From an uncultured Parvularculaceae bacterium (GTDB taxonomy: Bacteria; Pseudomonadota; Alphaproteobacteria; Caulobacterales; Parvularculaceae), in NCBI GenBank assembly GCA_913055785.1, contig CAJXLJ010000005.1, positions 62,001-126,000 on the forward strand: DNA of 64,000 bases, read 5' to 3'. Made by a program: the position numbers and the translations under genes. The notes beneath the pieces are model-generated. The model did no database searches. It was given only the letters and a program-made list of their open reading frames with translations, and was not told where the DNA came from. Positions within the stretch are counted from its first letter, which is position 1. Each line of letters begins with the position of its first letter. This document shows positions 1 to 64,000 of the stretch, piece by piece.

Positions 1-802
1 TCTCGCCCACCGGCACCAGGACGCGGTTATCAACCTCGAGCTTGCGCAACATCAGATCGCTGACCTGGTCGTCGGGAAGCATATTCGAGAAATATTCAAT
101 GTCGCCGTAATCGGGATAGGTATAGGTCCAGTTCCACTGATTGCCGGTGACCTTGAGCGTCACCGACGGCGCCAGCACGATGTCGCCGCGATTGTCGATC
201 GAGCGTCCGCCGCGAATGATGACGCGGTCGCCCGCGGAAGGCGGCGTGTTGAACGTGACCGTCACTTCAGCATCGCCCAGACCGGCGACGCGATAATCGG
301 ACCGGCGCTTCAAGACGCGCTCGCCAGCGGCGTCAGCAAGGATGACCTGCAAATGATCCGGGCGCGAAATCATGCGCCCCTCGGAAAAGTCATTGGCGAA
401 AACGAATTCCGTCGTCGCGCCGTCCGCCTCAACAACAACCTGTTTGCCGTCCGGTTGCACGCCTTCCTTGTAAAGGAGGTCAAAGGAGAAGATCGCAATA
501 AACAGCAGGATCAGGATCGGGCCGGCCGTCCAGATTACCTCGACCAGCGTATTGTGGCTGAATTTGCGCGGCTCCGGATTGGCTTTGGCGTTGTAGCGAA
601 TAACCACCCAGATCAGGAGCGCCAGCACAAACAGGCTGATTCCGGTGATGACCGGCATCAGGACAATGTTGTGGAAAAAATGAACTTCCTCGGCGAGCGC
701 CGAATTCGCCGGCTGCATGGCGATCCCGCCCGGCGTCATTGCGTTCGCGGCGGCGGCCGCCCAAACGCCAAGTCCCGTCATTGCTGCGATCAGTTTATGC
801 AT
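1..802 (-). CDS. coxB: Cytochrome c oxidase subunit II (5' part; runs off left edge)
   Basis: Membrane subunit of the aa3-type terminal oxidase that takes electrons from cytochrome c through its CuA centre. I translated the minus strand from the ATG at 802; the frame stays open to base 1, so the CuA ligands lie outside the window. Residues 1-20 look like a signal peptide, TM1 is about 43-68 and TM2 about 92-110. The family motif QWNWTYTYPD falls at 211-220, followed by NMLPDD and VDNRVLVPV. Odd: about 90 extra residues (112-205) separate TM2 from QWNW, where ordinary subunits have a short linker; this insert has the look of a phage tail-fibre beta domain (see findings). Divergent from tldD, the usual alphaproteobacterial arrangement. 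Identity is firm; the function of the insert is unknown. Confidence 0.95.
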   Translation of the reverse strand, partial: MHKLIAAMTGLGVWAAAAANAMTPGGIAMQPANSALAEEVHFFHNIVLMPVITGISLFVLALLIWVVIRYNAKANPEPRKFSHNTLVEVIWTAGPILILLFIAIFSFDLLYKEGVQPDGKQVVVEADGATTEFVFANDFSEGRMISRPDHLQVILADAAGERVLKRRSDYRVAGLGDAEVTVTFNTPPSAGDRVIIRGGRSIDNRGDIVLAPSVTLKVTGNQWNWTYTYPDYGDIEYFSNMLPDDQVSDLMLRKLEVDNRVLVPVGE

Positions 803-1053
803 TGTCGCTCCCGCGCCAAATCGTCCGTTTTTTCGCGACGCCGGCCAATGTCCCGCCGGCTTTTTAACAGAGGCGGAACGGCTTGCGCCGCCTCGGGCGC
901 TCGATACGCTCAAGCCCCTGCCCCAGTCAAATTTTCCCGCCCGCTTATAGGCCGCCTCAAACCGCTCCGTCATCGCGGCCCGCATGGAAAAATGGTCGCA
1001 GGACCAGCCGCCGCGCCATTGCCCGCCGCCGCGCGGAGCCTTAAGTCTGCCCC

Positions 1054-2472
1054 ATGACCGAATCATATTTCTTCTCCCGCACCGATCTGGACCGCGCCCG
1101 CGTCGAAGGGCTTGTGAATGACGCCCTAAAGGACGCCGACGACGGCGAGCTTTATCTCGAATACGCCCAGTCCGAAGCGTTCGTGTTCGACGACAACCGG
1201 CTCAAGACCGCCAGTTTCAATGTCGATCAGGGCTTCGGCCTCCGGGCCGTTTGCGGCGAATCAACCGGCTACGCGCACGCGTCAGAGCTTTCCGAGGCGG
1301 CCCTCAAGCGTGCCGGCTCGGCGGTGCAGGCGGTGAAATCCGGCAAGGGCGGCGCGCTTGCCGACGGCCCGGCGCGCACCAACGCACGGCTCTATCCGGA
1401 CGAAAACCCGCTCGGCGACATGGATTTCGAGGCCAAGACCCGGCTTCTCGCCGATATTAACGATTACGCGCGCTCGAAAGATCCGCGCGTGCGGCAGGTT
1501 TCCGCCTCCCTTTCCGGCGAGTGGTCGGCGGTCGAGATCGTGCGCCCGGGCGGCGAGGTGATCCGCGATTTCCGCCCGCTCGTGCGGCTCAACGTCTCCG
1601 TCACCGCCGGCGACGGAGGCCGGCAGGAATCCGGCAGCCACGGCGCCGGCGGGCGCGAGGGCTACGGGCGGTTCATCGCCGCCGACGCCTGGCAGGCCCA
1701 GGTCGACGAAGCCCTGCGTCAGGCGCTCGTCAACCTCGAGGCGGAAGCGGCCCCGGCCGGCGAGATGGAAGTGGTGCTCGGGCCGGGCTGGACCGGGGTT
1801 CTCCTTCATGAAGCGGTCGGCCACGGGCTCGAAGGCGATTTCAACCGCAAGAAGACGTCGGCGTTCGCCGACCGCATCGGCGAACGGGTCGCCGCGCCGG
1901 GGGTTACGGTCGTCGATGACGGCACGATCGAGGGACGGCGCGGTTCGCTCACCGTCGACGATGAAGGAACGCCGACCTCGCGCACGGTGCTGATCGAAGA
2001 CGGGGTGTTGAAAGGCTATCTGCAGGACCGCCTCAACGCCCGCCTGATGGGCGCGCGCGCCACCGGCAACGGAAGGCGCGAAAGCTTCGCCCACCAGCCG
2101 ATGCCGCGCATGACCAATACGTTCATGCTTGCCGGCGAACACGATCCGGAAGAAATCCTCCGTACGGTGAAGGACGGCATCTACGCGGTCAATTTCTCCG
2201 GCGGGCAGGTCGACATCACATCCGGCAAGTTCGTCTTCAACTGCACGGAGGCGTACCGCGTCAGGGACGGCAAGGTCGGCGCGCCGCTCAAAAACGTCGC
2301 GCTGATCGGCGACGGCCCGACCGTGCTGACGCGCGTCTCCATGATCGGCAACGACTTCGCCCTCGACCCCGGCATCGGCGTTTGCGGCAAGGGCGGCCAG
2401 GGCGTGCCGGTCGGCGTCGGCCAGCCGACGATCAAGATCGACAGGCTCACGGTCGGCGGCGCGGCGGCTTAA
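1054..2472 (+). CDS. tldD: Metalloprotease TldD
   Basis: Zinc-dependent protease of the TldD/PmbA family, which with TldE/PmbA forms a heterodimer that degrades unfolded peptides and matures peptide modifiers. 472 residues, normal for TldD. The zinc site HEAVGH is at residues 252-257, followed by the expected GLEGDFNRK segment; the C-terminal GKGGQGVPVGVGQPT glycine-rich end is also typical. ATG start at 1054, 251 bases from the divergent coxB start. Beside coxB in many Alphaproteobacteria. No sign of damage. Confidence 0.96.
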   Translation: MTESYFFSRTDLDRARVEGLVNDALKDADDGELYLEYAQSEAFVFDDNRLKTASFNVDQGFGLRAVCGESTGYAHASELSEAALKRAGSAVQAVKSGKGGALADGPARTNARLYPDENPLGDMDFEAKTRLLADINDYARSKDPRVRQVSASLSGEWSAVEIVRPGGEVIRDFRPLVRLNVSVTAGDGGRQESGSHGAGGREGYGRFIAADAWQAQVDEALRQALVNLEAEAAPAGEMEVVLGPGWTGVLLHEAVGHGLEGDFNRKKTSAFADRIGERVAAPGVTVVDDGTIEGRRGSLTVDDEGTPTSRTVLIEDGVLKGYLQDRLNARLMGARATGNGRRESFAHQPMPRMTNTFMLAGEHDPEEILRTVKDGIYAVNFSGGQVDITSGKFVFNCTEAYRVRDGKVGAPLKNVALIGDGPTVLTRVSMIGNDFALDPGIGVCGKGGQGVPVGVGQPTIKIDRLTVGGAAA

Positions 2473-2475
2473 GGC

Positions 2476-3588
2476 TTATCCCGCCGCGTTCCAGATGATG
2501 TTCCAGACAATCGCCATCATGGCGGAAATCAGTACGAACTGATAAAGCAACCCGGAAGCCAAAGCGGTCCAGACTGTTTTGACCCAACCTCGGCCATAGG
2601 TCCGCTTGAGCGTCGTAACGTAATACCCCGCCACCAGGACGAATGTCGCGACGCCGATATAGGGAAGGCCCAGTTGCGCGACGACCAGACATACGGCGAT
2701 GATCGCGAACCCGGCGGCGTGAATATAAAACGACATCACCAGGTGATCGAAGATCAGCGCGTCCTTGCCGCGAATAAACAGCGTCAGGATTAAGGCGAGC
2801 ACCGGCGTCATCAGGAACATGACGCGCGGCAGCCAGCTGTTCAAACTACTGTTGAAAGCCCGCGGATTTGATGTCGCCCAACTGACGCCATAGGCGATGC
2901 GCGCCATCAGGCTTTTCGCCCCCTCCGGGTCATTTCCTGCATCAACATCGTATTTATCGTTCGCTTCCGGATTTTCGATCTCCGCTTCAATATCCCGGCG
3001 CAGTTGTCCGAAGCAGCGCTCGACGCGTTCCGAGTCGATATCAAGCGCGCTCTCCTTGATGAAAAACTTTAGCTTCGCAGCAAAACCACAGTCGGATTGC
3101 TCGTCGCCGCCGCCGATGACCACGGCGCCGTTTTCGGCGCCCGATGCTTGCTGCGGATCCTTGAACTCAAGATCGAGCGCCGCGAACAAGGTGTTGGTGA
3201 GCGCTATCGTCAAAAAGAACAGGAAGCTGACCACCAGAAACAGCCGCACCGGCGGCGTAAATCGCGAGCGTCTTCCATGGGCGAAATCTTTCGGCACCGT
3301 GCCGGGTCTCACCGCCATCAGGCCGAGCGTGCGCCACATGCGCGAATCGAACCCGAACGTGTCCTCGAAAAAGTTGCGCGCGAGCATGAACGAACTGCGC
3401 CGCATGTCGTCATTCTTCTGTCCGCATGCGGCGCAAAAAACGCCGGCCATCGGCGCGCCGCAGGAAAGACAGGTTGGCGAGCGCGCCTTGCCGGCGGCGT
3501 CTGCTTCGCATTCGAGCGCCGCCGCAACGGCGGCGACGCCGCCCGCTTCGCCCTCCGGACCGATATCGATGTCGTCGATGCCGCTCAT
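2476..3588 (-). CDS. DUF3667-type zinc-ribbon membrane protein
   Basis: Function unknown. The N-terminal third carries a CxxC...CxxC zinc ribbon (CLSCGAP then CAACGQK) followed by the DDMRRSS/FFEDTFGFDSRMWRT segment characteristic of DUF3667 membrane proteins. Hydrophobic stretches follow at the FLVVSFLFFLTIALT region and in the C-terminal half (four or so segments). I placed the start at the ATG at 3588 (MSGIDDIDIG), which has a GGGG-rich stretch upstream; an in-frame start at 3630 would add 14 residues. Convergent with tldD, 3 bases apart; downstream of the ATP-grasp gene on the same strand. Confidence 0.75.
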   Translation of the reverse strand: MSGIDDIDIGPEGEAGGVAAVAAALECEADAAGKARSPTCLSCGAPMAGVFCAACGQKNDDMRRSSFMLARNFFEDTFGFDSRMWRTLGLMAVRPGTVPKDFAHGRRSRFTPPVRLFLVVSFLFFLTIALTNTLFAALDLEFKDPQQASGAENGAVVIGGGDEQSDCGFAAKLKFFIKESALDIDSERVERCFGQLRRDIEAEIENPEANDKYDVDAGNDPEGAKSLMARIAYGVSWATSNPRAFNSSLNSWLPRVMFLMTPVLALILTLFIRGKDALIFDHLVMSFYIHAAGFAIIAVCLVVAQLGLPYIGVATFVLVAGYYVTTLKRTYGRGWVKTVWTALASGLLYQFVLISAMMAIVWNIIWNAAG

Positions 3589-3657
3589 GCGCCGCCCCTT
3601 TGGGGCGAGCGTAACAGGCGCGCGCGCCAAGGAAAAGCGCGGACCTGACGCCGGCGC

Positions 3658-4806
3658 CTAGAACCGGAAGAGTTTCTTCGCCTCTTTCAGCGCCTTCGGA
3701 TTGACGCGAGCGTTCGGATTTTCCTGCAGGCGCCATTCGAGAAACCGGCGAAACTCGGGATCGAACACGCCGCGCCCGAGAGCGAGCTGGAGAATGTTGA
3801 AATTGCCGCCCGGATTGACCTCGAGCAGCGACGGCCCGGTCGTGGCGAGCGCCACATCCCAGGACTGAAGATGCAAGGTCGGAAACTGCGCCGCGGCTTT
3901 CGCGACAACGGACTTCGCCCGCTCGAAATCGGGAAGGACGACGCCTTCAATCGCCGCGCCCGTATCAGGATGCGCGCTCATGGTTTCAGCGCCGACGCCG
4001 AAGCCGCGCCGCGCGCCGCCGGCAACGCCGGTCTCGCAGTCAATGGCAGCGATGAGATTGCCCTTGCGACGGAAATTATCGACGCGATTGTCGCCCGCAG
4101 GCAGACGCAGGACGCCAAAACGGATATCCACGCCTTCCGGTCCCAGCATGGCGACCAGGCGCAAGCTCGCAATGCGCCCGCCGGTGATTTCGGCGATCGC
4201 CGGATGCGGGTCCAGCGCCTCCTGAAACAGGTAACCGTCGTCCTCGACATAAACGCTGATCTCTGCGGCAAGTTCGGCGCCCGTGAAAGCCTCGCCGCTG
4301 TCGGCGGTCAGTCGGTCGCCGTCGCGCGCAACGATCTTTACCGCGCCGTCGCCATGGCTGGCGATCGCCGGCTTGCCGAACACCGGCAACGCGCATGACG
4401 CAAGAAAAACCTCGATATCTTCCGGCGAATGGAAAGACGGAACGCCTTCAAGCGTTCGGTCGCGGTGAACGACAGCGAGGGTTTTCGGACTCGACAGTCC
4501 GGCGCGCTGCATCGCCTCTGCGAAATGGATCTTGTCCTCGGCGACGTTCCAGTCGTCGAGCTCGTTGGCGAGAAAAAACGCGGCGCGCGCGCGATCGTCG
4601 CCCATAAACGAGCCGTATTCCGCGCGCGGGCGGTTATAGAGTTCGAAGAACAGATATTCCTCAAAGGTCAGCCCGGTTCCGGCGCTTCTGAGCGCCAGGA
4701 AATCCATGACCTGTTTCGTGAGGCTTGCGCCGTGGCGCTCCTGTGCGATTTTCATGTCGCGCATCAAGTCCTGATCGTAGGCTGCGGCCTTGCCGGATAG
4801 CGCCAT
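3658..4806 (-). CDS. ATP-grasp enzyme, sugar-transfer/alpha-glutamate-ligase type
   Basis: 382-residue protein that resembles the 'sugar-transfer associated ATP-grasp' family (ATPgrasp_ST), predicted ATP-dependent carboxylate-amine/thiol ligases. Visible ATP-grasp elements are the FGKPAIASHGDGAVKIV strand with a lysine likely to contact ATP, the FRRKGNLIAAID segment, and the terminal metal-binding LLEVNPGGNFNILQL block. Substrate unknown; family members often sit in capsule or exopolysaccharide loci, which is not the case here. ATG start at 4806, divergent from gluQ. Confidence 0.7.
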   Translation of the reverse strand: MALSGKAAAYDQDLMRDMKIAQERHGASLTKQVMDFLALRSAGTGLTFEEYLFFELYNRPRAEYGSFMGDDRARAAFFLANELDDWNVAEDKIHFAEAMQRAGLSSPKTLAVVHRDRTLEGVPSFHSPEDIEVFLASCALPVFGKPAIASHGDGAVKIVARDGDRLTADSGEAFTGAELAAEISVYVEDDGYLFQEALDPHPAIAEITGGRIASLRLVAMLGPEGVDIRFGVLRLPAGDNRVDNFRRKGNLIAAIDCETGVAGGARRGFGVGAETMSAHPDTGAAIEGVVLPDFERAKSVVAKAAAQFPTLHLQSWDVALATTGPSLLEVNPGGNFNILQLALGRGVFDPEFRRFLEWRLQENPNARVNPKALKEAKKLFRF

Positions 4807-4933
4807 CGTGCAATTCTCCCATGGGTGCTGGAGGCGAGGCCGAGCCTAGATTTTTATGGTTAACGGCGTGTTGATAAGAGGGCGGGGAAGCGCCCGATTC
4901 CTATCTTCCGCAAGACGCTTTACATTCGCGCTC

Positions 4934-5803
4934 ATGACCGACTTCGTCACCCGTTTCGCGCCGTCGCCGACCGGCCTTCTGCATCTCGGCCACGCTTTTT
5001 CCGCGCTAACGGCGCACGCGGCCGCCAAAGCGGCGGGCGGGCGGTTTTTATTGCGCATCGAGGACATCGATCAGGGGCGCTGCCGGCCCGAATTCGAAGA
5101 GGCGATCCATGAAGACCTCGCCTGGCTCGGCGTCGCGTGGGAGGAGCCGGTGCGGCGCCAGTCCGATCATTTCGCGGACTATGCCGCCGCGCTCGAACGC
5201 TTGCGTGAGAAAGGCGCCCTTTATCGCTGTTTCAAGACGCGCAAGGAAATCGCCGACGAGATCGCCCGCGCGCCGCACTTAACGCCCGACGGCCCTGAGG
5301 GCCCGCAATATACGGGCGGCGCCCTGCCGCCGGATGAAGAGCGCGCGCTCATGGACGAGGGCGCGGCTTACGCCTGGCGGCTTTCCATGAAAAACGCACG
5401 CGCGATACTGGGCGATGCGTTCGACAAACTTTCCTTCATCGAGGAAGGATGCGGCCCGAAAGGCGAAACAGGAACAATAAAGGCGACGCCGGAAATTTTC
5501 GGCGACCCGGTCGTCGCGCGCAAGGACTTAGGCGCGAGTTACCACATCGCCGCCGTTCATGACGACGCGCTTCAGGGCGTCACCCATGTGATTCGCGGCG
5601 AGGATCTCTTTCTGGCGGCGCATCTGCACCGGCTGTTGCAGGCGCTGCTCGATTTCCCGGCGCCCGTCTACCGGCACCACCGGCTGATCACCGACGATAA
5701 CGGCAAGCGGTTCGCGAAACGCGACAAGGCCGCGACCCTGCAAGCCATGAGAGAAGGCGGCGCGAAGCCTCAGGACATTCGCGCGCGCCTTGGCTTAGGT
5801 TAG
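4934..5803 (+). CDS. gluQ: Glutamyl-Q tRNA(Asp) synthetase
   Basis: Paralogue of the GluRS catalytic domain that attaches glutamate to the queuosine base of tRNA(Asp). 289 residues, matching GluQ-RS and too short for GluRS because the anticodon-binding domain is absent. Class I signatures: RFAPSPTGLLHLGH at 7-20 (HIGH as HLGH) and KRFAKRDKAATL near the C-terminus (KMSKS equivalent). The ATG at 4934 puts this motif at the standard position; an upstream in-frame start at 4856 would add a non-conserved extension. Convergent with the aldo/keto reductase gene, 3 bases away. Confidence 0.94.
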   Translation: MTDFVTRFAPSPTGLLHLGHAFSALTAHAAAKAAGGRFLLRIEDIDQGRCRPEFEEAIHEDLAWLGVAWEEPVRRQSDHFADYAAALERLREKGALYRCFKTRKEIADEIARAPHLTPDGPEGPQYTGGALPPDEERALMDEGAAYAWRLSMKNARAILGDAFDKLSFIEEGCGPKGETGTIKATPEIFGDPVVARKDLGASYHIAAVHDDALQGVTHVIRGEDLFLAAHLHRLLQALLDFPAPVYRHHRLITDDNGKRFAKRDKAATLQAMREGGAKPQDIRARLGLG

Positions 5804-5806
5804 GGC

Positions 5807-6799
5807 TTACGCGTTGAGCGTCGAGGAGGTGGTTTCCGGATAACGCGCGCCTGCAACCGCTCCCGGCGGAACGGCCTTCTCGATAGCCGCGATGTCTTCC
5901 TGTGCAAGATTGACCTCAAGCGCGCCGATATTTTCATCGAGCCGCGAGAGTTTCTTGGTGCCCGGGATCGGCACGATGTCGCCGCCCTTCGACAACACCC
6001 AGGCGAGCGCGATTTGCGCCGGCGTCGCGTCCTTGGCTTTGGCGATCTCGGCGATCTGATCGACCAGCGGCAGATTCTTTTCAAGCGCGCCATTGGCGAA
6101 ACGCGGGTTCATAACGAGGCGATAATCGCCCGCGCTGAAATCCTTTTCGCTGCGATAGGCGCCGGTAAGAAGTCCGCGCCCCAGCGGCGAATAGGCGACG
6201 AATGTCGTTCCGAGTTCTCGGCAGGCGGGGATGATTTCCGCTTCCATATCGCGCGTCACAATCGAATATTCCGACTGCAGCGCCGCAATCGGATGAACCG
6301 CATTCGCCTTCTTCAACGTCTCGACGCTGACTTCCGAAAGGCCGATGGCGCGCACCTTGCCCGCTTTTACAAGATCCGCCATCGCGCCGACCGAGTCCTC
6401 GACCGGCACTTCCCGGTCGCGGCGGTGCATGTAGTAAAGGTCGATGACATCGATCCCGAGACGCTTCAACGACGCGTCGCAGGCCTGTTTGATATAAGCG
6501 GGGTCGTTCGACAGGCCGAGCCAGGTTCCGTCATCCCCACGCTGAATGGCGAATTTCGTCGCAAGAACGACTTCATCGCGATGGTTTTTCAAAAACCCTG
6601 AAAGCTGTTCTTCGTTGCGGCCGCTCCCATACATGTCGGCGGTGTCGAAAAAATTGACTCCGCGCGCCAGCGCGCCCTCGAGCACTTCCTCCGCCTTGCT
6701 GTTCGACAGCGCCTCTCCGTAAAATTCGGCGAGCCCCATGCAGCCGAAACCAAGTTGCGATACTTCGAGGCCTGAACGGCCCAAAGGAATCTTGCGCAT
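5807..6799 (-). CDS. Aldo/keto reductase
   Basis: NADPH-dependent carbonyl reductase with the (beta/alpha)8 fold, 330 residues. The catalytic tetrad is complete: D52 and Y57 in FDTADMY, K82 in LATKF and H125 in YYMHR. GFGCMGL near the N-terminus and the PIPGTKKLSRLDEN cofactor-binding region near the C-terminus match the AKR13/YajO-like group acting on aldehydes or ketones. Substrate cannot be named. ATG at 6799 with a GGAGG-type ribosome site. Confidence 0.92.
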   Translation of the reverse strand: MRKIPLGRSGLEVSQLGFGCMGLAEFYGEALSNSKAEEVLEGALARGVNFFDTADMYGSGRNEEQLSGFLKNHRDEVVLATKFAIQRGDDGTWLGLSNDPAYIKQACDASLKRLGIDVIDLYYMHRRDREVPVEDSVGAMADLVKAGKVRAIGLSEVSVETLKKANAVHPIAALQSEYSIVTRDMEAEIIPACRELGTTFVAYSPLGRGLLTGAYRSEKDFSAGDYRLVMNPRFANGALEKNLPLVDQIAEIAKAKDATPAQIALAWVLSKGGDIVPIPGTKKLSRLDENIGALEVNLAQEDIAAIEKAVPPGAVAGARYPETTSSTLNA

Positions 6800-6925
6800 A
6801 TGCGCCTCCTGCGATTGTCGTGATGTCCGTGAATAGCGTGAGGACGGCGCATGACGCGCGCCGATATGACTTTATCGCATCTTCGAGCCGCGAAGATCAA
6901 TTCTTGAAATTCACGCCGCGCGTAC

Positions 6926-7552
6926 CTATGTGCCCTCAGCGAGTTCATCGCCGGTAACGCGATAGCGGCCGGTAATTTTCCAGTTGAAAAGCACATCTTC
7001 GAGTTTCGGCCCGGCGCCGATATTATGGACAATCATCGGCCGGCCGGATGGCGCGATCCTGTCGGTGACGACGCCGATATGCGGCAGCCAGCCGCCCTGC
7101 GCGCCTTTCAGATTCCAGGCGACGATATCGCCGGGAAGATAGGAAGCAGGATCGCCGCTCGCCGGCAGCCTGGCGCCACGCCGCGTGAAAAACGCTTCAA
7201 GATTCGGCACGCGGCGGTGATCGATATTCGCATCGGGTCGCGCCAGCCCCCAGTGGTTCGGATAAGCGGCGAAGGCGGTTTTCATGTCTTCATGAACAAG
7301 CGCCTGCAGATCTACTCCGGCCGCGCGAAAAACCCTGATGACGACGTCGGCGCAAACGCCGCGATCCGGCGCCACATCGCCCATCGGATAAGCGAGCGTC
7401 ACATAAGCCGGATCGTAAACGACGCGCTGTTTCGTGCGCTCAATCGCGGCTTCGGAAAGGCGCGAGGCGAACTTATCCTGTGCAATTGCAGGGTGAAGAA
7501 CCCCCGCCACGAGAATAAAAACCGAAACACATATACAACGCATGCGCAACAA
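6926..7552 (-). CDS. Secreted DUF1287 protein (YijF-like)
   Basis: 208 residues with an N-terminal signal peptide ending near residue 25 (AIAQ). DUF1287 proteins are predicted NlpC/P60-like amidases or peptidases of the periplasm. Candidate catalytic residues are C67 in DRGVCADVV and H158 in LPHIGVVTD; a further histidine is in IVHNIGAGP. The GDIVAWNL segment just before the His is also typical of the fold. Substrate unknown, perhaps peptidoglycan. 35 bases downstream of the esterase-TPR gene on the same strand, so the two may be cotranscribed. Confidence 0.82.
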   Translation of the reverse strand: MLRMRCICVSVFILVAGVLHPAIAQDKFASRLSEAAIERTKQRVVYDPAYVTLAYPMGDVAPDRGVCADVVIRVFRAAGVDLQALVHEDMKTAFAAYPNHWGLARPDANIDHRRVPNLEAFFTRRGARLPASGDPASYLPGDIVAWNLKGAQGGWLPHIGVVTDRIAPSGRPMIVHNIGAGPKLEDVLFNWKITGRYRVTGDELAEGT

Positions 7553-7587
7553 TTACCTAACAATTGCGGCAGGCTTATGGCTGCGGA

Positions 7588-8709
7588 TCAACTTGCTTCA
7601 CAGGTCATATAACTGCCCAGACCCGCCATGCGCTTTCGTATCCAGCGCTCCATTGGATGCTTACGCTCAATGGCCACAGCCAGTGAACGCCGATATGTCC
7701 GACACGCATCTTCATATCTCTTCGCTTCTTCATAAGCTTCGCCCAAAAAATTCAACACCATTATTTCATTTGGGGCGAGTTTATCTGCGCGCTCAAGGAT
7801 GCGAATGGCGGTCTCCGGATCGCCTTCACGCGTATATCCTCGCGCGAGCTGAGCAAAGCCGCTCACGCTAATATAGGGGTTGCCGCCTGCCACCTCTCGG
7901 AGAAAATCAAGACGACTTTCGATACCGTCAATATCCCGCGCAGCAATCAACGGCTCCATATTCCAAGCGTCGAATACAAAGCGAAGACCATCATGCGTGG
8001 CCGGCGTAACCGCCGTTACATGATCTTCATGAGGGTACTCCTTCAGAACCGTCGCGCCCAGCGACTGATCAGCTCTCGCACATGACGCCGCTATGCTTTC
8101 AACGCCATTTCGCGAATCGACTTCTGATGACAGCGATAAAAACAACCGCCGATAGGATGTATTTTCGCAACTCTCCGCGGCGCGTTTCGATATACTTTCC
8201 TCATCCCACCAAGCCGAGGCGCCGATAGCAATGACGCCGTTAAACTGCTCAGGTTCTTCCAGCATCGCAAAAAGTACAAACAGCCCCGAAAGCGAGTGGC
8301 CGTGCAACACTTCAAACCTCGAAACCGGATAATTCTCAGCGAGGTATGGCCGCAGCACGTCATCGATATAGCCGAGCACATTTTTTGCGCCGCCGCTTGT
8401 ATCGGGACCGTCGGCGGGTTTTGTCGGCGTAAAGTCCGCAAACCGATCATCGGTCGACACGCCGACAAGCAAAACCGGCGGCGCCAATTCCGCCCATTGC
8501 AGAATACCGATCGCCGCGCGGACCGTAGGCAGGTTCCGGTCTTCGTCGAAAACATACACAACCGGCAACAGCGCGCCCTCTCGAGCTTTGCCTAGCAATT
8601 CGATCTTTACGTCGCGCGGCGCATAGCCATTACCGCCCAACCCCTCCTGCGCCTGACATGACGCCGTCAGCGCCAGCGCCATATACGCGCCCACAATCAC
8701 ACGCCACAT
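7588..8709 (-). CDS. Secreted esterase-like hydrolase with TPR tail
   Basis: Alpha/beta hydrolase of the putative-esterase (Fes/IroE/esterase D-like) family fused to C-terminal tetratricopeptide repeats. With the ATG at 8709 (AAAGG ribosome site) the protein is 373 residues and begins with a signal sequence (MWRVIVGAYMALALTASCQA); cleavage may be lipoprotein-type at the Cys. Nucleophile S139 lies in HGHSLSG; an acid and the His in EDHVTAV would complete the triad. TPR helices start around residue 285 (PETAIRILERADKLAP). Divergent from a winged-helix regulator whose start is 86 bases away. Substrate unknown. Confidence 0.75.
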   Translation of the reverse strand: MWRVIVGAYMALALTASCQAQEGLGGNGYAPRDVKIELLGKAREGALLPVVYVFDEDRNLPTVRAAIGILQWAELAPPVLLVGVSTDDRFADFTPTKPADGPDTSGGAKNVLGYIDDVLRPYLAENYPVSRFEVLHGHSLSGLFVLFAMLEEPEQFNGVIAIGASAWWDEESISKRAAESCENTSYRRLFLSLSSEVDSRNGVESIAASCARADQSLGATVLKEYPHEDHVTAVTPATHDGLRFVFDAWNMEPLIAARDIDGIESRLDFLREVAGGNPYISVSGFAQLARGYTREGDPETAIRILERADKLAPNEIMVLNFLGEAYEEAKRYEDACRTYRRSLAVAIERKHPMERWIRKRMAGLGSYMTCEAS

Positions 8710-8795
8710 ACACACACCTTTCGCCAAATCAGCGGGCATCTTGCGTCAAAAAGCCTTTTCTGCCAATGCTAAGCTATTGCAGAAAAGATTTTTCT

Positions 8796-9347
8796 ATGCG
8801 CGAAACCCCCATCAGCGATCCCGTGAAAATGAGACTGCTAACTAATCCAGTGCGTTACGCTATCTGGATCACAACAATAAAGCTGGCGCCCCTAACCGTG
8901 CAGCAAATCGGCGCGCAGATTTGCAGAGATCCTGGCTCGCTCTACAGACACATCAACAAACTCGAGAAAGCCGGACTCATTAAGCCGCACAGCGACATAC
9001 GAACGAAGGGGCGGAAGGCTATCGCCTACACCACTGACCCGAACCCTTATCTTGTTTACGACCCGGACAATCACGAAACGGTAGAGGCGATCATTCGGGT
9101 TTGCGAAAACGCAGCACGCCAAGCGGCGCAAGAATCTCGCCAAGCGTTTGAAAGCGGCCGGTGCAGAGTAAGATCATCCACGCGAGACACATTTCTAAAG
9201 GCTGACGGTTTTTGGGCTAATGAGGAAGAGCTGCGCCTCATCAATAAAAAGATCGATGAGTTAAGGGAATTGCTGCTTAAACGTACGACGCCCGAAGGGC
9301 GCCGGCCAATTCGCCTTACGTTTATCATGAGGCCCGCGCCCCTATAG
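8796..9347 (+). CDS. Winged-helix (ArsR-like) transcriptional regulator
   Basis: 183 residues. An N-terminal winged helix reads LTNPVRYAIWITTIK, then LTVQQIGAQICRDPGSLYRHINKLEKAGLI, the layout of ArsR-type repressors; the rest is helical (LRLINKKIDELRELLLKR). No metal-binding cysteine motif is seen. I use the ATG at 8796; an in-frame ATG at 8766 would add 10 residues. Being head-to-head with the esterase gene, it is a plausible local regulator of it, an inference from position only. The C-terminal 60 residues are not recognised. Confidence 0.65.
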   Translation: MRETPISDPVKMRLLTNPVRYAIWITTIKLAPLTVQQIGAQICRDPGSLYRHINKLEKAGLIKPHSDIRTKGRKAIAYTTDPNPYLVYDPDNHETVEAIIRVCENAARQAAQESRQAFESGRCRVRSSTRDTFLKADGFWANEEELRLINKKIDELRELLLKRTTPEGRRPIRLTFIMRPAPL

Positions 9348-9432
9348 CGCGCCCAATTGCATCGCTGATGCGACAAAGCGATGGGAAATCGCCCTGCCGG
9401 GCGCCTATATTTCACTCAAGAGGAGGCGCGCT

Positions 9433-9891
9433 ATGTACCCAGATCATCCCCTGACCGACGAAGGCGGCATGACGCCAATGGCGTTTGTTTTGAACATTCT
9501 ATGGCTGGCGCTGGGCGGCGCGGTTGCGGCGCTCGGCTGGTTCGTGGCGGCCTTTTTCATGGCGGTCACGATTGTCGGCATCCCATGGGCGCGCGCCGCG
9601 ATCGACAACGGCGTCTATACGCTGTGGCCGTTCGGTACGCGCACCATCGACCGCGAACTGATGTTCGGCGAGGAAATCGGCACAGGTCCGCTCGGCTTTC
9701 TCGGCAACCTCATCTGGTTCGCACTCGCCGGCTGGTGGCTCGCCCTCGGCCATGTGATCGCAGCGCTGTTTCTCGCGATCACGATCATCGGCATCCCCTT
9801 CGCCTGGGCGCATCTGAAACTCGCCGGCTTTGCGCTCTGGCCGATTGGCAGAACGCTCGTTTCGAGCGGTTGGCGGCGACGGGTTTACTAA
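9433..9891 (+). CDS. YccF-domain inner membrane protein
   Basis: 152 residues, a two-repeat YccF (DUF307) membrane protein. Each half holds a hydrophobic helix followed by the same signature: AVTIVGIPWARAAI...LWPFGTRTI in the first half and AITIIGIPFAWAHLKLAGFALWPIGRTLV in the second. Function unknown. The preceding AGAGGAGGCGCGCT before ATG 9433 is a strong ribosome site. Confidence 0.9.
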   Translation: MYPDHPLTDEGGMTPMAFVLNILWLALGGAVAALGWFVAAFFMAVTIVGIPWARAAIDNGVYTLWPFGTRTIDRELMFGEEIGTGPLGFLGNLIWFALAGWWLALGHVIAALFLAITIIGIPFAWAHLKLAGFALWPIGRTLVSSGWRRRVY

Positions 9892-9903
9892 GGACGCGAG
9901 ACG

Positions 9904-10401
9904 CTAGTCGAACATCACATCGACAGGCCAGTCTTCATCCGCCTCGCGCCAGGAAATCGAGCCGACCTTCCAGACATTTTCCACCTTCACAAGGATGAAA
10001 GTGTTGACGCCGGTGGCGACGACCTCGCCCGTATCGGAACGAACGCCTGAATAGGCGCTGACAACGGTCGCCATCTCGCCATATTGGCGAATGGCCGATC
10101 GGGTCTCGGTTTCGATAAAGCCGATCTGTTCAAGATAAGGACCGCTGCGCTCGACATATTCCTCGACCGTCAATTGAACCGCACGCCCCTCTCCAAGATC
10201 GCCGGGAAACGCGACGGTGAAGACCGCCTTCGGCAGGAACAATGCGCGGAACGCATCCCAGTCGCGCGCCTCCCCGACAGGCCCGGAAATCGACGCGTAT
10301 GTGGCGGCCACCGCAGCCTTGATGTCTTCCGTGTCGCCCGCCCGCGCCGGAACAACGGCGGCGAAAAACACCACGGCGACTACGCTTAAAAATCTGATCA
10401 T
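9904..10401 (-). CDS. Secreted SnoaL/NTF2-like protein
   Basis: 165 residues from the ATG at 10401. A signal peptide (MIRFLSVVAVVFFAAVVPARA) precedes a small alpha+beta NTF2-like domain: DIKAAVAATYASIS, WDAFRALFLPKAVFTV, YVERSGPYLEQIGF, and VNTFILVKVENVWKVGSISW, the order seen in SnoaL-like proteins. Many are enzymes on small cyclic substrates, others merely bind; no catalytic residue can be assigned. An upstream in-frame start (10461) would bury the signal peptide, so I reject it. Confidence 0.75.
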   Translation of the reverse strand: MIRFLSVVAVVFFAAVVPARAGDTEDIKAAVAATYASISGPVGEARDWDAFRALFLPKAVFTVAFPGDLGEGRAVQLTVEEYVERSGPYLEQIGFIETETRSAIRQYGEMATVVSAYSGVRSDTGEVVATGVNTFILVKVENVWKVGSISWREADEDWPVDVMFD

Positions 10402-10464
10402 GTTCCCACCCTGTTTGATGCTTGCTGACGCAACCATACCTGATCGCCCTTGATCGACCAAGAA

Positions 10465-10491
10465 AAAGGGCGGCCTTATCAGCCGCCCTTT
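10465..10491 (-). terminator. Rho-independent terminator
   Basis: Perfect 10-bp stem AAAGGGCGGC / GCCGCCCTTT around a 7-base loop, with a run of T on the minus-strand side. Lies directly after the stop of the SPFH-tail gene (10515), so it most likely ends the QmcA-NfeD operon. Confidence 0.85.
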
Positions 10492-10514
10492 GCAATCACG
10501 TTTGGATAATATTT

Positions 10515-10901
10515 CTACTGACCGAGCCTGCCGGCCTCGAGAATCGGAATGCCCGCCTCAGTCGGAATGTAGATCACGTCCTGCTGGTTCTCGCCGAGCT
10601 TGTTGATCCAGAGATATCTGAGGTAACCCTCCGGACCACCAAGCCCTTCAGCGACAATACGGTTGGCCTCGGCGACGCCCTTGGCGCGCTCGACCTCCGC
10701 CTCGGCGTAAAATCTCGCCGACTCGAGCCGGGCCTTGGCTTCTTCGATCAACACCTTCCGCTCGTTTTCAGCCTGCGCCAGCGCCGCCTTGCCCTGCAGC
10801 TCGGCGCGCCAGACATTCCATTGCGGGCCGACGAACATCGCGCCGGCGACAATGATCAGAACAAACACCATCATTGTCATGACAGATCCAATTGAACGCA
10901 T
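10515..10901 (-). CDS. Small membrane protein resembling the tail of an SPFH protein
   Basis: 128 residues from the ATG at 10901 (AAAGGAGAGA ribosome site; an in-frame start 18 bases earlier lies before this site). One N-terminal TM (VMTMMVFVLIIVAGAMFV), then a charged coiled coil (QGKAALAQAENERKVLIEEA to EVERAKGVAEANRIVAEGL) and a short end YLRYLWINKLGENQQDVIYIP. That is the pattern of the C-terminal half of prohibitin/stomatin proteins (compare QmcA two genes upstream), but the SPFH domain itself is missing. Third gene of the qmcA-nfeD operon; likely part of the same membrane complex (inference). Confidence 0.65.
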   Translation of the reverse strand: MRSIGSVMTMMVFVLIIVAGAMFVGPQWNVWRAELQGKAALAQAENERKVLIEEAKARLESARFYAEAEVERAKGVAEANRIVAEGLGGPEGYLRYLWINKLGENQQDVIYIPTEAGIPILEAGRLGQ

Positions 10902-10934
10902 GGTCTTCTCTCCTTTCACCCCGTGACTTTGTTG

Positions 10935-11408
10935 TTACGCAACTGGTTTCACAAACAGCTTGGAGCCTTCGGCGCCGGCGATCATTACCTGCGCCCCTTC
11001 GGCGAAGTCCTCACCGGTTTCGCTCTCGGCGAGCCAGAGCGTATCGCCGAGCCGAACCTTGCCGGTCCCGTTATGAAAAGCCTGACTGACTGTCGCACGG
11101 CGGCCGATCTTCTGCGCGCCGCGTTCGTTGAGCGTGAGGTGGTCCGCCTGCGTCCTGTGAATCCACGGCTTCACTCTTGAAGGCGCGTAGATTGACAGCA
11201 AGATTGTAACGACCGCGAACACCAGCAGCTGCAGCTGCCATTGCCCGTCAAGCGGGCCTATATCCAGAAACCCCGCAGCGACCGCCGCAATGGCGGGCCA
11301 GAAAAAGTAGGTTGAGCCGGTCAAGAGCTCGATACTGAGCAAAACGACCGCAAACACCCACCAATACCAGAACGGCATCGTCTGCAGAAATTCAATCAGG
11401 CTTTCCAT
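10935..11408 (-). CDS. NfeD-family membrane protein
   Basis: 157 residues: two or three TM helices (WYWWVFAVVLLSIELL, FFWPAIAAVAAGFLDI, LLVFAVVTILLSIY) and a C-terminal OB-fold domain (NERGAQKIGRRATVSQAF...GKVRLGDTLWLAES...EGAQVMI). NfeD proteins pair with SPFH proteins such as QmcA; the gene sits 36 bases after qmcA on the same strand, as usual (YbbK/YbbJ pair in E. coli). Confidence 0.9.
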   Translation of the reverse strand: MESLIEFLQTMPFWYWWVFAVVLLSIELLTGSTYFFWPAIAAVAAGFLDIGPLDGQWQLQLLVFAVVTILLSIYAPSRVKPWIHRTQADHLTLNERGAQKIGRRATVSQAFHNGTGKVRLGDTLWLAESETGEDFAEGAQVMIAGAEGSKLFVKPVA

Positions 11409-11444
11409 GTCATCACCCCTTACTGGCTTCCCTTGCGCTGTTCA

Positions 11445-12398
11445 CTAGGACGCGCTCGGAACCGATCCGCCCGACCGTCGCGGCGCGTTCTTGTCCATCG
11501 CTTCCCTGGCGAGCGCGCCGACGCCGCCAATCGTGCCAATGAGAGCGCTCATCTCGGCGGGCAGGATCAGGGTTTTCTGCTGCGGCGAGATCGCCAGCTT
11601 CTCAAACGCCTTAACATAGTCCTGAGCGACGAAGTAATTGATCGCCTGAACGTCGCCGGCTGCAATCGCCTCCGACACCATCTGCGTGGCTTTCGCCTCG
11701 GCTTCGGCTTCCCGCTCGCGCGCTTCGGCGTCGCGGAAAGCAGCCTCTTTACGACCCTCTGCTTCGAGGATCGCCGACTGCTTCTCCCCCTCAGCCCGCA
11801 AGATCGCCGACTGCTTCTCGCCTTCGGCGGTGAGGATTTCCGCGCGCTTCAGCCGCTCGGCTTTCATCTGCCGCGCCATCGCCTCGGTGATGTCGGCGGG
11901 CGGTTCGAGATCCTTGATTTCAACGCGCGTGACCTTGACGCCCCAGGGCTGGGTCGCCGCGTCAATAACGCGCAACAGCCGTTCGTTGATGTCGTCCCGG
12001 TTCGACAGCACCTCGTCGAGATCGAGGGAACCGATCACTGTACGGATATTCGTCATTGAAAGGTTCGAAATCGCGCGCGTCAGGTTATGCACTTCATAGG
12101 CCGCCGCAGGCGCATCCATCACCTGAATGAACGCCACCGCATCGGTCCGCACGAGAGCGTTGTCGCGGGTGATGACTTCCTGGCTCGGCACATCGAGCAC
12201 TTGCTCCATCATGTTCATCCGCCGCCCGACCCTGTCGAAAAACGGCACGAGAAAATGCAAGCCCGGCTTGATCGTTTTGGTATACCGACCGAAACGCTCA
12301 ACGGTGAACTCGAAGCCCTGAGGCACGATTTTCATCGTGTTGAGCATCAAGATGACGGCGAGGACAACCAGCCCCGCTAGGAATAATTCGAATCCCAT
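11445..12398 (-). CDS. qmcA: SPFH/Band 7 protein (QmcA/stomatin-like)
   Basis: Membrane-anchored scaffold protein of the stomatin/QmcA group, thought to organise inner-membrane microdomains and modulate FtsH-type proteolysis. 317 residues from the ATG at 12398 (GGGAGAGACT just upstream). TM at about 4-20, then VPQGFEFTVERFGRY...GLHFLVPFFDRVGRRMNM, the SPFH hallmark. Residues about 190-250 are built of 11-residue repeats (AEGEKQSAILR, AEGEKQSAILE, AEGRKEAAFRD), a coiled coil. A longer reading from 12524 adds a Ser/Gly-rich unconserved stretch and is rejected. First gene of a three-gene operon with nfeD. Confidence 0.92.
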   Translation of the reverse strand: MGFELFLAGLVVLAVILMLNTMKIVPQGFEFTVERFGRYTKTIKPGLHFLVPFFDRVGRRMNMMEQVLDVPSQEVITRDNALVRTDAVAFIQVMDAPAAAYEVHNLTRAISNLSMTNIRTVIGSLDLDEVLSNRDDINERLLRVIDAATQPWGVKVTRVEIKDLEPPADITEAMARQMKAERLKRAEILTAEGEKQSAILRAEGEKQSAILEAEGRKEAAFRDAEAREREAEAEAKATQMVSEAIAAGDVQAINYFVAQDYVKAFEKLAISPQQKTLILPAEMSALIGTIGGVGALAREAMDKNAPRRSGGSVPSAS

Positions 12399-12624
12399 AG
12401 TCTCTCCCTTCTGTTGTTCGCGTCTTTGAGATCGTGACGATGAGCCGCCGCCGCCAGACTTGAATTTTGGATATTTTGCACTACCTGCTTGAAATCCCGT
12501 AGTTTTTCCCGAGAAAACACACACCCGGCCCGCTGCGGCGGCGCTGCGTCAGGCGCCGAGGAAAGCGCAAGCGCAGCGCTTTAGGCCCCTATCGAGTCGG
12601 TTAATCCCGCGTTAAAATCAGCCC

Positions 12625-14415
12625 ATGGGTATGACGTGGACACTCGGCCGACGCTTCAGGCTCGCCGCCGGCCAGGCGGTTTGCAGCCTAGCCGCGCTCG
12701 GCTTTGCGAGCGCCCAGGCGACGATCCCGGAGGCGGTCAACACCGGCAAGCGCTGGGAGGTCTACAAGGAAAGCTGGACCGCGGAAGACGAGGCCGGCTA
12801 CGCCGAATTCGTCCAGGCCATCGGCCGCTCGGACTGCACATCCCTTCCGTCCTGTCTTGAGAATGAAGCCAATCCCTACCGCTCCCAGAGCGATCCGGTG
12901 CTGCGCGGCGACTGCGCAGACATGGCCTATGTCTTGCGCGCCTATTACGCCTGGAAGAACGGTCTGCCTTTTTCCTTTCAGAACGCCATGCGCACCGCCG
13001 ACGGCGCTCGTCAGGATATCCGGTATTCTTCCGAAGGAAATGTCGTCACCCATCGCCGCAGCGTCAGAAACTATGTGACGAACGCCCATACGTTTCTGAA
13101 AAGCATCGGCGGGCAAGTTTCGACCGCCATGTTCCGCACCCATCCGGAAACCGGCGGCGGCCGCACCCATGACGATTTCTATCCCGTTGAGGTCTCCCGG
13201 GAGTCCGTCAAGCCCGGCGTAATCGCCTATGACATCTACGGTCACGTGGGTATTGTCTATGACGTGCTCGACGACGGCCGCGTGCTGATTATCGCTTCGC
13301 ACCCGGATCAATCCGTGACGCGCTCGACTTACGGCCCGAACTTCATGCGTTCAAAGCCGGAGCTTGGCGCCGGCCTCAAGGCGTGGCGGCCGATCTTTGT
13401 GGAAGGGGCGGAAAAATCCGAAGACGGCTCGCTTGTCGGCGGCGAGCTTCGCGCCGCAAGCAACGAGGATATCGAGGACTTCTCCCTCGAACAGTATTAC
13501 GGCAATGTCCCGCACCCTTCAGGCGTCTGGCATTACGGCGAGTTCCGTTTCCAGGATCGCACCCTCAAATATTACGATTACGTCCGCCGCAAGCTCGCGG
13601 CCCCGGGCTTCGCCTACGACCCGACCGAAGAACTGCGCTTCGGCCTCGAGACCATCTGCGGCGCGATCAAGGCGCGCAAAGTCGCCGTCGACAGCGCGCT
13701 CATGTCAAACATTCACTTAAAGCCGCACCCGAAGAAACTGCCGCCCAACATCTACGGGACCTATGGCGAGTGGGAGGAATATTCGACTCCGTCGCGGGAT
13801 GCGCGCCTCAAGGTCAGCTTCATCGAACTGCGCCGGGAAATGCAGGAACTCGTCAAACATGTCGAGGAAGGCGATCCGAGCGTTCGCTATGAAGGTGAAA
13901 ACCTCGCCGACGATCTGCTGAAGGCTTTCAACGAGGAAAAGGACGCCTGCACGATCACCTATTGGCGGTCCGACAAGACCCGCATGCGCTTGAACCTCGC
14001 GCATGTGATGGACCGTCTCTTCGAGCTTTCATTCGACCCCTATCACTGTCCCGAGCGGCGCTGGGGCGCGACCGGCGCGGAGCTGGAATCCTGCACTGAC
14101 GACGCAGAAAAAGAGCAGTGGCACAACGCCCTCAAGTTCCTGCGCTATCAGGCCGAACGCACCTATGACGTGCGCATGGATTTCGCCCTCCATGAACTGA
14201 AGCCGCCCATGATCGCGCCGCCGGAAGACGGCGGGCTCGGCGTCGAGGCGCCGGCGGACGCTGACATCCGCGCCTATCTCGTCTCGCTGACGGGACCGCT
14301 GCTTGCGGATTTCGAAGGCGAGCCGGAGCTCGTTTATATCGACTTCGATCCCGGCGAGGGGAGCGTGTTCCTTCCCGCATGGCACGCAAGGTTGAAATCC
14401 GGCGCATCCCGTTGA
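12625..14415 (+). CDS. Secreted protein with a predicted cysteine-hydrolase-like N-terminal domain
   Basis: 596 residues, not recognised as a named family. Signal peptide ends around residue 31 (FASAQA). Residues 90-245 look like a papain/transglutaminase or NlpC/P60-like fold: a cysteine at the start of a helix in RGDCADMAYVLRAYYAWKNG, then VKPGVIAYDIYGHVGIVYDVLDDGRVLII with a histidine on a strand. The GDCADMAY/GHVGIVYDV pair is what supports a Cys-His hydrolase. The C-terminal 300 residues are charged, mostly helical and contain FELSFDPYHCPERRWGA. No partner gene is apparent; starts 226 bases from the divergent qmcA. Confidence 0.55.
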   Translation: MGMTWTLGRRFRLAAGQAVCSLAALGFASAQATIPEAVNTGKRWEVYKESWTAEDEAGYAEFVQAIGRSDCTSLPSCLENEANPYRSQSDPVLRGDCADMAYVLRAYYAWKNGLPFSFQNAMRTADGARQDIRYSSEGNVVTHRRSVRNYVTNAHTFLKSIGGQVSTAMFRTHPETGGGRTHDDFYPVEVSRESVKPGVIAYDIYGHVGIVYDVLDDGRVLIIASHPDQSVTRSTYGPNFMRSKPELGAGLKAWRPIFVEGAEKSEDGSLVGGELRAASNEDIEDFSLEQYYGNVPHPSGVWHYGEFRFQDRTLKYYDYVRRKLAAPGFAYDPTEELRFGLETICGAIKARKVAVDSALMSNIHLKPHPKKLPPNIYGTYGEWEEYSTPSRDARLKVSFIELRREMQELVKHVEEGDPSVRYEGENLADDLLKAFNEEKDACTITYWRSDKTRMRLNLAHVMDRLFELSFDPYHCPERRWGATGAELESCTDDAEKEQWHNALKFLRYQAERTYDVRMDFALHELKPPMIAPPEDGGLGVEAPADADIRAYLVSLTGPLLADFEGEPELVYIDFDPGEGSVFLPAWHARLKSGASR

Positions 14416-14508
14416 CGGCGCTGCGTCATTTCGCGGGGGCCCAATCCGCGCTCGCGGGCCTAAAAAGAGCGCAATCGCCGCTCGTCATACGGCGGAAAGG
14501 CTGTTCAC

Positions 14509-14718
14509 ATGGACCGACTGGTTTTCTTCCTTATTCCCATTGCGCTCGCCGCAACGGCGATCATTCTGGCCGTCGGCATTTATTCCCTCGCCCGCGGCGG
14601 GTCTTTCGCCAAGGCCAACTCCAACAAGCTGATGCGGCTGCGGGTGATCGCGCAAGGCGTCGCCATCGCCTTGATGGCGCTGTTTCTCATCCTGATCGGC
14701 AAAGGGCCGGGGAGCTGA
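14509..14718 (+). CDS. Small twin-TM protein, HIG1-like
   Basis: 69 residues: two TM helices (LVFFLIPIALAATAIILAVGIYSLA and VIAQGVAIALMALFLILIG) joined by a basic loop with SNKLMRLRV. This is the HIG1/twin-transmembrane small protein common in Alphaproteobacteria, usually near etfBA, as here. Mitochondrial HIG1 proteins assist cytochrome oxidase; a bacterial role is not established. Confidence 0.8.
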   Translation: MDRLVFFLIPIALAATAIILAVGIYSLARGGSFAKANSNKLMRLRVIAQGVAIALMALFLILIGKGPGS

Positions 14719-14736
14719 TCGCGAAGGGGGCCGCCG

Positions 14737-15216
14737 TCAGCTCGCGGCTTCTCCCTCATCGAGATAGGCGCTGAAATCCTCAAGCGCCTCGAGCCATAAA
14801 AGCAGGCCTTCGTAAAAGACGTCGGCGTCGTCCGGCGCGCCGACCGAAACCACGTGATCGATCATCGGCGCGCCCTCGGCGTTGAGGAACGCACGCCCCG
14901 CCGGTTCCTGCAGGTTCCATTGATTGATCCGTTCCAGCGAAAAGCCGGCTGCATCGTCGAAGGCGGCGCTGAAGACGAATTCCGTGCAGCGCGCCTCGCC
15001 GCAATTAAACCCTTCCACAAGAAAACGGTGGCTCCAGGCCTCGGCGGCGAGGGCGTAGGCGTCGACGATCTCCGCGGTAAAGGACTGTTCTTCAAAGACC
15101 GCAGCCGCCTCCTCGATGGTCATGCCGGGCTCGGCGCCGGCGCCCGCCTCCTGCGCGACGGCTTCGCCGAAGAAAGCGGCCATCGCCGCCAGAAACAAAA
15201 AGACGTTCCGGTTCAT
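14737..15216 (-). CDS. Secreted YbjN-domain protein
   Basis: 159 residues from the ATG at 15216, with a signal peptide (MNRNVFLFLAAMAAFFGEAVAQ). The body fits the YbjN family: a C-x4-C-TEFVFSAAF strand, FSLERINQWN, AGRAFLNAEGAPMIDHVV and a C-terminal LLLWLEALEDFSAYL helix. YbjN proteins fold like type III secretion chaperones and are poorly understood. The frame continues open upstream, opposite etfB, but that part is antisense shadow. Confidence 0.75.
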   Translation of the reverse strand: MNRNVFLFLAAMAAFFGEAVAQEAGAGAEPGMTIEEAAAVFEEQSFTAEIVDAYALAAEAWSHRFLVEGFNCGEARCTEFVFSAAFDDAAGFSLERINQWNLQEPAGRAFLNAEGAPMIDHVVSVGAPDDADVFYEGLLLWLEALEDFSAYLDEGEAAS

Positions 15217-15387
15217 AAACCCTCCGCTCGCCCGCCGCCGCCCGGATAAGCGGAAATCTGGGCTAAAAGGAGGCGCCGGAATACGTTGAAAGGCGTCATT
15301 CCTGTCGCTATGGTCCGCCGCGAATTTCATGGGAGCGGCCTTTCCGGTTCCGTCCCAGCCCCCTCTGCGTCCTGTCAGGAGAACCGC

Positions 15388-16137
15388 ATGAAGATCCTCG
15401 TGCCTGTCAAACGTGTGATCGACTACAACGTCAAAGTCCGGGTGAAATCGGACGAGAGCGGCGTCGACCTCGCGAATGTGAAAATGTCCATGAACCCGTT
15501 CGATGAAATCGCCGTCGAAGAGGCGATCCGCCTGAAGGAAGCCGGAACCGCCGAAGAGATCGTGGCGGTGTCGATCGGGCCGGAAAAGGCCCAGGACCAG
15601 ATCCGGCAGGCGCTCGCCATGGGCGCCGACCGCGGCATCCTCATCAAGACCGACGCCGAGGTCGAGCCCCTCGCCGTCGCAAAGCTCCTCAAGGCCGTGG
15701 TCGACGAGGAAAAGCCGGAACTTGTCATTCTCGGCAAGCAGGCGATCGACGACGATTCGAACCAGACCGGCCAGATGCTCGCCGCGCTGCTTGGCTGGGG
15801 TCAGGGCACCTTCGCCTCGAAAGTCGAAAAGACCGACGGCAAGCTCAACGTGACCCGCGAGATCGACGGCGGCCTCCAGACCGTCTCGCTCAACCTGCCG
15901 GCGATCGTCACTACTGACCTGCGCCTCAACGAACCGCGCTACGCCTCGCTCCCGAACATCATGAAAGCGAAGAAAAAGCCGCTCGATGTGAAAGAGATCG
16001 CCGACTACGGCGTCGACATCGCGCCGCGCCTTGAAGTCATCAAGGTCACCGAGCCGCCGAAGCGCGAAGCGGGCGTGAAGGTCGAAACCGTCGCGGAACT
16101 CGTCGACAAACTGAAAAACGAAGCGGGAGTGATTTAA
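15388..16137 (+). CDS. etfB: Electron transfer flavoprotein subunit beta
   Basis: Beta subunit (249 residues) of the FAD/AMP-binding ETF heterodimer that carries electrons from acyl-CoA and related dehydrogenases to ETF-ubiquinone oxidoreductase. [19 protein letters not shown] at the start and [18 protein letters not shown] are diagnostic; [17 protein letters not shown] and [20 protein letters not shown] follow. ATG at 15388 has the site CAGGAGAACCGC. One base separates it from etfA, so the two are translated together. Confidence 0.97.
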
Positions 16138-16138
16138 G

Positions 16139-17068
16139 ATGGCGGTTCTTGTTGTTGCCGACGTCCACGGAAACGCAATTGACGATTCCACCCACAAGAC
16201 CGTCACCGCTGCGAAAGCGATCGGCGGCGATGTCGATATTCTCGTTGCCGGCGACGGCGCGGGCGAGGCGGCGGCTGCGGCCGCGAAGATCGCCGGGGTC
16301 CGCAAGGTGCTGCACGCCGACGATCCGGCCTACGCCCATCGCCTCGCCGAACCGCTCGGCGACCTGATCGTCAAGCTCGCCGGCGGCTATGACGCGATCC
16401 TCAAGACCGCGGCGACCACCGGCAAGAACGTCATGCCGCGCGTCGCGGCGCTGCTTGACGTCATGCAGATTTCCGAAATCGTCGCGGTCGAGGCGCCGGA
16501 CACCTTTGTCAGGCCGATCTACGCCGGCAACGCCATGCAGACAGTGAAGTCGAACGACGCCAAGAAAGTCATCACCGTGCGCGCCACCGCCTTCAAGGCG
16601 GCCGAAGAAGGCGGCTCGGCGAGCGTTGAAGCCGTCGACGCCGCCGGCGACCCGGGCCTTTCAAGCTTCGTCGGCGAGGAACTGACGAAGTCCGACCGGC
16701 CGGAGCTCACCGGCGCCAAGATCGTCATTTCCGGCGGCCGCGCCCTCGGCTCTTACGAAAATTTCGAGAAATACATCTTCCCGGTCGCCGACAAGCTCGG
16801 CGCCGCGGTGGGCGCTTCGCGCGCCGCCGTCGACGCCGGCTATGTGCCGAACGACTACCAGGTCGGCCAGACCGGCAAGGTCGTCGCCCCGGAACTTTAC
16901 ATCGCCGTCGGCATTTCCGGCGCGATCCAGCACCTCGCCGGCATGAAGGACTCGAAAGTCATCGTCGCCATCAACAAGGACGAAGAAGCGCCGATCTTCC
17001 AGGTCGCGGATTACGGTCTTGTCGCCGACCTCTTCAAGGCGCTGCCGGAGCTTGAAGCGGCGCTCTGA
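16139..17068 (+). CDS. etfA: Electron transfer flavoprotein subunit alpha
   Basis: Alpha subunit (309 residues) of the ETF heterodimer. The C-terminal FAD-binding region is intact: [58 protein letters not shown] and [19 protein letters not shown]. Ends in front of a strong terminator at 17090. Works with the acyl-CoA-oxidising pathways suggested by the 3-hydroxybutyryl-CoA dehydrogenase gene at 21.9 kb. Confidence 0.97.
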
Positions 17069-17089
17069 CAGATCAGACAGTGCGATTTG

Positions 17090-17116
17090 AAAAAGCCCCG
17101 CTCCGGCGGGGCTTTT
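17090..17116. terminator. Bidirectional rho-independent terminator
   Basis: Stem AAAAGCCCCGC / GCGGGGCTTTT around a TCCG loop, with A-run before and T-run after, placed between the convergent etfA and serine hydrolase genes. An identical copy lies at about 19500. Confidence 0.9.
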
Positions 17117-17118
17117 TG

Positions 17119-18339
17119 TTACTCTTCTTCCATGAACGCTGTCGCACCGTCCGGATGCGCGGCGATGATCGCCATCATGAGATTCGCAATTTCCTCATCC
17201 GTCGCGGAGGGAGAGCCTTCAGTCGCGCGTTTTTGCTGCGCTTCGCCGCTGACGCCGCCGCGGGTGCCGACCTGATGAGCGATGATGAGATCGAGATAAG
17301 GGAAAACCGCTAGCAAATGGCCGCGATTACCCGTCGCGAAATAGGCCGGTTCGCGGGTTCCCATAGAACCGTAACGGCGCGAACCCGGTCGATCGACCTG
17401 CCAGAGAAAGCCGTAATCGCCGAAGCCGGTTTCGGAATATTGTTCAGGCCGGCCAATACTCGTGTCGATTCCGTCAAGACTTTGAAGCGCCCATTCGTGA
17501 GAAAAGATACGGCGCGATTTCCATTTCCCGCAAGCGGAGTAGAGAACGCCATACCGGGCGAGGTCGCGGGTCGAAATATTGAACATATAGGCGCGGTGTT
17601 CCGAGACGTTATTGAAATGCTGCTCTGCAGGGTGGTCCTTCGTCGTGTACTCGACATCGCTTAGTCTAAAGTCCTGCATGCCGATAGGCTTTGCTATTTC
17701 TTGCTGGAACAAAGCGCCGATTGATTTGCCTGACGCCTGTTCGACAATCGTGCCGAGCGCGTTGAAATCCCAGTTATTATATATCCACATGGCGCCCGGC
17801 TTGAAGGCCCCCGCGCCGGCATTTCGTTTTTGCTCGTCAAGCGAGGCGCGCACCCGCTTCCATTGGCCAACCTCATAAAGAGCTGAATGGTAAATCTGCG
17901 AACGCGAATGCAGGAGATCGCGTAACGTTGCGGTTTTCTCCATGTCAGTCAGCGGCGGGTCGATATCGTCAATGCCAAGATCGGCGAGAGTGTCGTCGAG
18001 CGACAACTTCCCGTCATCCACCAGCACGCCGACCAGCGAATTAAGGAGCCCCTTGCGCACCGATTGCGCCGTGAACCGTTCTGCGCTGTCGCCCCAGTCT
18101 GCAATCAACCGTCCCTTGTGGACAACAACGACAGACGCCGATTGCATGATTTCAAATTTGCTCTTTGCATCGAGCAGCGTTTCGGCGTTCCAGCCATAGG
18201 CTCCCGGAGCGACCGGGCGCCACTCTCGGCCAGGATAGGTTTCGACCTTCCTGCAGGCGTCCCAGGATTCAGCGTTTGCGGGCGCAGCGGCCCCCGCCGC
18301 CAGAGCAATCGCGAAGGCGGTGATAATGACTTTTTGCAT
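17119..18339 (-). CDS. Secreted serine hydrolase (class C beta-lactamase/PBP fold)
   Basis: 406 residues with a signal peptide to about residue 23. The catalytic SxxK is S93-V-R-K96 in TAQSVRKGLLNSLVGVLVDDG, the YxN motif is Y187-N-N189 in MWIYNNWDFNALG, and FATGNRGHLLAVFPYLDLI near the end takes the place of the KTG strand. This is the esterase/peptidase-like 'beta-lactamase family' found broadly, not a proven antibiotic hydrolase. Convergent with etfA. Confidence 0.88.
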   Translation of the reverse strand: MQKVIITAFAIALAAGAAAPANAESWDACRKVETYPGREWRPVAPGAYGWNAETLLDAKSKFEIMQSASVVVVHKGRLIADWGDSAERFTAQSVRKGLLNSLVGVLVDDGKLSLDDTLADLGIDDIDPPLTDMEKTATLRDLLHSRSQIYHSALYEVGQWKRVRASLDEQKRNAGAGAFKPGAMWIYNNWDFNALGTIVEQASGKSIGALFQQEIAKPIGMQDFRLSDVEYTTKDHPAEQHFNNVSEHRAYMFNISTRDLARYGVLYSACGKWKSRRIFSHEWALQSLDGIDTSIGRPEQYSETGFGDYGFLWQVDRPGSRRYGSMGTREPAYFATGNRGHLLAVFPYLDLIIAHQVGTRGGVSGEAQQKRATEGSPSATDEEIANLMMAIIAAHPDGATAFMEEE

Positions 18340-18397
18340 GACGCATCCTCGTTACAGCACGCCCTGAACATATGGGCTGTCGCCGCATCCGCACGCG

Positions 18398-19402
18398 TTA
18401 GTTTGTCCCGTTTTCCTTATCAGGACAGTATTTCACGCACCGGACCGAGGCCGGCGACACGCCATACTCCTCCTTGAAGGCCCGATAAAACGCCGACCGC
18501 GATCTAAACCCAGAAAGCAGCGCAACCGCTTCAATAGACGTTTCCGTCTCTTCAGGGGACGCCAGAAGTCGGCGGGCGGCGGTGAGCCGTTCGCGATTTA
18601 AAAACCGCACAAACCCGCCGCCCGTCTCCCGGTTGATCGTCGCGGACGCTGCGGCAGGTGAAACTTTCGCGGCGGCGGCGAGATCGGCCAGCCTGTAATC
18701 CGGCTGCAAATAAGCCTCGCCATCGGTCAACGCCGAGCGCAACCGCTCGATATTGAGCGCCGGGGCCCTCTGGTGGGACGCCACCACCCAGCCATTCGCC
18801 AGGCGCCGCGCGGCAAACGCCACCACGGCGAACGCTACAGCCGACAATGTCAGCGGCACCACCCCGGAAAGCATCGCGATATCCGGGAGCGCCATTCGGG
18901 TGATCTGCGCCATATGAAGCGCGGCGGCGCCGGATAGAAGCGCCAGAGCAGCGAGCGGCGGACGCATGTTCGTTTGTTGCAGGCGCCGCCATCCGGCTAT
19001 TGCGGCGGCGGCGGAATAAGCGATCTGAACAAGCACCGCCGGACGGATATCGGACCACTGCATTGCTGCAAAAATGAACGCTGCAGCGGCCGCCGGCGCG
19101 ATAACAGCGCCGACCCGCGCCTTCATTTTGATGATCGCCGCGAACAGAAGATAGAAAAGCGGTCCCGCAGCCAGCGTAAGAGCGGCTTCCGCCGCCTCCA
19201 GAACCGCGCTGTTCTCAATGACGCCGAAATTCTGCATTGAAACGATGAAGACCGCGGCGGCGCCGATTAGCGCCAGCCCGCCCGCCAACGGATAAAGCGT
19301 GTTTTTGCGCCAGCCGGCCAGCGTGAAACCGAAACTTAACACCATAAGGTTGGCGGCGCCCGCAATCCCCAGCGCCAACGCCAATAGGTAATAGATATTC
19401 AT
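18398..19402 (-). CDS. AraC-family regulator with membrane-spanning sensor domain
   Basis: 334 residues from the ATG at 19402. The first ~210 residues hold six or seven TM helices (YYLLALALGIAGAANLMVLSF onward); the last ~100 form an AraC-type double helix-turn-helix (YRLADLAAAAKVSPAAASATINRETGGGFVRFLNRERL and SIEAVALLSGFRSRSAFYRAFKEEYGVSPA). The layout predicts a membrane-bound one-component regulator sensing an unknown signal. It lies directly upstream of the serine hydrolase on the same strand (58 bases), a plausible target. Confidence 0.85.
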   Translation of the reverse strand: MNIYYLLALALGIAGAANLMVLSFGFTLAGWRKNTLYPLAGGLALIGAAAVFIVSMQNFGVIENSAVLEAAEAALTLAAGPLFYLLFAAIIKMKARVGAVIAPAAAAAFIFAAMQWSDIRPAVLVQIAYSAAAAIAGWRRLQQTNMRPPLAALALLSGAAALHMAQITRMALPDIAMLSGVVPLTLSAVAFAVVAFAARRLANGWVVASHQRAPALNIERLRSALTDGEAYLQPDYRLADLAAAAKVSPAAASATINRETGGGFVRFLNRERLTAARRLLASPEETETSIEAVALLSGFRSRSAFYRAFKEEYGVSPASVRCVKYCPDKENGTN

Positions 19403-19499
19403 CGGCCCTGCATCCTCAAAGCTGCGTTCAAAGCCTTGCAAATTTCAGCCATCGCCGCCAGCGCGCAGGCGATAAACCGCCGCCAACGAGCGGAGAAAT

Positions 19500-19528
19500 G
19501 AAAAAGCCCCGCTCCGGCGGGGCTTTTT
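19500..19528. terminator. Bidirectional rho-independent terminator (second copy)
   Basis: Same sequence as the terminator at 17090: AAAAAGCCCCGC / GCGGGGCTTTTT around TCCG. Sits between the start of the AraC-type gene and the end of the ArsR gene, so it serves the ArsR transcript coming from the right. Confidence 0.85.
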
Positions 19529-19578
19529 GTTTGCGCGTCCTGATATGGCCGCGCCTGCTTGGCGACGCCTCACCGCTA

Positions 19579-19899
19579 TCAACGTTTTTTGCGCTCTACG
19601 TGGCTCTTCAACCGCCCCAGCGTACCGTCCCATTGACGCGCCACATCGTCCAGCCAGCCCATGGCCTGACGCAGCCGTTCAGGACGGGCGACAAACCGCA
19701 CCTCGCGCCCGCACCGCCGCGCCTCAATGAGCTTGGCCCGTTCAAGCACATGGAGATGACGCGTTACAGCCTGTCTGGTGATCGGCAGGCCGACGGACAG
19801 CTGAGTAATGGAGCCGCCATCGCCAAGACGCGCCAGTAAATTGAGCCGCACGGGGTCGCCGAGCGCCGCAAACACTACTGCACGATCAGCCTTCGACAT
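19579..19899 (-). CDS. ArsR-family transcriptional repressor
   Basis: 106 residues, a winged helix throughout: VFAALGDPVRLNLLARLGDGG, SITQLSVGLPITRQAVTRHLHVLERAKLIEARRCGREV. No obvious metal-binding cysteine pair. The last 30 residues (WLDDVARQWDGTLGRLKSHVERK) match regulators that accompany AHSA1/SRPBCC proteins. Its ATG overlaps the end of that gene by 14 bases, so they are translationally linked. Here the regulator comes second, whereas it more often comes first. Confidence 0.9.
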   Translation of the reverse strand: MSKADRAVVFAALGDPVRLNLLARLGDGGSITQLSVGLPITRQAVTRHLHVLERAKLIEARRCGREVRFVARPERLRQAMGWLDDVARQWDGTLGRLKSHVERKKR

Positions 19900-20332
19900 G
19901 ATGTTTCAGATTTCCGGCCTGTATTTCCCACCCGCCGGCGTTGTCGCGCAACATGGAAACCCGCCGTTCTTCGGGCAATGCGGCGAAGCCGGTTTCGGTG
20001 ACCGTGACCAACGTACCGCCGTCCTGCGCTTGAAGCGTGAATTCAACCGTAAGCCAAACCGTATCCGGTCCGACGTCCTCGCCCGGCGGGCAATCCGGCC
20101 AGCGAAAGACGAAGCGCCGGAACGGCTCCATCACCTCAGTAACGGAAGTCCACGGCACGCCTTCATGGCCGGGGTAGGTCATCTTGCCAGTGGTCGTCTC
20201 GCCGACCACAAAGGGCCCATCCAGCTGCACGCGGAACCATTCGCCAAACGCCGACGCATCGGACAGCGCCTCCCATACGCGCTGCGGTTCAGCATCAATG
20301 TGGATCTGACGGGTAATGCTGTCGTCTTCCAT
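19886..20332 (-). CDS. SRPBCC/AHSA1-domain protein
   Basis: 148 residues from the ATG at 20332 (GGGAGGCGAT ribosome site). START-like ligand-binding fold: ITRQIHIDAEPQRVWEALSDASAFGEWF, then EVMEPFRRFVFRWPD, and the C-terminal LVTVTETGFAALPEERR...GWEIQAGNLKHHV helix. Such proteins bind small hydrophobic ligands; the ligand is unknown. First gene of a two-gene unit with an ArsR repressor. Confidence 0.88.
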   Translation of the reverse strand: MEDDSITRQIHIDAEPQRVWEALSDASAFGEWFRVQLDGPFVVGETTTGKMTYPGHEGVPWTSVTEVMEPFRRFVFRWPDCPPGEDVGPDTVWLTVEFTLQAQDGGTLVTVTETGFAALPEERRVSMLRDNAGGWEIQAGNLKHHVEG

Positions 20333-20523
20333 ATCGCCTCCCTGATCTTTCAACCAGCACATTGCATGTCTGATCAGCAATATGCAACCTTTTTGTTGCG
20401 CATTACAGGCGTTTAATCCGGCCGTTTCTCATTGCCGCAGTAACACGCGCGCCGCCGCAAGAACCGGGTCGTTTTCCAGCGCCCCGGCGCGCACAGTCGC
20501 TCCAGCATCAAAGGAGCAATCAC

Positions 20524-20991
20524 ATGTCCTTCATCATCAGCGGCCTCGACCCGCAAGAGTTCAAACCCCTCTTCGGCCTCTCCGATGAGGACCTCGCCGA
20601 GCGCGGCGTCGTACGCAAGACGGCGAGCGCCATGCCGGGCTTTCCCTGCCGCGTCACGCTTGAAGACGCCGAACCCGGCGAAAGCGTGCTTCTGATGAAT
20701 TATGAAAGCCACAAAGCCGATACGCCCTATCGCTCCGCTTACGCCATCTATGTACGCGAGAACGCGCTCGCTGCGCCGGTCTTTACAAACGAGCTGCCGC
20801 CGGTTTTTAAAAACCGCCCGATTGCGCTCAGGATTTTCAATACTGCCGGCAATCTCATCGGCGCCGATATGGGCGTCAATGACGACCTGCCGGTGAAAAT
20901 CGAAAAAGCGTTCGAGAACCCGGAAGCGTCTTATATCCACGCCCACAACGCCATGCATGGCTGTTTCGCCGCGGAGGTCCGACGCGCATAA
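20524..20991 (+). CDS. DUF1203 protein
   Basis: 155 residues, function unknown. The DUF1203 features are GFPCRVTLEDAEPGESVLLMNYESH (a proline/cysteine turn), TPYRSAYAIYVRE and the C-terminal YIHAHNAMHGCFAAEV. AAAGGAGCAATCAC in front of ATG 20524 is a good ribosome site. Ends 3 bases from the convergent flavodoxin-like gene. Confidence 0.88.
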   Translation: MSFIISGLDPQEFKPLFGLSDEDLAERGVVRKTASAMPGFPCRVTLEDAEPGESVLLMNYESHKADTPYRSAYAIYVRENALAAPVFTNELPPVFKNRPIALRIFNTAGNLIGADMGVNDDLPVKIEKAFENPEASYIHAHNAMHGCFAAEVRRA

Positions 20992-20994
20992 GCC

Positions 20995-21732
20995 TCAGCG
21001 ATATTCCGGGTTGGGATGATCGAAACGGCAGCCGGCAGCCCATCCGGCGCGCTGGTTGCCGTAGGCGGGAACGCCGCCGGCGTCTTTCAGCAATCGCGCG
21101 AAGTGCAGCAAGTTCCAGGTCATGAATGTCGTGTTGCGCTGGGTGAAATCATTGTCGTGCCCGGCGCGCGTTCCGTTCTCGAGCTCGTCGCCATAGCTCG
21201 GCCCCGGCCCCGCCTCACCGATCCAGCCGGCGTCGGCCTGCGGCGGGATCGTGAAACCCACATGCTGCATGGAGTAAAGGACGCTCATGGCGACATGTTT
21301 GATCCCGTCCTCATTGCCGGTGATGATGCAGCCGCCGGTCTTGCCGTAGAAAATGTACTGCCCCTGATCGTTGTGCTGGCCTGAATGGGCGTAAAGCCGC
21401 TCGATCAGCTTGGCGCATTCCGAAGAATGTTGCCCGAGCCAGATCGGCGTGCCGATCACGAAGATGTCCGCGCTTTTCAGCTTTTCCCAAATTTTCGGCC
21501 AGTCGTCCCGTTCCCAGCCATGCTCGGTCATGTCGGGATAGACGCCGGGCGCGATGGCGTGATCGGTAAAACGCACCCGCTCCACGGCGACGCCCTGCTT
21601 TTCCATGATGGCGCCTGAGACGTCCATCAACAGGTCGGTGTGCGACGGCTCGGGCGTCTTTTTCAGCGTGCAGTTGATGAACATCGCTTTGAGATCGTCA
21701 TAAGCCGCCGGCGGGCGCGGATTGTCTGACAT
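20995..21732 (-). CDS. Flavodoxin-like NADPH-dependent FMN reductase
   Basis: 245 residues with the flavodoxin fold: MFINCTLKKTPEPSHTDLLM for FMN phosphate binding, ADIFVIGTPIWLGQHSSECAKLIERLY, and GKTGGCIITGNEDGIKHVAMSVLYSMQHVGFTIPP. Members of this group reduce quinones or flavins. Electron acceptor not known. Confidence 0.85.
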   Translation of the reverse strand: MSDNPRPPAAYDDLKAMFINCTLKKTPEPSHTDLLMDVSGAIMEKQGVAVERVRFTDHAIAPGVYPDMTEHGWERDDWPKIWEKLKSADIFVIGTPIWLGQHSSECAKLIERLYAHSGQHNDQGQYIFYGKTGGCIITGNEDGIKHVAMSVLYSMQHVGFTIPPQADAGWIGEAGPGPSYGDELENGTRAGHDNDFTQRNTTFMTWNLLHFARLLKDAGGVPAYGNQRAGWAAGCRFDHPNPEYR

Positions 21733-21916
21733 GCCTGGCCTCCCCTGAGTTGCGGACGTCGCCAGTGTGCAGTTTCGGAACCGTCATGTGAACCCGCGGG
21801 CGGCGATTGTGATGTGCGCGGCAATCCGCCTTGCGGCGCCGATGACGGTGGCGGGCGGTCAGGCGAAGCGTTATAGTTTCAACAGGTTGAAACGCCGATT
21901 GAAAAAGGAACACAAC

Positions 21917-22792
21917 GTGGCGGAGATCAGAAAAGTCGGCGTGATCGGCGCCGGGCAGATGGGGAACGGCATTGCGCATGTCTGCGCGCTTTCCGGATAT
22001 GATGTGCTGCTGAACGATATCGATCCGGCGCGCGCGGAAGACGCGCTGGGGCTGATCGAAAAAAACCTCGCGCGGCAGGTCGAGAAGGGAAGCATCGACG
22101 GCGCGTCAGCGGAGGCGGCCCGGAAACGCATCGCCGGCGCCGGTTTCGATGCGCTCGCCGATTGCGACCTCGTGATTGAATCCGCCGCTGAAAATCAGGC
22201 GATCAAGAAAGAGATCTTCGTTGCGCTGTCGAAGGTGCTCAAAAAAGACGCCGTCATGGCGTCGAACACCTCGTCGATTTCGATCACAGGGCTCGCCGCA
22301 TCCTCCGACCGGCCGGAAAAATTTATCGGCATCCATTTCATGAATCCCGTGCCGGTGATGAAACTGGTCGAAGTCATCCGCGGCATCGCGACGTCGAAAG
22401 AAACCTTCGAAACCACGAAGACCTTCGTCGCCAGCCTTGAAAAAACCATGGCGGTCTCAGAGGACTTCCCGGCGTTCATCGTCAATCGCGTGCTGATGCC
22501 GATGATCAACGAGGCGATCTACACGCTTTATGAAGGCGTCGGCTCTGTCGAAGCGATTGATACGGCTATGAAACTCGGGGCCAATCATCCGATGGGGCCT
22601 TTGCAGCTCGCCGATTTCATCGGCCTCGACACCTGCCTTGCGATCATGCAGGTTCTTTATGAAGGGCTGGCGGATTCGAAATACCGACCCTGTCCGCTGC
22701 TGGTGAAATATGTCGAAGCCGGCTGGCTCGGCCGCAAAACCGGGCGCGGCTTTTACGACTATTCAGGCGAAACGCCGCAGCCGACGCGCTAG
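21917..22792 (+). CDS. 3-hydroxybutyryl-CoA dehydrogenase
   Basis: NAD(P)-dependent oxidation of 3-hydroxybutyryl-CoA in fatty acid or butyrate/PHB metabolism. 291 residues from a GTG at 21917, which has AAGGA 9 bases upstream; a longer frame from 21767 is not conserved. Rossmann motif [17 protein letters not shown] at the start, catalytic serine in [14 protein letters not shown], catalytic His in [19 protein letters not shown], and the dimerising C-terminal domain ([19 protein letters not shown]). Fits functionally with etfBA. Confidence 0.95.
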
Positions 22793-22886
22793 CAGGGCGA
22801 TCATCTTTTGGCCTGAATCGGCGTTTATCGTCTGCGGCCCCCACGCGCCAATGGCGCCGCCCAGTTTACTAACAAAGGAGAAAAAC

Positions 22887-23090
22887 ATGTCCGTCGCACG
22901 CGTTACAGAAATCATCGCCGGCTCTTCCAAGAGCTTTCAGGACGCTATTGAAAATGGCATCGACCGCGCCAACAAGACCCTGTCGAACATTGAGGGCGCA
23001 TGGGTGAAGGATCAGTCGATCATCATGGATAACGGCAAGATCAAGGAATACCGCGTGATCTTGAAGGTCACCTTTGTACTGAAAGACTAG
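22887..23090 (+). CDS. Dodecin flavoprotein
   Basis: 67 residues, the usual dodecin length; dodecins form hollow 12-mers that store flavin or CoA-related ligands. VTEIIAGSSKSFQDAIENGIDRANKTL and the aromatic W in EGAWVKDQ followed by EYRVILKVTFVL are the family signatures. Strong ribosome site (AAAGGAGAAAAAC). Followed by a terminator. Confidence 0.95.
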   Translation: MSVARVTEIIAGSSKSFQDAIENGIDRANKTLSNIEGAWVKDQSIIMDNGKIKEYRVILKVTFVLKD

Positions 23091-23111
23091 GGCGCCCGCC
23101 GCCCCGCGAAC

Positions 23112-23141
23112 AAAAAGGCCGCTCGAACGAGCGGCCTTTTT
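23112..23141. terminator. Bidirectional rho-independent terminator
   Basis: Perfect 13-bp stem AAAAAGGCCGCTC / GAGCGGCCTTTTT with a GAAC loop between the convergent dodecin gene and the 590-residue lipoprotein gene. Confidence 0.9.
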
Positions 23142-23160
23142 CATACGCCAAGGCGCAATC

Positions 23161-24933
23161 TCAGGGCGTGTGAACAATCGTCAGGTTGAGCATGTCAAGC
23201 AGTTCGGGCGGCGTCATGTCCTGACTCTGAAACACAGACAATGGGACCGGCGCCGCCGGCTGCAGATTAATCTCAATCGTTCCGCCCTGCTCAATGAAGC
23301 TCGCCAAAGCCTCTGCATACTGTGCAATGCGCGGATCCACTTGCGCCGCCTGCGCCGCCGACATGCGGATCATCGCCGGCGCCGATTGACGCAAGTCCGC
23401 CGCCGTCCCGCCGGTCTCTTCCGCGGCCAGCGCGAACAGCTTGTCGAGCAACGAGACGTCTGTGATCGAATAGGAAAAACCGGTCAGCGCCACCTCATTC
23501 AAGAACGCGGCGTTCTCGCCGAAGGCGTCAGGTCCGAACGCCGCCCATTCCGCGAGCGAAGGCCCGTCCAGCCCGACAGAAACCGCATCCGAGTAAAGGC
23601 TGACGACCTCCCCATTGGCGCCCGCATTCAAGACGCCGTTTTCGCCGTTCCAGTTCCAGGAAAAATCGCCGTTCGTATCAACCGTGTCCAAACCAAGCGA
23701 TGAAATCGCCGACCGGAATTTCAGGAATTCCTGGGCGCCGGCTTCCGGCGTCATCCCGGCGCCGGTCTCGCTCATGAAGAGATCCATCATGGCGCCGACG
23801 GCGAACGACCAGCCATCGTAACGCCCCTGCAGGTTGGCGGGAACCAGCCAATAGAAATCATAGGCCCCGACTTCCATGCGCTCCATGGCCTGCACAGGCA
23901 CGCCGTTCCAGCTTTCCTTAAAGCCCAGGGTCGTCGACGCGCCTAAATCGATGAGATCGGTTTCCGTAATCGGCGGCAGCTCCCAGCGCGCGAGCCATTC
24001 AAGCCCGCCGCTGACATCGAAGCCGTGCGTCTCGTAAGAAAGCGTTTCCTGCACCACGTCGATGCCGTCATAGGCCGACGCCAACACCGCAAGCGGGTTT
24101 TTCGCCGCCGTTTTCAATGCATCGCGCGCATGCGGCTGAAGAATCTTGTCATCGAGCGGGTCCGCGTCATCGCCGTTGAAGATATCGCCAATCGAGGCGA
24201 CGATCTCGTCGGCGGAAGTCACGACGTACCGCATGTTTCTGGCCTGAGCGTAGTCGAGCCGGCCGCCATCGTAACCGCGCTCGAAGCCTTCGCCGACTTC
24301 CAGCGACGCCATCGCGCCCTGATTGTTGTAAGCCTTCACCGAGAAGTTCGAAAACGCAGCGCCGTCATACGCAAAGGACGACATCAGCGCCGCCGCCATC
24401 CGGATGAAGCCGGCGTCTTCGGGCGCCTCGGCGTTTTCCGGCAGCGTCGCCGAGCGAGCCGAAAGTCCGGCGAAGACAAGCTTGTCGATATTGAACGAAA
24501 GGTTCTGCGCGCCGCCATCCCACTGCGCGCCGTCGAGCCAGACGCCCTCAAGCGCCATGCGGTCGAAGAGACGCTGCTTGGCGGGCGCGGTGGCCGCGCC
24601 ACTGAAGACCGCGTCCATGGATGCGGCATCGCCGTTCCAGATTTTCGCCTGGGCGACTCGCAGTTTGACTGGCGCCGCCTCAAGGGAAAACGAAAGGCCG
24701 TCAACCACCATCGCGCCCGATGCGGCGTCGAAGGCGGCGTTTTCGTAAGCCGCCGTCACGCCCGCCGGCAGAGCCGCAAAAAAGGCGTCGACATCGAACG
24801 GCTGCGCCGCCGGCGCGGCGTAAGGAACGGTCAGCAGATCCGCCGCGGTCAATGCAGGCGGCGCGGTTTGCGTCGCGCAGGACTGAAGCGCTGCAAGGCT
24901 GACAGCGGCGATCAACGCATGGCGAAATGACAT
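23161..24933 (-). CDS. Large lipoprotein of unknown function (paralogue A)
   Basis: 590 residues. Lipobox LQSC at residues 16-19 predicts a lipid-anchored envelope protein. I do not recognise the family. It is a clear paralogue of the next gene: both begin after the signal with FDVDAFFAALP / VDIDAFFALLP, share DLRQSAPAMIR about 70 residues before the end, then GGT(I/L)EIN, and end LNLTIVHTP / LNLTVTHKK. The centre is rich in beta-strand-like alternation (SFNIDKLVFAGLSARS, NFSVKAYNNQGAMASLEVGE). Role unknown. Confidence 0.75.
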   Translation of the reverse strand: MSFRHALIAAVSLAALQSCATQTAPPALTAADLLTVPYAAPAAQPFDVDAFFAALPAGVTAAYENAAFDAASGAMVVDGLSFSLEAAPVKLRVAQAKIWNGDAASMDAVFSGAATAPAKQRLFDRMALEGVWLDGAQWDGGAQNLSFNIDKLVFAGLSARSATLPENAEAPEDAGFIRMAAALMSSFAYDGAAFSNFSVKAYNNQGAMASLEVGEGFERGYDGGRLDYAQARNMRYVVTSADEIVASIGDIFNGDDADPLDDKILQPHARDALKTAAKNPLAVLASAYDGIDVVQETLSYETHGFDVSGGLEWLARWELPPITETDLIDLGASTTLGFKESWNGVPVQAMERMEVGAYDFYWLVPANLQGRYDGWSFAVGAMMDLFMSETGAGMTPEAGAQEFLKFRSAISSLGLDTVDTNGDFSWNWNGENGVLNAGANGEVVSLYSDAVSVGLDGPSLAEWAAFGPDAFGENAAFLNEVALTGFSYSITDVSLLDKLFALAAEETGGTAADLRQSAPAMIRMSAAQAAQVDPRIAQYAEALASFIEQGGTIEINLQPAAPVPLSVFQSQDMTPPELLDMLNLTIVHTP

Positions 24934-24973
24934 GAGAACCCCTCTCCCCGATCAAGATCGCCCTTAGCCTCGC

Positions 24974-25007
24974 AAATAAAAAGCGGCGCCACAAGCAAGG
25001 GCGCCGC
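24974..25007 (-). terminator. Rho-independent terminator
   Basis: Stem GCGGCGCC (25007-25000) / GGCGCCGC (24990-24983) with T-rich stretch following on the minus strand; ends the transcript of the 553-residue lipoprotein gene, so the two paralogues are probably separate transcription units. Confidence 0.75.
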
Positions 25008-25037
25008 CGTTTAAAAAAGCCGAAGTAAGTCCGGCGA

Positions 25038-26699
25038 TTACTTCTTGTGCGTGACGGTCAGATTGAGGGTGTCCGGCAGCGCCATGGGGTTGATCGCGCC
25101 CGCCTGAAGGTCGGCGAGCCCCACGGGCTCTTCCGGCTCGGCGTTAATTTCCAGCGTTCCGCCCTCGGCGACGAAGTTCGCAACTGCATTCACGTAGTCG
25201 GTGAATCTCGGATTCATCTGCGCGAATTGGGCGCCTGAAAGCCTGATCATCGCCGGCGCCGACTGCCGCAAATCATCGCCTGTGCCGCCCATCTGCAGGG
25301 CCGCCAGATCGAAAATCGCGTCGAGCGCTTTTTGATCGACGATTTTAAGATTGAAATTCTTGAAGGTCGTTAGCGATGCGGCGGCGTTTTCCTCGCCGTC
25401 TGCTTTCGCCTCACCGATGTCCTTCAACTTCAAACCGCCAAGCGCAAAGCCCATGGAGAAATCGCCAAGGCCTTTGGTTTTCGTGGCGTATTCAAGATCG
25501 CCCGAACCGCTTTCAGGATTCCAGATCCATTCCGCATAGCCGTCGCCCGTCACCTTGTTGAGGCCATGCTTTTTCAGGATGCTGAGAATTTCGGTGTCCT
25601 CATCGGCTGCATAGGCCGTGAAGTCATAAGTCGCGCCTTTGGTGTCGGTACGAATTTTCGACGGAATGAGCCAGGTGAATTCCGCAGCGCTGACGGTCGC
25701 TTCCTTCACCACGGCGGCGCGCTTGGCGCCGATATAGGTTTCCATATCCACCGCTTTCATCGTGCCGAAATCGATCAGGTTGCGCTCGCTGACCGGCGGC
25801 TCTTCACCTTTGAGGCCCCATTCCATGAGACCGGAGAGATCGATGCCCCGCCATTCCATCGATTTCATCACGACCCGCTGGTTTTCCGGCGCAATCAGGG
25901 CCCGCAGCGGGCTGTTCAGCAACATCGAGCCTTCCGGCCCCATGGACGCCGCCATAGCCATCAGCGTCTCATCCGTATGCGACACGCGATATTCAACATC
26001 ATTGGCGATCACCGCCTGCAGCTTGCCGCCGCCAAGACCGACAATACGCAGGTCGGGCGCAGACATCTCCACCGCCGGCGAATCCGGTTTCGCCGCATCG
26101 AACGAAATATCCTTGAAGTAGAGGCCCGCGAGGTTAAACGAATTAAAAAACCGCGCCGCATCATTGCCGGTGTGGTCGCCTTCGCCGCCGCCCTGACGCA
26201 CCGCCAGCTGGTCAAGCTCGACGCCGCCGATGCTGAACTTGCCCTCCTCCTCATCGAACCCCTCCGCCGACACGTTCAGCAGGCGAACTTTCTGGAAAAC
26301 GGTTTCGAACGGCGCACTGGGCGTAGCGTCCGTCGCCGATTTGATGCGTTCGATAGCGTCGAGGTCGAGACCGTAAAACTCGGCGCGCTCGACCAACAGC
26401 GCCTCGCCGTCATCGGCGTCGGCGAAACGAAGATTGGAGAGCACCGTCGCACCGATCTTGCTGTCGAAACTGGCGCTTTCGTAGGTCGGGCGTTTGCTTT
26501 CCGGCAGAAGCGCGAAAAACGCGTCAATATCGACCTCTTCAGCGCCCTGCAGGCGAAACGCCTTGTTGAGCGGCGAACTGGCGCTGGTCTTGGCGGCTTC
26601 GACGCTGGTCGCCGTTTCAGGCGAGGCTTCGTCTTTCTTTCCACAAGCGACAAGCGCAAGCGCTGCGACGCCGGCAAGCAGCGTTTTTGAAAATTTCAT
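25038..26699 (-). CDS. Large lipoprotein of unknown function (paralogue B)
   Basis: 553 residues. Lipobox LVAC at residues 16-19 (ALALVACGKK), then a Ser/Thr/Ala-rich linker to about residue 44. Domain shared with paralogue A: VDIDAFFALLPESKRPTYESASF, GVELDQLAVRQ, MEWRGIDLSGLMEWGL, AAEFTWLIPSKI, DLRQSAPAMIRLSGAQFAQMNPR and a final LNLTVTHKK. The repeated phrase about 'fields' of alternating polar/nonpolar residues suggests a beta-rich fold. Family not recognised; envelope location is inferred from the lipobox. Confidence 0.75.
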   Translation of the reverse strand: MKFSKTLLAGVAALALVACGKKDEASPETATSVEAAKTSASSPLNKAFRLQGAEEVDIDAFFALLPESKRPTYESASFDSKIGATVLSNLRFADADDGEALLVERAEFYGLDLDAIERIKSATDATPSAPFETVFQKVRLLNVSAEGFDEEEGKFSIGGVELDQLAVRQGGGEGDHTGNDAARFFNSFNLAGLYFKDISFDAAKPDSPAVEMSAPDLRIVGLGGGKLQAVIANDVEYRVSHTDETLMAMAASMGPEGSMLLNSPLRALIAPENQRVVMKSMEWRGIDLSGLMEWGLKGEEPPVSERNLIDFGTMKAVDMETYIGAKRAAVVKEATVSAAEFTWLIPSKIRTDTKGATYDFTAYAADEDTEILSILKKHGLNKVTGDGYAEWIWNPESGSGDLEYATKTKGLGDFSMGFALGGLKLKDIGEAKADGEENAAASLTTFKNFNLKIVDQKALDAIFDLAALQMGGTGDDLRQSAPAMIRLSGAQFAQMNPRFTDYVNAVANFVAEGGTLEINAEPEEPVGLADLQAGAINPMALPDTLNLTVTHKK

Positions 26700-26775
26700 G
26701 TTGCGGTCTCCCTTTGCGATTTTCCCCTCGCCCGCGCGGCGATCCGTTGCGAGCCTGTCCTAGGCGGTTTGGCTT

Positions 26776-27399
26776 TCAAGGCAAGGCCGATTCCACCAAT
26801 TTCACGGCCTCCTGGCTCATCCAGTCGGCCTTGCCGATTATCCGGCCGATCTCGCGGCCTTCCGCATCGTAAAGAATACTGACCGGCAGCACATTGGCGC
26901 CCATGGCGCTCGCCATGATAAGCCGTTGATCCGTATATAAATCGAGTGCGTCTATATGATGACGCGCGAGGAAGGCCCGGGCCTTGTCCGGTCCGCTCGG
27001 ATCGGCGGCGATCGCCACCACGGCGAAACGTTTCTCCCCGAATTTTTCCTGCAGCGCATTTAAGGAGGGCAATTCCTCAATACAGGGCAGGCAAAGGGTC
27101 GACCAGAAATTGACCAGCACCGCCTTGCCGCGGAAATCCTTCAGAGTCGTCTCTCCGTCCGCATGGTCGAAAGCGATATCCGGCGCCCCGCGCGGCGGAA
27201 AAGCGTATTCGAAATCGGCCATTTCGCCGACCAGAAGAGCGGGGTTCTGCTTCAGCGCGGACGGCGGAGCCGCTTCCTGCGGCTGGACGCTGGCGGCGAT
27301 TATCAAGTAGACGAGCCCGGCCGCGCCGATCCCGCCCCAGGCGAGAAGCCAGAATCGCGGATTTTTTAGCGCCTCCACAAACCGGTCCCTTTCCGTCAC
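26776..27399 (-). CDS. TlpA/ResA-like thiol-disulfide reductase
   Basis: 207 residues from a GTG at 27399. One N-terminal TM anchor ([23 protein letters not shown]) and a periplasmic thioredoxin domain: [29 protein letters not shown] with active site C-L-P-C, then [20 protein letters not shown] and the cis-Pro loop [10 protein letters not shown]. TlpA-type proteins reduce cytochrome c/oxidase CuA cysteines or other envelope thiols. Its GTG is 12 bases from the divergent argH ATG, an arrangement conserved in Alphaproteobacteria. The frame is open further upstream over argH but that is shadow. Confidence 0.88.
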
Positions 27400-27411
27400 A
27401 ATGACAACGCT

Positions 27412-28821
27412 ATGACAAATAAGCCCAAGAGCGCAGAAAACCAGATGTGGGGCGGGCGATTTTCCCGCGGCCCGGCGGCGATCATGGAGGAAATCAACGC
27501 CTCCATCGATATCGACCGGCGGCTCGCGGCTGAGGATATCGCCGGCTCGAAAGCCCATGCGGACATGCTCGCCGCCGCCGGGATCATCTCGCGCGACGAT
27601 AATCAGGCGATCCAGAAGGGGCTCGACGAGATCGCCGGCGAAATCGGGCGCGGCGCGTTCGCGTTTTCAAAAGCCCTTGAAGACATTCACATGAATATCG
27701 AAGCGCGCCTGAAAGAGCTGGTCGGCGAACCGGCGGGCCGCCTGCACACTGCGCGCTCGCGCAACGATCAGGTGGCGACCGATTTTCGCATGTGGGTGCG
27801 GCGGGCCTGCGACGAGGCGGAAGCGGGACTGAAGGCGTTGATGCGCGCGCTGGCCGCCAAGGCCGACGAATACGCCGATGCGGTGATGCCCGGCTTCACG
27901 CATCTGCAAACAGCCCAGCCGGTGACGTTCGGCCACCATCTTCTCGCCTATGTGGAGATGTTTTCCCGCGACGCCGGCCGTTTCGCCGATGCTCGCAAAC
28001 GCATGAACGAATGCCCGCTTGGCGCGGCGGCGCTCGCCGGCACATCGTTTCCGATCGACCGCGATGCGACGGCGGCGGCGCTCGGCTTTCACAAACCGGC
28101 CGCGAATTCCCTCGATGCGGTTTCATCGCGCGACTTCGCTCTTGAAACCCTGTCGGCCGCAGCGATCGCAGCAACGCATCTGTCGCGCCTCGCCGAAGAG
28201 CTGGTGCTGTGGACGTCGCCGCATTTCGGCTTCGTGCGGCTTTCGGACGGGTTCTCGACCGGCTCCTCGATCATGCCGCAAAAACGCAATCCCGACGCGG
28301 CGGAGCTGGTGCGCGCCAAGGCCGGGCGCATGATCGCGTCGCTCAACAATCTTCTTGTCGTGATGAAGGGCCTGCCGCTCGCCTATTCGAAAGACATGCA
28401 GGAAGACAAGGCGGCGACGTTCGAGAGCATCGACGCCCTCGCCCTCGCCCTCGCCGCCATGACCGGCATGATCGAGGATCTCGAACCCGACCGGGCGGCG
28501 ATGAAAGACGCCGCGGACCGGGGCTATTCAACCGCCACCGATCTCGCAGACTGGCTTGTCAGAACGCTCAACATGCCGTTCCGCGAGGCCCATCACGTCA
28601 CCGGCGCGGTCGTCGCGCTTGCGGAAAAGAAAAACACAAGCCTCGACAAGCTCAGCCTCGACGACATGCGGATGATTGAACCGCGCATTACGGACAATGT
28701 CTTTTCCGTGCTCGCCGTGGAGGCGTCGGTCGCCTCGCGCACTTCCTATGGCGGCGCGGCGCCCGAAAACGTCAAACGCGAAGCCGCCCGCTGGCTCAAC
28801 CTATTACGCCCGGAGAACTGA
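27412..28821 (+). CDS. argH: Argininosuccinate lyase
   Basis: Last step of arginine synthesis, argininosuccinate to arginine and fumarate. 469 residues, normal length. [11 protein letters not shown] at the start, [18 protein letters not shown] with the substrate loop, catalytic His in [20 protein letters not shown] and the fumarase-family signature [20 protein letters not shown]. Followed within one base by lptM and then lysA. Confidence 0.98.
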
Positions 28822-28822
28822 C

Positions 28823-28933
28823 ATGCGCATGCTTGTGATCGCCCTCGTTCTTGTGTTCGCCGTATCGGCCTGCGGCAAGAAGGCGCCGCTGCGTCCGCCG
28901 GAAAAGCCCGAAGAAAGCTCTCTCGCCGGATAG
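28823..28933 (+). CDS. lptM: Small lipoprotein LptM (YifL-like)
   Basis: 36 residues: signal sequence with lipobox VSAC (16-19 region), then GKKAPLRPPEKPEE. It is the short lipoprotein always found between argH and lysA; E. coli LptM helps LptD mature by aiding its disulfide formation. ATG at 28823, one base after the argH stop. Confidence 0.85.
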   Translation: MRMLVIALVLVFAVSACGKKAPLRPPEKPEESSLAG

Positions 28934-28939
28934 GCCGCC

Positions 28940-30199
28940 TTGCATCACTTTCAATATCTGAACGGCGTGTTGCACGCTGAGGATGTCAGCCTTGCGGCGA
29001 TCGCCGACGCGGTCGGCACGCCGTTCTACGTCTATTCCGAAGCGACGTTGCGGCGGCATATGCGGGTGTTCCGCAAGGCGTTCGCCGGCACGGACGCGCT
29101 TGTCGCCTATTCGGTCAAGGCCAATTCCAACATCGCGGTGCTGAAAATCCTCGCCAGCGAAGGCGCCGGCGCCGATGTGGTCTCGGGCGGCGAATTGATG
29201 CGCGCGCTCAAGGCCGGGATCGCGCCCTCGAAGATCGTTTTTTCCGGCGTCGGCAAGACCCGCGACGAAATCGAGGCCGCCCTCGCCGCCGGCATCTATC
29301 AGTTCAATGTCGAGTCCGAACCCGAACTCGAGGCCATCGACGCCGTGGCGCAGACAAAAAACACGCGCGCGCCGATCGCCTTCCGCATCAATCCGGACGT
29401 CGCCGCCGGCGGGCATGCGAAAATCTCCACGGGCAAATCCGAAGACAAGTTCGGCGTGCCATGGTCGCGCGCGCGGGACCTCTACAAAAAGGCGCGCGAT
29501 CTTGAAGGCGTCGAGGTCAAGGGCGTCGATGTTCACATCGGCTCGCAGATATCCGAGCTTGCGCCGTTTGAAGCGGCGTTCCGAAAGGTCGCCGCGCTTA
29601 TCGCCGATCTTCGCAGCGACGGCGCAACCATTGAACGGCTCGATCTCGGCGGGGGGCTCGGCATTCCCTATGGGGAGGGCGCAACGCCGCCGCATCCGGA
29701 AGCCTATGCGGATATGATCAAGCAAGTGACTGAGCCGTTAGACCTTCAGTTGATATTCGAGCCCGGCCGCATGATCGCCGGCAACGCCGGCGTCCTCGTC
29801 GCCAGCGTGATCTATCTGAAAGAAGGCGAGGCGAAAAAATTCCTGATCATCGACGCCGGCATGAACGACCTCATTCGCCCGGCGCTCTATGACGCCTGGC
29901 ACGACATCTGGCCGGTGCGGGAAACCGCAGAGCCGCGCGAACCCTTTGACGTGGTCGGCCCGGTTTGCGAGTCGAGCGACCGCTTCGCCGCAGCGCGCGC
30001 GCTGCCGCCGCTCGCCGCCGGCGATCTGGTCGCCCTGATGTCGGCGGGCGCCTATGGCGCGTCGCAAACCTCGCAATACAATACGCGGCCGCTCATTCCC
30101 GAAGTGCTGGTGAACGGCGCACGCTTAGCGGTGATCCGCAATCGTCCTGCCCATGAAGACATGATCGCCAACGAAAGCGCGCCCGACTGGCTCGGTTAA
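28940..30199 (+). CDS. lysA: Diaminopimelate decarboxylase
   Basis: PLP enzyme for the last step of lysine synthesis, meso-diaminopimelate to lysine. 419 residues from a TTG at 28940 (MHHFQYLNGVLHAEDV is the conserved N-terminus). PLP lysine in VAYSVKANSNIAVLKIL, HIGSQISEL, LDLGGGLGIPY for phosphate binding, EPGRMIAGNAGVLV and the C-terminal VVGPVCESSDRF with the active-site Cys. Cotranscribed with argH-lptM. Its last 4 bases overlap the convergent DUF5658 gene. Confidence 0.97.
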   Translation: MHHFQYLNGVLHAEDVSLAAIADAVGTPFYVYSEATLRRHMRVFRKAFAGTDALVAYSVKANSNIAVLKILASEGAGADVVSGGELMRALKAGIAPSKIVFSGVGKTRDEIEAALAAGIYQFNVESEPELEAIDAVAQTKNTRAPIAFRINPDVAAGGHAKISTGKSEDKFGVPWSRARDLYKKARDLEGVEVKGVDVHIGSQISELAPFEAAFRKVAALIADLRSDGATIERLDLGGGLGIPYGEGATPPHPEAYADMIKQVTEPLDLQLIFEPGRMIAGNAGVLVASVIYLKEGEAKKFLIIDAGMNDLIRPALYDAWHDIWPVRETAEPREPFDVVGPVCESSDRFAAARALPPLAAGDLVALMSAGAYGASQTSQYNTRPLIPEVLVNGARLAVIRNRPAHEDMIANESAPDWLG

Positions 30200-30573
30200 A
30201 CGAAATGGCCGCTGATCAGAAGGTTGTTATAAACGACCAGCGCATTGCCGGCGGTCGCCAGCGTGAACAGGCTCAGCACGAACCAGTGCGGAAACCACAG
30301 CACCATGAAGCTGATCACGAATTGCAGCGCCAGCTTGGCGAGGATCCAGCCCTCTCCGGCGTTCTCCATCATCACCCTCAAAAACGGATTGGCCTCCGTC
30401 CCGGCGCCGGTCTCAATGGCGACGACGGTTGAATAGATGTCGGCGACGCCCACAATATTGTAAACGACAACGGCGATCACCGCCGCGAGACGCGCCCATC
30501 CGGACGCGCGCGAGCGCGCCGCATCCTCCGCGAGTCTTCGGCGGTTTTCTTTTTTGGCCAGCGACCAGACCAA
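30196..30573 (-). CDS. DUF5658-type membrane protein
   Basis: 125 residues from a TTG at 30573 with GGAG 7-10 bases upstream. Three TM helices; AAVIAVVVYNIVGVADIYSTVVAIETGAGTEANPFLRVMMENAGEG contains the D..T....G.G.EANP pattern of DUF5658. Function unknown. Antiparallel to lysA and divergent from the TIGR02302 gene. Confidence 0.7.
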   Translation of the reverse strand: MVWSLAKKENRRRLAEDAARSRASGWARLAAVIAVVVYNIVGVADIYSTVVAIETGAGTEANPFLRVMMENAGEGWILAKLALQFVISFMVLWFPHWFVLSLFTLATAGNALVVYNNLLISGHFV

Positions 30574-30696
30574 GCAACGCTCCGCGAATTAACCCTTTCC
30601 GCCCATGAATTCCCCCGGCGGCCTGAGCTTTGAACAGGACAAATCGCCCCCGCGCAAGTCGACGCGGACGCAAGCGCAGGATATGCTGCAAAAAGT

Positions 30697-33126
30697 ATGA
30701 CGACCGAGTTGGCACAGCCCCGCCGGGGCCGAAAAAAGACGCAGCGGCGCGCGCCGGGCGAAGCGTGGATATTCGCAACGCGTCTCGCCATCTTCTGGGA
30801 GCGGCTGTGGCCGGCGGCCCTGCCGCTTCTTGCGGTTCCCTATATTCTCATAATCTTCAGCCTGTTCGGCGTCTGGCGGTTCATCCCCGAATGGCTCCAC
30901 ACCATAACCTTAACCTTGAGCGCCGCCGGACTGGCGGTCATCGCCTGGCGCGAATTGCGCCGCTTGCGCTGGCCTTCAAGGCGCGAAGCGCAGGCGCGTC
31001 TCGAAGAGGACGGACGGGCGGAGCACGCCCCCCTGCAGGCTCTCGACGATACGCCTTTTGAAGGCGCCGGCCGCGCATCGCCGCTATGGCGCGCGCATCT
31101 TGAGGCGAGCGCCGAGCGGGCGCGCAACGCGCGGCTCGCCGGTCTGCGCGCTACGGCGGCGGCGAAAGATCCGTGGGGTCTGCGCTTCACCGCCGCCGGG
31201 CTGCTCGCCGTCGCTATGATCGCCGCCGGCGCTGACTGGCGCACGCGTCTCGCGGCGGGCGCTACGCCGGGCGCCGGGCGCGATGCAACGCTGGTCGCCG
31301 ATCTCTGGATCGAGCCGCCCGCCTATACGGGCAAGCCGCCGGTCTATCTGATGCGCGGCGGCGAGCGAAAAGCGGCGAGCGGCGCACAGATCAATACGCC
31401 TCAAGGCGCGCGGCTGGTCGCGCAGATTAACGGACGGGGCCGCGCCCGCCTTTCTTTCGCGACCGGCGAGGAAACCCTGAAAGCCGGTTTCGAACGCAAG
31501 GGCGCCGCGGCGACAGGCGAACTCATTCTCGACCAGAGCGGGCTCTTGCGTCTCGTCATCGGAGCGAAGGATTTGCGCTGGCCGATCGGCGTACTCGCCG
31601 ACGATGCGCCGGCGGTCGGCTTCACCCAATATCCTGAAGCGACGGACAAGGCGCTGCTCGCCTTCGGGTTTGTCGCCGAAGACGATTACGGCATTGCTTC
31701 GGCCTGGCTTGAACTCCGTCTCGATCCCGATCAGCAGCGCCCGCTCGATGCGCCGGCCTTCGACGAGGAAGCGCTCGCGCAGATACGGCGTATCGAAATC
31801 GAGGCGGCTTCCGGCGAACGCAGCCTCGCCCTCGACCTGCAGGCTGATCCCTGGGCGGGTCTCGCCGTGCTCGCCCGCATTGTCGTTGAAGACGGCGCCG
31901 GCCAGACCGGCGCCAGCGAGGACGCCGCCGTTTTCCTCCCGACACGGACTTTCTTCAATCCGCTCGCGAAGTCAGTGGTCGAACAGCGCCAGACACTCGC
32001 CGTCGCGCCGTCGAACTGGCCCCGCGCCGGCCGTTCGCTCGACGCCGTGACCCTGGCGCCGGAAGCGTTTTTCGATGACACAACCGACTATCTGATGCTG
32101 CGCGCCGCCTTCTGGCGGGTGATGCGTCAGAACGACGATGGGTTCGAGGACGCCGTTGAAGAATTCTGGCCGCTGGCGCTGCAGCTTGAAGACAAGGCGC
32201 TCGAACTCGCCCGGCAGCGCCTTGAAGCCGCGCAGGAAGCCTTGCGCGAAGCGATCGAACGCGGGGCGAGCGATGAAGAAATCGCGCGGCTGATCGAAAA
32301 CCTGCGCCAGGCGATGAACGAATATCTCGCCGCCCTCGCCCAGTCCGGTCAGGCGCCGGGCGAGTCTTCCCGTAACGCCGAACAGATCGATCAATCCGAT
32401 CTCGACGAAATGCTCGACTCAATCCGCAACCTCGCCCAGTCGGGCGCCGGGAACGCCGCGCGGCAAATGCTTTCCGATCTTGAAAACATCCTCAACAATC
32501 TGCGCCTTTCACAAGGGGGCGGCGGCGGTTCGGGACAGGGCCGCGGCCAACCGGGCGAAAGCGAGGGCGGCGCCTCTGGCGAGGCCGGCGATCTCATCGG
32601 CCGCCAGCGCGAACTCGCCGATGAAGCGTTCCGGCGCGGCCAGACCTATGGCGAGAACGGCGACGATCTCGCCGATCAGCAGGGCGCGCTTGGCGGCGAT
32701 CTCGATGACCTGATCGATCAACTGCAGGGCGAAGGCGCCGCCGACCCCGCCGGCGATGCGGCGCGCGCGCTTGGCCGGGCGCGCAACGCCATGCGCGAGG
32801 CGGAGCAAGCGCTTGAAAATGACGACTTCGATGCGGCGACCAGCGCCATGGAGCGCGCAATCGCCAATCTGCGCGACGGCGCGGAAGAACTCGTTCGCGA
32901 ACAGATGCGACAGGCGCGCCAGGGCGAGAATGGAGAAGACGGCCCCGGCCTCGACCCGCTCGGACGGCCGGCGGGACAACCAGACGGCGCTGGCGTCGAC
33001 GTGCCGGAAGAAACCGAAGCCGGCCGCACGCGCGCGGTGATCGAAGAATTGCGCCGAAGACTCGGCGAACCGGACCGCAGCGAAGAGGAAATCGACTATC
33101 TCGAACGCCTGCTCGACCGGTTTTAA
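30697..33126 (+). CDS. TIGR02302-family membrane protein (DUF4175)
   Basis: 809 residues, an alphaproteobacterial family of unknown function found after lysA. Two or three TM helices in the first 75 residues and one near 170; ADLWIEPPAYTGKPPVYL is the family's signature segment. The C-terminal half is a long acidic helical region (LEDKALELARQRLEAAQEALREAIERG), a glycine/serine-rich break (SQGGGGGSGQGRGQPGE) and a Q/A/E-rich coiled coil. Probably an envelope scaffold (inference). Convergent and overlapping hpt by 4 bases. Confidence 0.88.
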   Translation: MTTELAQPRRGRKKTQRRAPGEAWIFATRLAIFWERLWPAALPLLAVPYILIIFSLFGVWRFIPEWLHTITLTLSAAGLAVIAWRELRRLRWPSRREAQARLEEDGRAEHAPLQALDDTPFEGAGRASPLWRAHLEASAERARNARLAGLRATAAAKDPWGLRFTAAGLLAVAMIAAGADWRTRLAAGATPGAGRDATLVADLWIEPPAYTGKPPVYLMRGGERKAASGAQINTPQGARLVAQINGRGRARLSFATGEETLKAGFERKGAAATGELILDQSGLLRLVIGAKDLRWPIGVLADDAPAVGFTQYPEATDKALLAFGFVAEDDYGIASAWLELRLDPDQQRPLDAPAFDEEALAQIRRIEIEAASGERSLALDLQADPWAGLAVLARIVVEDGAGQTGASEDAAVFLPTRTFFNPLAKSVVEQRQTLAVAPSNWPRAGRSLDAVTLAPEAFFDDTTDYLMLRAAFWRVMRQNDDGFEDAVEEFWPLALQLEDKALELARQRLEAAQEALREAIERGASDEEIARLIENLRQAMNEYLAALAQSGQAPGESSRNAEQIDQSDLDEMLDSIRNLAQSGAGNAARQMLSDLENILNNLRLSQGGGGGSGQGRGQPGESEGGASGEAGDLIGRQRELADEAFRRGQTYGENGDDLADQQGALGGDLDDLIDQLQGEGAADPAGDAARALGRARNAMREAEQALENDDFDAATSAMERAIANLRDGAEELVREQMRQARQGENGEDGPGLDPLGRPAGQPDGAGVDVPEETEAGRTRAVIEELRRRLGEPDRSEEEIDYLERLLDRF

Positions 33127-33635
33127 ACGGCGCCAATAAACGGCACGCCGCGACCCTTGCCGTCATCGTCCATCCCGTAGCCGATAAGGAAGTCATCCGC
33201 TCCGGCCTCAAACCCGATATAATCCGGATCAAGATCTTCCGCGTGCCCCGTCAGCTTCTTGACAAGCGCGCAAGTTTTCGCCGCGGCCGCGCCGCGGTCG
33301 AGCACCATCGCCTTGCCAAAATGAAGGGAACGGCCGGTATCGAGTACGTCATCGACGAGCAGCACGGTCTTGCCTTCAATGTCGATGGAAAAATCCTTCA
33401 GCAGCGTGACGACGCCCGAGGACTGCCTGGCGCCCGCATAAGAGGAAAGCTGAACGAAATCGACCAGCGGATCGGCGCCGTGGCGGTAAAGCGCGCGCAG
33501 GAGATCGGCGGCGAAGATGAAAGCGCCCGTCAGCACCGGCGCCATCAGGAAATCTTTCGGCAAATCCTTCGCCATCTGGCGGGCGAGCGCGTCGATCCGT
33601 TCGGCGACGGTTTTTTCATCAAAGAGAGTGCGCAT
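33123..33635 (-). CDS. hpt: Hypoxanthine phosphoribosyltransferase
   Basis: Purine salvage: hypoxanthine (and guanine) plus PRPP to the nucleotide. 170 residues from the ATG at 33635. PRPP loop VLLVDDVLDTGRSL, the pyrophosphate loop APVLTGAFIFAADLLRAL and the flexible SSYAGARQSSG segment are all present. Gene order next to TIGR02302 is common in the group. Confidence 0.92.
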   Translation of the reverse strand: MRTLFDEKTVAERIDALARQMAKDLPKDFLMAPVLTGAFIFAADLLRALYRHGADPLVDFVQLSSYAGARQSSGVVTLLKDFSIDIEGKTVLLVDDVLDTGRSLHFGKAMVLDRGAAAAKTCALVKKLTGHAEDLDPDYIGFEAGADDFLIGYGMDDDGKGRGVPFIGAV

Positions 33636-33678
33636 CGGGCGGGCTCCGTTGTTCGGGCCCGCAGCAGGCAAGCGGGCG

Positions 33679-35139
33679 TTAGTCCCGGTTCTGCTTGAGC
33701 GCGCCGACCATGCTTTGCGTCGGCGCAAAGGAAAGCGCGACTTCGGCAACGCCTTCCGGCGCCGGGGCGCGGGTTATAAAATCAACCGCGGCGCCTTCCA
33801 AGACCTGCGTGTCGCTCGGCTCAAAGGTCCAGCGCGAAAGGAGCTCGCCCCTCGGGCCCAGCGCCTCCGCCTGCAACAGCGGCGCGGCGACGGCGTCGCC
33901 GCTTTGATTCTTGAGACTGCCGGTGATTTCGATGGTCGGTCCGCCGGTCGACATGGCGAGGCGATGCCGCACATTTTCGATCACGAGGCCGTAAGGATTG
34001 GCTTCGATGCCGACAACCGCATAGGCGTCAGCTGCGGACGGCGCGATTTTCACGATCTCGTCGCGATAGGCGACAACCGCGTAAATCGTGCCGGCGACCG
34101 CGGCGACCCAGGCCGACCAGCCGAACGCGCGCAGCGGCGTCATCCGGTTCTTATCGCGCGCCTCGGCGCGGCGGCGCGCCTTGCGCAAGGCTTTTTCAAG
34201 CTCGCGCGGCGTCACCCGCAGCGACGCAAAAAATTCCTCATCAAACACATTCGGATCGAAACGGCGAACGTCTTCCATCCGCGCCAGCGCCGTCGCGCGG
34301 CGGCGTTCGGCCCTGACGCGCCGCCCGAACCCCCGTTGGCGGCCGCCATAATCGTCCACATCCTCCCAGTCGGCGTCGACGATCGTCGCTTCGCTCGAGG
34401 CGTAGTCGTCATCTTCGTAGACCGCATCGGCGTCGTCATCATAGTCATACGCGTCGTCTTCCGCGTCCTCGTCTTCACGGCGCGTGAAGCGCAGGGCCTC
34501 GCGGCGGGAGGTCCGCTGATCGTCGTCCTTTTTGTCCTTGTCTCGGCGGGCGAAGAACGGCCGACGGTCTTTTTCTTCCGCCTCGTCCTCATCGGGTACG
34601 AAAAACTGCTTGCCCTTGCGCCAGCCCTTTTCCGCCGGTTCGTCGTCATCCGCGTCCTTGCCGCGCGCCCGGCTCGACGCCGGCTTGTGAGCCGTTTTGC
34701 GGGCCGGCTTGTCCTCTTTGTCCTTCGCGGCGGTCTTCGCCGTTGTATTCCTTGCCGATTTCGAGGACGCCTTGGCCTTGCGCGTCGCAGCCATGATCGG
34801 CGTATCGAACAGGGCGTCGTCCTCATCGTCGTCGAAACCGGCCTCATCGGCCTCTTCCTCGACGTCTTTCGCGGCTTTTCTGGCGGCGGCGCGGCGCTGA
34901 GGCTTTTCCTCTTCTTCCTCTTTGCGGACTTTCAACCGCGAGGAAGCCCGTTTAGGCTTGGCCGGCGCTTCGTCATCCTCTTCAATCCGCGCGGCAGGCT
35001 TCAGGTCCTCGATCGGCTCCGGCGCCGGCACGAACCAGCTCTCGCCGCAGGACGTGCAGCGCACCGAGCGTCCCTTGGGGGTGAACCGCTCGTCGTCGAC
35101 ATCATAGCGCGTAGCGCAATCCGGACAGGTAATTATCAT
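33679..35139 (-). CDS. MJ0042-type zinc-finger protein with acidic linker and DUF3426 domain
   Basis: 486 residues, function unknown. Residues 1-38 form a zinc ribbon ([17 protein letters not shown]...[13 protein letters not shown]). Residues about 45-300 are a highly charged, low-complexity linker of alternating D/E and K/R runs. A TM helix ([20 protein letters not shown]) follows at about 345, then a C-terminal DUF3426-like beta domain ([26 protein letters not shown]...DFITRAP). Divergent from ftsE, the standard place for this gene in Alphaproteobacteria. The linker is much longer than usual for this family. Confidence 0.85.
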
Positions 35140-35201
35140 AAACGGCCAGAATCACTTAACTGAGAACGCATGAAAGAGCCGCGAGCGCGGGAGCGCGATA
35201 G

Positions 35202-35897
35202 ATGAGCGCAAACAAGGCGATTGTTGAATTCGAGGAGGCCGGCTTCGCCTATAGCGACGAAGCCGAGACCCTGAGCGACATCAATCTGCGTCTGCATGAA
35301 GGGGAGTTTCGTTTTCTCACCGGCCCGTCCGGGGCGGGCAAAACGACGCTGCTCAAGATGATCTATCTGGCGCACAAACCGACCCGCGGTCATTTCCGCC
35401 TGTTCGGCGAAGACACCGCCGGCGCGCCGCGCGATGCGCTGCCCCCGTTGCGCCGTCGCATCGGCGTCGTGTTCCAGGAGTTCAGACTGCTCGACCATCT
35501 CACAGCTTTCGATAACGTCGCCCTTCCCATGAAGGTCGCCGGCATTAACCAAAACCAATACCGTGAAGACGTAAGCGAACTCTTAAACTGGGTCGGATTG
35601 GGCCATCGCATGAACGCCAAGCCGCCGACGCTTTCCGGCGGCGAGCAGCAGCGCGTCGCGCTCGCCCGGGCGCTTGTCTCAAAACCGGACTTGATTCTCG
35701 CCGACGAGCCGACCGGCAATGTCGACCCGGCGATGAGCGAGCGCATTATGAAATTGTTCATAGAGCTGAACAAATTGGGCGCCGCCGTCATCGTCGCGAC
35801 GCACAATCTCCACCTCGTGCAGTCGCTCGGCAAACCGGTGCTGCGGATCGCCGACGGCAGGGTCTCGCATTCTGCGGGCGCGGGAGGCGCGGGATGA
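35202..35897 (+). CDS. ftsE: Cell division ATP-binding protein FtsE
   Basis: ATPase of the FtsEX complex that controls peptidoglycan hydrolase activity at the septum. 231 residues. Walker A in [16 protein letters not shown]-loop [18 protein letters not shown] signature [15 protein letters not shown], Walker [13 protein letters not shown] and the H-loop VATHN. Its stop overlaps the ftsX ATG by 4 bases (ATGA). Confidence 0.96.
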
Positions 35898-36847
35898 GCG
35901 AGCGGCCCTTAACCGATCATCCGGAATTTGACGATGCGCCGCCGCCCGAAGCGCCACGCATTCACCGGTTCCGGCGCGAACCGCTTTTGCCGGAAGCCGG
36001 CGCCGGCGGCGCGCCGCTCACCGCCGTGATCGCGGTGATCTCTTTTCTCGCCGTGCTTTCCATGGCGTCAGTGCTGATCATCAACAAGTCCGCATCGGAA
36101 TGGACCGCCGAATTGCGCTCGGAAATAACCGTGCAGGTCAAAGGCGTCGACGCGGAAGAAATCGCCGCCGGCGCCGCCGCGGCGATGCGCATCCTCAATG
36201 AGACGGAAGGCGTGATCGAGGCGATGGAGATGGACCGTGACGACACCGCAGCCCTGCTTGAGCCCTGGCTCGGCAAGGACAACGCCGCCGCCTTCGTCAA
36301 CATCCCGGCGATCATTGAAGTCAAGGTCACGCCGGGACTGAGGGCGGATCTCGACCTGTTACGCACCCGCCTCGCCGCCGCCGCGCCGAACGCCAGCCTC
36401 GACGATCACGCCGCCTGGCACAGCCGCCTGTCGACCGCCGCGCGATCCGGGCAGATGTTCGCTTTCGCGGTGTTTCTTATCATTCTCGGCGCAGCCTGCG
36501 CGATTTCGATATTCGCGGCCCGCGCCGGTCTCGCCGCCAATCATGAAATCGTGTCGGTTCTACACCTCGTCGGCGCCACCGATGAATTCATCGCGTCCGA
36601 AGTGCAGCGGCGCTTTTTCGTGCTCGGCCTTCGCGGCGCGCTCGCCGGACTTGTGGTCGCGCTCGCTGCGCTGGGGACCGCCGCGCTCTCCCTGAAATCC
36701 GGCATCGGAACCGACAGCTTCCTGCCGCAGTTTTCGATCGGCGGATGGATGGTGCTTTGGTTGTTCGCGGTGCCGCTCGCGACCTGTTTGGTCACCGCCC
36801 TCACCGCCCGCCTTACGGTTTTGAAAGCATTGCAGGAACAGTATTGA
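35894..36847 (+). CDS. ftsX: Cell division protein FtsX
   Basis: Membrane partner of FtsE; 317 residues. TM1 at about 40-63 ([20 protein letters not shown]) is followed by a periplasmic domain ([17 protein letters not shown]...[22 protein letters not shown]) and three TM helices ([59 protein letters not shown]), the expected topology. Long cytoplasmic N-terminus with several prolines, as in other Alphaproteobacteria. Confidence 0.95.
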
Positions 36848-36926
36848 GCGGCGAATCCTGACGGCTGGACTGGCCGGGCGCGCATCAGCTATGGTCCCGC
36901 CCGGCGGGCCCGCGAGGTAGAGAGTT

Positions 36927-37514
36927 ATGGCGCGAAGATTTCTGTTTGGGCTCATATTCGCCGGTCTTCTGTGGACGGCCGGCCTCGCCGCCTTCATCGC
37001 CGCCTTGCCGAAGCCCTCTTCCGATACGCCGGCAAAATCCGACGGCATCGTCGTTTACACCGGCGGCGGCGGCGCGCGGATCACCGCCGCGATGTCGGTT
37101 TTCGCCCGGGGCGGCGGCGAGCGCCTGCTGATTTCCGGCGTTCACCCGGACACCTCGCTCGACCGGCTGTCGGAACTGTGGGACGGCGCGCCGGAACTGT
37201 TCGCCTGCTGCATCGATCTCGGCCGCGAAGCGCGCTCGACCAAGGGCAACGCCCTTGAAGCCGCAAAATGGGCGCGCGCCAACAGGTTCAAAGGCGTACT
37301 GCTCGTGACGTCCGACTACCACATGCCGCGGTCCATACTCGAAAGCAAAACCGAATTCGGCGACATCGAAGTGACGCCTTATGTCGTCGCCTCCGGTTAT
37401 CTCGACGACAGAGGGCGGCCGCAATCGCCGCAGGCCTGGACAAAACTCGCCGGCGAATACACCAAGTATCTTCTTGCGCGCGTAAAGGCGTTATTCTCCT
37501 TTATCGACTTCTAG
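36927..37514 (+). CDS. YdcF-like (DUF218) membrane protein
   Basis: 195 residues: N-terminal TM (RRFLFGLIFAGLLWTAGLAAFIAALP) and a DUF218 domain, a Rossmann-like fold: DGIVVYTGGGGARITAAMSVFARGGGERLLISGV, then ARSTKGNALEAAKWARANRF and LLVTSDYHMPRSILESK. Related to SanA/YdcF, envelope proteins of unclear activity. Lies between ftsX and plsC, as in many Alphaproteobacteria; five bases before plsC. Confidence 0.88.
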   Translation: MARRFLFGLIFAGLLWTAGLAAFIAALPKPSSDTPAKSDGIVVYTGGGGARITAAMSVFARGGGERLLISGVHPDTSLDRLSELWDGAPELFACCIDLGREARSTKGNALEAAKWARANRFKGVLLVTSDYHMPRSILESKTEFGDIEVTPYVVASGYLDDRGRPQSPQAWTKLAGEYTKYLLARVKALFSFIDF

Positions 37515-37519
37515 AACGC

Positions 37520-38233
37520 ATGCGGAAACTCGGCTCGATCGTCTTCACGGCGTATGTGATCCTTAGCACGGCGGTCGTCGGGATCTTCGGCTCGCCGGCG
37601 CTGCTCTTCGGCAGGGACGCCGCAAACGCCGTGATCAAGGTCTGGGTGAAATCCATATTATGGGCCCTGAAAATTTTCACCGGCGTTTCCCATCGCGTTG
37701 AGGGCGAGGAACATATTCCGGAAGGCGGCGCGCTGGTCGCGGTCAATCATCAGTCGATGTGGGAAACGCTCGCCATCTTCGTTCTCCTGCCCCGCCCGGT
37801 CTTCGCGCTGAAGAAAGAACTGACCCGAATTCCCGTCTATGGCTGGTGGACGCTCGCCGCCGGGCATATCGCCATCGACCGGTCCGCCGGCGCGAAGGCG
37901 CTGCGCGCCATGCGCAAGGCAGCGGCGGAGCGGATCGCCGAGGGGTGTCAGGTGGTGATTTTTCCGGAGGGCACGCGCATGCAGCCCGGCGAAACCGCGG
38001 CCTATCACCCCGGCGTCGCCGCTATTTACACAGCGAGCGATGCGCCTTGCATCCCCGCCGCCCATGACAGCGGGCTTTACTGGCGCCATCCCGGCATCGA
38101 CAAATCGCCGGGCGTCATCACCTTGCGCTTCCTGCCGCCCATCGAACCGGGCCTTGACCGCAAAACATTCCTTCGCGAGCTTAAAGGCCGGATCGACAGC
38201 GCCCGCCCGGACCTCGTCCGGCATGAGGGGTGA
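37520..38233 (+). CDS. plsC: 1-acylglycerol-3-phosphate acyltransferase
   Basis: Converts lysophosphatidic acid to phosphatidic acid at the inner membrane. 237 residues from the ATG at 37520. Block I reads NHQSMWET, that is HX4E rather than the canonical HX4D, a variation I have seen as common in this alphaproteobacterial group. Block III is VVIFPEGTRMQPGE and Block II-like residues are in AAGHIAIDRS. N-terminal TM SIVFTAYVILSTAVVGIF. Confidence 0.92.
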   Translation: MRKLGSIVFTAYVILSTAVVGIFGSPALLFGRDAANAVIKVWVKSILWALKIFTGVSHRVEGEEHIPEGGALVAVNHQSMWETLAIFVLLPRPVFALKKELTRIPVYGWWTLAAGHIAIDRSAGAKALRAMRKAAAERIAEGCQVVIFPEGTRMQPGETAAYHPGVAAIYTASDAPCIPAAHDSGLYWRHPGIDKSPGVITLRFLPPIEPGLDRKTFLRELKGRIDSARPDLVRHEG

Positions 38234-38247
38234 GACAGGCATGAACC

Positions 38248-39243
38248 GTGACTGACCAACCGACGCGCGTTTCCCGGCGCTGGCTCTATATTCCTTTCAT
38301 CGTCGCCGGCCTTGTTCTCCTCGGCTATTTTCTGTTGTGGCGCGCCGGCGCCGCGCAAATGAAAAAGGCGACGGAAGTCTGGATCGAAGACCAGCGCGCG
38401 GCGGGCCTTGAGATTTCCCACGACGCCATTCGCGCCGGCGGTTTTCCGTTTTTCCTGCGCGTCTTTATTGAAGCGCCAGACATCGCCTCTCCCGACGGCT
38501 GGCGCTGGCGGGCCGGCGAACTCATCATGGACGCGCTTCCCTACGACCTTAATCGCCTGATCTTTTCGCCTCAGGGCGAGCAGACCATTTACACCGAACG
38601 GCTCGGCGAATGGCGCATCACGGCGGGCGACCTGCGCGCCAGCATCGCCAATGACAAGCAGCGGCAATGGGTGTTTTCAATGACCGTTGGAGAGGCGCAT
38701 TCCGTCAGAACCGCCGACGGCGCCGAAACTCGTCTTGAAAGCCTGATCTTCGATCTTGCGCCGTCGGCGGAAGACCTGACGACGCTGACGCTCAATCTCG
38801 CCGCGAAAGGATTTGCGGCGCGCATCGCAGGCGAGGACTACAGCGCCGCGGATTTCCAGACCTTAATGGCGATTTCGCAGACGCAGGCATTAGCGCCGCC
38901 CGATCCGGTTCCGGCGTGGCGCGCGGCGGGCGGCGAGCTCACCATCGCCAGGCTTTATGCGGATGTCGAACAGACCAAGCTCGCCCTTTCCGGCGCGCTG
39001 CATCTCGACCGCTACGCCTATCCCGAGGGCGCGTTGAACGCGGAAATCAGCAACCCCGCCGGCCTCGCCCGGCTGCTCGGAAAGACCGGCGCGCTCAGTC
39101 CTGCGGAAGCCGAGGCCGCGGCGGCGGGCCTCACCCTCGCCGCCATCGCCGGCGGCGGCAAGATCGCGGCGCCGATCGACTTCAAAAACGGCGCGGCGGA
39201 AATCGCCGGCGTCAAAATCGCCGACCTGCCGTCAATTCAATAG
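38248..39243 (+). CDS. DUF2125 protein (3' end altered by an insertion)
   Basis: 331 residues from a GTG at 38248. N-terminal TM (WLYIPFIVAGLVLLGYFLLW), then the DUF2125 pattern: GLEISHDAIRAGGFPFFLRVFIEAPDIAS, LIMDALPYDLNRLIFSPQG. Function unknown, probably envelope. The last 8 codons reappear 655 bases downstream ending GVKIADLPQLY rather than GVKIADLPSIQ, which suggests DNA was inserted into the 3' end and the present last four residues are new. Confidence 0.85.
   Translation: MTDQPTRVSRRWLYIPFIVAGLVLLGYFLLWRAGAAQMKKATEVWIEDQRAAGLEISHDAIRAGGFPFFLRVFIEAPDIASPDGWRWRAGELIMDALPYDLNRLIFSPQGEQTIYTERLGEWRITAGDLRASIANDKQRQWVFSMTVGEAHSVRTADGAETRLESLIFDLAPSAEDLTTLTLNLAAKGFAARIAGEDYSAADFQTLMAISQTQALAPPDPVPAWRAAGGELTIARLYADVEQTKLALSGALHLDRYAYPEGALNAEISNPAGLARLLGKTGALSPAEAEAAAAGLTLAAIAGGGKIAAPIDFKNGAAEIAGVKIADLPSIQ
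39207..39231 (+). repeat. 25-bp direct repeat, left copy (end of DUF2125 gene)
   Basis: Bases CGGCGTCAAAATCGCCGACC plus TGCCG. Matches 39862-39886 in 24 of 25 positions. The two copies bracket the lipoprotein gene. Confidence 0.85.
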
Positions 39244-39255
39244 GAGGAGGCTCAC

Positions 39256-39762
39256 ATGCGTTGGAAATTCGCACTGCTGGGCGTGTTCATAGCGACGTTT
39301 GCAAGCATCTCTTGCGCGACGCAGCTATCGGAACAGGAAGAAGAACTGAAGCGAATTAATGCTCTCATTGACCAGATGTATGTTGTGACAGAGGATAACA
39401 CCCCTCCCACGATAGGAGGTCAATTTAGCACGGCGTTTAAAAAATACGTTGAAGTATATTCGGCTGAAGCCGTCGATGACGCTACGATAGATAAAATCGC
39501 CGGCCTGTTAGACATGATCCGCACTCGTATTCCGGCTGCGGCGGCTCTTAGACAGCTCGGACCACGAGCGAAACGCGCCGTGCCCGCGCTGGCGCTTGCT
39601 TTGGATGAACATTACAAGGCTGAGAAACAAAAACACCATATTATTGCGCCCAAGCTTAGCTTTGGGGTTGTGGTTTGCGACACTCTTAGAGAGATTACGC
39701 CTGAAACTATGTCAAAGTATCAGGAAGAGTGCGGCTATTTTGATAGCTATTTGGGGCGGTAA
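39256..39762 (+). CDS. Small lipoprotein with HEAT-like segment, probably acquired
   Basis: 168 residues. Lipobox ISC at residues 18-20 (FASISCATQ) predicts a lipid-anchored protein. RQLGPRAKRAVPALALAL is a HEAT/PBS-lyase-like helical repeat. The gene is clearly lower in GC than both neighbours and lies between the two 25-bp repeats, both signs of transfer. ATG at 39256 with AGGAGG at 39241-39246. Function unknown. Confidence 0.65.
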   Translation: MRWKFALLGVFIATFASISCATQLSEQEEELKRINALIDQMYVVTEDNTPPTIGGQFSTAFKKYVEVYSAEAVDDATIDKIAGLLDMIRTRIPAAAALRQLGPRAKRAVPALALALDEHYKAEKQKHHIIAPKLSFGVVVCDTLREITPETMSKYQEECGYFDSYLGR

Positions 39763-39861
39763 CCTGAATTAGACCCTGACCTGCGCTTCCCTACCGAAAA
39801 CCAGTTTCTGATAGGCTTATGATACCCCCTGGACTAGGGCTGAGTATGATCCGTAAGGCGG

Positions 39862-39886
39862 CGGCGTCAAAATCGCCGACTTGCCG
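39862..39886 (+). repeat. 25-bp direct repeat, right copy (stranded 3' end of DUF2125)
   Basis: Reads as GVKIADLPQLY-stop (to 39897), a plausible original C-terminus of the DUF2125 gene. One mismatch to the left copy (T for C at 39881). No coding frame now reaches it. Confidence 0.85.
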
Positions 39887-39907
39887 CAACTCTATTAGAT
39901 ATGCCCG

Positions 39908-39987
39908 CTCATCCCGGCGAAAGCCGGGATCTCTTTCAGCGCGCCGTTCCGGCCATATCACGAGATTCCGGCCTGCGCCGGAATGAG
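39908..39987. repeat. Pair of inverted REP-like palindromes
   Basis: First unit: ATCCCGGC (39911-39918) GAAA GCCGGGAT (39923-39930). Second unit: ATTCCGGC (39965-39972) CTGC GCCGGAAT (39977-39984). The second is an imperfect reverse complement of the first including flanks (GCTCATCCCGGC / GCCGGAATGAGC), so this is a two-unit extragenic palindromic element between converging DNA of the DUF2125 region and the MarR gene. Confidence 0.8.
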
Positions 39988-40019
39988 CGGCGAACGATAA
40001 AAAGAGTTTTTGGAAGGCT

Positions 40020-40373
40020 TCAGCCGTAAAGCGCGCCGAGCGGCTGTTCTTCGACACGCGATTCAACAAGCCGCGCGAACTCATCGAGATAGACCGCGCC
40101 GTCCGGCGTCTTCTGTACAAGGACGATTCGCTTGTCGTTCGGGTCGCGCACGCGCTTGATGAAACCGAGGATCGAAAGCGCGTCGAGCGCCCGCGAGATC
40201 GCCGGCTTCGGCACGTTCAAATCCTTGGCGAGGGCGCGAACCGTATGCGGGCCGGGATTGAGATAAACCGTCAGCAGGATCGACCACTGGCGCATGGAAA
40301 GGTCGGGCCCGTCCGCGCGCACGGCGTCGCACATCACATCCCGCCAACTCGTCAACACGTCAATCGAGGCCAT
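40020..40373 (-). CDS. MarR-family transcriptional regulator
   Basis: 117 residues from the ATG at 40373. Winged-helix pattern MRQWSILLTVYLNPGPHTVRALAKDLNVPKPAISRALDALSILGFIKRVRDPNDKRIVLVQKT, which matches MarR proteins that are found next to the leucyl aminopeptidase gene in Alphaproteobacteria. The frame is open further upstream over the aminopeptidase gene, but this start has the conserved N-terminus. Confidence 0.85.
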   Translation of the reverse strand: MASIDVLTSWRDVMCDAVRADGPDLSMRQWSILLTVYLNPGPHTVRALAKDLNVPKPAISRALDALSILGFIKRVRDPNDKRIVLVQKTPDGAVYLDEFARLVESRVEEQPLGALYG

Positions 40374-40459
40374 CGTCCAGCCAATCGCTCCGGCTTCCCG
40401 CTCAGCCCCTATGCTTGCAACTGTTCGCCCGAAAAGGGCAAGCGGAAAGGCGCCCGCCG

Positions 40460-41833
40460 TCAGGCCCCGTAGCGCGCGGCGATGACCGCATAGAGCGCGC
40501 GGATCGCCTGCGCCTCGCCGCCGACCGCCCGGCCCGGCGCCGCCTTGGGCCGCCAGCCATAGAGGTCGAAATGGACCCAGCGCCCGTCTTCCGGCGTAAA
40601 GCGCCGTAAAAACAACGCGGCAGTGACCGAGCCTGCGAAACTGCCGCCCGAAATGTGATTGATGTCGGCGATCTGTGAGGAGAGCATCGAGTCGTAATTG
40701 CGCCAGAGCGGCATGCGCCAAAGGGGGTCGGCCCGCCGCGCCGCCGCCTCGGCGAGCGCGCCCGCGAGGTCTTCATCGTCGGTGTAGTAAGGCACGAGCT
40801 CCGGCCCGAGCGCGATTCGCGCCGCCCCGGTGAGGGTCGCCAGCGAGACCATAAGGTCGGGGTTTTCCTCGCCGCCGAGCGCCAGCGCGTCGCCGAGGAT
40901 AAGACGGCCTTCAGCGTCGGTGTTGCCGATTTCGACGGTCAGCCCCTTGCGGCTCTGCAAAATATCGCCTGGGCGGAAGGCGTTGCCGGCGATGGCGTTC
41001 TCGACCGCCGGGACCAGCGCGCGCAGCCGCACGTTGAGCCCGGCGCTCATGATCATCTGCGCCAGCGCCAGCGTGTGGGCGCCGCCGCCCATGTCTTTCT
41101 TCATCAGCGCCATACCGGCGGCGCCCTTGATGTTGAGCCCGCCGCAATCGAACGTGACGCCCTTGCCGACCAGCGTCACCTTCGGCGCGTCTTCAGGCCC
41201 CCAGCGCAAATCGATCAACCGGGGCGCGGCGGTCGCCGCCCGGCCCACCGCATGGATCATCGGGAAGTTCTGCTTCAGGAGATCGTCGCCGAGCGTGACG
41301 GAAACCGCCGCGCCGTGTTTCTCCGCGAGCGACCGCGCGGCGGCTTCAAGCCCGTCGGGGGTCATGTCTCCCGCCGGCGTATTGATGAGATCGCGGGCGA
41401 GCCGCACCGCATCGGCCTCGCGAGCCGCCGCTTCGATGTCGGCGTTTTCAGGCGCGATCAGGCGCGCGCCCGCGGGTCTTAGCGATTTGTAATGATCGAA
41501 GCGATAGCCGCCGATTAACCAGGCAAGCGCCGTGAGGGTCGCATCCTCTGCTGAAAAATCACCGTCGAAGACGTAATCGCCCTCGGGCAGTTTATCCGCC
41601 GCGCCGGCGGCGATCAGTGCGTCGCTCCCGTCTCCGACGCCGTAAAGCACGCCCTCTTCGCCAGCAAGGAGAGCGCCCGCCTCGCCGGAATAGCCGTTGG
41701 CCCGCGCAAGCGCCTTCAGTCCGTCGGGGATCGGGGCGTCCTCAACCGCGCCTTCATGAATTCTGAAGATTCGCACCGCGCGCTTCGCGCCGGCCCCTGA
41801 AAACGCCGTCAGCAGGTCCTGTTCCATGAACAA
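40460..41833 (-). CDS. Leucyl aminopeptidase family protein (M17)
   Basis: Two-metal cytosolic exopeptidase, 457 residues. The M17 signature NTDAEGRLILGDAL is present and LVGKGVTFDCGGLNIKGAAGMALMKKDMGGGA supplies the metal-binding K and D residues. The N-terminal ~150 residues are divergent, as in the shorter non-PepA group. ATG at 41833 or 41827 (two in-frame ATGs). 86 bases upstream of the MarR gene. Confidence 0.92.
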   Translation of the reverse strand: MFMEQDLLTAFSGAGAKRAVRIFRIHEGAVEDAPIPDGLKALARANGYSGEAGALLAGEEGVLYGVGDGSDALIAAGAADKLPEGDYVFDGDFSAEDATLTALAWLIGGYRFDHYKSLRPAGARLIAPENADIEAAAREADAVRLARDLINTPAGDMTPDGLEAAARSLAEKHGAAVSVTLGDDLLKQNFPMIHAVGRAATAAPRLIDLRWGPEDAPKVTLVGKGVTFDCGGLNIKGAAGMALMKKDMGGGAHTLALAQMIMSAGLNVRLRALVPAVENAIAGNAFRPGDILQSRKGLTVEIGNTDAEGRLILGDALALGGEENPDLMVSLATLTGAARIALGPELVPYYTDDEDLAGALAEAAARRADPLWRMPLWRNYDSMLSSQIADINHISGGSFAGSVTAALFLRRFTPEDGRWVHFDLYGWRPKAAPGRAVGGEAQAIRALYAVIAARYGA

Positions 41834-41939
41834 TCCGTTAACTTCCTAATTGGTTCGCACATTAAGCATAAGGTTAAGCCTTTTTTGAACACCTTTCGCC
41901 ATGATCCACGCGAAATTCGTTTCTGATCGAGGCAGAACC

Positions 41940-42935
41940 ATGGCTCTCCGTACTCTTCCGCTCGGCCTGAAAGTGGCGGTTTTAGGCGTTTCAGCGATTG
42001 CGCTGCAAGCCTGCAGCACCATGCAGAAAACCAAGGCGGCCGCCGGCGTCGGCGACGACCAGTATCGCGAGGCGATCGGGGTTTATTCAAACCCGGCGGT
42101 CGACGATAATATGGACCCGATCGCCGCTGCGGCGTTCTGGGGCACGCGCTACAACACCAGTCAGTCCGACCCCGTCGTCGCGGTCAAGTTTTCGAAGGCG
42201 CTGCGCAAGATCGGCTCGACCGAAGAAGCCGCAAGCGTCATGCAGAAAGTCTCAACCAAGCACGCCGAAGATCCGGAAGTCAGCCTCGAATACGGCAAGG
42301 TGCTGACCGAAAGCGGCCGCGCGTTCGAAGCCGTGCGACATCTTGAAAACGCCGTAACGGCGATGCCCGACAACTGGAACGCGCTCTCGGCCTATGGCGT
42401 CGCGCTTGATCAGATCGGCGAGCACAAGGAAGCGCGCAAGCGCTACAACCGCGCGCTCGGCATCGCGCCCAATGCGGTCACCGTTCTCAACAACAAGGGA
42501 CTTTCCTACGCCCTTGAAGGCAACCTTTCGCAAGCGCGCCTCACCCTTCAGCAAGCCGCGGCCAGCGCCGGGGGCGATGCGCGGATCCGTCAGAACCTCG
42601 CGCTCGTGATGGCGCTTTCTGGCGACATGACGGCGGCCGAGCGGCTCGCCCGATCCGACCTGCCGCCGCAGGTCGCAAACAATAATATCGATTACTTCCG
42701 TCAGTTGATGAACCAGCCGGCCTATTGGGACGAATACGCCGCCACCGACGTTGAAACGCCGAATTTCGACGCGGCGCCGTTAAAGCCGGTCGCCCCTGCG
42801 CCGCTGCCGAAACTCAAGGAACAGCCGAAGGAAGAAACGCCCAAGGACGACGGCGCGCCGATCGCCCTGATGGAGGCGGCGCCCGTCACGAACGCTTCCG
42901 CCACTGTCGAGGCTGAAGAAGAAAACGAAGACTAA
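41940..42935 (+). CDS. TPR lipoprotein, TadD-like
   Basis: 331 residues from the ATG at 41940. Lipobox LQAC (ALQACST) then three or more tetratricopeptide repeats (PVVAVKFSKALRKIGSTEEAASVMQKV, ALSAYGVALDQIGEHKEARKRYNRALGIAPNAVTVLNNKGLSYAL) and a Pro/Glu-rich tail (KEQPKEETPKDDG). Resembles TadD, the pilotin-like lipoprotein of tad pilus systems, but no tad genes are near, so it may have another role. An in-frame ATG at 41901 has no ribosome site and would put a hydrophilic stretch before the lipobox. Confidence 0.8.
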   Translation: MALRTLPLGLKVAVLGVSAIALQACSTMQKTKAAAGVGDDQYREAIGVYSNPAVDDNMDPIAAAAFWGTRYNTSQSDPVVAVKFSKALRKIGSTEEAASVMQKVSTKHAEDPEVSLEYGKVLTESGRAFEAVRHLENAVTAMPDNWNALSAYGVALDQIGEHKEARKRYNRALGIAPNAVTVLNNKGLSYALEGNLSQARLTLQQAAASAGGDARIRQNLALVMALSGDMTAAERLARSDLPPQVANNNIDYFRQLMNQPAYWDEYAATDVETPNFDAAPLKPVAPAPLPKLKEQPKEETPKDDGAPIALMEAAPVTNASATVEAEEENED

Positions 42936-42954
42936 AGACGCCTATTGTTGCGCG

Positions 42955-42993
42955 AAAAGCCGCCCGCAGCCGTTCATGGCTCGGGCGGCTTTT
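42955..42993. terminator. Bidirectional rho-independent terminator
   Basis: Stem AAAAGCCGCCCG / CGGGCGGCTTTT with an inner AGCC/GGCT pair. It lies between converging genes and overlaps the last codons of the BCCT gene (stop at 42974-42976). Confidence 0.85.
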
Positions 42994-44518
42994 CTTGTTT
43001 GGGCGCCGGCTGGCGCCCGGCCCTGATTTCCTCGAACCACATAGCGCGCAACGCGATGATCACCGCGCCCATGGCGATCAGGATGAACAGACCCGGCAGA
43101 CCGCCGAGATTGGAAAGCATTCGCACGCCCTCGATACCGGTCGTCGACGTCATGACCCAGGCGACGGCGCCGACAAGCGCGCCCCAGAATATTTTCACGA
43201 TAATTGCTGTTTTACCGTGTTGGCCGCCCGGCGCATTCGGCTTGAGGCAGACGCCGGTGATCGAATGCGTGTTGGAGTCCATCGCCGTCACGAACGAAAC
43301 GAATGTCACAAAGACAAAGGCGAGCACGACAAAGCCGGTGAACGGCAATGCCTCGAAGAGGGCGTAGACCACCGCTTCCGGCCCGTCATTATTGAGCGCT
43401 GCGGTGAGCGCGCCTTGCGTTTCGGCGTCGAGTTCAATGGCGGCGCCGCCGAATACGATCATCCACAACGCGCCGAACGCCGCCGGCCCGACAAGATTGA
43501 ACAGGAGAAACTCCCGCACCGTGTAGCCGACCGAAATCCGCCCCAGAAACAGCGCGGTGATCGGCGCCCAGGCGAGCCAGTTCGCGAAATAAAAGACCGT
43601 CCAGTCGCGCGTCCAGGGCGCGCCGGCGCGCTCGCCGAGATTGAGGCTGCGGGGAATGAAGGTGCGGGCGTAATCGACGATCCCGTCAAATCCGAGCGAC
43701 AGGATCGACAGGGTCGGCCCGGCGAGCAGCACGAAAGCGCAGAGAATAAAGAAGAATTTTATGTTGAAGTCGGAGAGATATTTGATGCCGCGTTGAATAC
43801 CGCTGATCGACGAGGCGACGAAGAACGCGACAATCAGCCCGGTCACCACCAGCCGCAACACGGCGCCGTCATGCCAGCCCGCCGCATGAAACAACCCGCC
43901 GGCGACGGTCATCACCCCGGCGCCGAGAGAAGCGGCGACGCCGGCGACCAGCGCATAAAGCCCGATCGCGTCGATGACAGCGCCGCCCTTACCCGTCGCC
44001 GCGCGACCGAAAACCAACGACAATGGTCCGCTCAAGGAATAAGGGCGGCCGAGATTGAAATGCGCCAGCGCGAAGGCGAGCGCCGGCACGCTGTAGATGG
44101 CGTAGGGCGTAATCGTCCAGTGCATCAGCATGGAAGACAATGCGAATTGCGACGCCGCCGGCGAATGCGGCGCGGCATGCGCGAAGGCCGGCGGTTTGTT
44201 GATGTGAAACATCGGCTCGGCCGTTCCCCAGAAGAGAATGCCGATTGCGATCGTCGTGCACAGGGTGATGGCGAACCAGTTCCAGCGCGAGAGAATCGGC
44301 TTCGCCTCGGGGCCGCCGATCCGCACCGCGCCGAGGGGCGAGACCGCTACCCAGCCCAACAGCACAACCGCGCCGAAAGAAGCCAGCGAATAAAGCCAGT
44401 CGAAGCGGGTGAGGATCCACTGATTGGCGGCGCTGACGCCGGCGTGAAACCCGTCGAAATCAACAAGGCTGAAGGCGAGCGCGAGGAGCAGCAGAGCGAC
44501 TGGCGGCCAGAACACCAA
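42974..44518 (-). CDS. BCCT-family transporter
   Basis: Sodium- or proton-coupled importer of betaine/carnitine/choline-type compounds. 514 residues with about 12 TM helices. Family hallmarks: FWGTAEPMFHINKPPAF (the trimethylammonium site region is next to it), MHWTITPYAIYSVPALAFA, WTRDWTVFYFANWLAWAPITALFLGRISVGYTVREF. The reading starts at a TTG at 44518, directly at the first TM; the in-frame open sequence continues 5' with IVIKALKWTRP, the more usual BCCT N-terminus, but no standard start codon is there (see findings). Substrate not known. Confidence 0.88.
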   Translation of the reverse strand: MVFWPPVALLLLALAFSLVDFDGFHAGVSAANQWILTRFDWLYSLASFGAVVLLGWVAVSPLGAVRIGGPEAKPILSRWNWFAITLCTTIAIGILFWGTAEPMFHINKPPAFAHAAPHSPAASQFALSSMLMHWTITPYAIYSVPALAFALAHFNLGRPYSLSGPLSLVFGRAATGKGGAVIDAIGLYALVAGVAASLGAGVMTVAGGLFHAAGWHDGAVLRLVVTGLIVAFFVASSISGIQRGIKYLSDFNIKFFFILCAFVLLAGPTLSILSLGFDGIVDYARTFIPRSLNLGERAGAPWTRDWTVFYFANWLAWAPITALFLGRISVGYTVREFLLFNLVGPAAFGALWMIVFGGAAIELDAETQGALTAALNNDGPEAVVYALFEALPFTGFVVLAFVFVTFVSFVTAMDSNTHSITGVCLKPNAPGGQHGKTAIIVKIFWGALVGAVAWVMTSTTGIEGVRMLSNLGGLPGLFILIAMGAVIIALRAMWFEEIRAGRQPAPKQEKPPEP

Positions 44519-44742
44519 AGGCCGCGTCCATTTCAGGGCTTTAATAACGATGCCGGCGCCTCCCTGCGGGTTGCAGGCGAAAAGACATAACGCAATCAGG
44601 CCGGATCGCCAAAAAGCCGGCGTTATGCTCGCGGCTTGATGAAATGCAATCCAATGAAAGCCTCAGACGGCAGCGCATGGGGCGTTAACGCCAAGGCTTC
44701 ACGCAGCCTATCCGCCGGACTGGAATAATCAAAACGATGGGC

Positions 44743-44762
44743 TGATTTATGGTGCGCTTGCG
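44743..44762. repeat. attL: 20-bp direct repeat, left copy
   Basis: TGATTTATGGTGCGCTTGCG, identical to 53755-53774. The two copies enclose the integrase, AlpA-like gene and cargo, 9,032 bases from the start of one to the end of the other. Confidence 0.8.
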
Positions 44763-44795
44763 TGACTCGAACACGCGACCCCATCATTACGAATG
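44750..44795 (-). other. tRNA-Thr(CGT) 3'-half fragment
   Basis: On the minus strand it reads from CATTCGTAATG (anticodon loop TTCGTAA) through a complete T arm (GCGTG TTCGAGT CACGC) and acceptor 3' strand AAGCGCA to CCA. The 5' half (acceptor TGCGCTT and D arm) is absent: upstream sequence does not pair with the acceptor or anticodon stem. Therefore a 3' remnant or integration-site copy, not a working tRNA gene. Confidence 0.7.
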
Positions 44796-44899
44796 TCTGG
44801 TTCACCGATTCCCCTGCATTCCCACCCATCCCCGAAAGCGCCAAAAACATAGATAAAATGGGCATTTCTTTGCCTTGCGATTCCCCGCGATAGACCCCA

Positions 44900-44941
44900 T
44901 TTGGTAGCGCAGTGGTAGTGCAGAACGCTTGCGCTACCAAA
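44900..44941. promoter_or_regulatory. Inverted repeat upstream of integrase
   Basis: TTTGGTAGCGCA (44900-44911) and TGCGCTACCAAA (44930-44941), perfect 12-bp arms, 18-base spacer. It contains the left arm-type repeat TGGTAGCGCAGTGGTAG. Probable integrase-binding or integrase-autoregulation site. Confidence 0.65.
44902..44918. repeat. 17-bp inner repeat, left copy
   Basis: TGGTAGCGCAGTGGTAG, identical to 53678-53694. Inside the element at both ends, 140 and 60 bases from the respective 20-bp cores, as expected for integrase arm-binding sites. Confidence 0.7.
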
Positions 44942-44966
44942 AGCTACCACCCTGCGGAGGCGGACG

Positions 44967-46172
44967 ATGGCCGGAAAACTCACGAAACGACTTGTTGATG
45001 CAGCCAAGCCGGGCGAGACGATCTGGGACGGCGAAATCAAGGGGCTGGGCTTGCGCGTGTGGGCGAGCGGCGCCCGCAGCTATATTCTCAAATACCGGCG
45101 CGGCGGCGTGCAGCGGTGGCTCACCATCGGCCAACATGGCGACGGCTGGTCGCCCGAAAAGGCGCGCAAGGAAGCCGAACGCCTCAAGGGAAAGATTCGC
45201 GACGGCGTTGATCCGGCGCTCGACGCCAAAATAGAGCGGGAAGCCGATTCCTTCGACGCCTTTGCGGATCGTTATCTCGCCGACTATGCGAAGAACCACA
45301 AAAAGGCGTCCACCGTCCGTGAGGAAACCCGGGCGCTGAAAAATCACATCCGCCCGGCGCTCGGGAAATATCGCGTCAAGGATATTCAGCGCGGCGACAT
45401 TGCACGCTTTCATCAAGGCATGAAGGCGACGCCATACGCGGCCAACCGGTACCTCGCCCTGCTCTCCCACATGTTCAATATCGCCGAGGACTGGGGGTTG
45501 CGTCCCGAAAACACCAACCCCTGCCGCCGCGTCAAAAAATACAAGGAAAAGGCGCGGGACCGTTTCCTGTCCCCTGAGGAACTGGCGCGGCTCGGCAAGG
45601 CGTTGTCCGCAGCGGAAACCGCCGGGGAGAGCGTCTATGTGATCGCCGCAATACGCCTGTTGCTGCTCACCGGCGCCCGTCTTTCTGAAATCCTCTCGCT
45701 CGAATGGGAAGAGGTCGATTTCAAAGCGTCCATGTTGCGGCTCTCCGACTCCAAAACCGGCGCCAAGACTATCGCCCTGCCTGCGCCTGCGCTTCAAATC
45801 CTCAACGATCTTCCGCGCCAGGATGATAACCCGCACGTCATATGCGGCGCCCGTGAAGGCGCGGCGCTGGTCAATCTGCAAAAGCCGTGGCGGCGCATCC
45901 GCGCAGCCGCGAAGCTGGAGGACGTGCGGCTGCATGACCTGCGCCATTCATTTGCGAGCGTCGCCGCTGCGGGCGGCATGTCGCTGCCTCTCATCGGCGC
46001 GCTTTTGGGCCATACGCAAGCGCAGACTACTCAGCGCTATGCTCACTTGGCTGACGATCCGCGCCATGCGGCGGCGAATGTAGTGGCGGAGAGGATCACC
46101 TCTAACATGCGTGGAGAAGAGACAATGGTATTCCATCTAAATCGCCCACAAAACCGCCTCACCTCAAAATAG
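44967..46172 (+). CDS. int: Tyrosine-type integrase with DUF4102 N-terminal domain
   Basis: 401 residues. N-terminal DUF4102 arm-binding domain (KRLVDAAKPGETIWDGEIKGLGLRV...SPEKARKEAERLKGKI), SAM-like core-binding domain (FADRYLADYAKNHKKASTVREETRALKNH) and catalytic domain with the full set: R in LTGARLSEILSLEW, K in LSDSKTGAKTIAL, HDLRHSF, and GH...Y nucleophile in LLGHTQAQTTQRYAHL. Mediates integration and excision of the 9-kb element. It is followed by a terminator. Confidence 0.96.
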   Translation: MAGKLTKRLVDAAKPGETIWDGEIKGLGLRVWASGARSYILKYRRGGVQRWLTIGQHGDGWSPEKARKEAERLKGKIRDGVDPALDAKIEREADSFDAFADRYLADYAKNHKKASTVREETRALKNHIRPALGKYRVKDIQRGDIARFHQGMKATPYAANRYLALLSHMFNIAEDWGLRPENTNPCRRVKKYKEKARDRFLSPEELARLGKALSAAETAGESVYVIAAIRLLLLTGARLSEILSLEWEEVDFKASMLRLSDSKTGAKTIALPAPALQILNDLPRQDDNPHVICGAREGAALVNLQKPWRRIRAAAKLEDVRLHDLRHSFASVAAAGGMSLPLIGALLGHTQAQTTQRYAHLADDPRHAAANVVAERITSNMRGEETMVFHLNRPQNRLTSK

Positions 46173-46255
46173 TAGGAGTGCGTCAGAAATTTTGTACTGC
46201 CGCAGATTTTCGCGCACCGGATCGCCCGGATGCGCGGCGCCATAGGAAGCAATGG

Positions 46256-46305
46256 AATCCAGTGTAATCCAGTATAATTCAGTGGAACCCAGAGTAACGC
46301 CGTGT
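46256..46305. repeat. Five tandem 10-bp repeats between int and alpA-like gene
   Basis: Units AATCCAGTGT, AATCCAGTAT, AATTCAGTGG, AACCCAGAGT, AACGCCGTGT in register, decaying to the right. The 10-bp period matches one helical turn, so a protein could bind all units on one face. No gene occupies this 283-bp gap. Confidence 0.7.
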
Positions 46306-46362
46306 ACGGTTGAACGGTTACTTGTAATGAAGCGCACCCAGTGCGGGGAATAATATATAGCG

Positions 46363-46392
46363 CCGGCTGTCTTTTCAGCCGGTGTTTTTTTT
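46363..46392 (+). terminator. Rho-independent terminator after integrase
   Basis: CCGGCTG (46363-46369), loop TCTTTT, CAGCCGG (46376-46382), then GTTTTTTTT-type run to 46392. Confidence 0.8.
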
Positions 46393-46455
46393 GATCTTAA
46401 GGGTGCTGTTGAAACCGCAGCGATTCGGTGCGGCCAAAAAGAAAGGCGAGATAGC

Positions 46456-46659
46456 ATGAAACAAATTTGGACAGCACGAGCCGCAGCTGAGCGCCTCGGG
46501 CTATCCGTGTCCACTTTAGCGAAATGGCGCGTCGCCGGGGAAGGTCCAAAATGGATCAAGCTCGGAAACGCCAAGGTTGCGTATGATGAGGCCGATCTCA
46601 TCGAATGGCTGGACTCTAGAAAAAGACAGTCAACGAGTGAGCCAGCCGATGCAGCATAA
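46456..46659 (+). CDS. AlpA/excisionase-like helix-turn-helix protein
   Basis: 67 residues with a MerR/HTH_17-like DNA-binding core: WTARAAAERLGLSVSTLAKWRVAGEGPKWIKLGNAKVAYDEADLIEWL. Such proteins control integrase expression or act as recombination directionality factors. It lies after the integrase and next to the 10-bp repeats, which are candidate binding sites. Confidence 0.85.
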   Translation: MKQIWTARAAAERLGLSVSTLAKWRVAGEGPKWIKLGNAKVAYDEADLIEWLDSRKRQSTSEPADAA

Positions 46660-46668
46660 AAAAACGCC

Positions 46669-46695
46669 CCGGTGGTCAGCTGGCACTGACCCCGG
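46669..46695 (+). promoter_or_regulatory. Hairpin in the leader of the small cargo genes
   Basis: CCGG-T-GGTCAG, loop CTGGCA, CTGACC-CCGG. No T run follows, so it is more likely a leader structure or attenuator than a simple terminator. It lies between the AlpA-like gene and the 58-residue ORF. Confidence 0.4.
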
Positions 46696-46740
46696 AGCTA
46701 ACCTTCCATCCCCCTCCAATCACAGAAGGAATTGAAAAGC

Positions 46741-46914
46741 GTGAGCGTCTTACAAGACATGTACGAAGAGGGCAATCGCCCCGATTCCCACAACGATAGT
46801 CTGTCAGCTTACAGGGAAAACTGGGTTCTCAGAAAATTTGGCCTCTACGGGCCTACCGGTAAATTGATCTGCACATTGGCGTTCTTCGGTGGCGACGGAG
46901 GCCCTCATGACTAA
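46741..46914 (+). CDS. Hypothetical small protein
   Basis: 57 residues from a GTG at 46741 with AAGGA about 10 bases upstream. SVLQDMYEEGNRPDSHNDSLSAYRENW, no recognised domain. Its stop overlaps the ATG of the next gene (ATGACTAA), so coupling is plausible. Only weakly supported. Confidence 0.4.
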   Translation: MSVLQDMYEEGNRPDSHNDSLSAYRENWVLRKFGLYGPTGKLICTLAFFGGDGGPHD

Positions 46915-47125
46915 GCCAACCGCCGCCCAACGAAACCCCATGCGCGCGATCCGGCGGCACTGCCTCGCCTGTTGCGGCGGCAGCGCCGTCTCCGTCACAG
47001 AATGTCCCGCCGCCGCGTGTGCGCTGTGGGCGTTCAGGATGGGCGAAAACCCATTCCGTGCGCCCGCCACCGAGAAACAGAAAGCGCAAGCCCTGAAAAA
47101 TCTAAAGGCGGCGCGGGCGGCGTAA
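46907..47125 (+). CDS. Small cysteine-rich protein
   Basis: 72 residues from the ATG at 46907. RAIRRHCLACCGGSAVSVTEC, then CALWAFRMGENPF: five or six cysteines spaced to bind zinc. Similar proteins occur in alphaproteobacterial integrated elements; role unknown. Two bases separate its stop from the next gene. Confidence 0.65.
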   Translation: MTKPTAAQRNPMRAIRRHCLACCGGSAVSVTECPAAACALWAFRMGENPFRAPATEKQKAQALKNLKAARAA

Positions 47126-47127
47126 GA

Positions 47128-47655
47128 ATGCGAACTCACAACAAGACAGGGCGGGGCAAAAATGCGCCCCGTCACGTTCGTATCTATCGCTCGATGATGC
47201 GAACAGAAGCCTGGCAGGCACTCAGCGCGGTCGAAAAGGCCGTGCTCATCGAGTTGTATGCGCTCTATAATGGCGAGAACAACGGCGAATTGTTCCTAAG
47301 TTGCCGGGAAGCTGCACGGCGCTGTCATATAAACAAGGATACAGCCTCGCGCGCATTCTCGGCGCTGGAGGAAAAAGGGTTCATTCGCCGACGTTCCAAG
47401 GCGTCAATTGATTGGAAACTTAACCTTGCCCGATGCTGGATATTGACCGAGCATCCTTTCCCCGAAGGGACGGCGCCGACAAGGGATTATCAGTACTGGC
47501 GGCGTCTAGATGATAAAACCGCGGCCCTCGAAAACGGACAGACCGCCCCCCAGAACCGGACAGGAAAGAAAGGCGCGCCGGCGGAGCGTATTCATTTGAG
47601 GGACAAATCCATAAAAAATTCGAAAACGGCGTCCATCGAAACGGGACACAGATAG
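47128..47655 (+). CDS. Winged-helix DNA-binding protein of the element
   Basis: 175 residues from the ATG at 47128. MMRTEAWQALSAVEKAVLIELYALYNGENNGELFLSCREAARRCHINKDTASRAFSALEEKGFIRRR is a winged helix resembling replication/partition-type helix-turn-helix proteins carried by phages and islands. The C-terminal third is polar and unconserved-looking. Could regulate the element; a replication role is possible but not shown. Confidence 0.65.
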   Translation: MRTHNKTGRGKNAPRHVRIYRSMMRTEAWQALSAVEKAVLIELYALYNGENNGELFLSCREAARRCHINKDTASRAFSALEEKGFIRRRSKASIDWKLNLARCWILTEHPFPEGTAPTRDYQYWRRLDDKTAALENGQTAPQNRTGKKGAPAERIHLRDKSIKNSKTASIETGHR

Positions 47656-47929
47656 TTTACCATACGCGGCAGCGTTCTTACCGGCTGAACATTCAGCGCA
47701 ACGTAAGGCGCGCGGCGCGGGGGCCGCCCAATAGCCCGAGCGCCAGCGCGCCGCCTCTCACGAGAAAACTTTAATGGGGGGCTTCACAAAAACATTCGTC
47801 TTTGCGCGTGAACCGGCCGGGATACACCGGCTGTGCGTTTCACCCCGAAAAAAGATTTGAATGAAATGGCCAATCTGTTTTTTTATCGGGCGGGAAAACT
47901 CAGGTTAGCCACATGATTTCGAGAAAATA
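47656..47929. other. Non-coding interval in the element (274 bases)
   Basis: No supported gene. Contains a GC-rich stretch at about 47708-47760, a small palindrome GCCGG gataca CCGGC near 47815-47830, then an AT-rich stretch before the next gene, probably its promoter. It does not show a recognisable transfer origin. Confidence 0.4.
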
Positions 47930-48523
47930 ATGGGCGGATGGGGCAGCGGCGGCGGACGAAACGCGACGAAAACCACGGACCTGCGCCGGATTGACCTTGC
48001 GGATTTGCGGCGGCTCAACATGCTGCGCGAATGCGGGCCCCGGCTTTTTTGCTGGTCGCGAAATGGCGAGAGCGTCGCGTCGGTGGGCGTCGAGTATCGG
48101 CGCACCAAGATCATTCTAAAGTACCGGGTCCGAGAATATGGCGGCGAATGGACGCCGATCCGGGAGGAAATTCCCCTCGCGCGTACCGCGCAGAAATTCG
48201 GCGGGGAACGCATTTGGTTTGTCTGTCCGGGCTGCGGGCGCCGTTGCCGGGCGATTTACGGCGGCGACTATTTCCGTTGCCGTAAGTGTCACAAAGCAAC
48301 TTACCCAAGCCAATATGAGGATTATTACAATCGTCTGATTTCGCGCGCTCAAGACGTTCGGATAAAACTCGGCGCCTCTGGCGGCATGGACGAACTATTC
48401 CCGCCCAAACCGAAATGGATGCGCTGGAAAACTTACCGTCGCCTTGAGCGCGACGATGAACTTGCGGGCGCGATGTTCTGGGCTATGCTAAGAGAGTATG
48501 ACCCGATAATTCGAGGCGAATGA
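47930..48523 (+). CDS. Zinc-ribbon protein of mobile element type
   Basis: 197 residues, function unknown. Starts GGWGSGGGRNATKTTDLRRIDLADL, a conserved opening of proteins carried on alphaproteobacterial islands. A C-terminal treble of cysteines (FVCPGCGRRCRAIYGGDYFRCRKCHKATYPSQ) forms a zinc ribbon. Its stop overlaps the next gene's ATG (ATGA). Confidence 0.7.
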   Translation: MGGWGSGGGRNATKTTDLRRIDLADLRRLNMLRECGPRLFCWSRNGESVASVGVEYRRTKIILKYRVREYGGEWTPIREEIPLARTAQKFGGERIWFVCPGCGRRCRAIYGGDYFRCRKCHKATYPSQYEDYYNRLISRAQDVRIKLGASGGMDELFPPKPKWMRWKTYRRLERDDELAGAMFWAMLREYDPIIRGE

Positions 48524-48936
48524 GCCCAATGTTACGACTGTCGATTGTCACCCTGATTAGCTCGATTGCGATGATAGCGCGCGCCGCCGCTGATCCGTGC
48601 GAAGCTGACCTGCCTAAACCGGGTGCCGAGTTTTCCGGCCCCGTCACTTACATCATTGACGGCGACGGTCTATGCGTTGGCAACCACAACGGTGGTATCG
48701 AGGTCCGGCTTGGCGATTTCGATGCGCCGGAACAAGGCCAGCCGGGCGCGAAGGACGCGACCGATGCGCTTCGCAAACTTGCTTTCGGCAAAAATGTAGT
48801 TTGCACATCCTGTGAGGGTGCCAGAAACCCGAACCGGTGCGTATCCTACGACCGCGTTATTGCGACCTGCCGATTGAATGGTGAACGTCTAGGCGATCTT
48901 TTGCGAGCGTTGGGCGTTCGAGAAGGCGGCAACTAG
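48520..48936 (+). CDS. Secreted staphylococcal-nuclease-like protein
   Basis: 138 residues: signal sequence, then an SNase OB-fold core with candidate catalytic positions D48 (YIIDGDG), R63 (EVRLGDFDAPE), E71 and R112 (SYDRVIATC). Two extra cysteine pairs (CTSC and NRC/ATC) suggest disulfides, so it may work outside the cytoplasm. ATG at 48520 overlaps the previous gene by 4 bases; a second ATG is at 48529. Confidence 0.85.
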   Translation: MSPMLRLSIVTLISSIAMIARAAADPCEADLPKPGAEFSGPVTYIIDGDGLCVGNHNGGIEVRLGDFDAPEQGQPGAKDATDALRKLAFGKNVVCTSCEGARNPNRCVSYDRVIATCRLNGERLGDLLRALGVREGGN

Positions 48937-48946
48937 ACAGTCGCCG

Positions 48947-49186
48947 TCACGCCGGGGTACAGCGATAGACTCTTTTGATTGCGGCGTTTTCGGCATTCCA
49001 TTTATGAAGTGCCTGCTGAACCTCGGTGCACGCGTGGTAGTCGTCCAAATACCCCGTTATGAGTATGGTCTTTTCCCACTCGCCGTACGCATTTTGAAGC
49101 TCCAACCAATAGTCACCGCTTTCTGGTAGTGACTTCCCGCAAGCCGAAAGCGTTAACAGACATGTTAGCGTCACGATTTTATTCAT
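48947..49186 (-). CDS. Small hypothetical lipoprotein
   Basis: 79 residues with lipobox LSAC at residues 13-16 (TLSACGK). The mature part contains two cysteines (CTEVQ and RCTPA) and no recognised domain. Runs against the neighbouring genes. Probably a real envelope lipoprotein of the element. Confidence 0.55.
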   Translation of the reverse strand: MNKIVTLTCLLTLSACGKSLPESGDYWLELQNAYGEWEKTILITGYLDDYHACTEVQQALHKWNAENAAIKRVYRCTPA

Positions 49187-49243
49187 AGAGATAACTCATT
49201 CCACTATAATATGATGTTCAGACTTTGAACACATACTCTGCAA

Positions 49244-49471
49244 ATGGCCACACTTACAGACTTGATACGCCACTTCGACCCGGCAACTCGCGTTGAGCGC
49301 CGCCGCCGCATCTACGCCATCGCGGATTGGTGGGCGGCATATCTGATCCAGAAGCACGGCGACAAAGCCCACGCCTTAGTAGCCTGTAGGCGTCTTCAGC
49401 TAGGTACGTCCCGAGTTCCGGCATGGCTTAGGAATCATATTTGGTGCAAGGTCGCAGAGCGGCTAAAATGA
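49244..49471 (+). CDS. Small hypothetical protein
   Basis: 75 residues, basic and helical: LIRHFDPATRVERRRRIYAIADWWAAYLIQKHGDKAHALVACRRL. Not recognised. ATG start; no clear operon partner. Confidence 0.45.
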   Translation: MATLTDLIRHFDPATRVERRRRIYAIADWWAAYLIQKHGDKAHALVACRRLQLGTSRVPAWLRNHIWCKVAERLK

Positions 49472-49544
49472 TACTTACGGCAAACTAACGTGGGTCAGTA
49501 CGCACTATGGATTTAATTAACTATAAAAACTGCATACAGACGAC

Positions 49545-50192
49545 TCATCGTCTCGCGTCCATTTTCTCGGCGTCAAAAGGGCGTTGCAGCCGCAAACTTT
49601 CCTCGCCACCGCTAAGCCATTCTTTACATTCGTCAGGCTCTGTAAGTATCACCGGCATCGCCTTTTCATGTACGGGACGCACAATATCATTGGCCTCAGT
49701 CGTAAAGAACGCATAAAGTTCCCAATCATCCTCCTCGCGGGCGCGCCTTTTCTTTCCCGGTTGTTCTTTAAGCCGTTCGCCGCGCCAAGGGCGCCAGACA
49801 CCGGCGAAGAATGCAATTTCATGTCCCTTGATCTTAAACCACGTTGATTCGCGCACTGGTTCGGCAAATTCAGTAAACGGAACAAGGCAACGATATTTTG
49901 ATTCCGTCATCCACTCGCGGTTTACGTCGCGCCACCATTTGCTTTTGAGGTTTCTGATATTTGTGATCGGCGCTTTCTGGCCGGGTATAGGCGGGAAGCC
50001 CCACCGCAACATTGCGAGTTCGAGCTTGCCCTTACCCTTCGGGCGCAAGACCGGCGCATCCTGATCGGGGAAAATGTCCGCTTGGCCGCCGTAATTCGCC
50101 GTCGCGGCGGTCGGCGCAAGGTCGTAATCCATCAATGCAGCCAAGCGCTTGATTTCGGCAATGGAACCCCGGTTTGCGTAGCGGTTGCACAT
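49545..50192 (-). CDS. SRAP-domain protein (YedK/HMCES-like)
   Basis: SOS-response-associated peptidase that forms a covalent crosslink with abasic sites in single-stranded DNA. 215 residues. The start must be the ATG at 50192 because the nucleophile C2 follows the initiator Met (MCNRYANRG). The other active-site residues are seen: N in APITNIRNL, E in LVPFTEFAEP and H in VHEKAMPVIL. A longer reading from 50228 would hide C2. Cargo of the element, probably linked with the Y-family polymerase gene that follows on the opposite strand. Confidence 0.92.
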   Translation of the reverse strand: MCNRYANRGSIAEIKRLAALMDYDLAPTAATANYGGQADIFPDQDAPVLRPKGKGKLELAMLRWGFPPIPGQKAPITNIRNLKSKWWRDVNREWMTESKYRCLVPFTEFAEPVRESTWFKIKGHEIAFFAGVWRPWRGERLKEQPGKKRRAREEDDWELYAFFTTEANDIVRPVHEKAMPVILTEPDECKEWLSGGEESLRLQRPFDAEKMDARR

Positions 50193-50329
50193 CGAGACAT
50201 TTACAGCCCACAGCGCAGTCAAAAACAAGTGATTGACTCGCCGCCCTCAGAGGCGTTTGATCCCGGTCCACCGGGCGGTGAGGATATTGGGGAACGGGCG
50301 GTCCTTTGACTGGAAGAAAGGACGTAGCC

Positions 50330-50515
50330 GTGACTATTGCCGAACTTATCGCTGAACTCGAAAAATACCCGCCTGACTTGCCGGTCGTGACCTATGTTGG
50401 ACCAGACGGCGATCCATTCGACGTGCAACATGTAGAAATACGGCACGTCCACGCGGAATACTCCCTGTGGACTGACGGGAAAGCGGACACCGACGTCAAA
50501 GTCCTTGCAATCTAA
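50330..50515 (+). CDS. Small hypothetical protein before the polymerase gene
   Basis: 61 residues from a GTG at 50330 (GAAAGGACGTAGCC upstream). TIAELIAELEKYPPDLPVVTYVGPDG, then DVQHVEIRHVHA, resembles short phage/island proteins. It lies 11 bases before the polymerase start and could be cotranscribed. Confidence 0.55.
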   Translation: MTIAELIAELEKYPPDLPVVTYVGPDGDPFDVQHVEIRHVHAEYSLWTDGKADTDVKVLAI

Positions 50516-50526
50516 GGGCGTCGCAT

Positions 50527-51780
50527 GTGCGCAAGCCGGAAACCATAGAACGGCTGTATCTTGATTTTGACGGGTTCTTTGCATCCGTCATGCAACAAGC
50601 CATGCCTGCGTTGCGGGGCCGCCCTGTCGGCGTCATCCCGTTCGAGACGGACAAGGCGAAATACACCGTTGTCATCGCGTGTTCAAAGGAAGCCAAGGCG
50701 AAAGGCATTCCAAATGTCATCGCCGTTCCCGAAGCGAAAAAACTTTGCCCCGATCTGGTGCTGGTTACACAACGGCCTGACCTTTTCCGGCGCGCACATA
50801 ACGCGCTGTTAAACGAAATCAGTTGCGAAATCCCCATCGACACCGTGAAGTCGATTGACGAACTGACCTGCCGGTTGGGGCCAAAAGACATGGCGGACCC
50901 GGAAGGCCTGGCGGCCCGGTTGAAAAAGCGGATTGCCGCTAATGTCGGGCCGCACATCACCTGTTCAATCGGGTTCGCCGCCAACCGCATGCTCGCAAAA
51001 ATCGCCTGCAAGATTGACAAGCCCAACGGTGTTACGATCTGGCGGCCTCAAGATATGCCGTCGCCTTTATTGCCGCTGCCGTTTGAAGACATACCCGGTA
51101 TAGGCGCGCGGCTGGAACGCCGACTGAACCGCGCCGGTATCTGGACCGTCGAGCATCTTTTGAAAACCCAGCCGAAGCAGCTTCGCGCGCTGTGGGGCAA
51201 CGTCAATGGCGAGCGCATGTGGTACGGCCTACACGGCTATGACGTGCAGGCGCAGCCGACGCATCGCGGCATGTATGGTCACAGCCGCGTGCTGCCGCCG
51301 GAAGCGCGTAAGCTTCATCAGTGCCGGGGCTTTGCGCGCCTGTTGCTCACCAAGGCGGCGCGCCGCATGCGCCGGGACCGTTATTATTCCAACAAGCTTT
51401 GGCTGTGGCTGGACCTTCGCGAGGGCGGATGGTTCGGGCAGCGAGAACTGCCCTGCGTGAATGACGATCAGGCGATTTTGTCCGGGCTTGGCGCGCTATG
51501 GAATGAGGCGGCGGACGAACTCCCGAAGCGGCATGAAATTGTTCGCGTCGGCGTAACCCTTACCGAAATCGTCCCCGCCGATGGGCGCCAACTCGATATG
51601 TTCCTGAACGATGACCGCGACCGGCAGAAATGGGAGCGCATCACTTTCAGTATCGACGCCCTGAACCGGAAATTCGGAAAGCGCGTCGTTTCGGTTGGAC
51701 CGTGGACGCCGCCGCCCGGCGGTTATGCAGGCGGCAAGATCGCCTATACGCGCATTCCTTCAGCGGAGGATTTCTGGTGA
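50527..51780 (+). CDS. Y-family DNA polymerase (DinB-like)
   Basis: Translesion polymerase, 417 residues from a GTG at 50527. Palm motifs: LYLDFDGFFASV with two acidic metal ligands and KSIDELTC (SIDE with catalytic Asp-Glu). Then GFAANRMLAKIACKIDKPNG, a thumb helix-hairpin-helix (EDIPGIGARLERRLNRAGIWTVEHLL) and a little-finger domain. QLDMF in GRQLDMFLND looks like a sliding-clamp-binding motif. With the SRAP gene it makes a DNA-damage-handling pair on the element; no LexA box was identified. Confidence 0.92.
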   Translation: MRKPETIERLYLDFDGFFASVMQQAMPALRGRPVGVIPFETDKAKYTVVIACSKEAKAKGIPNVIAVPEAKKLCPDLVLVTQRPDLFRRAHNALLNEISCEIPIDTVKSIDELTCRLGPKDMADPEGLAARLKKRIAANVGPHITCSIGFAANRMLAKIACKIDKPNGVTIWRPQDMPSPLLPLPFEDIPGIGARLERRLNRAGIWTVEHLLKTQPKQLRALWGNVNGERMWYGLHGYDVQAQPTHRGMYGHSRVLPPEARKLHQCRGFARLLLTKAARRMRRDRYYSNKLWLWLDLREGGWFGQRELPCVNDDQAILSGLGALWNEAADELPKRHEIVRVGVTLTEIVPADGRQLDMFLNDDRDRQKWERITFSIDALNRKFGKRVVSVGPWTPPPGGYAGGKIAYTRIPSAEDFW

Positions 51781-52031
51781 GCTGGCTTGATGACATGCAC
51801 TTGCGGGATTTGGACGATAGTCAGGCGATTGAAGCGACCTGCATGAAATGCCTGCATACATGGCTGCAAAGCCCGCTGCAGTTGCTCCTGAAAGTGGACC
51901 ACCGCGACGTGACGCTTGCGGAAGTCGCGCGCGAATTGAAATGCAAGCGCCCGCATTGCGGCCATAGCGGCGCGCGGCTGTCGCTAGTTCGGAACGAGGA
52001 CACAAGCGGCTTTGTCGGCGGGATGCCGTGA
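51777..52031 (+). CDS. Small zinc-finger-like protein coupled to polymerase
   Basis: 84 residues from a GTG at 51777 that overlaps the polymerase stop (GTGA), so it is translationally coupled. ATCMKCLHTWLQSPLQLL, VDHRDVTLAEVARELKC, KRPHCGHSGARLSLVR: a C-x2-C...C-x4-C-x2-H-type zinc site. Function unknown; possibly an accessory of the polymerase. Confidence 0.7.
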   Translation: MSWLDDMHLRDLDDSQAIEATCMKCLHTWLQSPLQLLLKVDHRDVTLAEVARELKCKRPHCGHSGARLSLVRNEDTSGFVGGMP

Positions 52032-52192
52032 TAGGTAAGTATAACGTCTGATTTTCGCCGATAACAGACTGTTCCATCTGCTGTATTTCAGATAAAAACT
52101 AATACTCTAATTTAGGAGAGCCCATTATTGACTAACTCCCAAGACGCTTTACGGTTTCAGTACCCTATATCGGTGAGGAAGAGGGAAGCGTC

Positions 52193-52699
52193 ATGAATAA
52201 TGTAAAATTGCTAATCTCGGGCGTATTGTTAGGATTCATTGCTACATCTATGGCATCGGCGAACGCAAAAGACAGCGTACTCGAAACGCGGTCAATTAGC
52301 TGCGGGGCCGACCTCAGTAATTCAATGATGGATTGGGGTATAGGTGCTAAACAATTAGAAAAAGATGCAACTTTCGTAGGGGCTTACTATCTAAAATATC
52401 GCACCGCTAGCTCGGGTAGCGTGATCTGTGTTTGGCAGCCAGCTGAAGGCGGTGTAATTGAGTACGGCGTAATATATACAAAATGTTGCAAGGAAACGGC
52501 AATACGTAAGCAGCCAGTCGGAGATAACTGGCAATCTTCAAATTTGGCAGAGGTATTTGAAATAAGGCGTGGCAAATTTTACGCCGATGAAAAAGATTTT
52601 TCGGAGATCAAAGTCTGTACTGCTAACTTAAATGAGTGCAAGTTCACAGCTACCCTTATTGAGAAGTTTATCGACAGAACAGGCGATGATTCTTTTTAG
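52193..52699 (+). CDS. Hypothetical secreted protein
   Basis: 168 residues with a signal peptide (SGVLLGFIATSMASANA). The mature part has six or so cysteines (ISCGADL, VICVWQ, KCCKE, VCTAN, ECKFT) and no recognised domain. AT-rich relative to the chromosome, consistent with transfer. The 160 bases upstream show no other gene. ATG at 52193. Confidence 0.55.
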   Translation: MNNVKLLISGVLLGFIATSMASANAKDSVLETRSISCGADLSNSMMDWGIGAKQLEKDATFVGAYYLKYRTASSGSVICVWQPAEGGVIEYGVIYTKCCKETAIRKQPVGDNWQSSNLAEVFEIRRGKFYADEKDFSEIKVCTANLNECKFTATLIEKFIDRTGDDSF

Positions 52700-52704
52700 T
52701 GCTT

Positions 52705-53559
52705 CTAGTCCGTCTTGAGTGAGTCCGTTACTTTTGCAGAATTAAGCGGCATCTCTATTGTTTTCATGGTCCGGTCAGTCTCATCGAGGACTTTGATTAT
52801 CTTCTGGTAGTGGCGAATGTCTTCAAAGGATAGCTCGCGGCCTTTGCGGTCCTTTAGCCATTTCTGTGCGGGCTGATAACCGCCAATGTGAAAGCCCCAC
52901 GCGATTTTCGGGACATTCTCGAAATACTGCGCCCTGTTGATATAAACGCGGGAATTTTTGAACGTTGGCTTATCGACGATGTTGTTCCCTTCCTCGCCCT
53001 GCACTGTTTCAAATGGATAAGGCGTATCGCCGATGGCGGCCTCTTCCATGAGGTGTAGGCGGCGCAACTGTCCTCCTTTTTCGCGCACAGACCAAAAGAC
53101 GTCCCGCGTTTCCGGCCATGGGATGCGCGGGAAGTCGATCTTCAGAAATTCCGCGTAGGTCTCGCGATGGGCCGAGCAGTGCACGACGCCGTAAATATAA
53201 TCGAAGACATCGACCTCGTTCGCCTCCTCGCCCGGCGAGGCGCCTGTGAAATGCGCGCGAGCCTCCCCCGCTTGCGGGTTAAATGTCGCCGAAGGGAACG
53301 ATGGGGGTCTTATGCTCGCCTGCTTACGCAAATTCGCATAAAGGTTTTCGTTGAAATTCACCACGCGCGACTTGTCGATGTCGCCCCGGCGGAACACGAA
53401 GTCCGGCGCTCCGACCTTTTCTCGCTTGGGTTCGTTTTGGGCTGTGACCTTCGTATGGATGCTATCAAATAGCTTCTTAAACGCTGGTCTGTAGGAATGC
53501 TCCGTAGCGTCGCCACTCTTGTGAATTTCAATTACGTCTTTAAGAAATTCCGCTAGCAT
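52705..53559 (-). pseudogene. Internally deleted type ISP restriction-modification enzyme relic
   Basis: 284 residues joining two ends of a type ISP-like enzyme (normally about 1,000 residues or more). Residues 1-62 are its N-terminus (EFLKDVIEIHKSGDATEHSY, RPAFKKL, then NEPKREKVGAPDFVFRRGD) and residues 64-284 are its C-terminal specificity domain (DVFDYIYGVVHCSAHRETYA, FLKIDFPRIPW, RVYINRAQYFENV, HIGGYQPAQKWLKDRKGREL, HYQKIIKVLDET). The E-x-K half of the nuclease, the helicase if any, and the N6-methyltransferase NPPY region are absent. The junction is near 53373 and stays in frame, so a short fusion protein could still be made; methylation would be impossible. Confidence 0.8.
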
Positions 53560-53677
53560 TTCCGCTACTCTCCAAAGTCAGCTCTTGCATTCCTAGCTTA
53601 TTTCACCCCCGGCGCACGAACCTACTTCAACGGGCTCTATGTTGGGGTTCGATTGCGTGACAAAAAAAAGTTTCCGC

Positions 53678-53694
53678 TGGTAGCGCAGTGGTAG
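53678..53694. repeat. 17-bp inner repeat, right copy
   Basis: TGGTAGCGCAGTGGTAG, identical to 44902-44918, 60 bases inside the right att copy. It is followed by a further GGTAGCGC unit at 53690-53697. Confidence 0.7.
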
Positions 53695-53754
53695 CGCCAG
53701 CAATGCGGGTTACGCATTAGGACAAGTTAGAGTGAAATTTCTGTTTAATTTCAA

Positions 53755-53774
53755 TGATTTATGGTGCGCTTGCG
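53755..53774. repeat. attR: 20-bp direct repeat, right copy
   Basis: TGATTTATGGTGCGCTTGCG, identical to 44743-44762. The sequence beyond it (GGGAAGCCAACAAACAACGC) differs from the tRNA-derived sequence beyond the left copy. Confidence 0.8.
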
Positions 53775-53886
53775 GGAAGCCAACAAACAACGCAACCTGC
53801 TGTATTATTTCAGCAATTCAGATCGAAAAATTTTCGATACCCCCAATTATACCCCCATACGGATTTAACAGAATCAAAGCGTTCTT

Positions 53887-55149
53887 TTAATGGTTTTCGC
53901 CCCGAATTACTTCTAGCAGCGGGCCACATGCGATCCAAGTTCTCGCAACATAATCCAGCGCCTCGGGCTTTCGCATTCCATCGCAAGTCCGATACGGAAA
54001 CCATGCTCCGATTTGCGTCTGAAAGTTGGATTTTTTCCTTGCAAGGCAATCATAGATAGCCTCCAGCCATTGTGGTTGCGCTTTAGGCGGCCCTTCGTCC
54101 TCGAAACACGTCCGCAGATCAAAATTTATCACTGCATCTTCGAATGGCACTGAACGCTGAGATGGATAACGCCTTTGAACAGCGTGAAAGCGCGGCTCCA
54201 TGCCGGGACAGTCACGCATGATCGGCTTCATATTTGTGAGTACCGTACGCACGAGTTCGCGAAAACCATCCCGTCCGCGTCCCACCAGTCGCTTTAAAGC
54301 GGGCCGACGTAGCGCATTCGGCATGGTAACCATCGCAGATAATCTTGTGCGGTGAATACCAAGCGTCAGATGTGGAGCGCGCGTAAAATTACGTTCTTCA
54401 TCTGCATCGTTCGTTTGCAAGAAATCCCAGACGGAGTCCGCATCACGCCCCGTAATCGCGGAGCGTCCTGACAAATGTGGATTCATTCCAATTTCCGCTA
54501 TTAGGTCTTTTCGAGCTCGCAACTCGGTCATTGCTAGCCCGAGCAATCTTTTCGCTTCTGTGTACGAAAATTGTTTATCCTCGCTGAAATCTATGCCGTT
54601 AAATGCCGTCATTGTTCCTGACCGAAGCTGTTCTTCATTGACGAGGCGGCCCTCTATGACTTCAAGGTAATCCGACACTCGCTTTGCCCATACATGATTA
54701 TCTGAGAAGTTTAGCAGCCATTTGTAGACGGCGCGCCATTCAACCACCTTTGCCAACGGCGCTATCTCTGGAGCAGCGGGCTTAATAGTAAGAAGCAAGA
54801 TATTTGGTTCGTCAAAACCCAATCTATTAGCTATCTCACGATGGCGGGTTAGCTGGTCCGCAGATGCGTCACTCAGAACCTTGTTCTCGATCACTACACA
54901 CCAACAATCGCCATCAGTGATCCAGGCATCAGGTATCCCATTACTTATTGCGTCGTCCTCAGCCATCTGAGGCTGTCCTGGAAAAGATTGTTCGCACACC
55001 TTTAAGCGGTTTGCTTTCTTTGGCGGTTGAACCCCTACTATTTCATGTAGAAATGCGGCGAGCAGACGTCGGTCCTCATTAAGCGCCGTTACAAACGCAT
55101 GCGTCACCTTGTTTTCAGGTTGGTTGTATTGATCAAAAACATTTCTCAT
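53887..55149 (-). CDS. PD-(D/E)XK nuclease-like protein of the RM locus
   Basis: 420 residues. The nuclease core is residues 70-105: GIPDAWITDG with D74, then WCVVIENKV with E88 and K90, and SDASADQLTRHREIA, the pattern of the PDDEXK_4-like family. N-terminal ENKVTHAFVTALNEDRRLLAAFLHEI is also typical. The C-terminal half is unrecognised and may recognise substrate. Last gene of the hsd operon, 43 bases after hsdR. Not a known type I subunit; a defence role is inferred from position. Confidence 0.75.
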   Translation of the reverse strand: MRNVFDQYNQPENKVTHAFVTALNEDRRLLAAFLHEIVGVQPPKKANRLKVCEQSFPGQPQMAEDDAISNGIPDAWITDGDCWCVVIENKVLSDASADQLTRHREIANRLGFDEPNILLLTIKPAAPEIAPLAKVVEWRAVYKWLLNFSDNHVWAKRVSDYLEVIEGRLVNEEQLRSGTMTAFNGIDFSEDKQFSYTEAKRLLGLAMTELRARKDLIAEIGMNPHLSGRSAITGRDADSVWDFLQTNDADEERNFTRAPHLTLGIHRTRLSAMVTMPNALRRPALKRLVGRGRDGFRELVRTVLTNMKPIMRDCPGMEPRFHAVQRRYPSQRSVPFEDAVINFDLRTCFEDEGPPKAQPQWLEAIYDCLARKKSNFQTQIGAWFPYRTCDGMRKPEALDYVARTWIACGPLLEVIRGENH

Positions 55150-55192
55150 TATGACGTTCGCTTATGCGCCAAGTTTAGGAAGTGACATCAAA

Positions 55193-58364
<3,172 letters not shown>

Positions 58365-58372
<8 letters not shown>

Positions 58373-58838
58373 GCGATTTGCCCTCATATCGCGGCTTCAA
58401 TCGATGGTGCAGAAAAACCTCTAGCAAAGAATGCATCGTGTCAGGTTGGCTATCCTTCATGAAGATATTGCAACGATGCGTATTTGCTTTGATCCAATCC
58501 CCAACTTGATCTCGCGGAATACTGTGGCGGCTATTTATCTGTTTGCAGCTAACAATAGACGCCGCAAGCGTGCTTGACGCACTTCCCGGATTATAGTGTT
58601 GGTAACGAAAACGGGGCCCTGTTTTCGGTCCGGCTTTTCCTATCTTCAGCCATTCCCCATCCCCCCAGAACGAATATACGGCCTTTGTATCTGTCGGGAG
58701 TTCTGTCGGCTGATGAGGCGCTTCCAAATATTCAACTTGGAACTCGACAGCGGCTTGATCATCGCCAGCGAGGCGGGCAACCTTTGAAAAATCACTCAGC
58801 GCACCTTCAATATCTGCTCTCCAGTCCAAATTTCGCAT
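58365..58838 (-). CDS. GIY-YIG-like protein embedded in the RM operon
   Basis: 157 residues. Residues 53-84 resemble a degenerate GIY-YIG core: [18 protein letters not shown], then arginines at about 76-78 and HYNP. A conserved-looking glutamate, E140 in [19 protein letters not shown], could be the metal ligand. YSFW and LKIG replace GIY and YIG, so activity is uncertain. ATG at 58838, 2 bases after the DUF4268 stop; its end overlaps hsdR. Confidence 0.6.
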
Positions 58839-58840
58839 GA

Positions 58841-59815
58841 TCAGTCCGCCACCGGTTCAAGGTCGCGGATGCGGGGCCGGAATACGCGAGAGAACAGTTC
58901 AAGTTTTTCCTGCATCCAGTTCATATAATCCTCGCGGCGCGAGGCGTCTAATGGGTCGACATCTTGTCGATAAAGGACGATCCGCGAGGCCTTGCGCTCC
59001 GGGAGTTCCATCCACTCCAGCGAGACGCCAAGCCCCTGTTCTATTTCCGCCTTTTCCGCGCGCAGGGCATGAAAATAACCCTTTGCGTTTTCGTCATTCA
59101 GATTCAATTGGACGCCAATTCTACGGGACCGGCTGTCCAGCAGTCCTTCAATAAGAAAGCCGGTGCGGCCTATACTGAAAGACATCCAGTGTTGTGGCTG
59201 AGGTTTTTTGCTGCGAATGATACTCTGGGAGGTTTCGAGTTGATCGTTAAAGGCGGCCCAGAAATCGAGTTGAGCCAGATTTGTTTCTGAGAGCGCTTCG
59301 CTTTCAATACGCCGGGCTGCCGCCGATACTGAGCGGGACCAATCGTTCGGTTTCGAGACGATATTGAATTTTGGCGCGGCGGGGCTGTCGCTTATTCGCC
59401 ATAACTCCACTTCCAGTCCGAAAAAACGAAACTTCTCATCCGTGATCTCGTTCAGCCAGTCGAGGGTGGCGCGGTGTTCCGCAGTGAATATTGAGGCGAT
59501 CCAGACGATGGTGACCGCTTGAAGTCCGGCGGCATAGGTAAGCAACTGCCCAAGGTGGATATGGTCTGTACGCTCTAACTGGTTCTCAACCAGCACCCAT
59601 GAACCGTCGTCCGTGTCTTTACAGAGAATATCCGCCCTGAAGGGGCCGACAAATTTCTCCTGCGCTTCCAATTCCAAGTCGATGTTCAGCGCAGAGGCGA
59701 GTTCCGACAGGTTCTCCTCTCGCGCGAGCCATGGGGTGAAGTCTTGCGCTTCTGTTTTCCAGATGTCGCGCAGGTCGACACGCTGAAAGCGGCCCAGTTG
59801 AGATTGGTTGGTCAT
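58841..59815 (-). CDS. DUF4268 protein of the RM operon
   Basis: 324 residues. N-terminal half is PD-(D/E)XK-like (ALNIDLELEAQEKFVGPFRADILCKD, VLVENQLERTDHIHLGQLLTYAAGL), with E-N-Q where E-x-K is expected, normal for this family. The C-terminal half is DUF4268 (HWMSFSIGRTGFLIEGLLDSRSRRIGVQLNL, LYRQDVDPLDASRREDYMNWMQEKLELFSRVF). It often accompanies type I RM genes; biochemical role unknown. Confidence 0.82.
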   Translation of the reverse strand: MTNQSQLGRFQRVDLRDIWKTEAQDFTPWLAREENLSELASALNIDLELEAQEKFVGPFRADILCKDTDDGSWVLVENQLERTDHIHLGQLLTYAAGLQAVTIVWIASIFTAEHRATLDWLNEITDEKFRFFGLEVELWRISDSPAAPKFNIVSKPNDWSRSVSAAARRIESEALSETNLAQLDFWAAFNDQLETSQSIIRSKKPQPQHWMSFSIGRTGFLIEGLLDSRSRRIGVQLNLNDENAKGYFHALRAEKAEIEQGLGVSLEWMELPERKASRIVLYRQDVDPLDASRREDYMNWMQEKLELFSRVFRPRIRDLEPVAD

Positions 59816-59830
59816 GCTTTCCCCTTGACG

Positions 59831-61186
59831 CTATCGCTTTCGCTTTATCGTGGACTTGCCCTTCGGCTTCATTTTAACGGTCTTTTTCTTCGTCGCTTTC
59901 TTCGTTGTTGTCTTCTTTTTTGCAGGCCGCTCCGGGTCACGCATAGACGCCTGCTGCGCGAGATACTTTTCGCGGTATAGGGCGACGATTTTATCAACCA
60001 GAGCGCCTGCGACTTCGCCAGCGCCTAATATGGAGAGGAGCCGGGAAAGCTCCAGCCGCAGTCTTGCGGTGGCGGAGGCCCGGTTTGGCCAATCAATGAC
60101 CGCGACTTCGCGGTAATGTTCATCAATTTTTTCCGCCCATTCGGTAAGACGCTCTGCGCTAAATTCACTGCCGCTGAGGAGTTCCGATAAAAGTTCAAAA
60201 ACAGCCTCTTGCTGGCTGGCGCTATGCGATAGGATTTTGGTTGGGCTAACGCGGTCGATCTTTTCTCTGGCCGCCAACTCGCGCTGGGCTTTTTCCTCTT
60301 CCGCGCGTTCAAACAGAAACCTGTCCAGCCAATCGTTGCAGTATTCCGATGCGCCACCCGGGTCGGGAAAGAGGCTCGCGTGGTGGATATTCATTTTCCA
60401 AAGCATCGCAAGGCAACCCTCGCGATCTTCGTTCGGGATATGGATTTTGCAAATATACCGGGCTAGGTCTTTCGCCCGCTCTGCATCCTGAACCTCGCTG
60501 ACCGTATCCTCGGTCGCCTGCTTGTAAGTTACATCATCGACTTGTGTCGCTCCCATTTCATCAAGCTGATTGATCAGGTAAGAGACAAAATTATCATTGT
60601 CTGATGGCGTCAAAGAGAACAGTCCCGCCTGATTAACGAGGCGCGCATTTCCGTTATGGCGGGGCTCTACAACGAGACTGTTATCGATCTGCTTGAGCGC
60701 AGTCATGTTCAGACAAAATACGGCTCGTGACGGATTGTCTTTTTCTTCTGGCCGGTCCGGGTTCGTAAAGGCAAAAAACAACGCGACAAAGGGGGATCGT
60801 GTCCAATCAATGAGCGGGGTGCGCAATCCATGATGCTGGCCGAATGCCCAGACCTCTTGCTCATCGACATCGTTGAGGTCTGGTCCACGACCTCGCATTG
60901 CCAAGATGAATTTTTCTTTGAGTTCTTCGCGGGCTTCTCTGAGGATCGCTCCGCCCCTAAAGCGCCGCGCGAGTGTAGACGATAACTGCCAATCATATCG
61001 GCGGTGTCCGCGATAGACCATCTCCGTATTGGCTTTGTTGTGTTGTTGGTCTTGCATCACCTCGATGAACTGTTGCCAGCTTTCCACCCGGCATGAGGGC
61101 AACAAGTCATCGGTCTCATTATTAGGCAGACTGAAATTCGGCCATATCGGCAACGATTGGAAATAAGGTTCGTTATCCGGTGTCAT
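59831..61186 (-). CDS. FRG-domain protein of the RM operon
   Basis: 451 residues. FRG domain at about 55-140: MVYRGHRRYDWQLSSTLARRF with the F/Y-R-G motif (58-60), then WAFGQHHGLRTPLIDWTRSPFVALFFAF. The rest is helical and ends in a strongly basic tail (about 35 residues dominated by Lys, KKKTTTKKATKKKTVKMK), which could bind nucleic acid. FRG proteins occur in defence loci; their activity is not established. Its ATG overlaps the hsdS stop by 4 bases. Confidence 0.82.
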   Translation of the reverse strand: MTPDNEPYFQSLPIWPNFSLPNNETDDLLPSCRVESWQQFIEVMQDQQHNKANTEMVYRGHRRYDWQLSSTLARRFRGGAILREAREELKEKFILAMRGRGPDLNDVDEQEVWAFGQHHGLRTPLIDWTRSPFVALFFAFTNPDRPEEKDNPSRAVFCLNMTALKQIDNSLVVEPRHNGNARLVNQAGLFSLTPSDNDNFVSYLINQLDEMGATQVDDVTYKQATEDTVSEVQDAERAKDLARYICKIHIPNEDREGCLAMLWKMNIHHASLFPDPGGASEYCNDWLDRFLFERAEEEKAQRELAAREKIDRVSPTKILSHSASQQEAVFELLSELLSGSEFSAERLTEWAEKIDEHYREVAVIDWPNRASATARLRLELSRLLSILGAGEVAGALVDKIVALYREKYLAQQASMRDPERPAKKKTTTKKATKKKTVKMKPKGKSTIKRKR

Positions 61187-62499
61187 GCCGCCGCCTCAGC
61201 ATCTTTGAAGCTAATTTCGCCTGACATGAGGCGCGGCAAGAGCAAGTCTCGGGTTTCGGCGAGGGTCTGATTTTGTATCGCATTTGCTCTGATCATTTCG
61301 AACATCGGTCGAATTATGTCCGCAAACCCAGAATAAACTTCGGGTCGGGCCTTTGAGATACGAAAGTTGGCTAATGTATCAGCCTGTGCGCGCTGTCGCC
61401 CAGATGTTCCCGTCATGCTCTGAATAGCGCGCTCCCGAAATTCTGGGTGCCGAACTATGAGGTATGCGAATGGGCTTGGGACTGGCGGCTTCGAGCGCAA
61501 AACTATGAACTCGGTCGAGCCCCAGCCGACGGATTTATCGTCCGGTAGAAAGTCCACATAGGCTGACTTGCCGTTTTCGAGGCATGGCGTAATGCGAGCG
61601 ATTAGTGCATCTCCGTTCCGAAAACGCATTCCCGAACTAAAGGCCCGAAGCAAAGGCGCTGCCGTAGTTGGGCCTGCGGTTGGCAGTGAAGCCATATCTG
61701 TATAGGGAGCGACTGTTCCTTTCTTTAGCGGCTCTTTAGGGTTCAGCTCTACAAGATCAGATAATGTGCCCATCTCCCATACTTGCGGGAGACCATCATT
61801 GCCGAAGGCGTCGGGGAAGAGGTCAGCAAGGCGCGCGGCGTCTTCGGCGTTTTGCGTGACGCCGCCCATGATTTGAACTGGATCTGTTGCACCTTCCTGT
61901 TTACGGTGGGTGGGACCAAAGTCGACGAACCAGTCGCGGAAGATCGCCTGTGCCATTGCCTCCAGCGTCGCGTTCATCCGCCGGTTCGCTTCGATCTTAT
62001 CGTCGAGCAACCCGAGGATCGCCGATATTCTGACTTGCTCACCTCGTGTAGCAGGTATTCGAATTGGAGCGTTCGCCATTGTAGAAGCGCTCGCATTAGG
62101 CTGAGCAGATTTATCACCAAGAACACCCTGAAGATAATTCTTAAATGCCGGGGACTTCAGCCAATATCCGATAAAACGAGGATCATTCTTATCGTTGATT
62201 TTGAGCCGTACCAGATAGGATGCAAAAACGGCGTTTGGTGGATCGATAATATACCGGCTTTCACCTGTTGTGGCACCGGTTCGGGCGATGACAATATCGC
62301 CACTGTATAACTTGTACTTCTCTGTATCTTTTCCTGTTGCTGGGACAAATGGCACATGGGCCCAATCAAATGAGCTCCCAACAATATCGGTAATCCGAAG
62401 AAATTTTGGGCCAACGGGAATGTCACTCGCTGACGCGGTAAGTCCATAGTCAACTGAAGCGCAAACGTCAGCTAGTTTACCTTCAAACCACTCACCCAT
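61183..62499 (-). CDS. hsdS: Type I restriction enzyme, specificity subunit HsdS
   Basis: 438 residues from the ATG at 62499, overlapping the hsdM stop by 8 bases (a GTG at 62505 is also in frame). Two target-recognition domains and the two conserved helical spacers: the central one reads [39 protein letters not shown] and the C-terminal one [24 protein letters not shown]. Determines the DNA sequence recognised; the target cannot be read from sequence. Confidence 0.95.
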
Positions 62500-64000
62500 G
62501 CGCACCGATCCCCTCCAGCTTGGCCAGAATGAGTGCGCTCAATTCTTCGCTTTCCGCAAAATGCTCCGTCAGCGTTTCTTTCAGAGCAGTGAACCGTTCC
62601 TCGAACGGCACGTCATCTTCGTCCGCCGCTTCCGATCCAACATACCGTCCCGGCGTAAGCACATGGCCGTGCTCGCGGATTGTCTCCAGTTTCACCGCCT
62701 TGCAAAATCCCGGAACGTCCACATATGGCGTTTCCGGCTCCTGAGCGCGCCAGCTTGTATAGGCTCCGGCGATCTTGGCGATGTCTTCTTCTGAAAATTC
62801 TCGGCGCACGCGGTCGATCATGTGGCCCATCTTCCGGGCGTCGATGAAGAGGATTTCGCCGCGCCGGTCGCGCAAGCCGTTGGCGCTCTTGTCGCGCGCC
62901 AGAATCCACAGACACGCCGGAATTTGCGTCGAATAGAAAAGCTGCCCCGGCAGCGCGACCATGGCGTCCACCTGGTCCGCCTCGATCATCGCCTTTCTGA
63001 TCTCGCCTTCGCCCGATTGCTGCGACGACATGGAGCCATTGGCGAGAACGACGCCGGCCGCACCGCGTGGGGCGAGATGATGGATGATGTGCTGCAGCCA
63101 GGCGAAGTTGGCGTTGCCCGCAGGCGGCGTTCCGAATTTCCAGCGCGCGTCATCCTTCAACCGGTCACCGCCCCAGTCCGAAATATTGAAGGGCGGATTG
63201 GCGAGAATGAAATCGGCCTTGAGGTCTGGGTGCTCGTCGCGGTGGAACGTCCCCTCATTGTTCCAGCGGATGTCCGCCTCGATGCCGTGCACGGCGAGGT
63301 TCATCATGGCGAGGCGGTAGGTCGTGTTGTTTATCTCCTGCCCGTAGACGGCGATGTCTAGCGCGCGCCCGCCGTGATTTTCGATGAACTTCTCCGACTG
63401 GATGAACATGCCGCCGGAGCCGCAGCAGGGGTCGTAGACGCGGCCCTTATAGGGCTCCAGCATTTCAACGAGGGTCCGCACAACAGAGCGGGGCGTCAAA
63501 AACTCGCCGCCGCGCTTGCCCTCGCTCGATGCGAACATGGAGAGGCAATATTCATAAACACGGCCGAAGAGATCGCGCGCCGTGTCGAACGCGTCATGCA
63601 TGCCGATATTGGAGAAGAGATCGACCAGTTCGCCGAGCATCGTCTTGTTGAGCGTCGGGCGGGCGTAGATTTTCGGCAGGACGCCTTTCAGCCGCTCGTT
63701 GGTCGGGACTTTCTCGATGGCCTCCATGGCGTCGTCGATGAGTTTGCCGATTTCCGGGCGCTTGGCGTTCGCCCGCAGGTGCGACCAGCGGGCCTCCTTC
63801 GGCACCCAGAAGACATTGGCGGCGAGATATTCCTCCGGGTCCTCCGGGTCGGCGTATTCTTCCTTGGCGAGCTTCGCGCGCTGCGCCTCGAAGGCGTCGG
63901 ATATGTATTTCAGGAAGATAAGGCCCAGCGCGACGTGCTTGTATTCCGAGGGCTCCAGATTGCCGCGCATCTTGTCCGCGGCTTTGAAGAGGTCCGCCGC
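62492..64000 (-). CDS. hsdM: Type I restriction enzyme, modification subunit HsdM (5' end off right edge)
   Basis: 503 codons visible; the frame is open to base 64000 ([38 protein letters not shown]), so the start is outside. N6-adenine methyltransferase: SAM-binding motif [20 protein letters not shown] and catalytic motif [15 protein letters not shown]. Methylates the recognition site with HsdS and joins HsdR for restriction. First gene of the operon visible here. Confidence 0.96.

Follow-up and report, generated by a model that had tools for sequence, protein, structure and literature searches.

A Type IIG restriction-modification gene shortened in frame by an internal deletion, a probable young pseudogene bordering an integrative element in an uncultured Parvularculaceae bacterium

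In the Type ISP enzyme LlaGI, recognition loops I–III are located in the methyltransferase, while the TRD contributes loops IV (residues 1223–1230), V (1324–1331), and VI (1365–1374) together with a jaw helix (PMC4872093). The TRD core extends up to residue 1440 and is followed by a guide (1440–1578) that takes no part in target recognition or base reading, three of its residues contacting the DNA backbone (PMC4872093). In LlaGI (5ffj) and LlaBIII (4xqk), as in Type ISP enzymes generally, the chain includes an SF2 helicase-like ATPase. The closest helicase-less enzyme with a solved structure is DrdV (7lo5, 7lvv), and a further related group is the Type IIG family PDLC03610. Here, these enzymes are compared with a short open frame found in a 64,000-nucleotide stretch (the window) of contig CAJXLJ010000005.1 from an uncultured Parvularculaceae bacterium (assembly GCA_913055785.1, positions 62,001 to 126,000).

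The frame starts with an ATG on the minus strand and remains open over 284 codons, as described in the initial annotation; its features and those of its surroundings are listed in Table 1. It had been read as the first 62 and the last ~220 residues of a type ISP-like enzyme, and a search for full-length homologues was used to locate the deletion. A genome of the same genus (G002) carries such a homologue (1081 aa, L014:3346-6591, minus strand), a member of the PDLC03610 family that matches both ends of the short frame: residues 1–61 correspond to about residues 11–71 of the G002 protein (start at 10 or 11; 82% identical), and residues 62–272 to residues 870–1081 (73% identical). When the G002 protein was searched against the genome, it gave two exactly abutting matches in one frame (C5:115377-115562 and C5:114744-115376), the two pieces measuring 61 and ~211 residues. 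Relative to G002, 798 codons (2394 bp; residues 72–869) are absent and the frame is kept. The short frame is the only parent-related sequence in the whole genome, and the missing middle (~800 residues) was not found elsewhere in the assembly, orphan contigs included. No long repeat was seen at the breakpoints in the comparison with G002, in which the DNA identity (only ~75%) is too low to judge microhomology. The stop codon used in G002 has been lost through an apparent one-base gap, leaving a tail of 12 residues, although tails are variable across the family.

Table 1 Features of the short open frame and of the element that carries it (window coordinates)
Feature	Position	Strand	Remark
Left attachment repeat	44743..44773	plus	inside copy of the tRNA-Thr(CGT) 3' part
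Tyrosine integrase	44967..46172	plus	of the 9-kb element carrying the short gene
Read-through tail	52705..52743	minus	past the G002 stop-codon position; DNA alignment
Short open frame, 284 aa	52705..53559	minus	Type IIG restriction-modification gene after an in-frame internal deletion
C-terminal piece, residues 62–272	52744..53376	minus	TRD core end (two helices) and guide
Guide subdomain, approximate limits	52756..53085	minus	part with the highest prediction confidence
Palindromic dispersed repeat, 48 bp, REP-like	53264..53311	no strand	inside the open frame
Deletion junction, codons 61/62 (± a few codons)	53376..53377	minus	comparison with G002
N-terminal piece, residues 1–61	53377..53559	minus	first part of the PD-(D/E)XK nuclease domain
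GGAGAG, possible ribosome-binding site	53568..53573	minus	8 bases before the ATG; sequence
Right attachment repeat	53755..53785	plus	of the 9-kb element

The full-length parent belongs to the Type IIG enzymes, has no helicase, and ends in an ISP-type C-terminus. Its best PADLOC model was Type IIG (PDLC03610, 990 bits), and Pfam matches in this protein and in three other full-length relatives comprised N6_Mtase/Eco57I/MmeI_Mtase together with Type_ISP_C, while no helicase was matched in any of these four proteins. The SF2 helicase-like ATPase that marks a Type ISP chain is thus missing from the parent family, and the initial label of a type ISP-like parent holds for the C-terminus only. Of the parts said to be lost, the completion of the nuclease and the methyltransferase are indeed absent, whereas a helicase is not part of the parent family, and its loss from the short frame was therefore rejected. 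The parent profile aligned along the nuclease, methyltransferase, and TRD of DrdV (237 bits), a complete enzyme in contrast to the short frame.

In the full-length alignment, the invariant columns (G002 numbering) were D63, E77, and K79 in the nuclease, D396–G402 in the AdoMet motif, and N517–Y520 in NPPY, and of these the short frame retains a single D. This residue, D53 (G002 D63, the D of 'GAPDF'), belongs to the nuclease site, from which E77 and K79 (the E-x-K of 'HCEAK') have been deleted, and the PD-(D/E)XK catalytic site is consequently incomplete. The deleted interval also holds the methyltransferase motifs DPATGTG and NPPY and the equivalents of LlaGI loops IV–VI; no methyltransferase was matched by Pfam in the short frame, which does not qualify as a gamma-class N6-adenine methyltransferase. 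The short frame therefore differs from the other PDLC03610 enzymes in having no nuclease E-x-K, no methyltransferase, and none of the TRD portion that reads bases. With 798 codons absent compared to G002, its active sites are deleted relative to an intact homologue, as in a restriction-modification pseudogene.

The junction was placed on solved structures by aligning the full-length family profile to LlaBIII, DrdV, and LlaGI. The 'YLYP' strand precedes it, and its equivalent position is near residue 1380 in LlaBIII and residues 1386–1390 in LlaGI; for the latter value, the numbering of the 5ffj chain and that of LlaGI were taken to differ by 164, as derived from the same profile alignment. Given the positions of the loops and the jaw helix in LlaGI, all recognition elements lie in the deleted part: loops IV–VI are upstream of the junction, and the short frame does not possess a TRD with base-reading loops. 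What is left of the recognition domain consists of two core helices and the guide; the C-terminal TRD helices and the guide are homologous to those of LlaGI and LlaBIII, which the predicted fold also matches. The guide was predicted confidently by AlphaFold2 (blocks with pLDDT 88–97, except for one at 72), the junction region poorly, and a Foldseek search against the PDB returned significant E-values for LlaGI, LlaBIII, and DrdV only. The Pfam match of the short frame is restricted to positions 149–341 of the 342 in Type_ISP_C (the last 56% of the profile), as compared to 1–341 in the parent, which contradicts the claim that the full C-terminal specificity domain was retained. A 'specificity domain' label should not be equated with DNA binding, as the Type_ISP_C match in this case is confined to a part with no role in reading DNA.

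The short frame is the last gene of a 9-kb segment that begins with a tyrosine integrase and is bounded by a 31-base repeat (at 44743 and 53755), the first 20 bases of which are identical, with 0 such repeats expected in shuffled sequences. The intact tRNA-Thr(CGT) is located at C5:130238-130313 (also given as L021:3338-3413). A second segment, which has its own integrase next to the tRNA and a gene reading as pheT (both named from sequence), contains the Type I locus (hsdR, hsdS, and hsdM with genes for DUF4268 and FRG-domain proteins) outside the repeat. The 3' end of tRNA-Thr(CGT) appears to be occupied by two tandem integrative elements, one at 44743-53785 and the other at C5:115785-130313 (window position 53785 onward), each with its own tyrosine integrase. 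From the repeats and the two integrases, we infer that the Type I locus is part of the neighboring unit and not of the element with the short gene. The reported position at the very end of the element beside an intact Type I locus was correct insofar as the short frame lies at the (inner) element edge next to that locus, but the locus itself is beyond the bounding repeat. The 9-kb element additionally carries divergent SRAP (SOS-associated peptidase) and Y-family DNA polymerase genes as cargo (49545-51780).

A second short form was not found by protein search in 28 genomes of the genus, 62 of the family, and 398 of the order, nor was there any match over 80% of the query in plasmids or any short form in phages, the single relative on a viral contig being a long frame. 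Searches with the Pfam Type_ISP_C model recovered no recurrent short form in 385 genomes of the class, and viral contigs yielded none either. Among those short Type_ISP_C frames of the class sample that were inspected, the ones of G463, G473, G489, and probably G450 were cut by contig ends, those of G474 and G431 were split genes, and those of G421 and G625 were assigned to neither category. In the order sample, 15 single-frame full-length relatives of the close type were found alongside 7 broken ones (window copy included). In G374, residues 10–145 are joined out of frame to residues 1031–1081 (L063:2027-2631), an independent collapse that leaves ~136 N-terminal and the last ~50 residues, the C-terminal scrap still being 84% identical to G002. 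Only the N-terminus is present in G203 and only the C-terminus in G268 and G309, while the relative in G232 is split and the frame of that in G224 is broken early. These copies, together with one in Gramella sp. AN32 (L005), are truncated, split, or collapsed like the short frame, but their breakpoints all differ and, unlike the short frame, none keeps its frame across an internal deletion. A literature search on the decay of Type IIG genes yielded nothing directly on point; the at least 7 broken copies in the sampled order provide a further example of the decay of single-chain restriction-modification genes on mobile elements.

The phylogenetic tree groups the short form and G002 as sisters (support 0.99 in the C-part), and the branch of the short form is the longer of the two in both the C-part (0.196 vs. 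0.082, 2.4x) and the N-part (0.161 vs. 0.052, 3.1x). The polarized amino-acid changes numbered 14 on the short branch and 5 on that of G002 (one-sided p = 0.03; one genome of the species), and conserved positions were altered in 5 out of 77 cases in the short form vs. 0 out of 64 in G002. The overall pN/pS between the two was 0.10/0.81, and since synonymous sites are saturated (pS 0.81), the low pN is mostly a record of evolution that preceded the deletion. Assuming neutrality of the nine excess changes, roughly 0.017 substitutions per site would have accumulated since the deletion. At this level the chance of encountering no stop codon is ~0.65 (the step from excess to age being rough), so that, for a young deletion, the open frame argues only weakly for selection.

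We consider it highly probable that the short frame is an ordinary young pseudogene of a Type IIG gene that has remained in frame by chance, in line with the simple decay that had been offered as one of two alternatives and that is favored by the uniqueness of the form among the 28 genus, 62 family, and 398 order genomes. The ancestor would have been a single-chain Type IIG enzyme (PD-(D/E)XK nuclease, gamma-class N6-adenine methyltransferase, and TRD with an ISP-type C-terminus), its gene being the last one carried by a small integrative element. A single deletion of ~2.4 kb would then have eliminated the latter half of the nuclease site together with the linker, the entire methyltransferase, and the TRD portion that reads bases, with the ends joining in frame by chance (1 in 3). 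As cutting and marking reside in one chain, cutting and protective methylation would have been lost together and the deletion would not have been toxic. The product, if made, would consist of a folded guide and loose N-terminal helices, incapable of cutting, methylation, or sequence reading. The join, its frame, the missing parts, the uniqueness in the sampled genomes, and the recurrent breakage in relatives are established, and we infer that the short frame is under no selection and that the deletion is recent. What speaks against a pseudogene are the 284 open codons, a plausible ribosome-binding site, the guide that is predicted to be well folded (pLDDT mostly ~90 or more), and the low overall pN/pS.

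The open frame, the possible ribosome-binding site, the confident predicted guide fold matching LlaGI, LlaBIII, and DrdV, and the three LlaGI guide residues that touch the DNA backbone could point to a functional micro-protein in which the folded guide would inhibit a full-length relative or serve as its dominant-negative partner, or else bind the DNA backbone without regard to sequence. We regard this as improbable, since the genome has no full-length relative that could be targeted, the form is absent from every other sampled genome, and the short branch has more changes, invariant residues among them. A specific version, in which the core-end and guide fragment is expressed and kept by the mobile element to pair with and block incoming full-length Type IIG relatives, is distinctly unlikely. 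An assembly error that dropped the middle of an intact gene also seems quite improbable: the genome is a draft of 85 contigs and the junction is known from the assembly alone, but the join sits within a 131-kb contig with no long repeat across it, and the missing 800 residues do not occur even as an orphan contig. The other alternative initially proposed, in which a sequence-specific DNA-binding protein survives and either masks sites or serves as a decoy, would be in keeping with the origin from the C-terminal part of the TRD, yet such a role is very unlikely on sequence grounds and was rejected because the equivalents of the LlaGI/LlaBIII base-reading loops all lie in the deletion and the guide is outside target recognition. 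Finally, a specificity-subunit-like partnership with the neighboring Type I system is barely conceivable, even though a complete hsdM-hsdS-hsdR set lies directly beyond the short frame and a resemblance between the guide helices and the spacer bundle of HsdS is described (PMC4872093), as the short frame has no base-reading core and the Type I locus, situated in the other tandem element, has a full hsdS (440 aa) of its own.

The palindromic repeat within the frame (53264-53311, TCCCCCGCTTGCGGG...CCGAAG...GATGGGGGTCTT, 48 bp) is read as 16 residues of the short frame. By a strict pattern search, it was detected in 11 of the 28 genus genomes and was absent from both G002 and the genome of the window, suggesting a possible passage of the short gene through a relative that bears the repeat; among six sampled relatives, the repeat was found mostly near gene ends. 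Within the Type I operon, between hsdR and hsdS/hsdM (58841-61186), a DUF4268 protein (PADLOC PDC-S11) and an FRG-domain protein (PDC-S15) are encoded as candidate embedded defence genes, the latter also having a weak match to the HsdR C-terminal domain T1RH-like_C. Downstream of hsdR, a protein of 420 aa (53887-55149) with a weak PD-(D/E)XK match (PDDEXK_4, PDC-S26) is possibly a defence nuclease.
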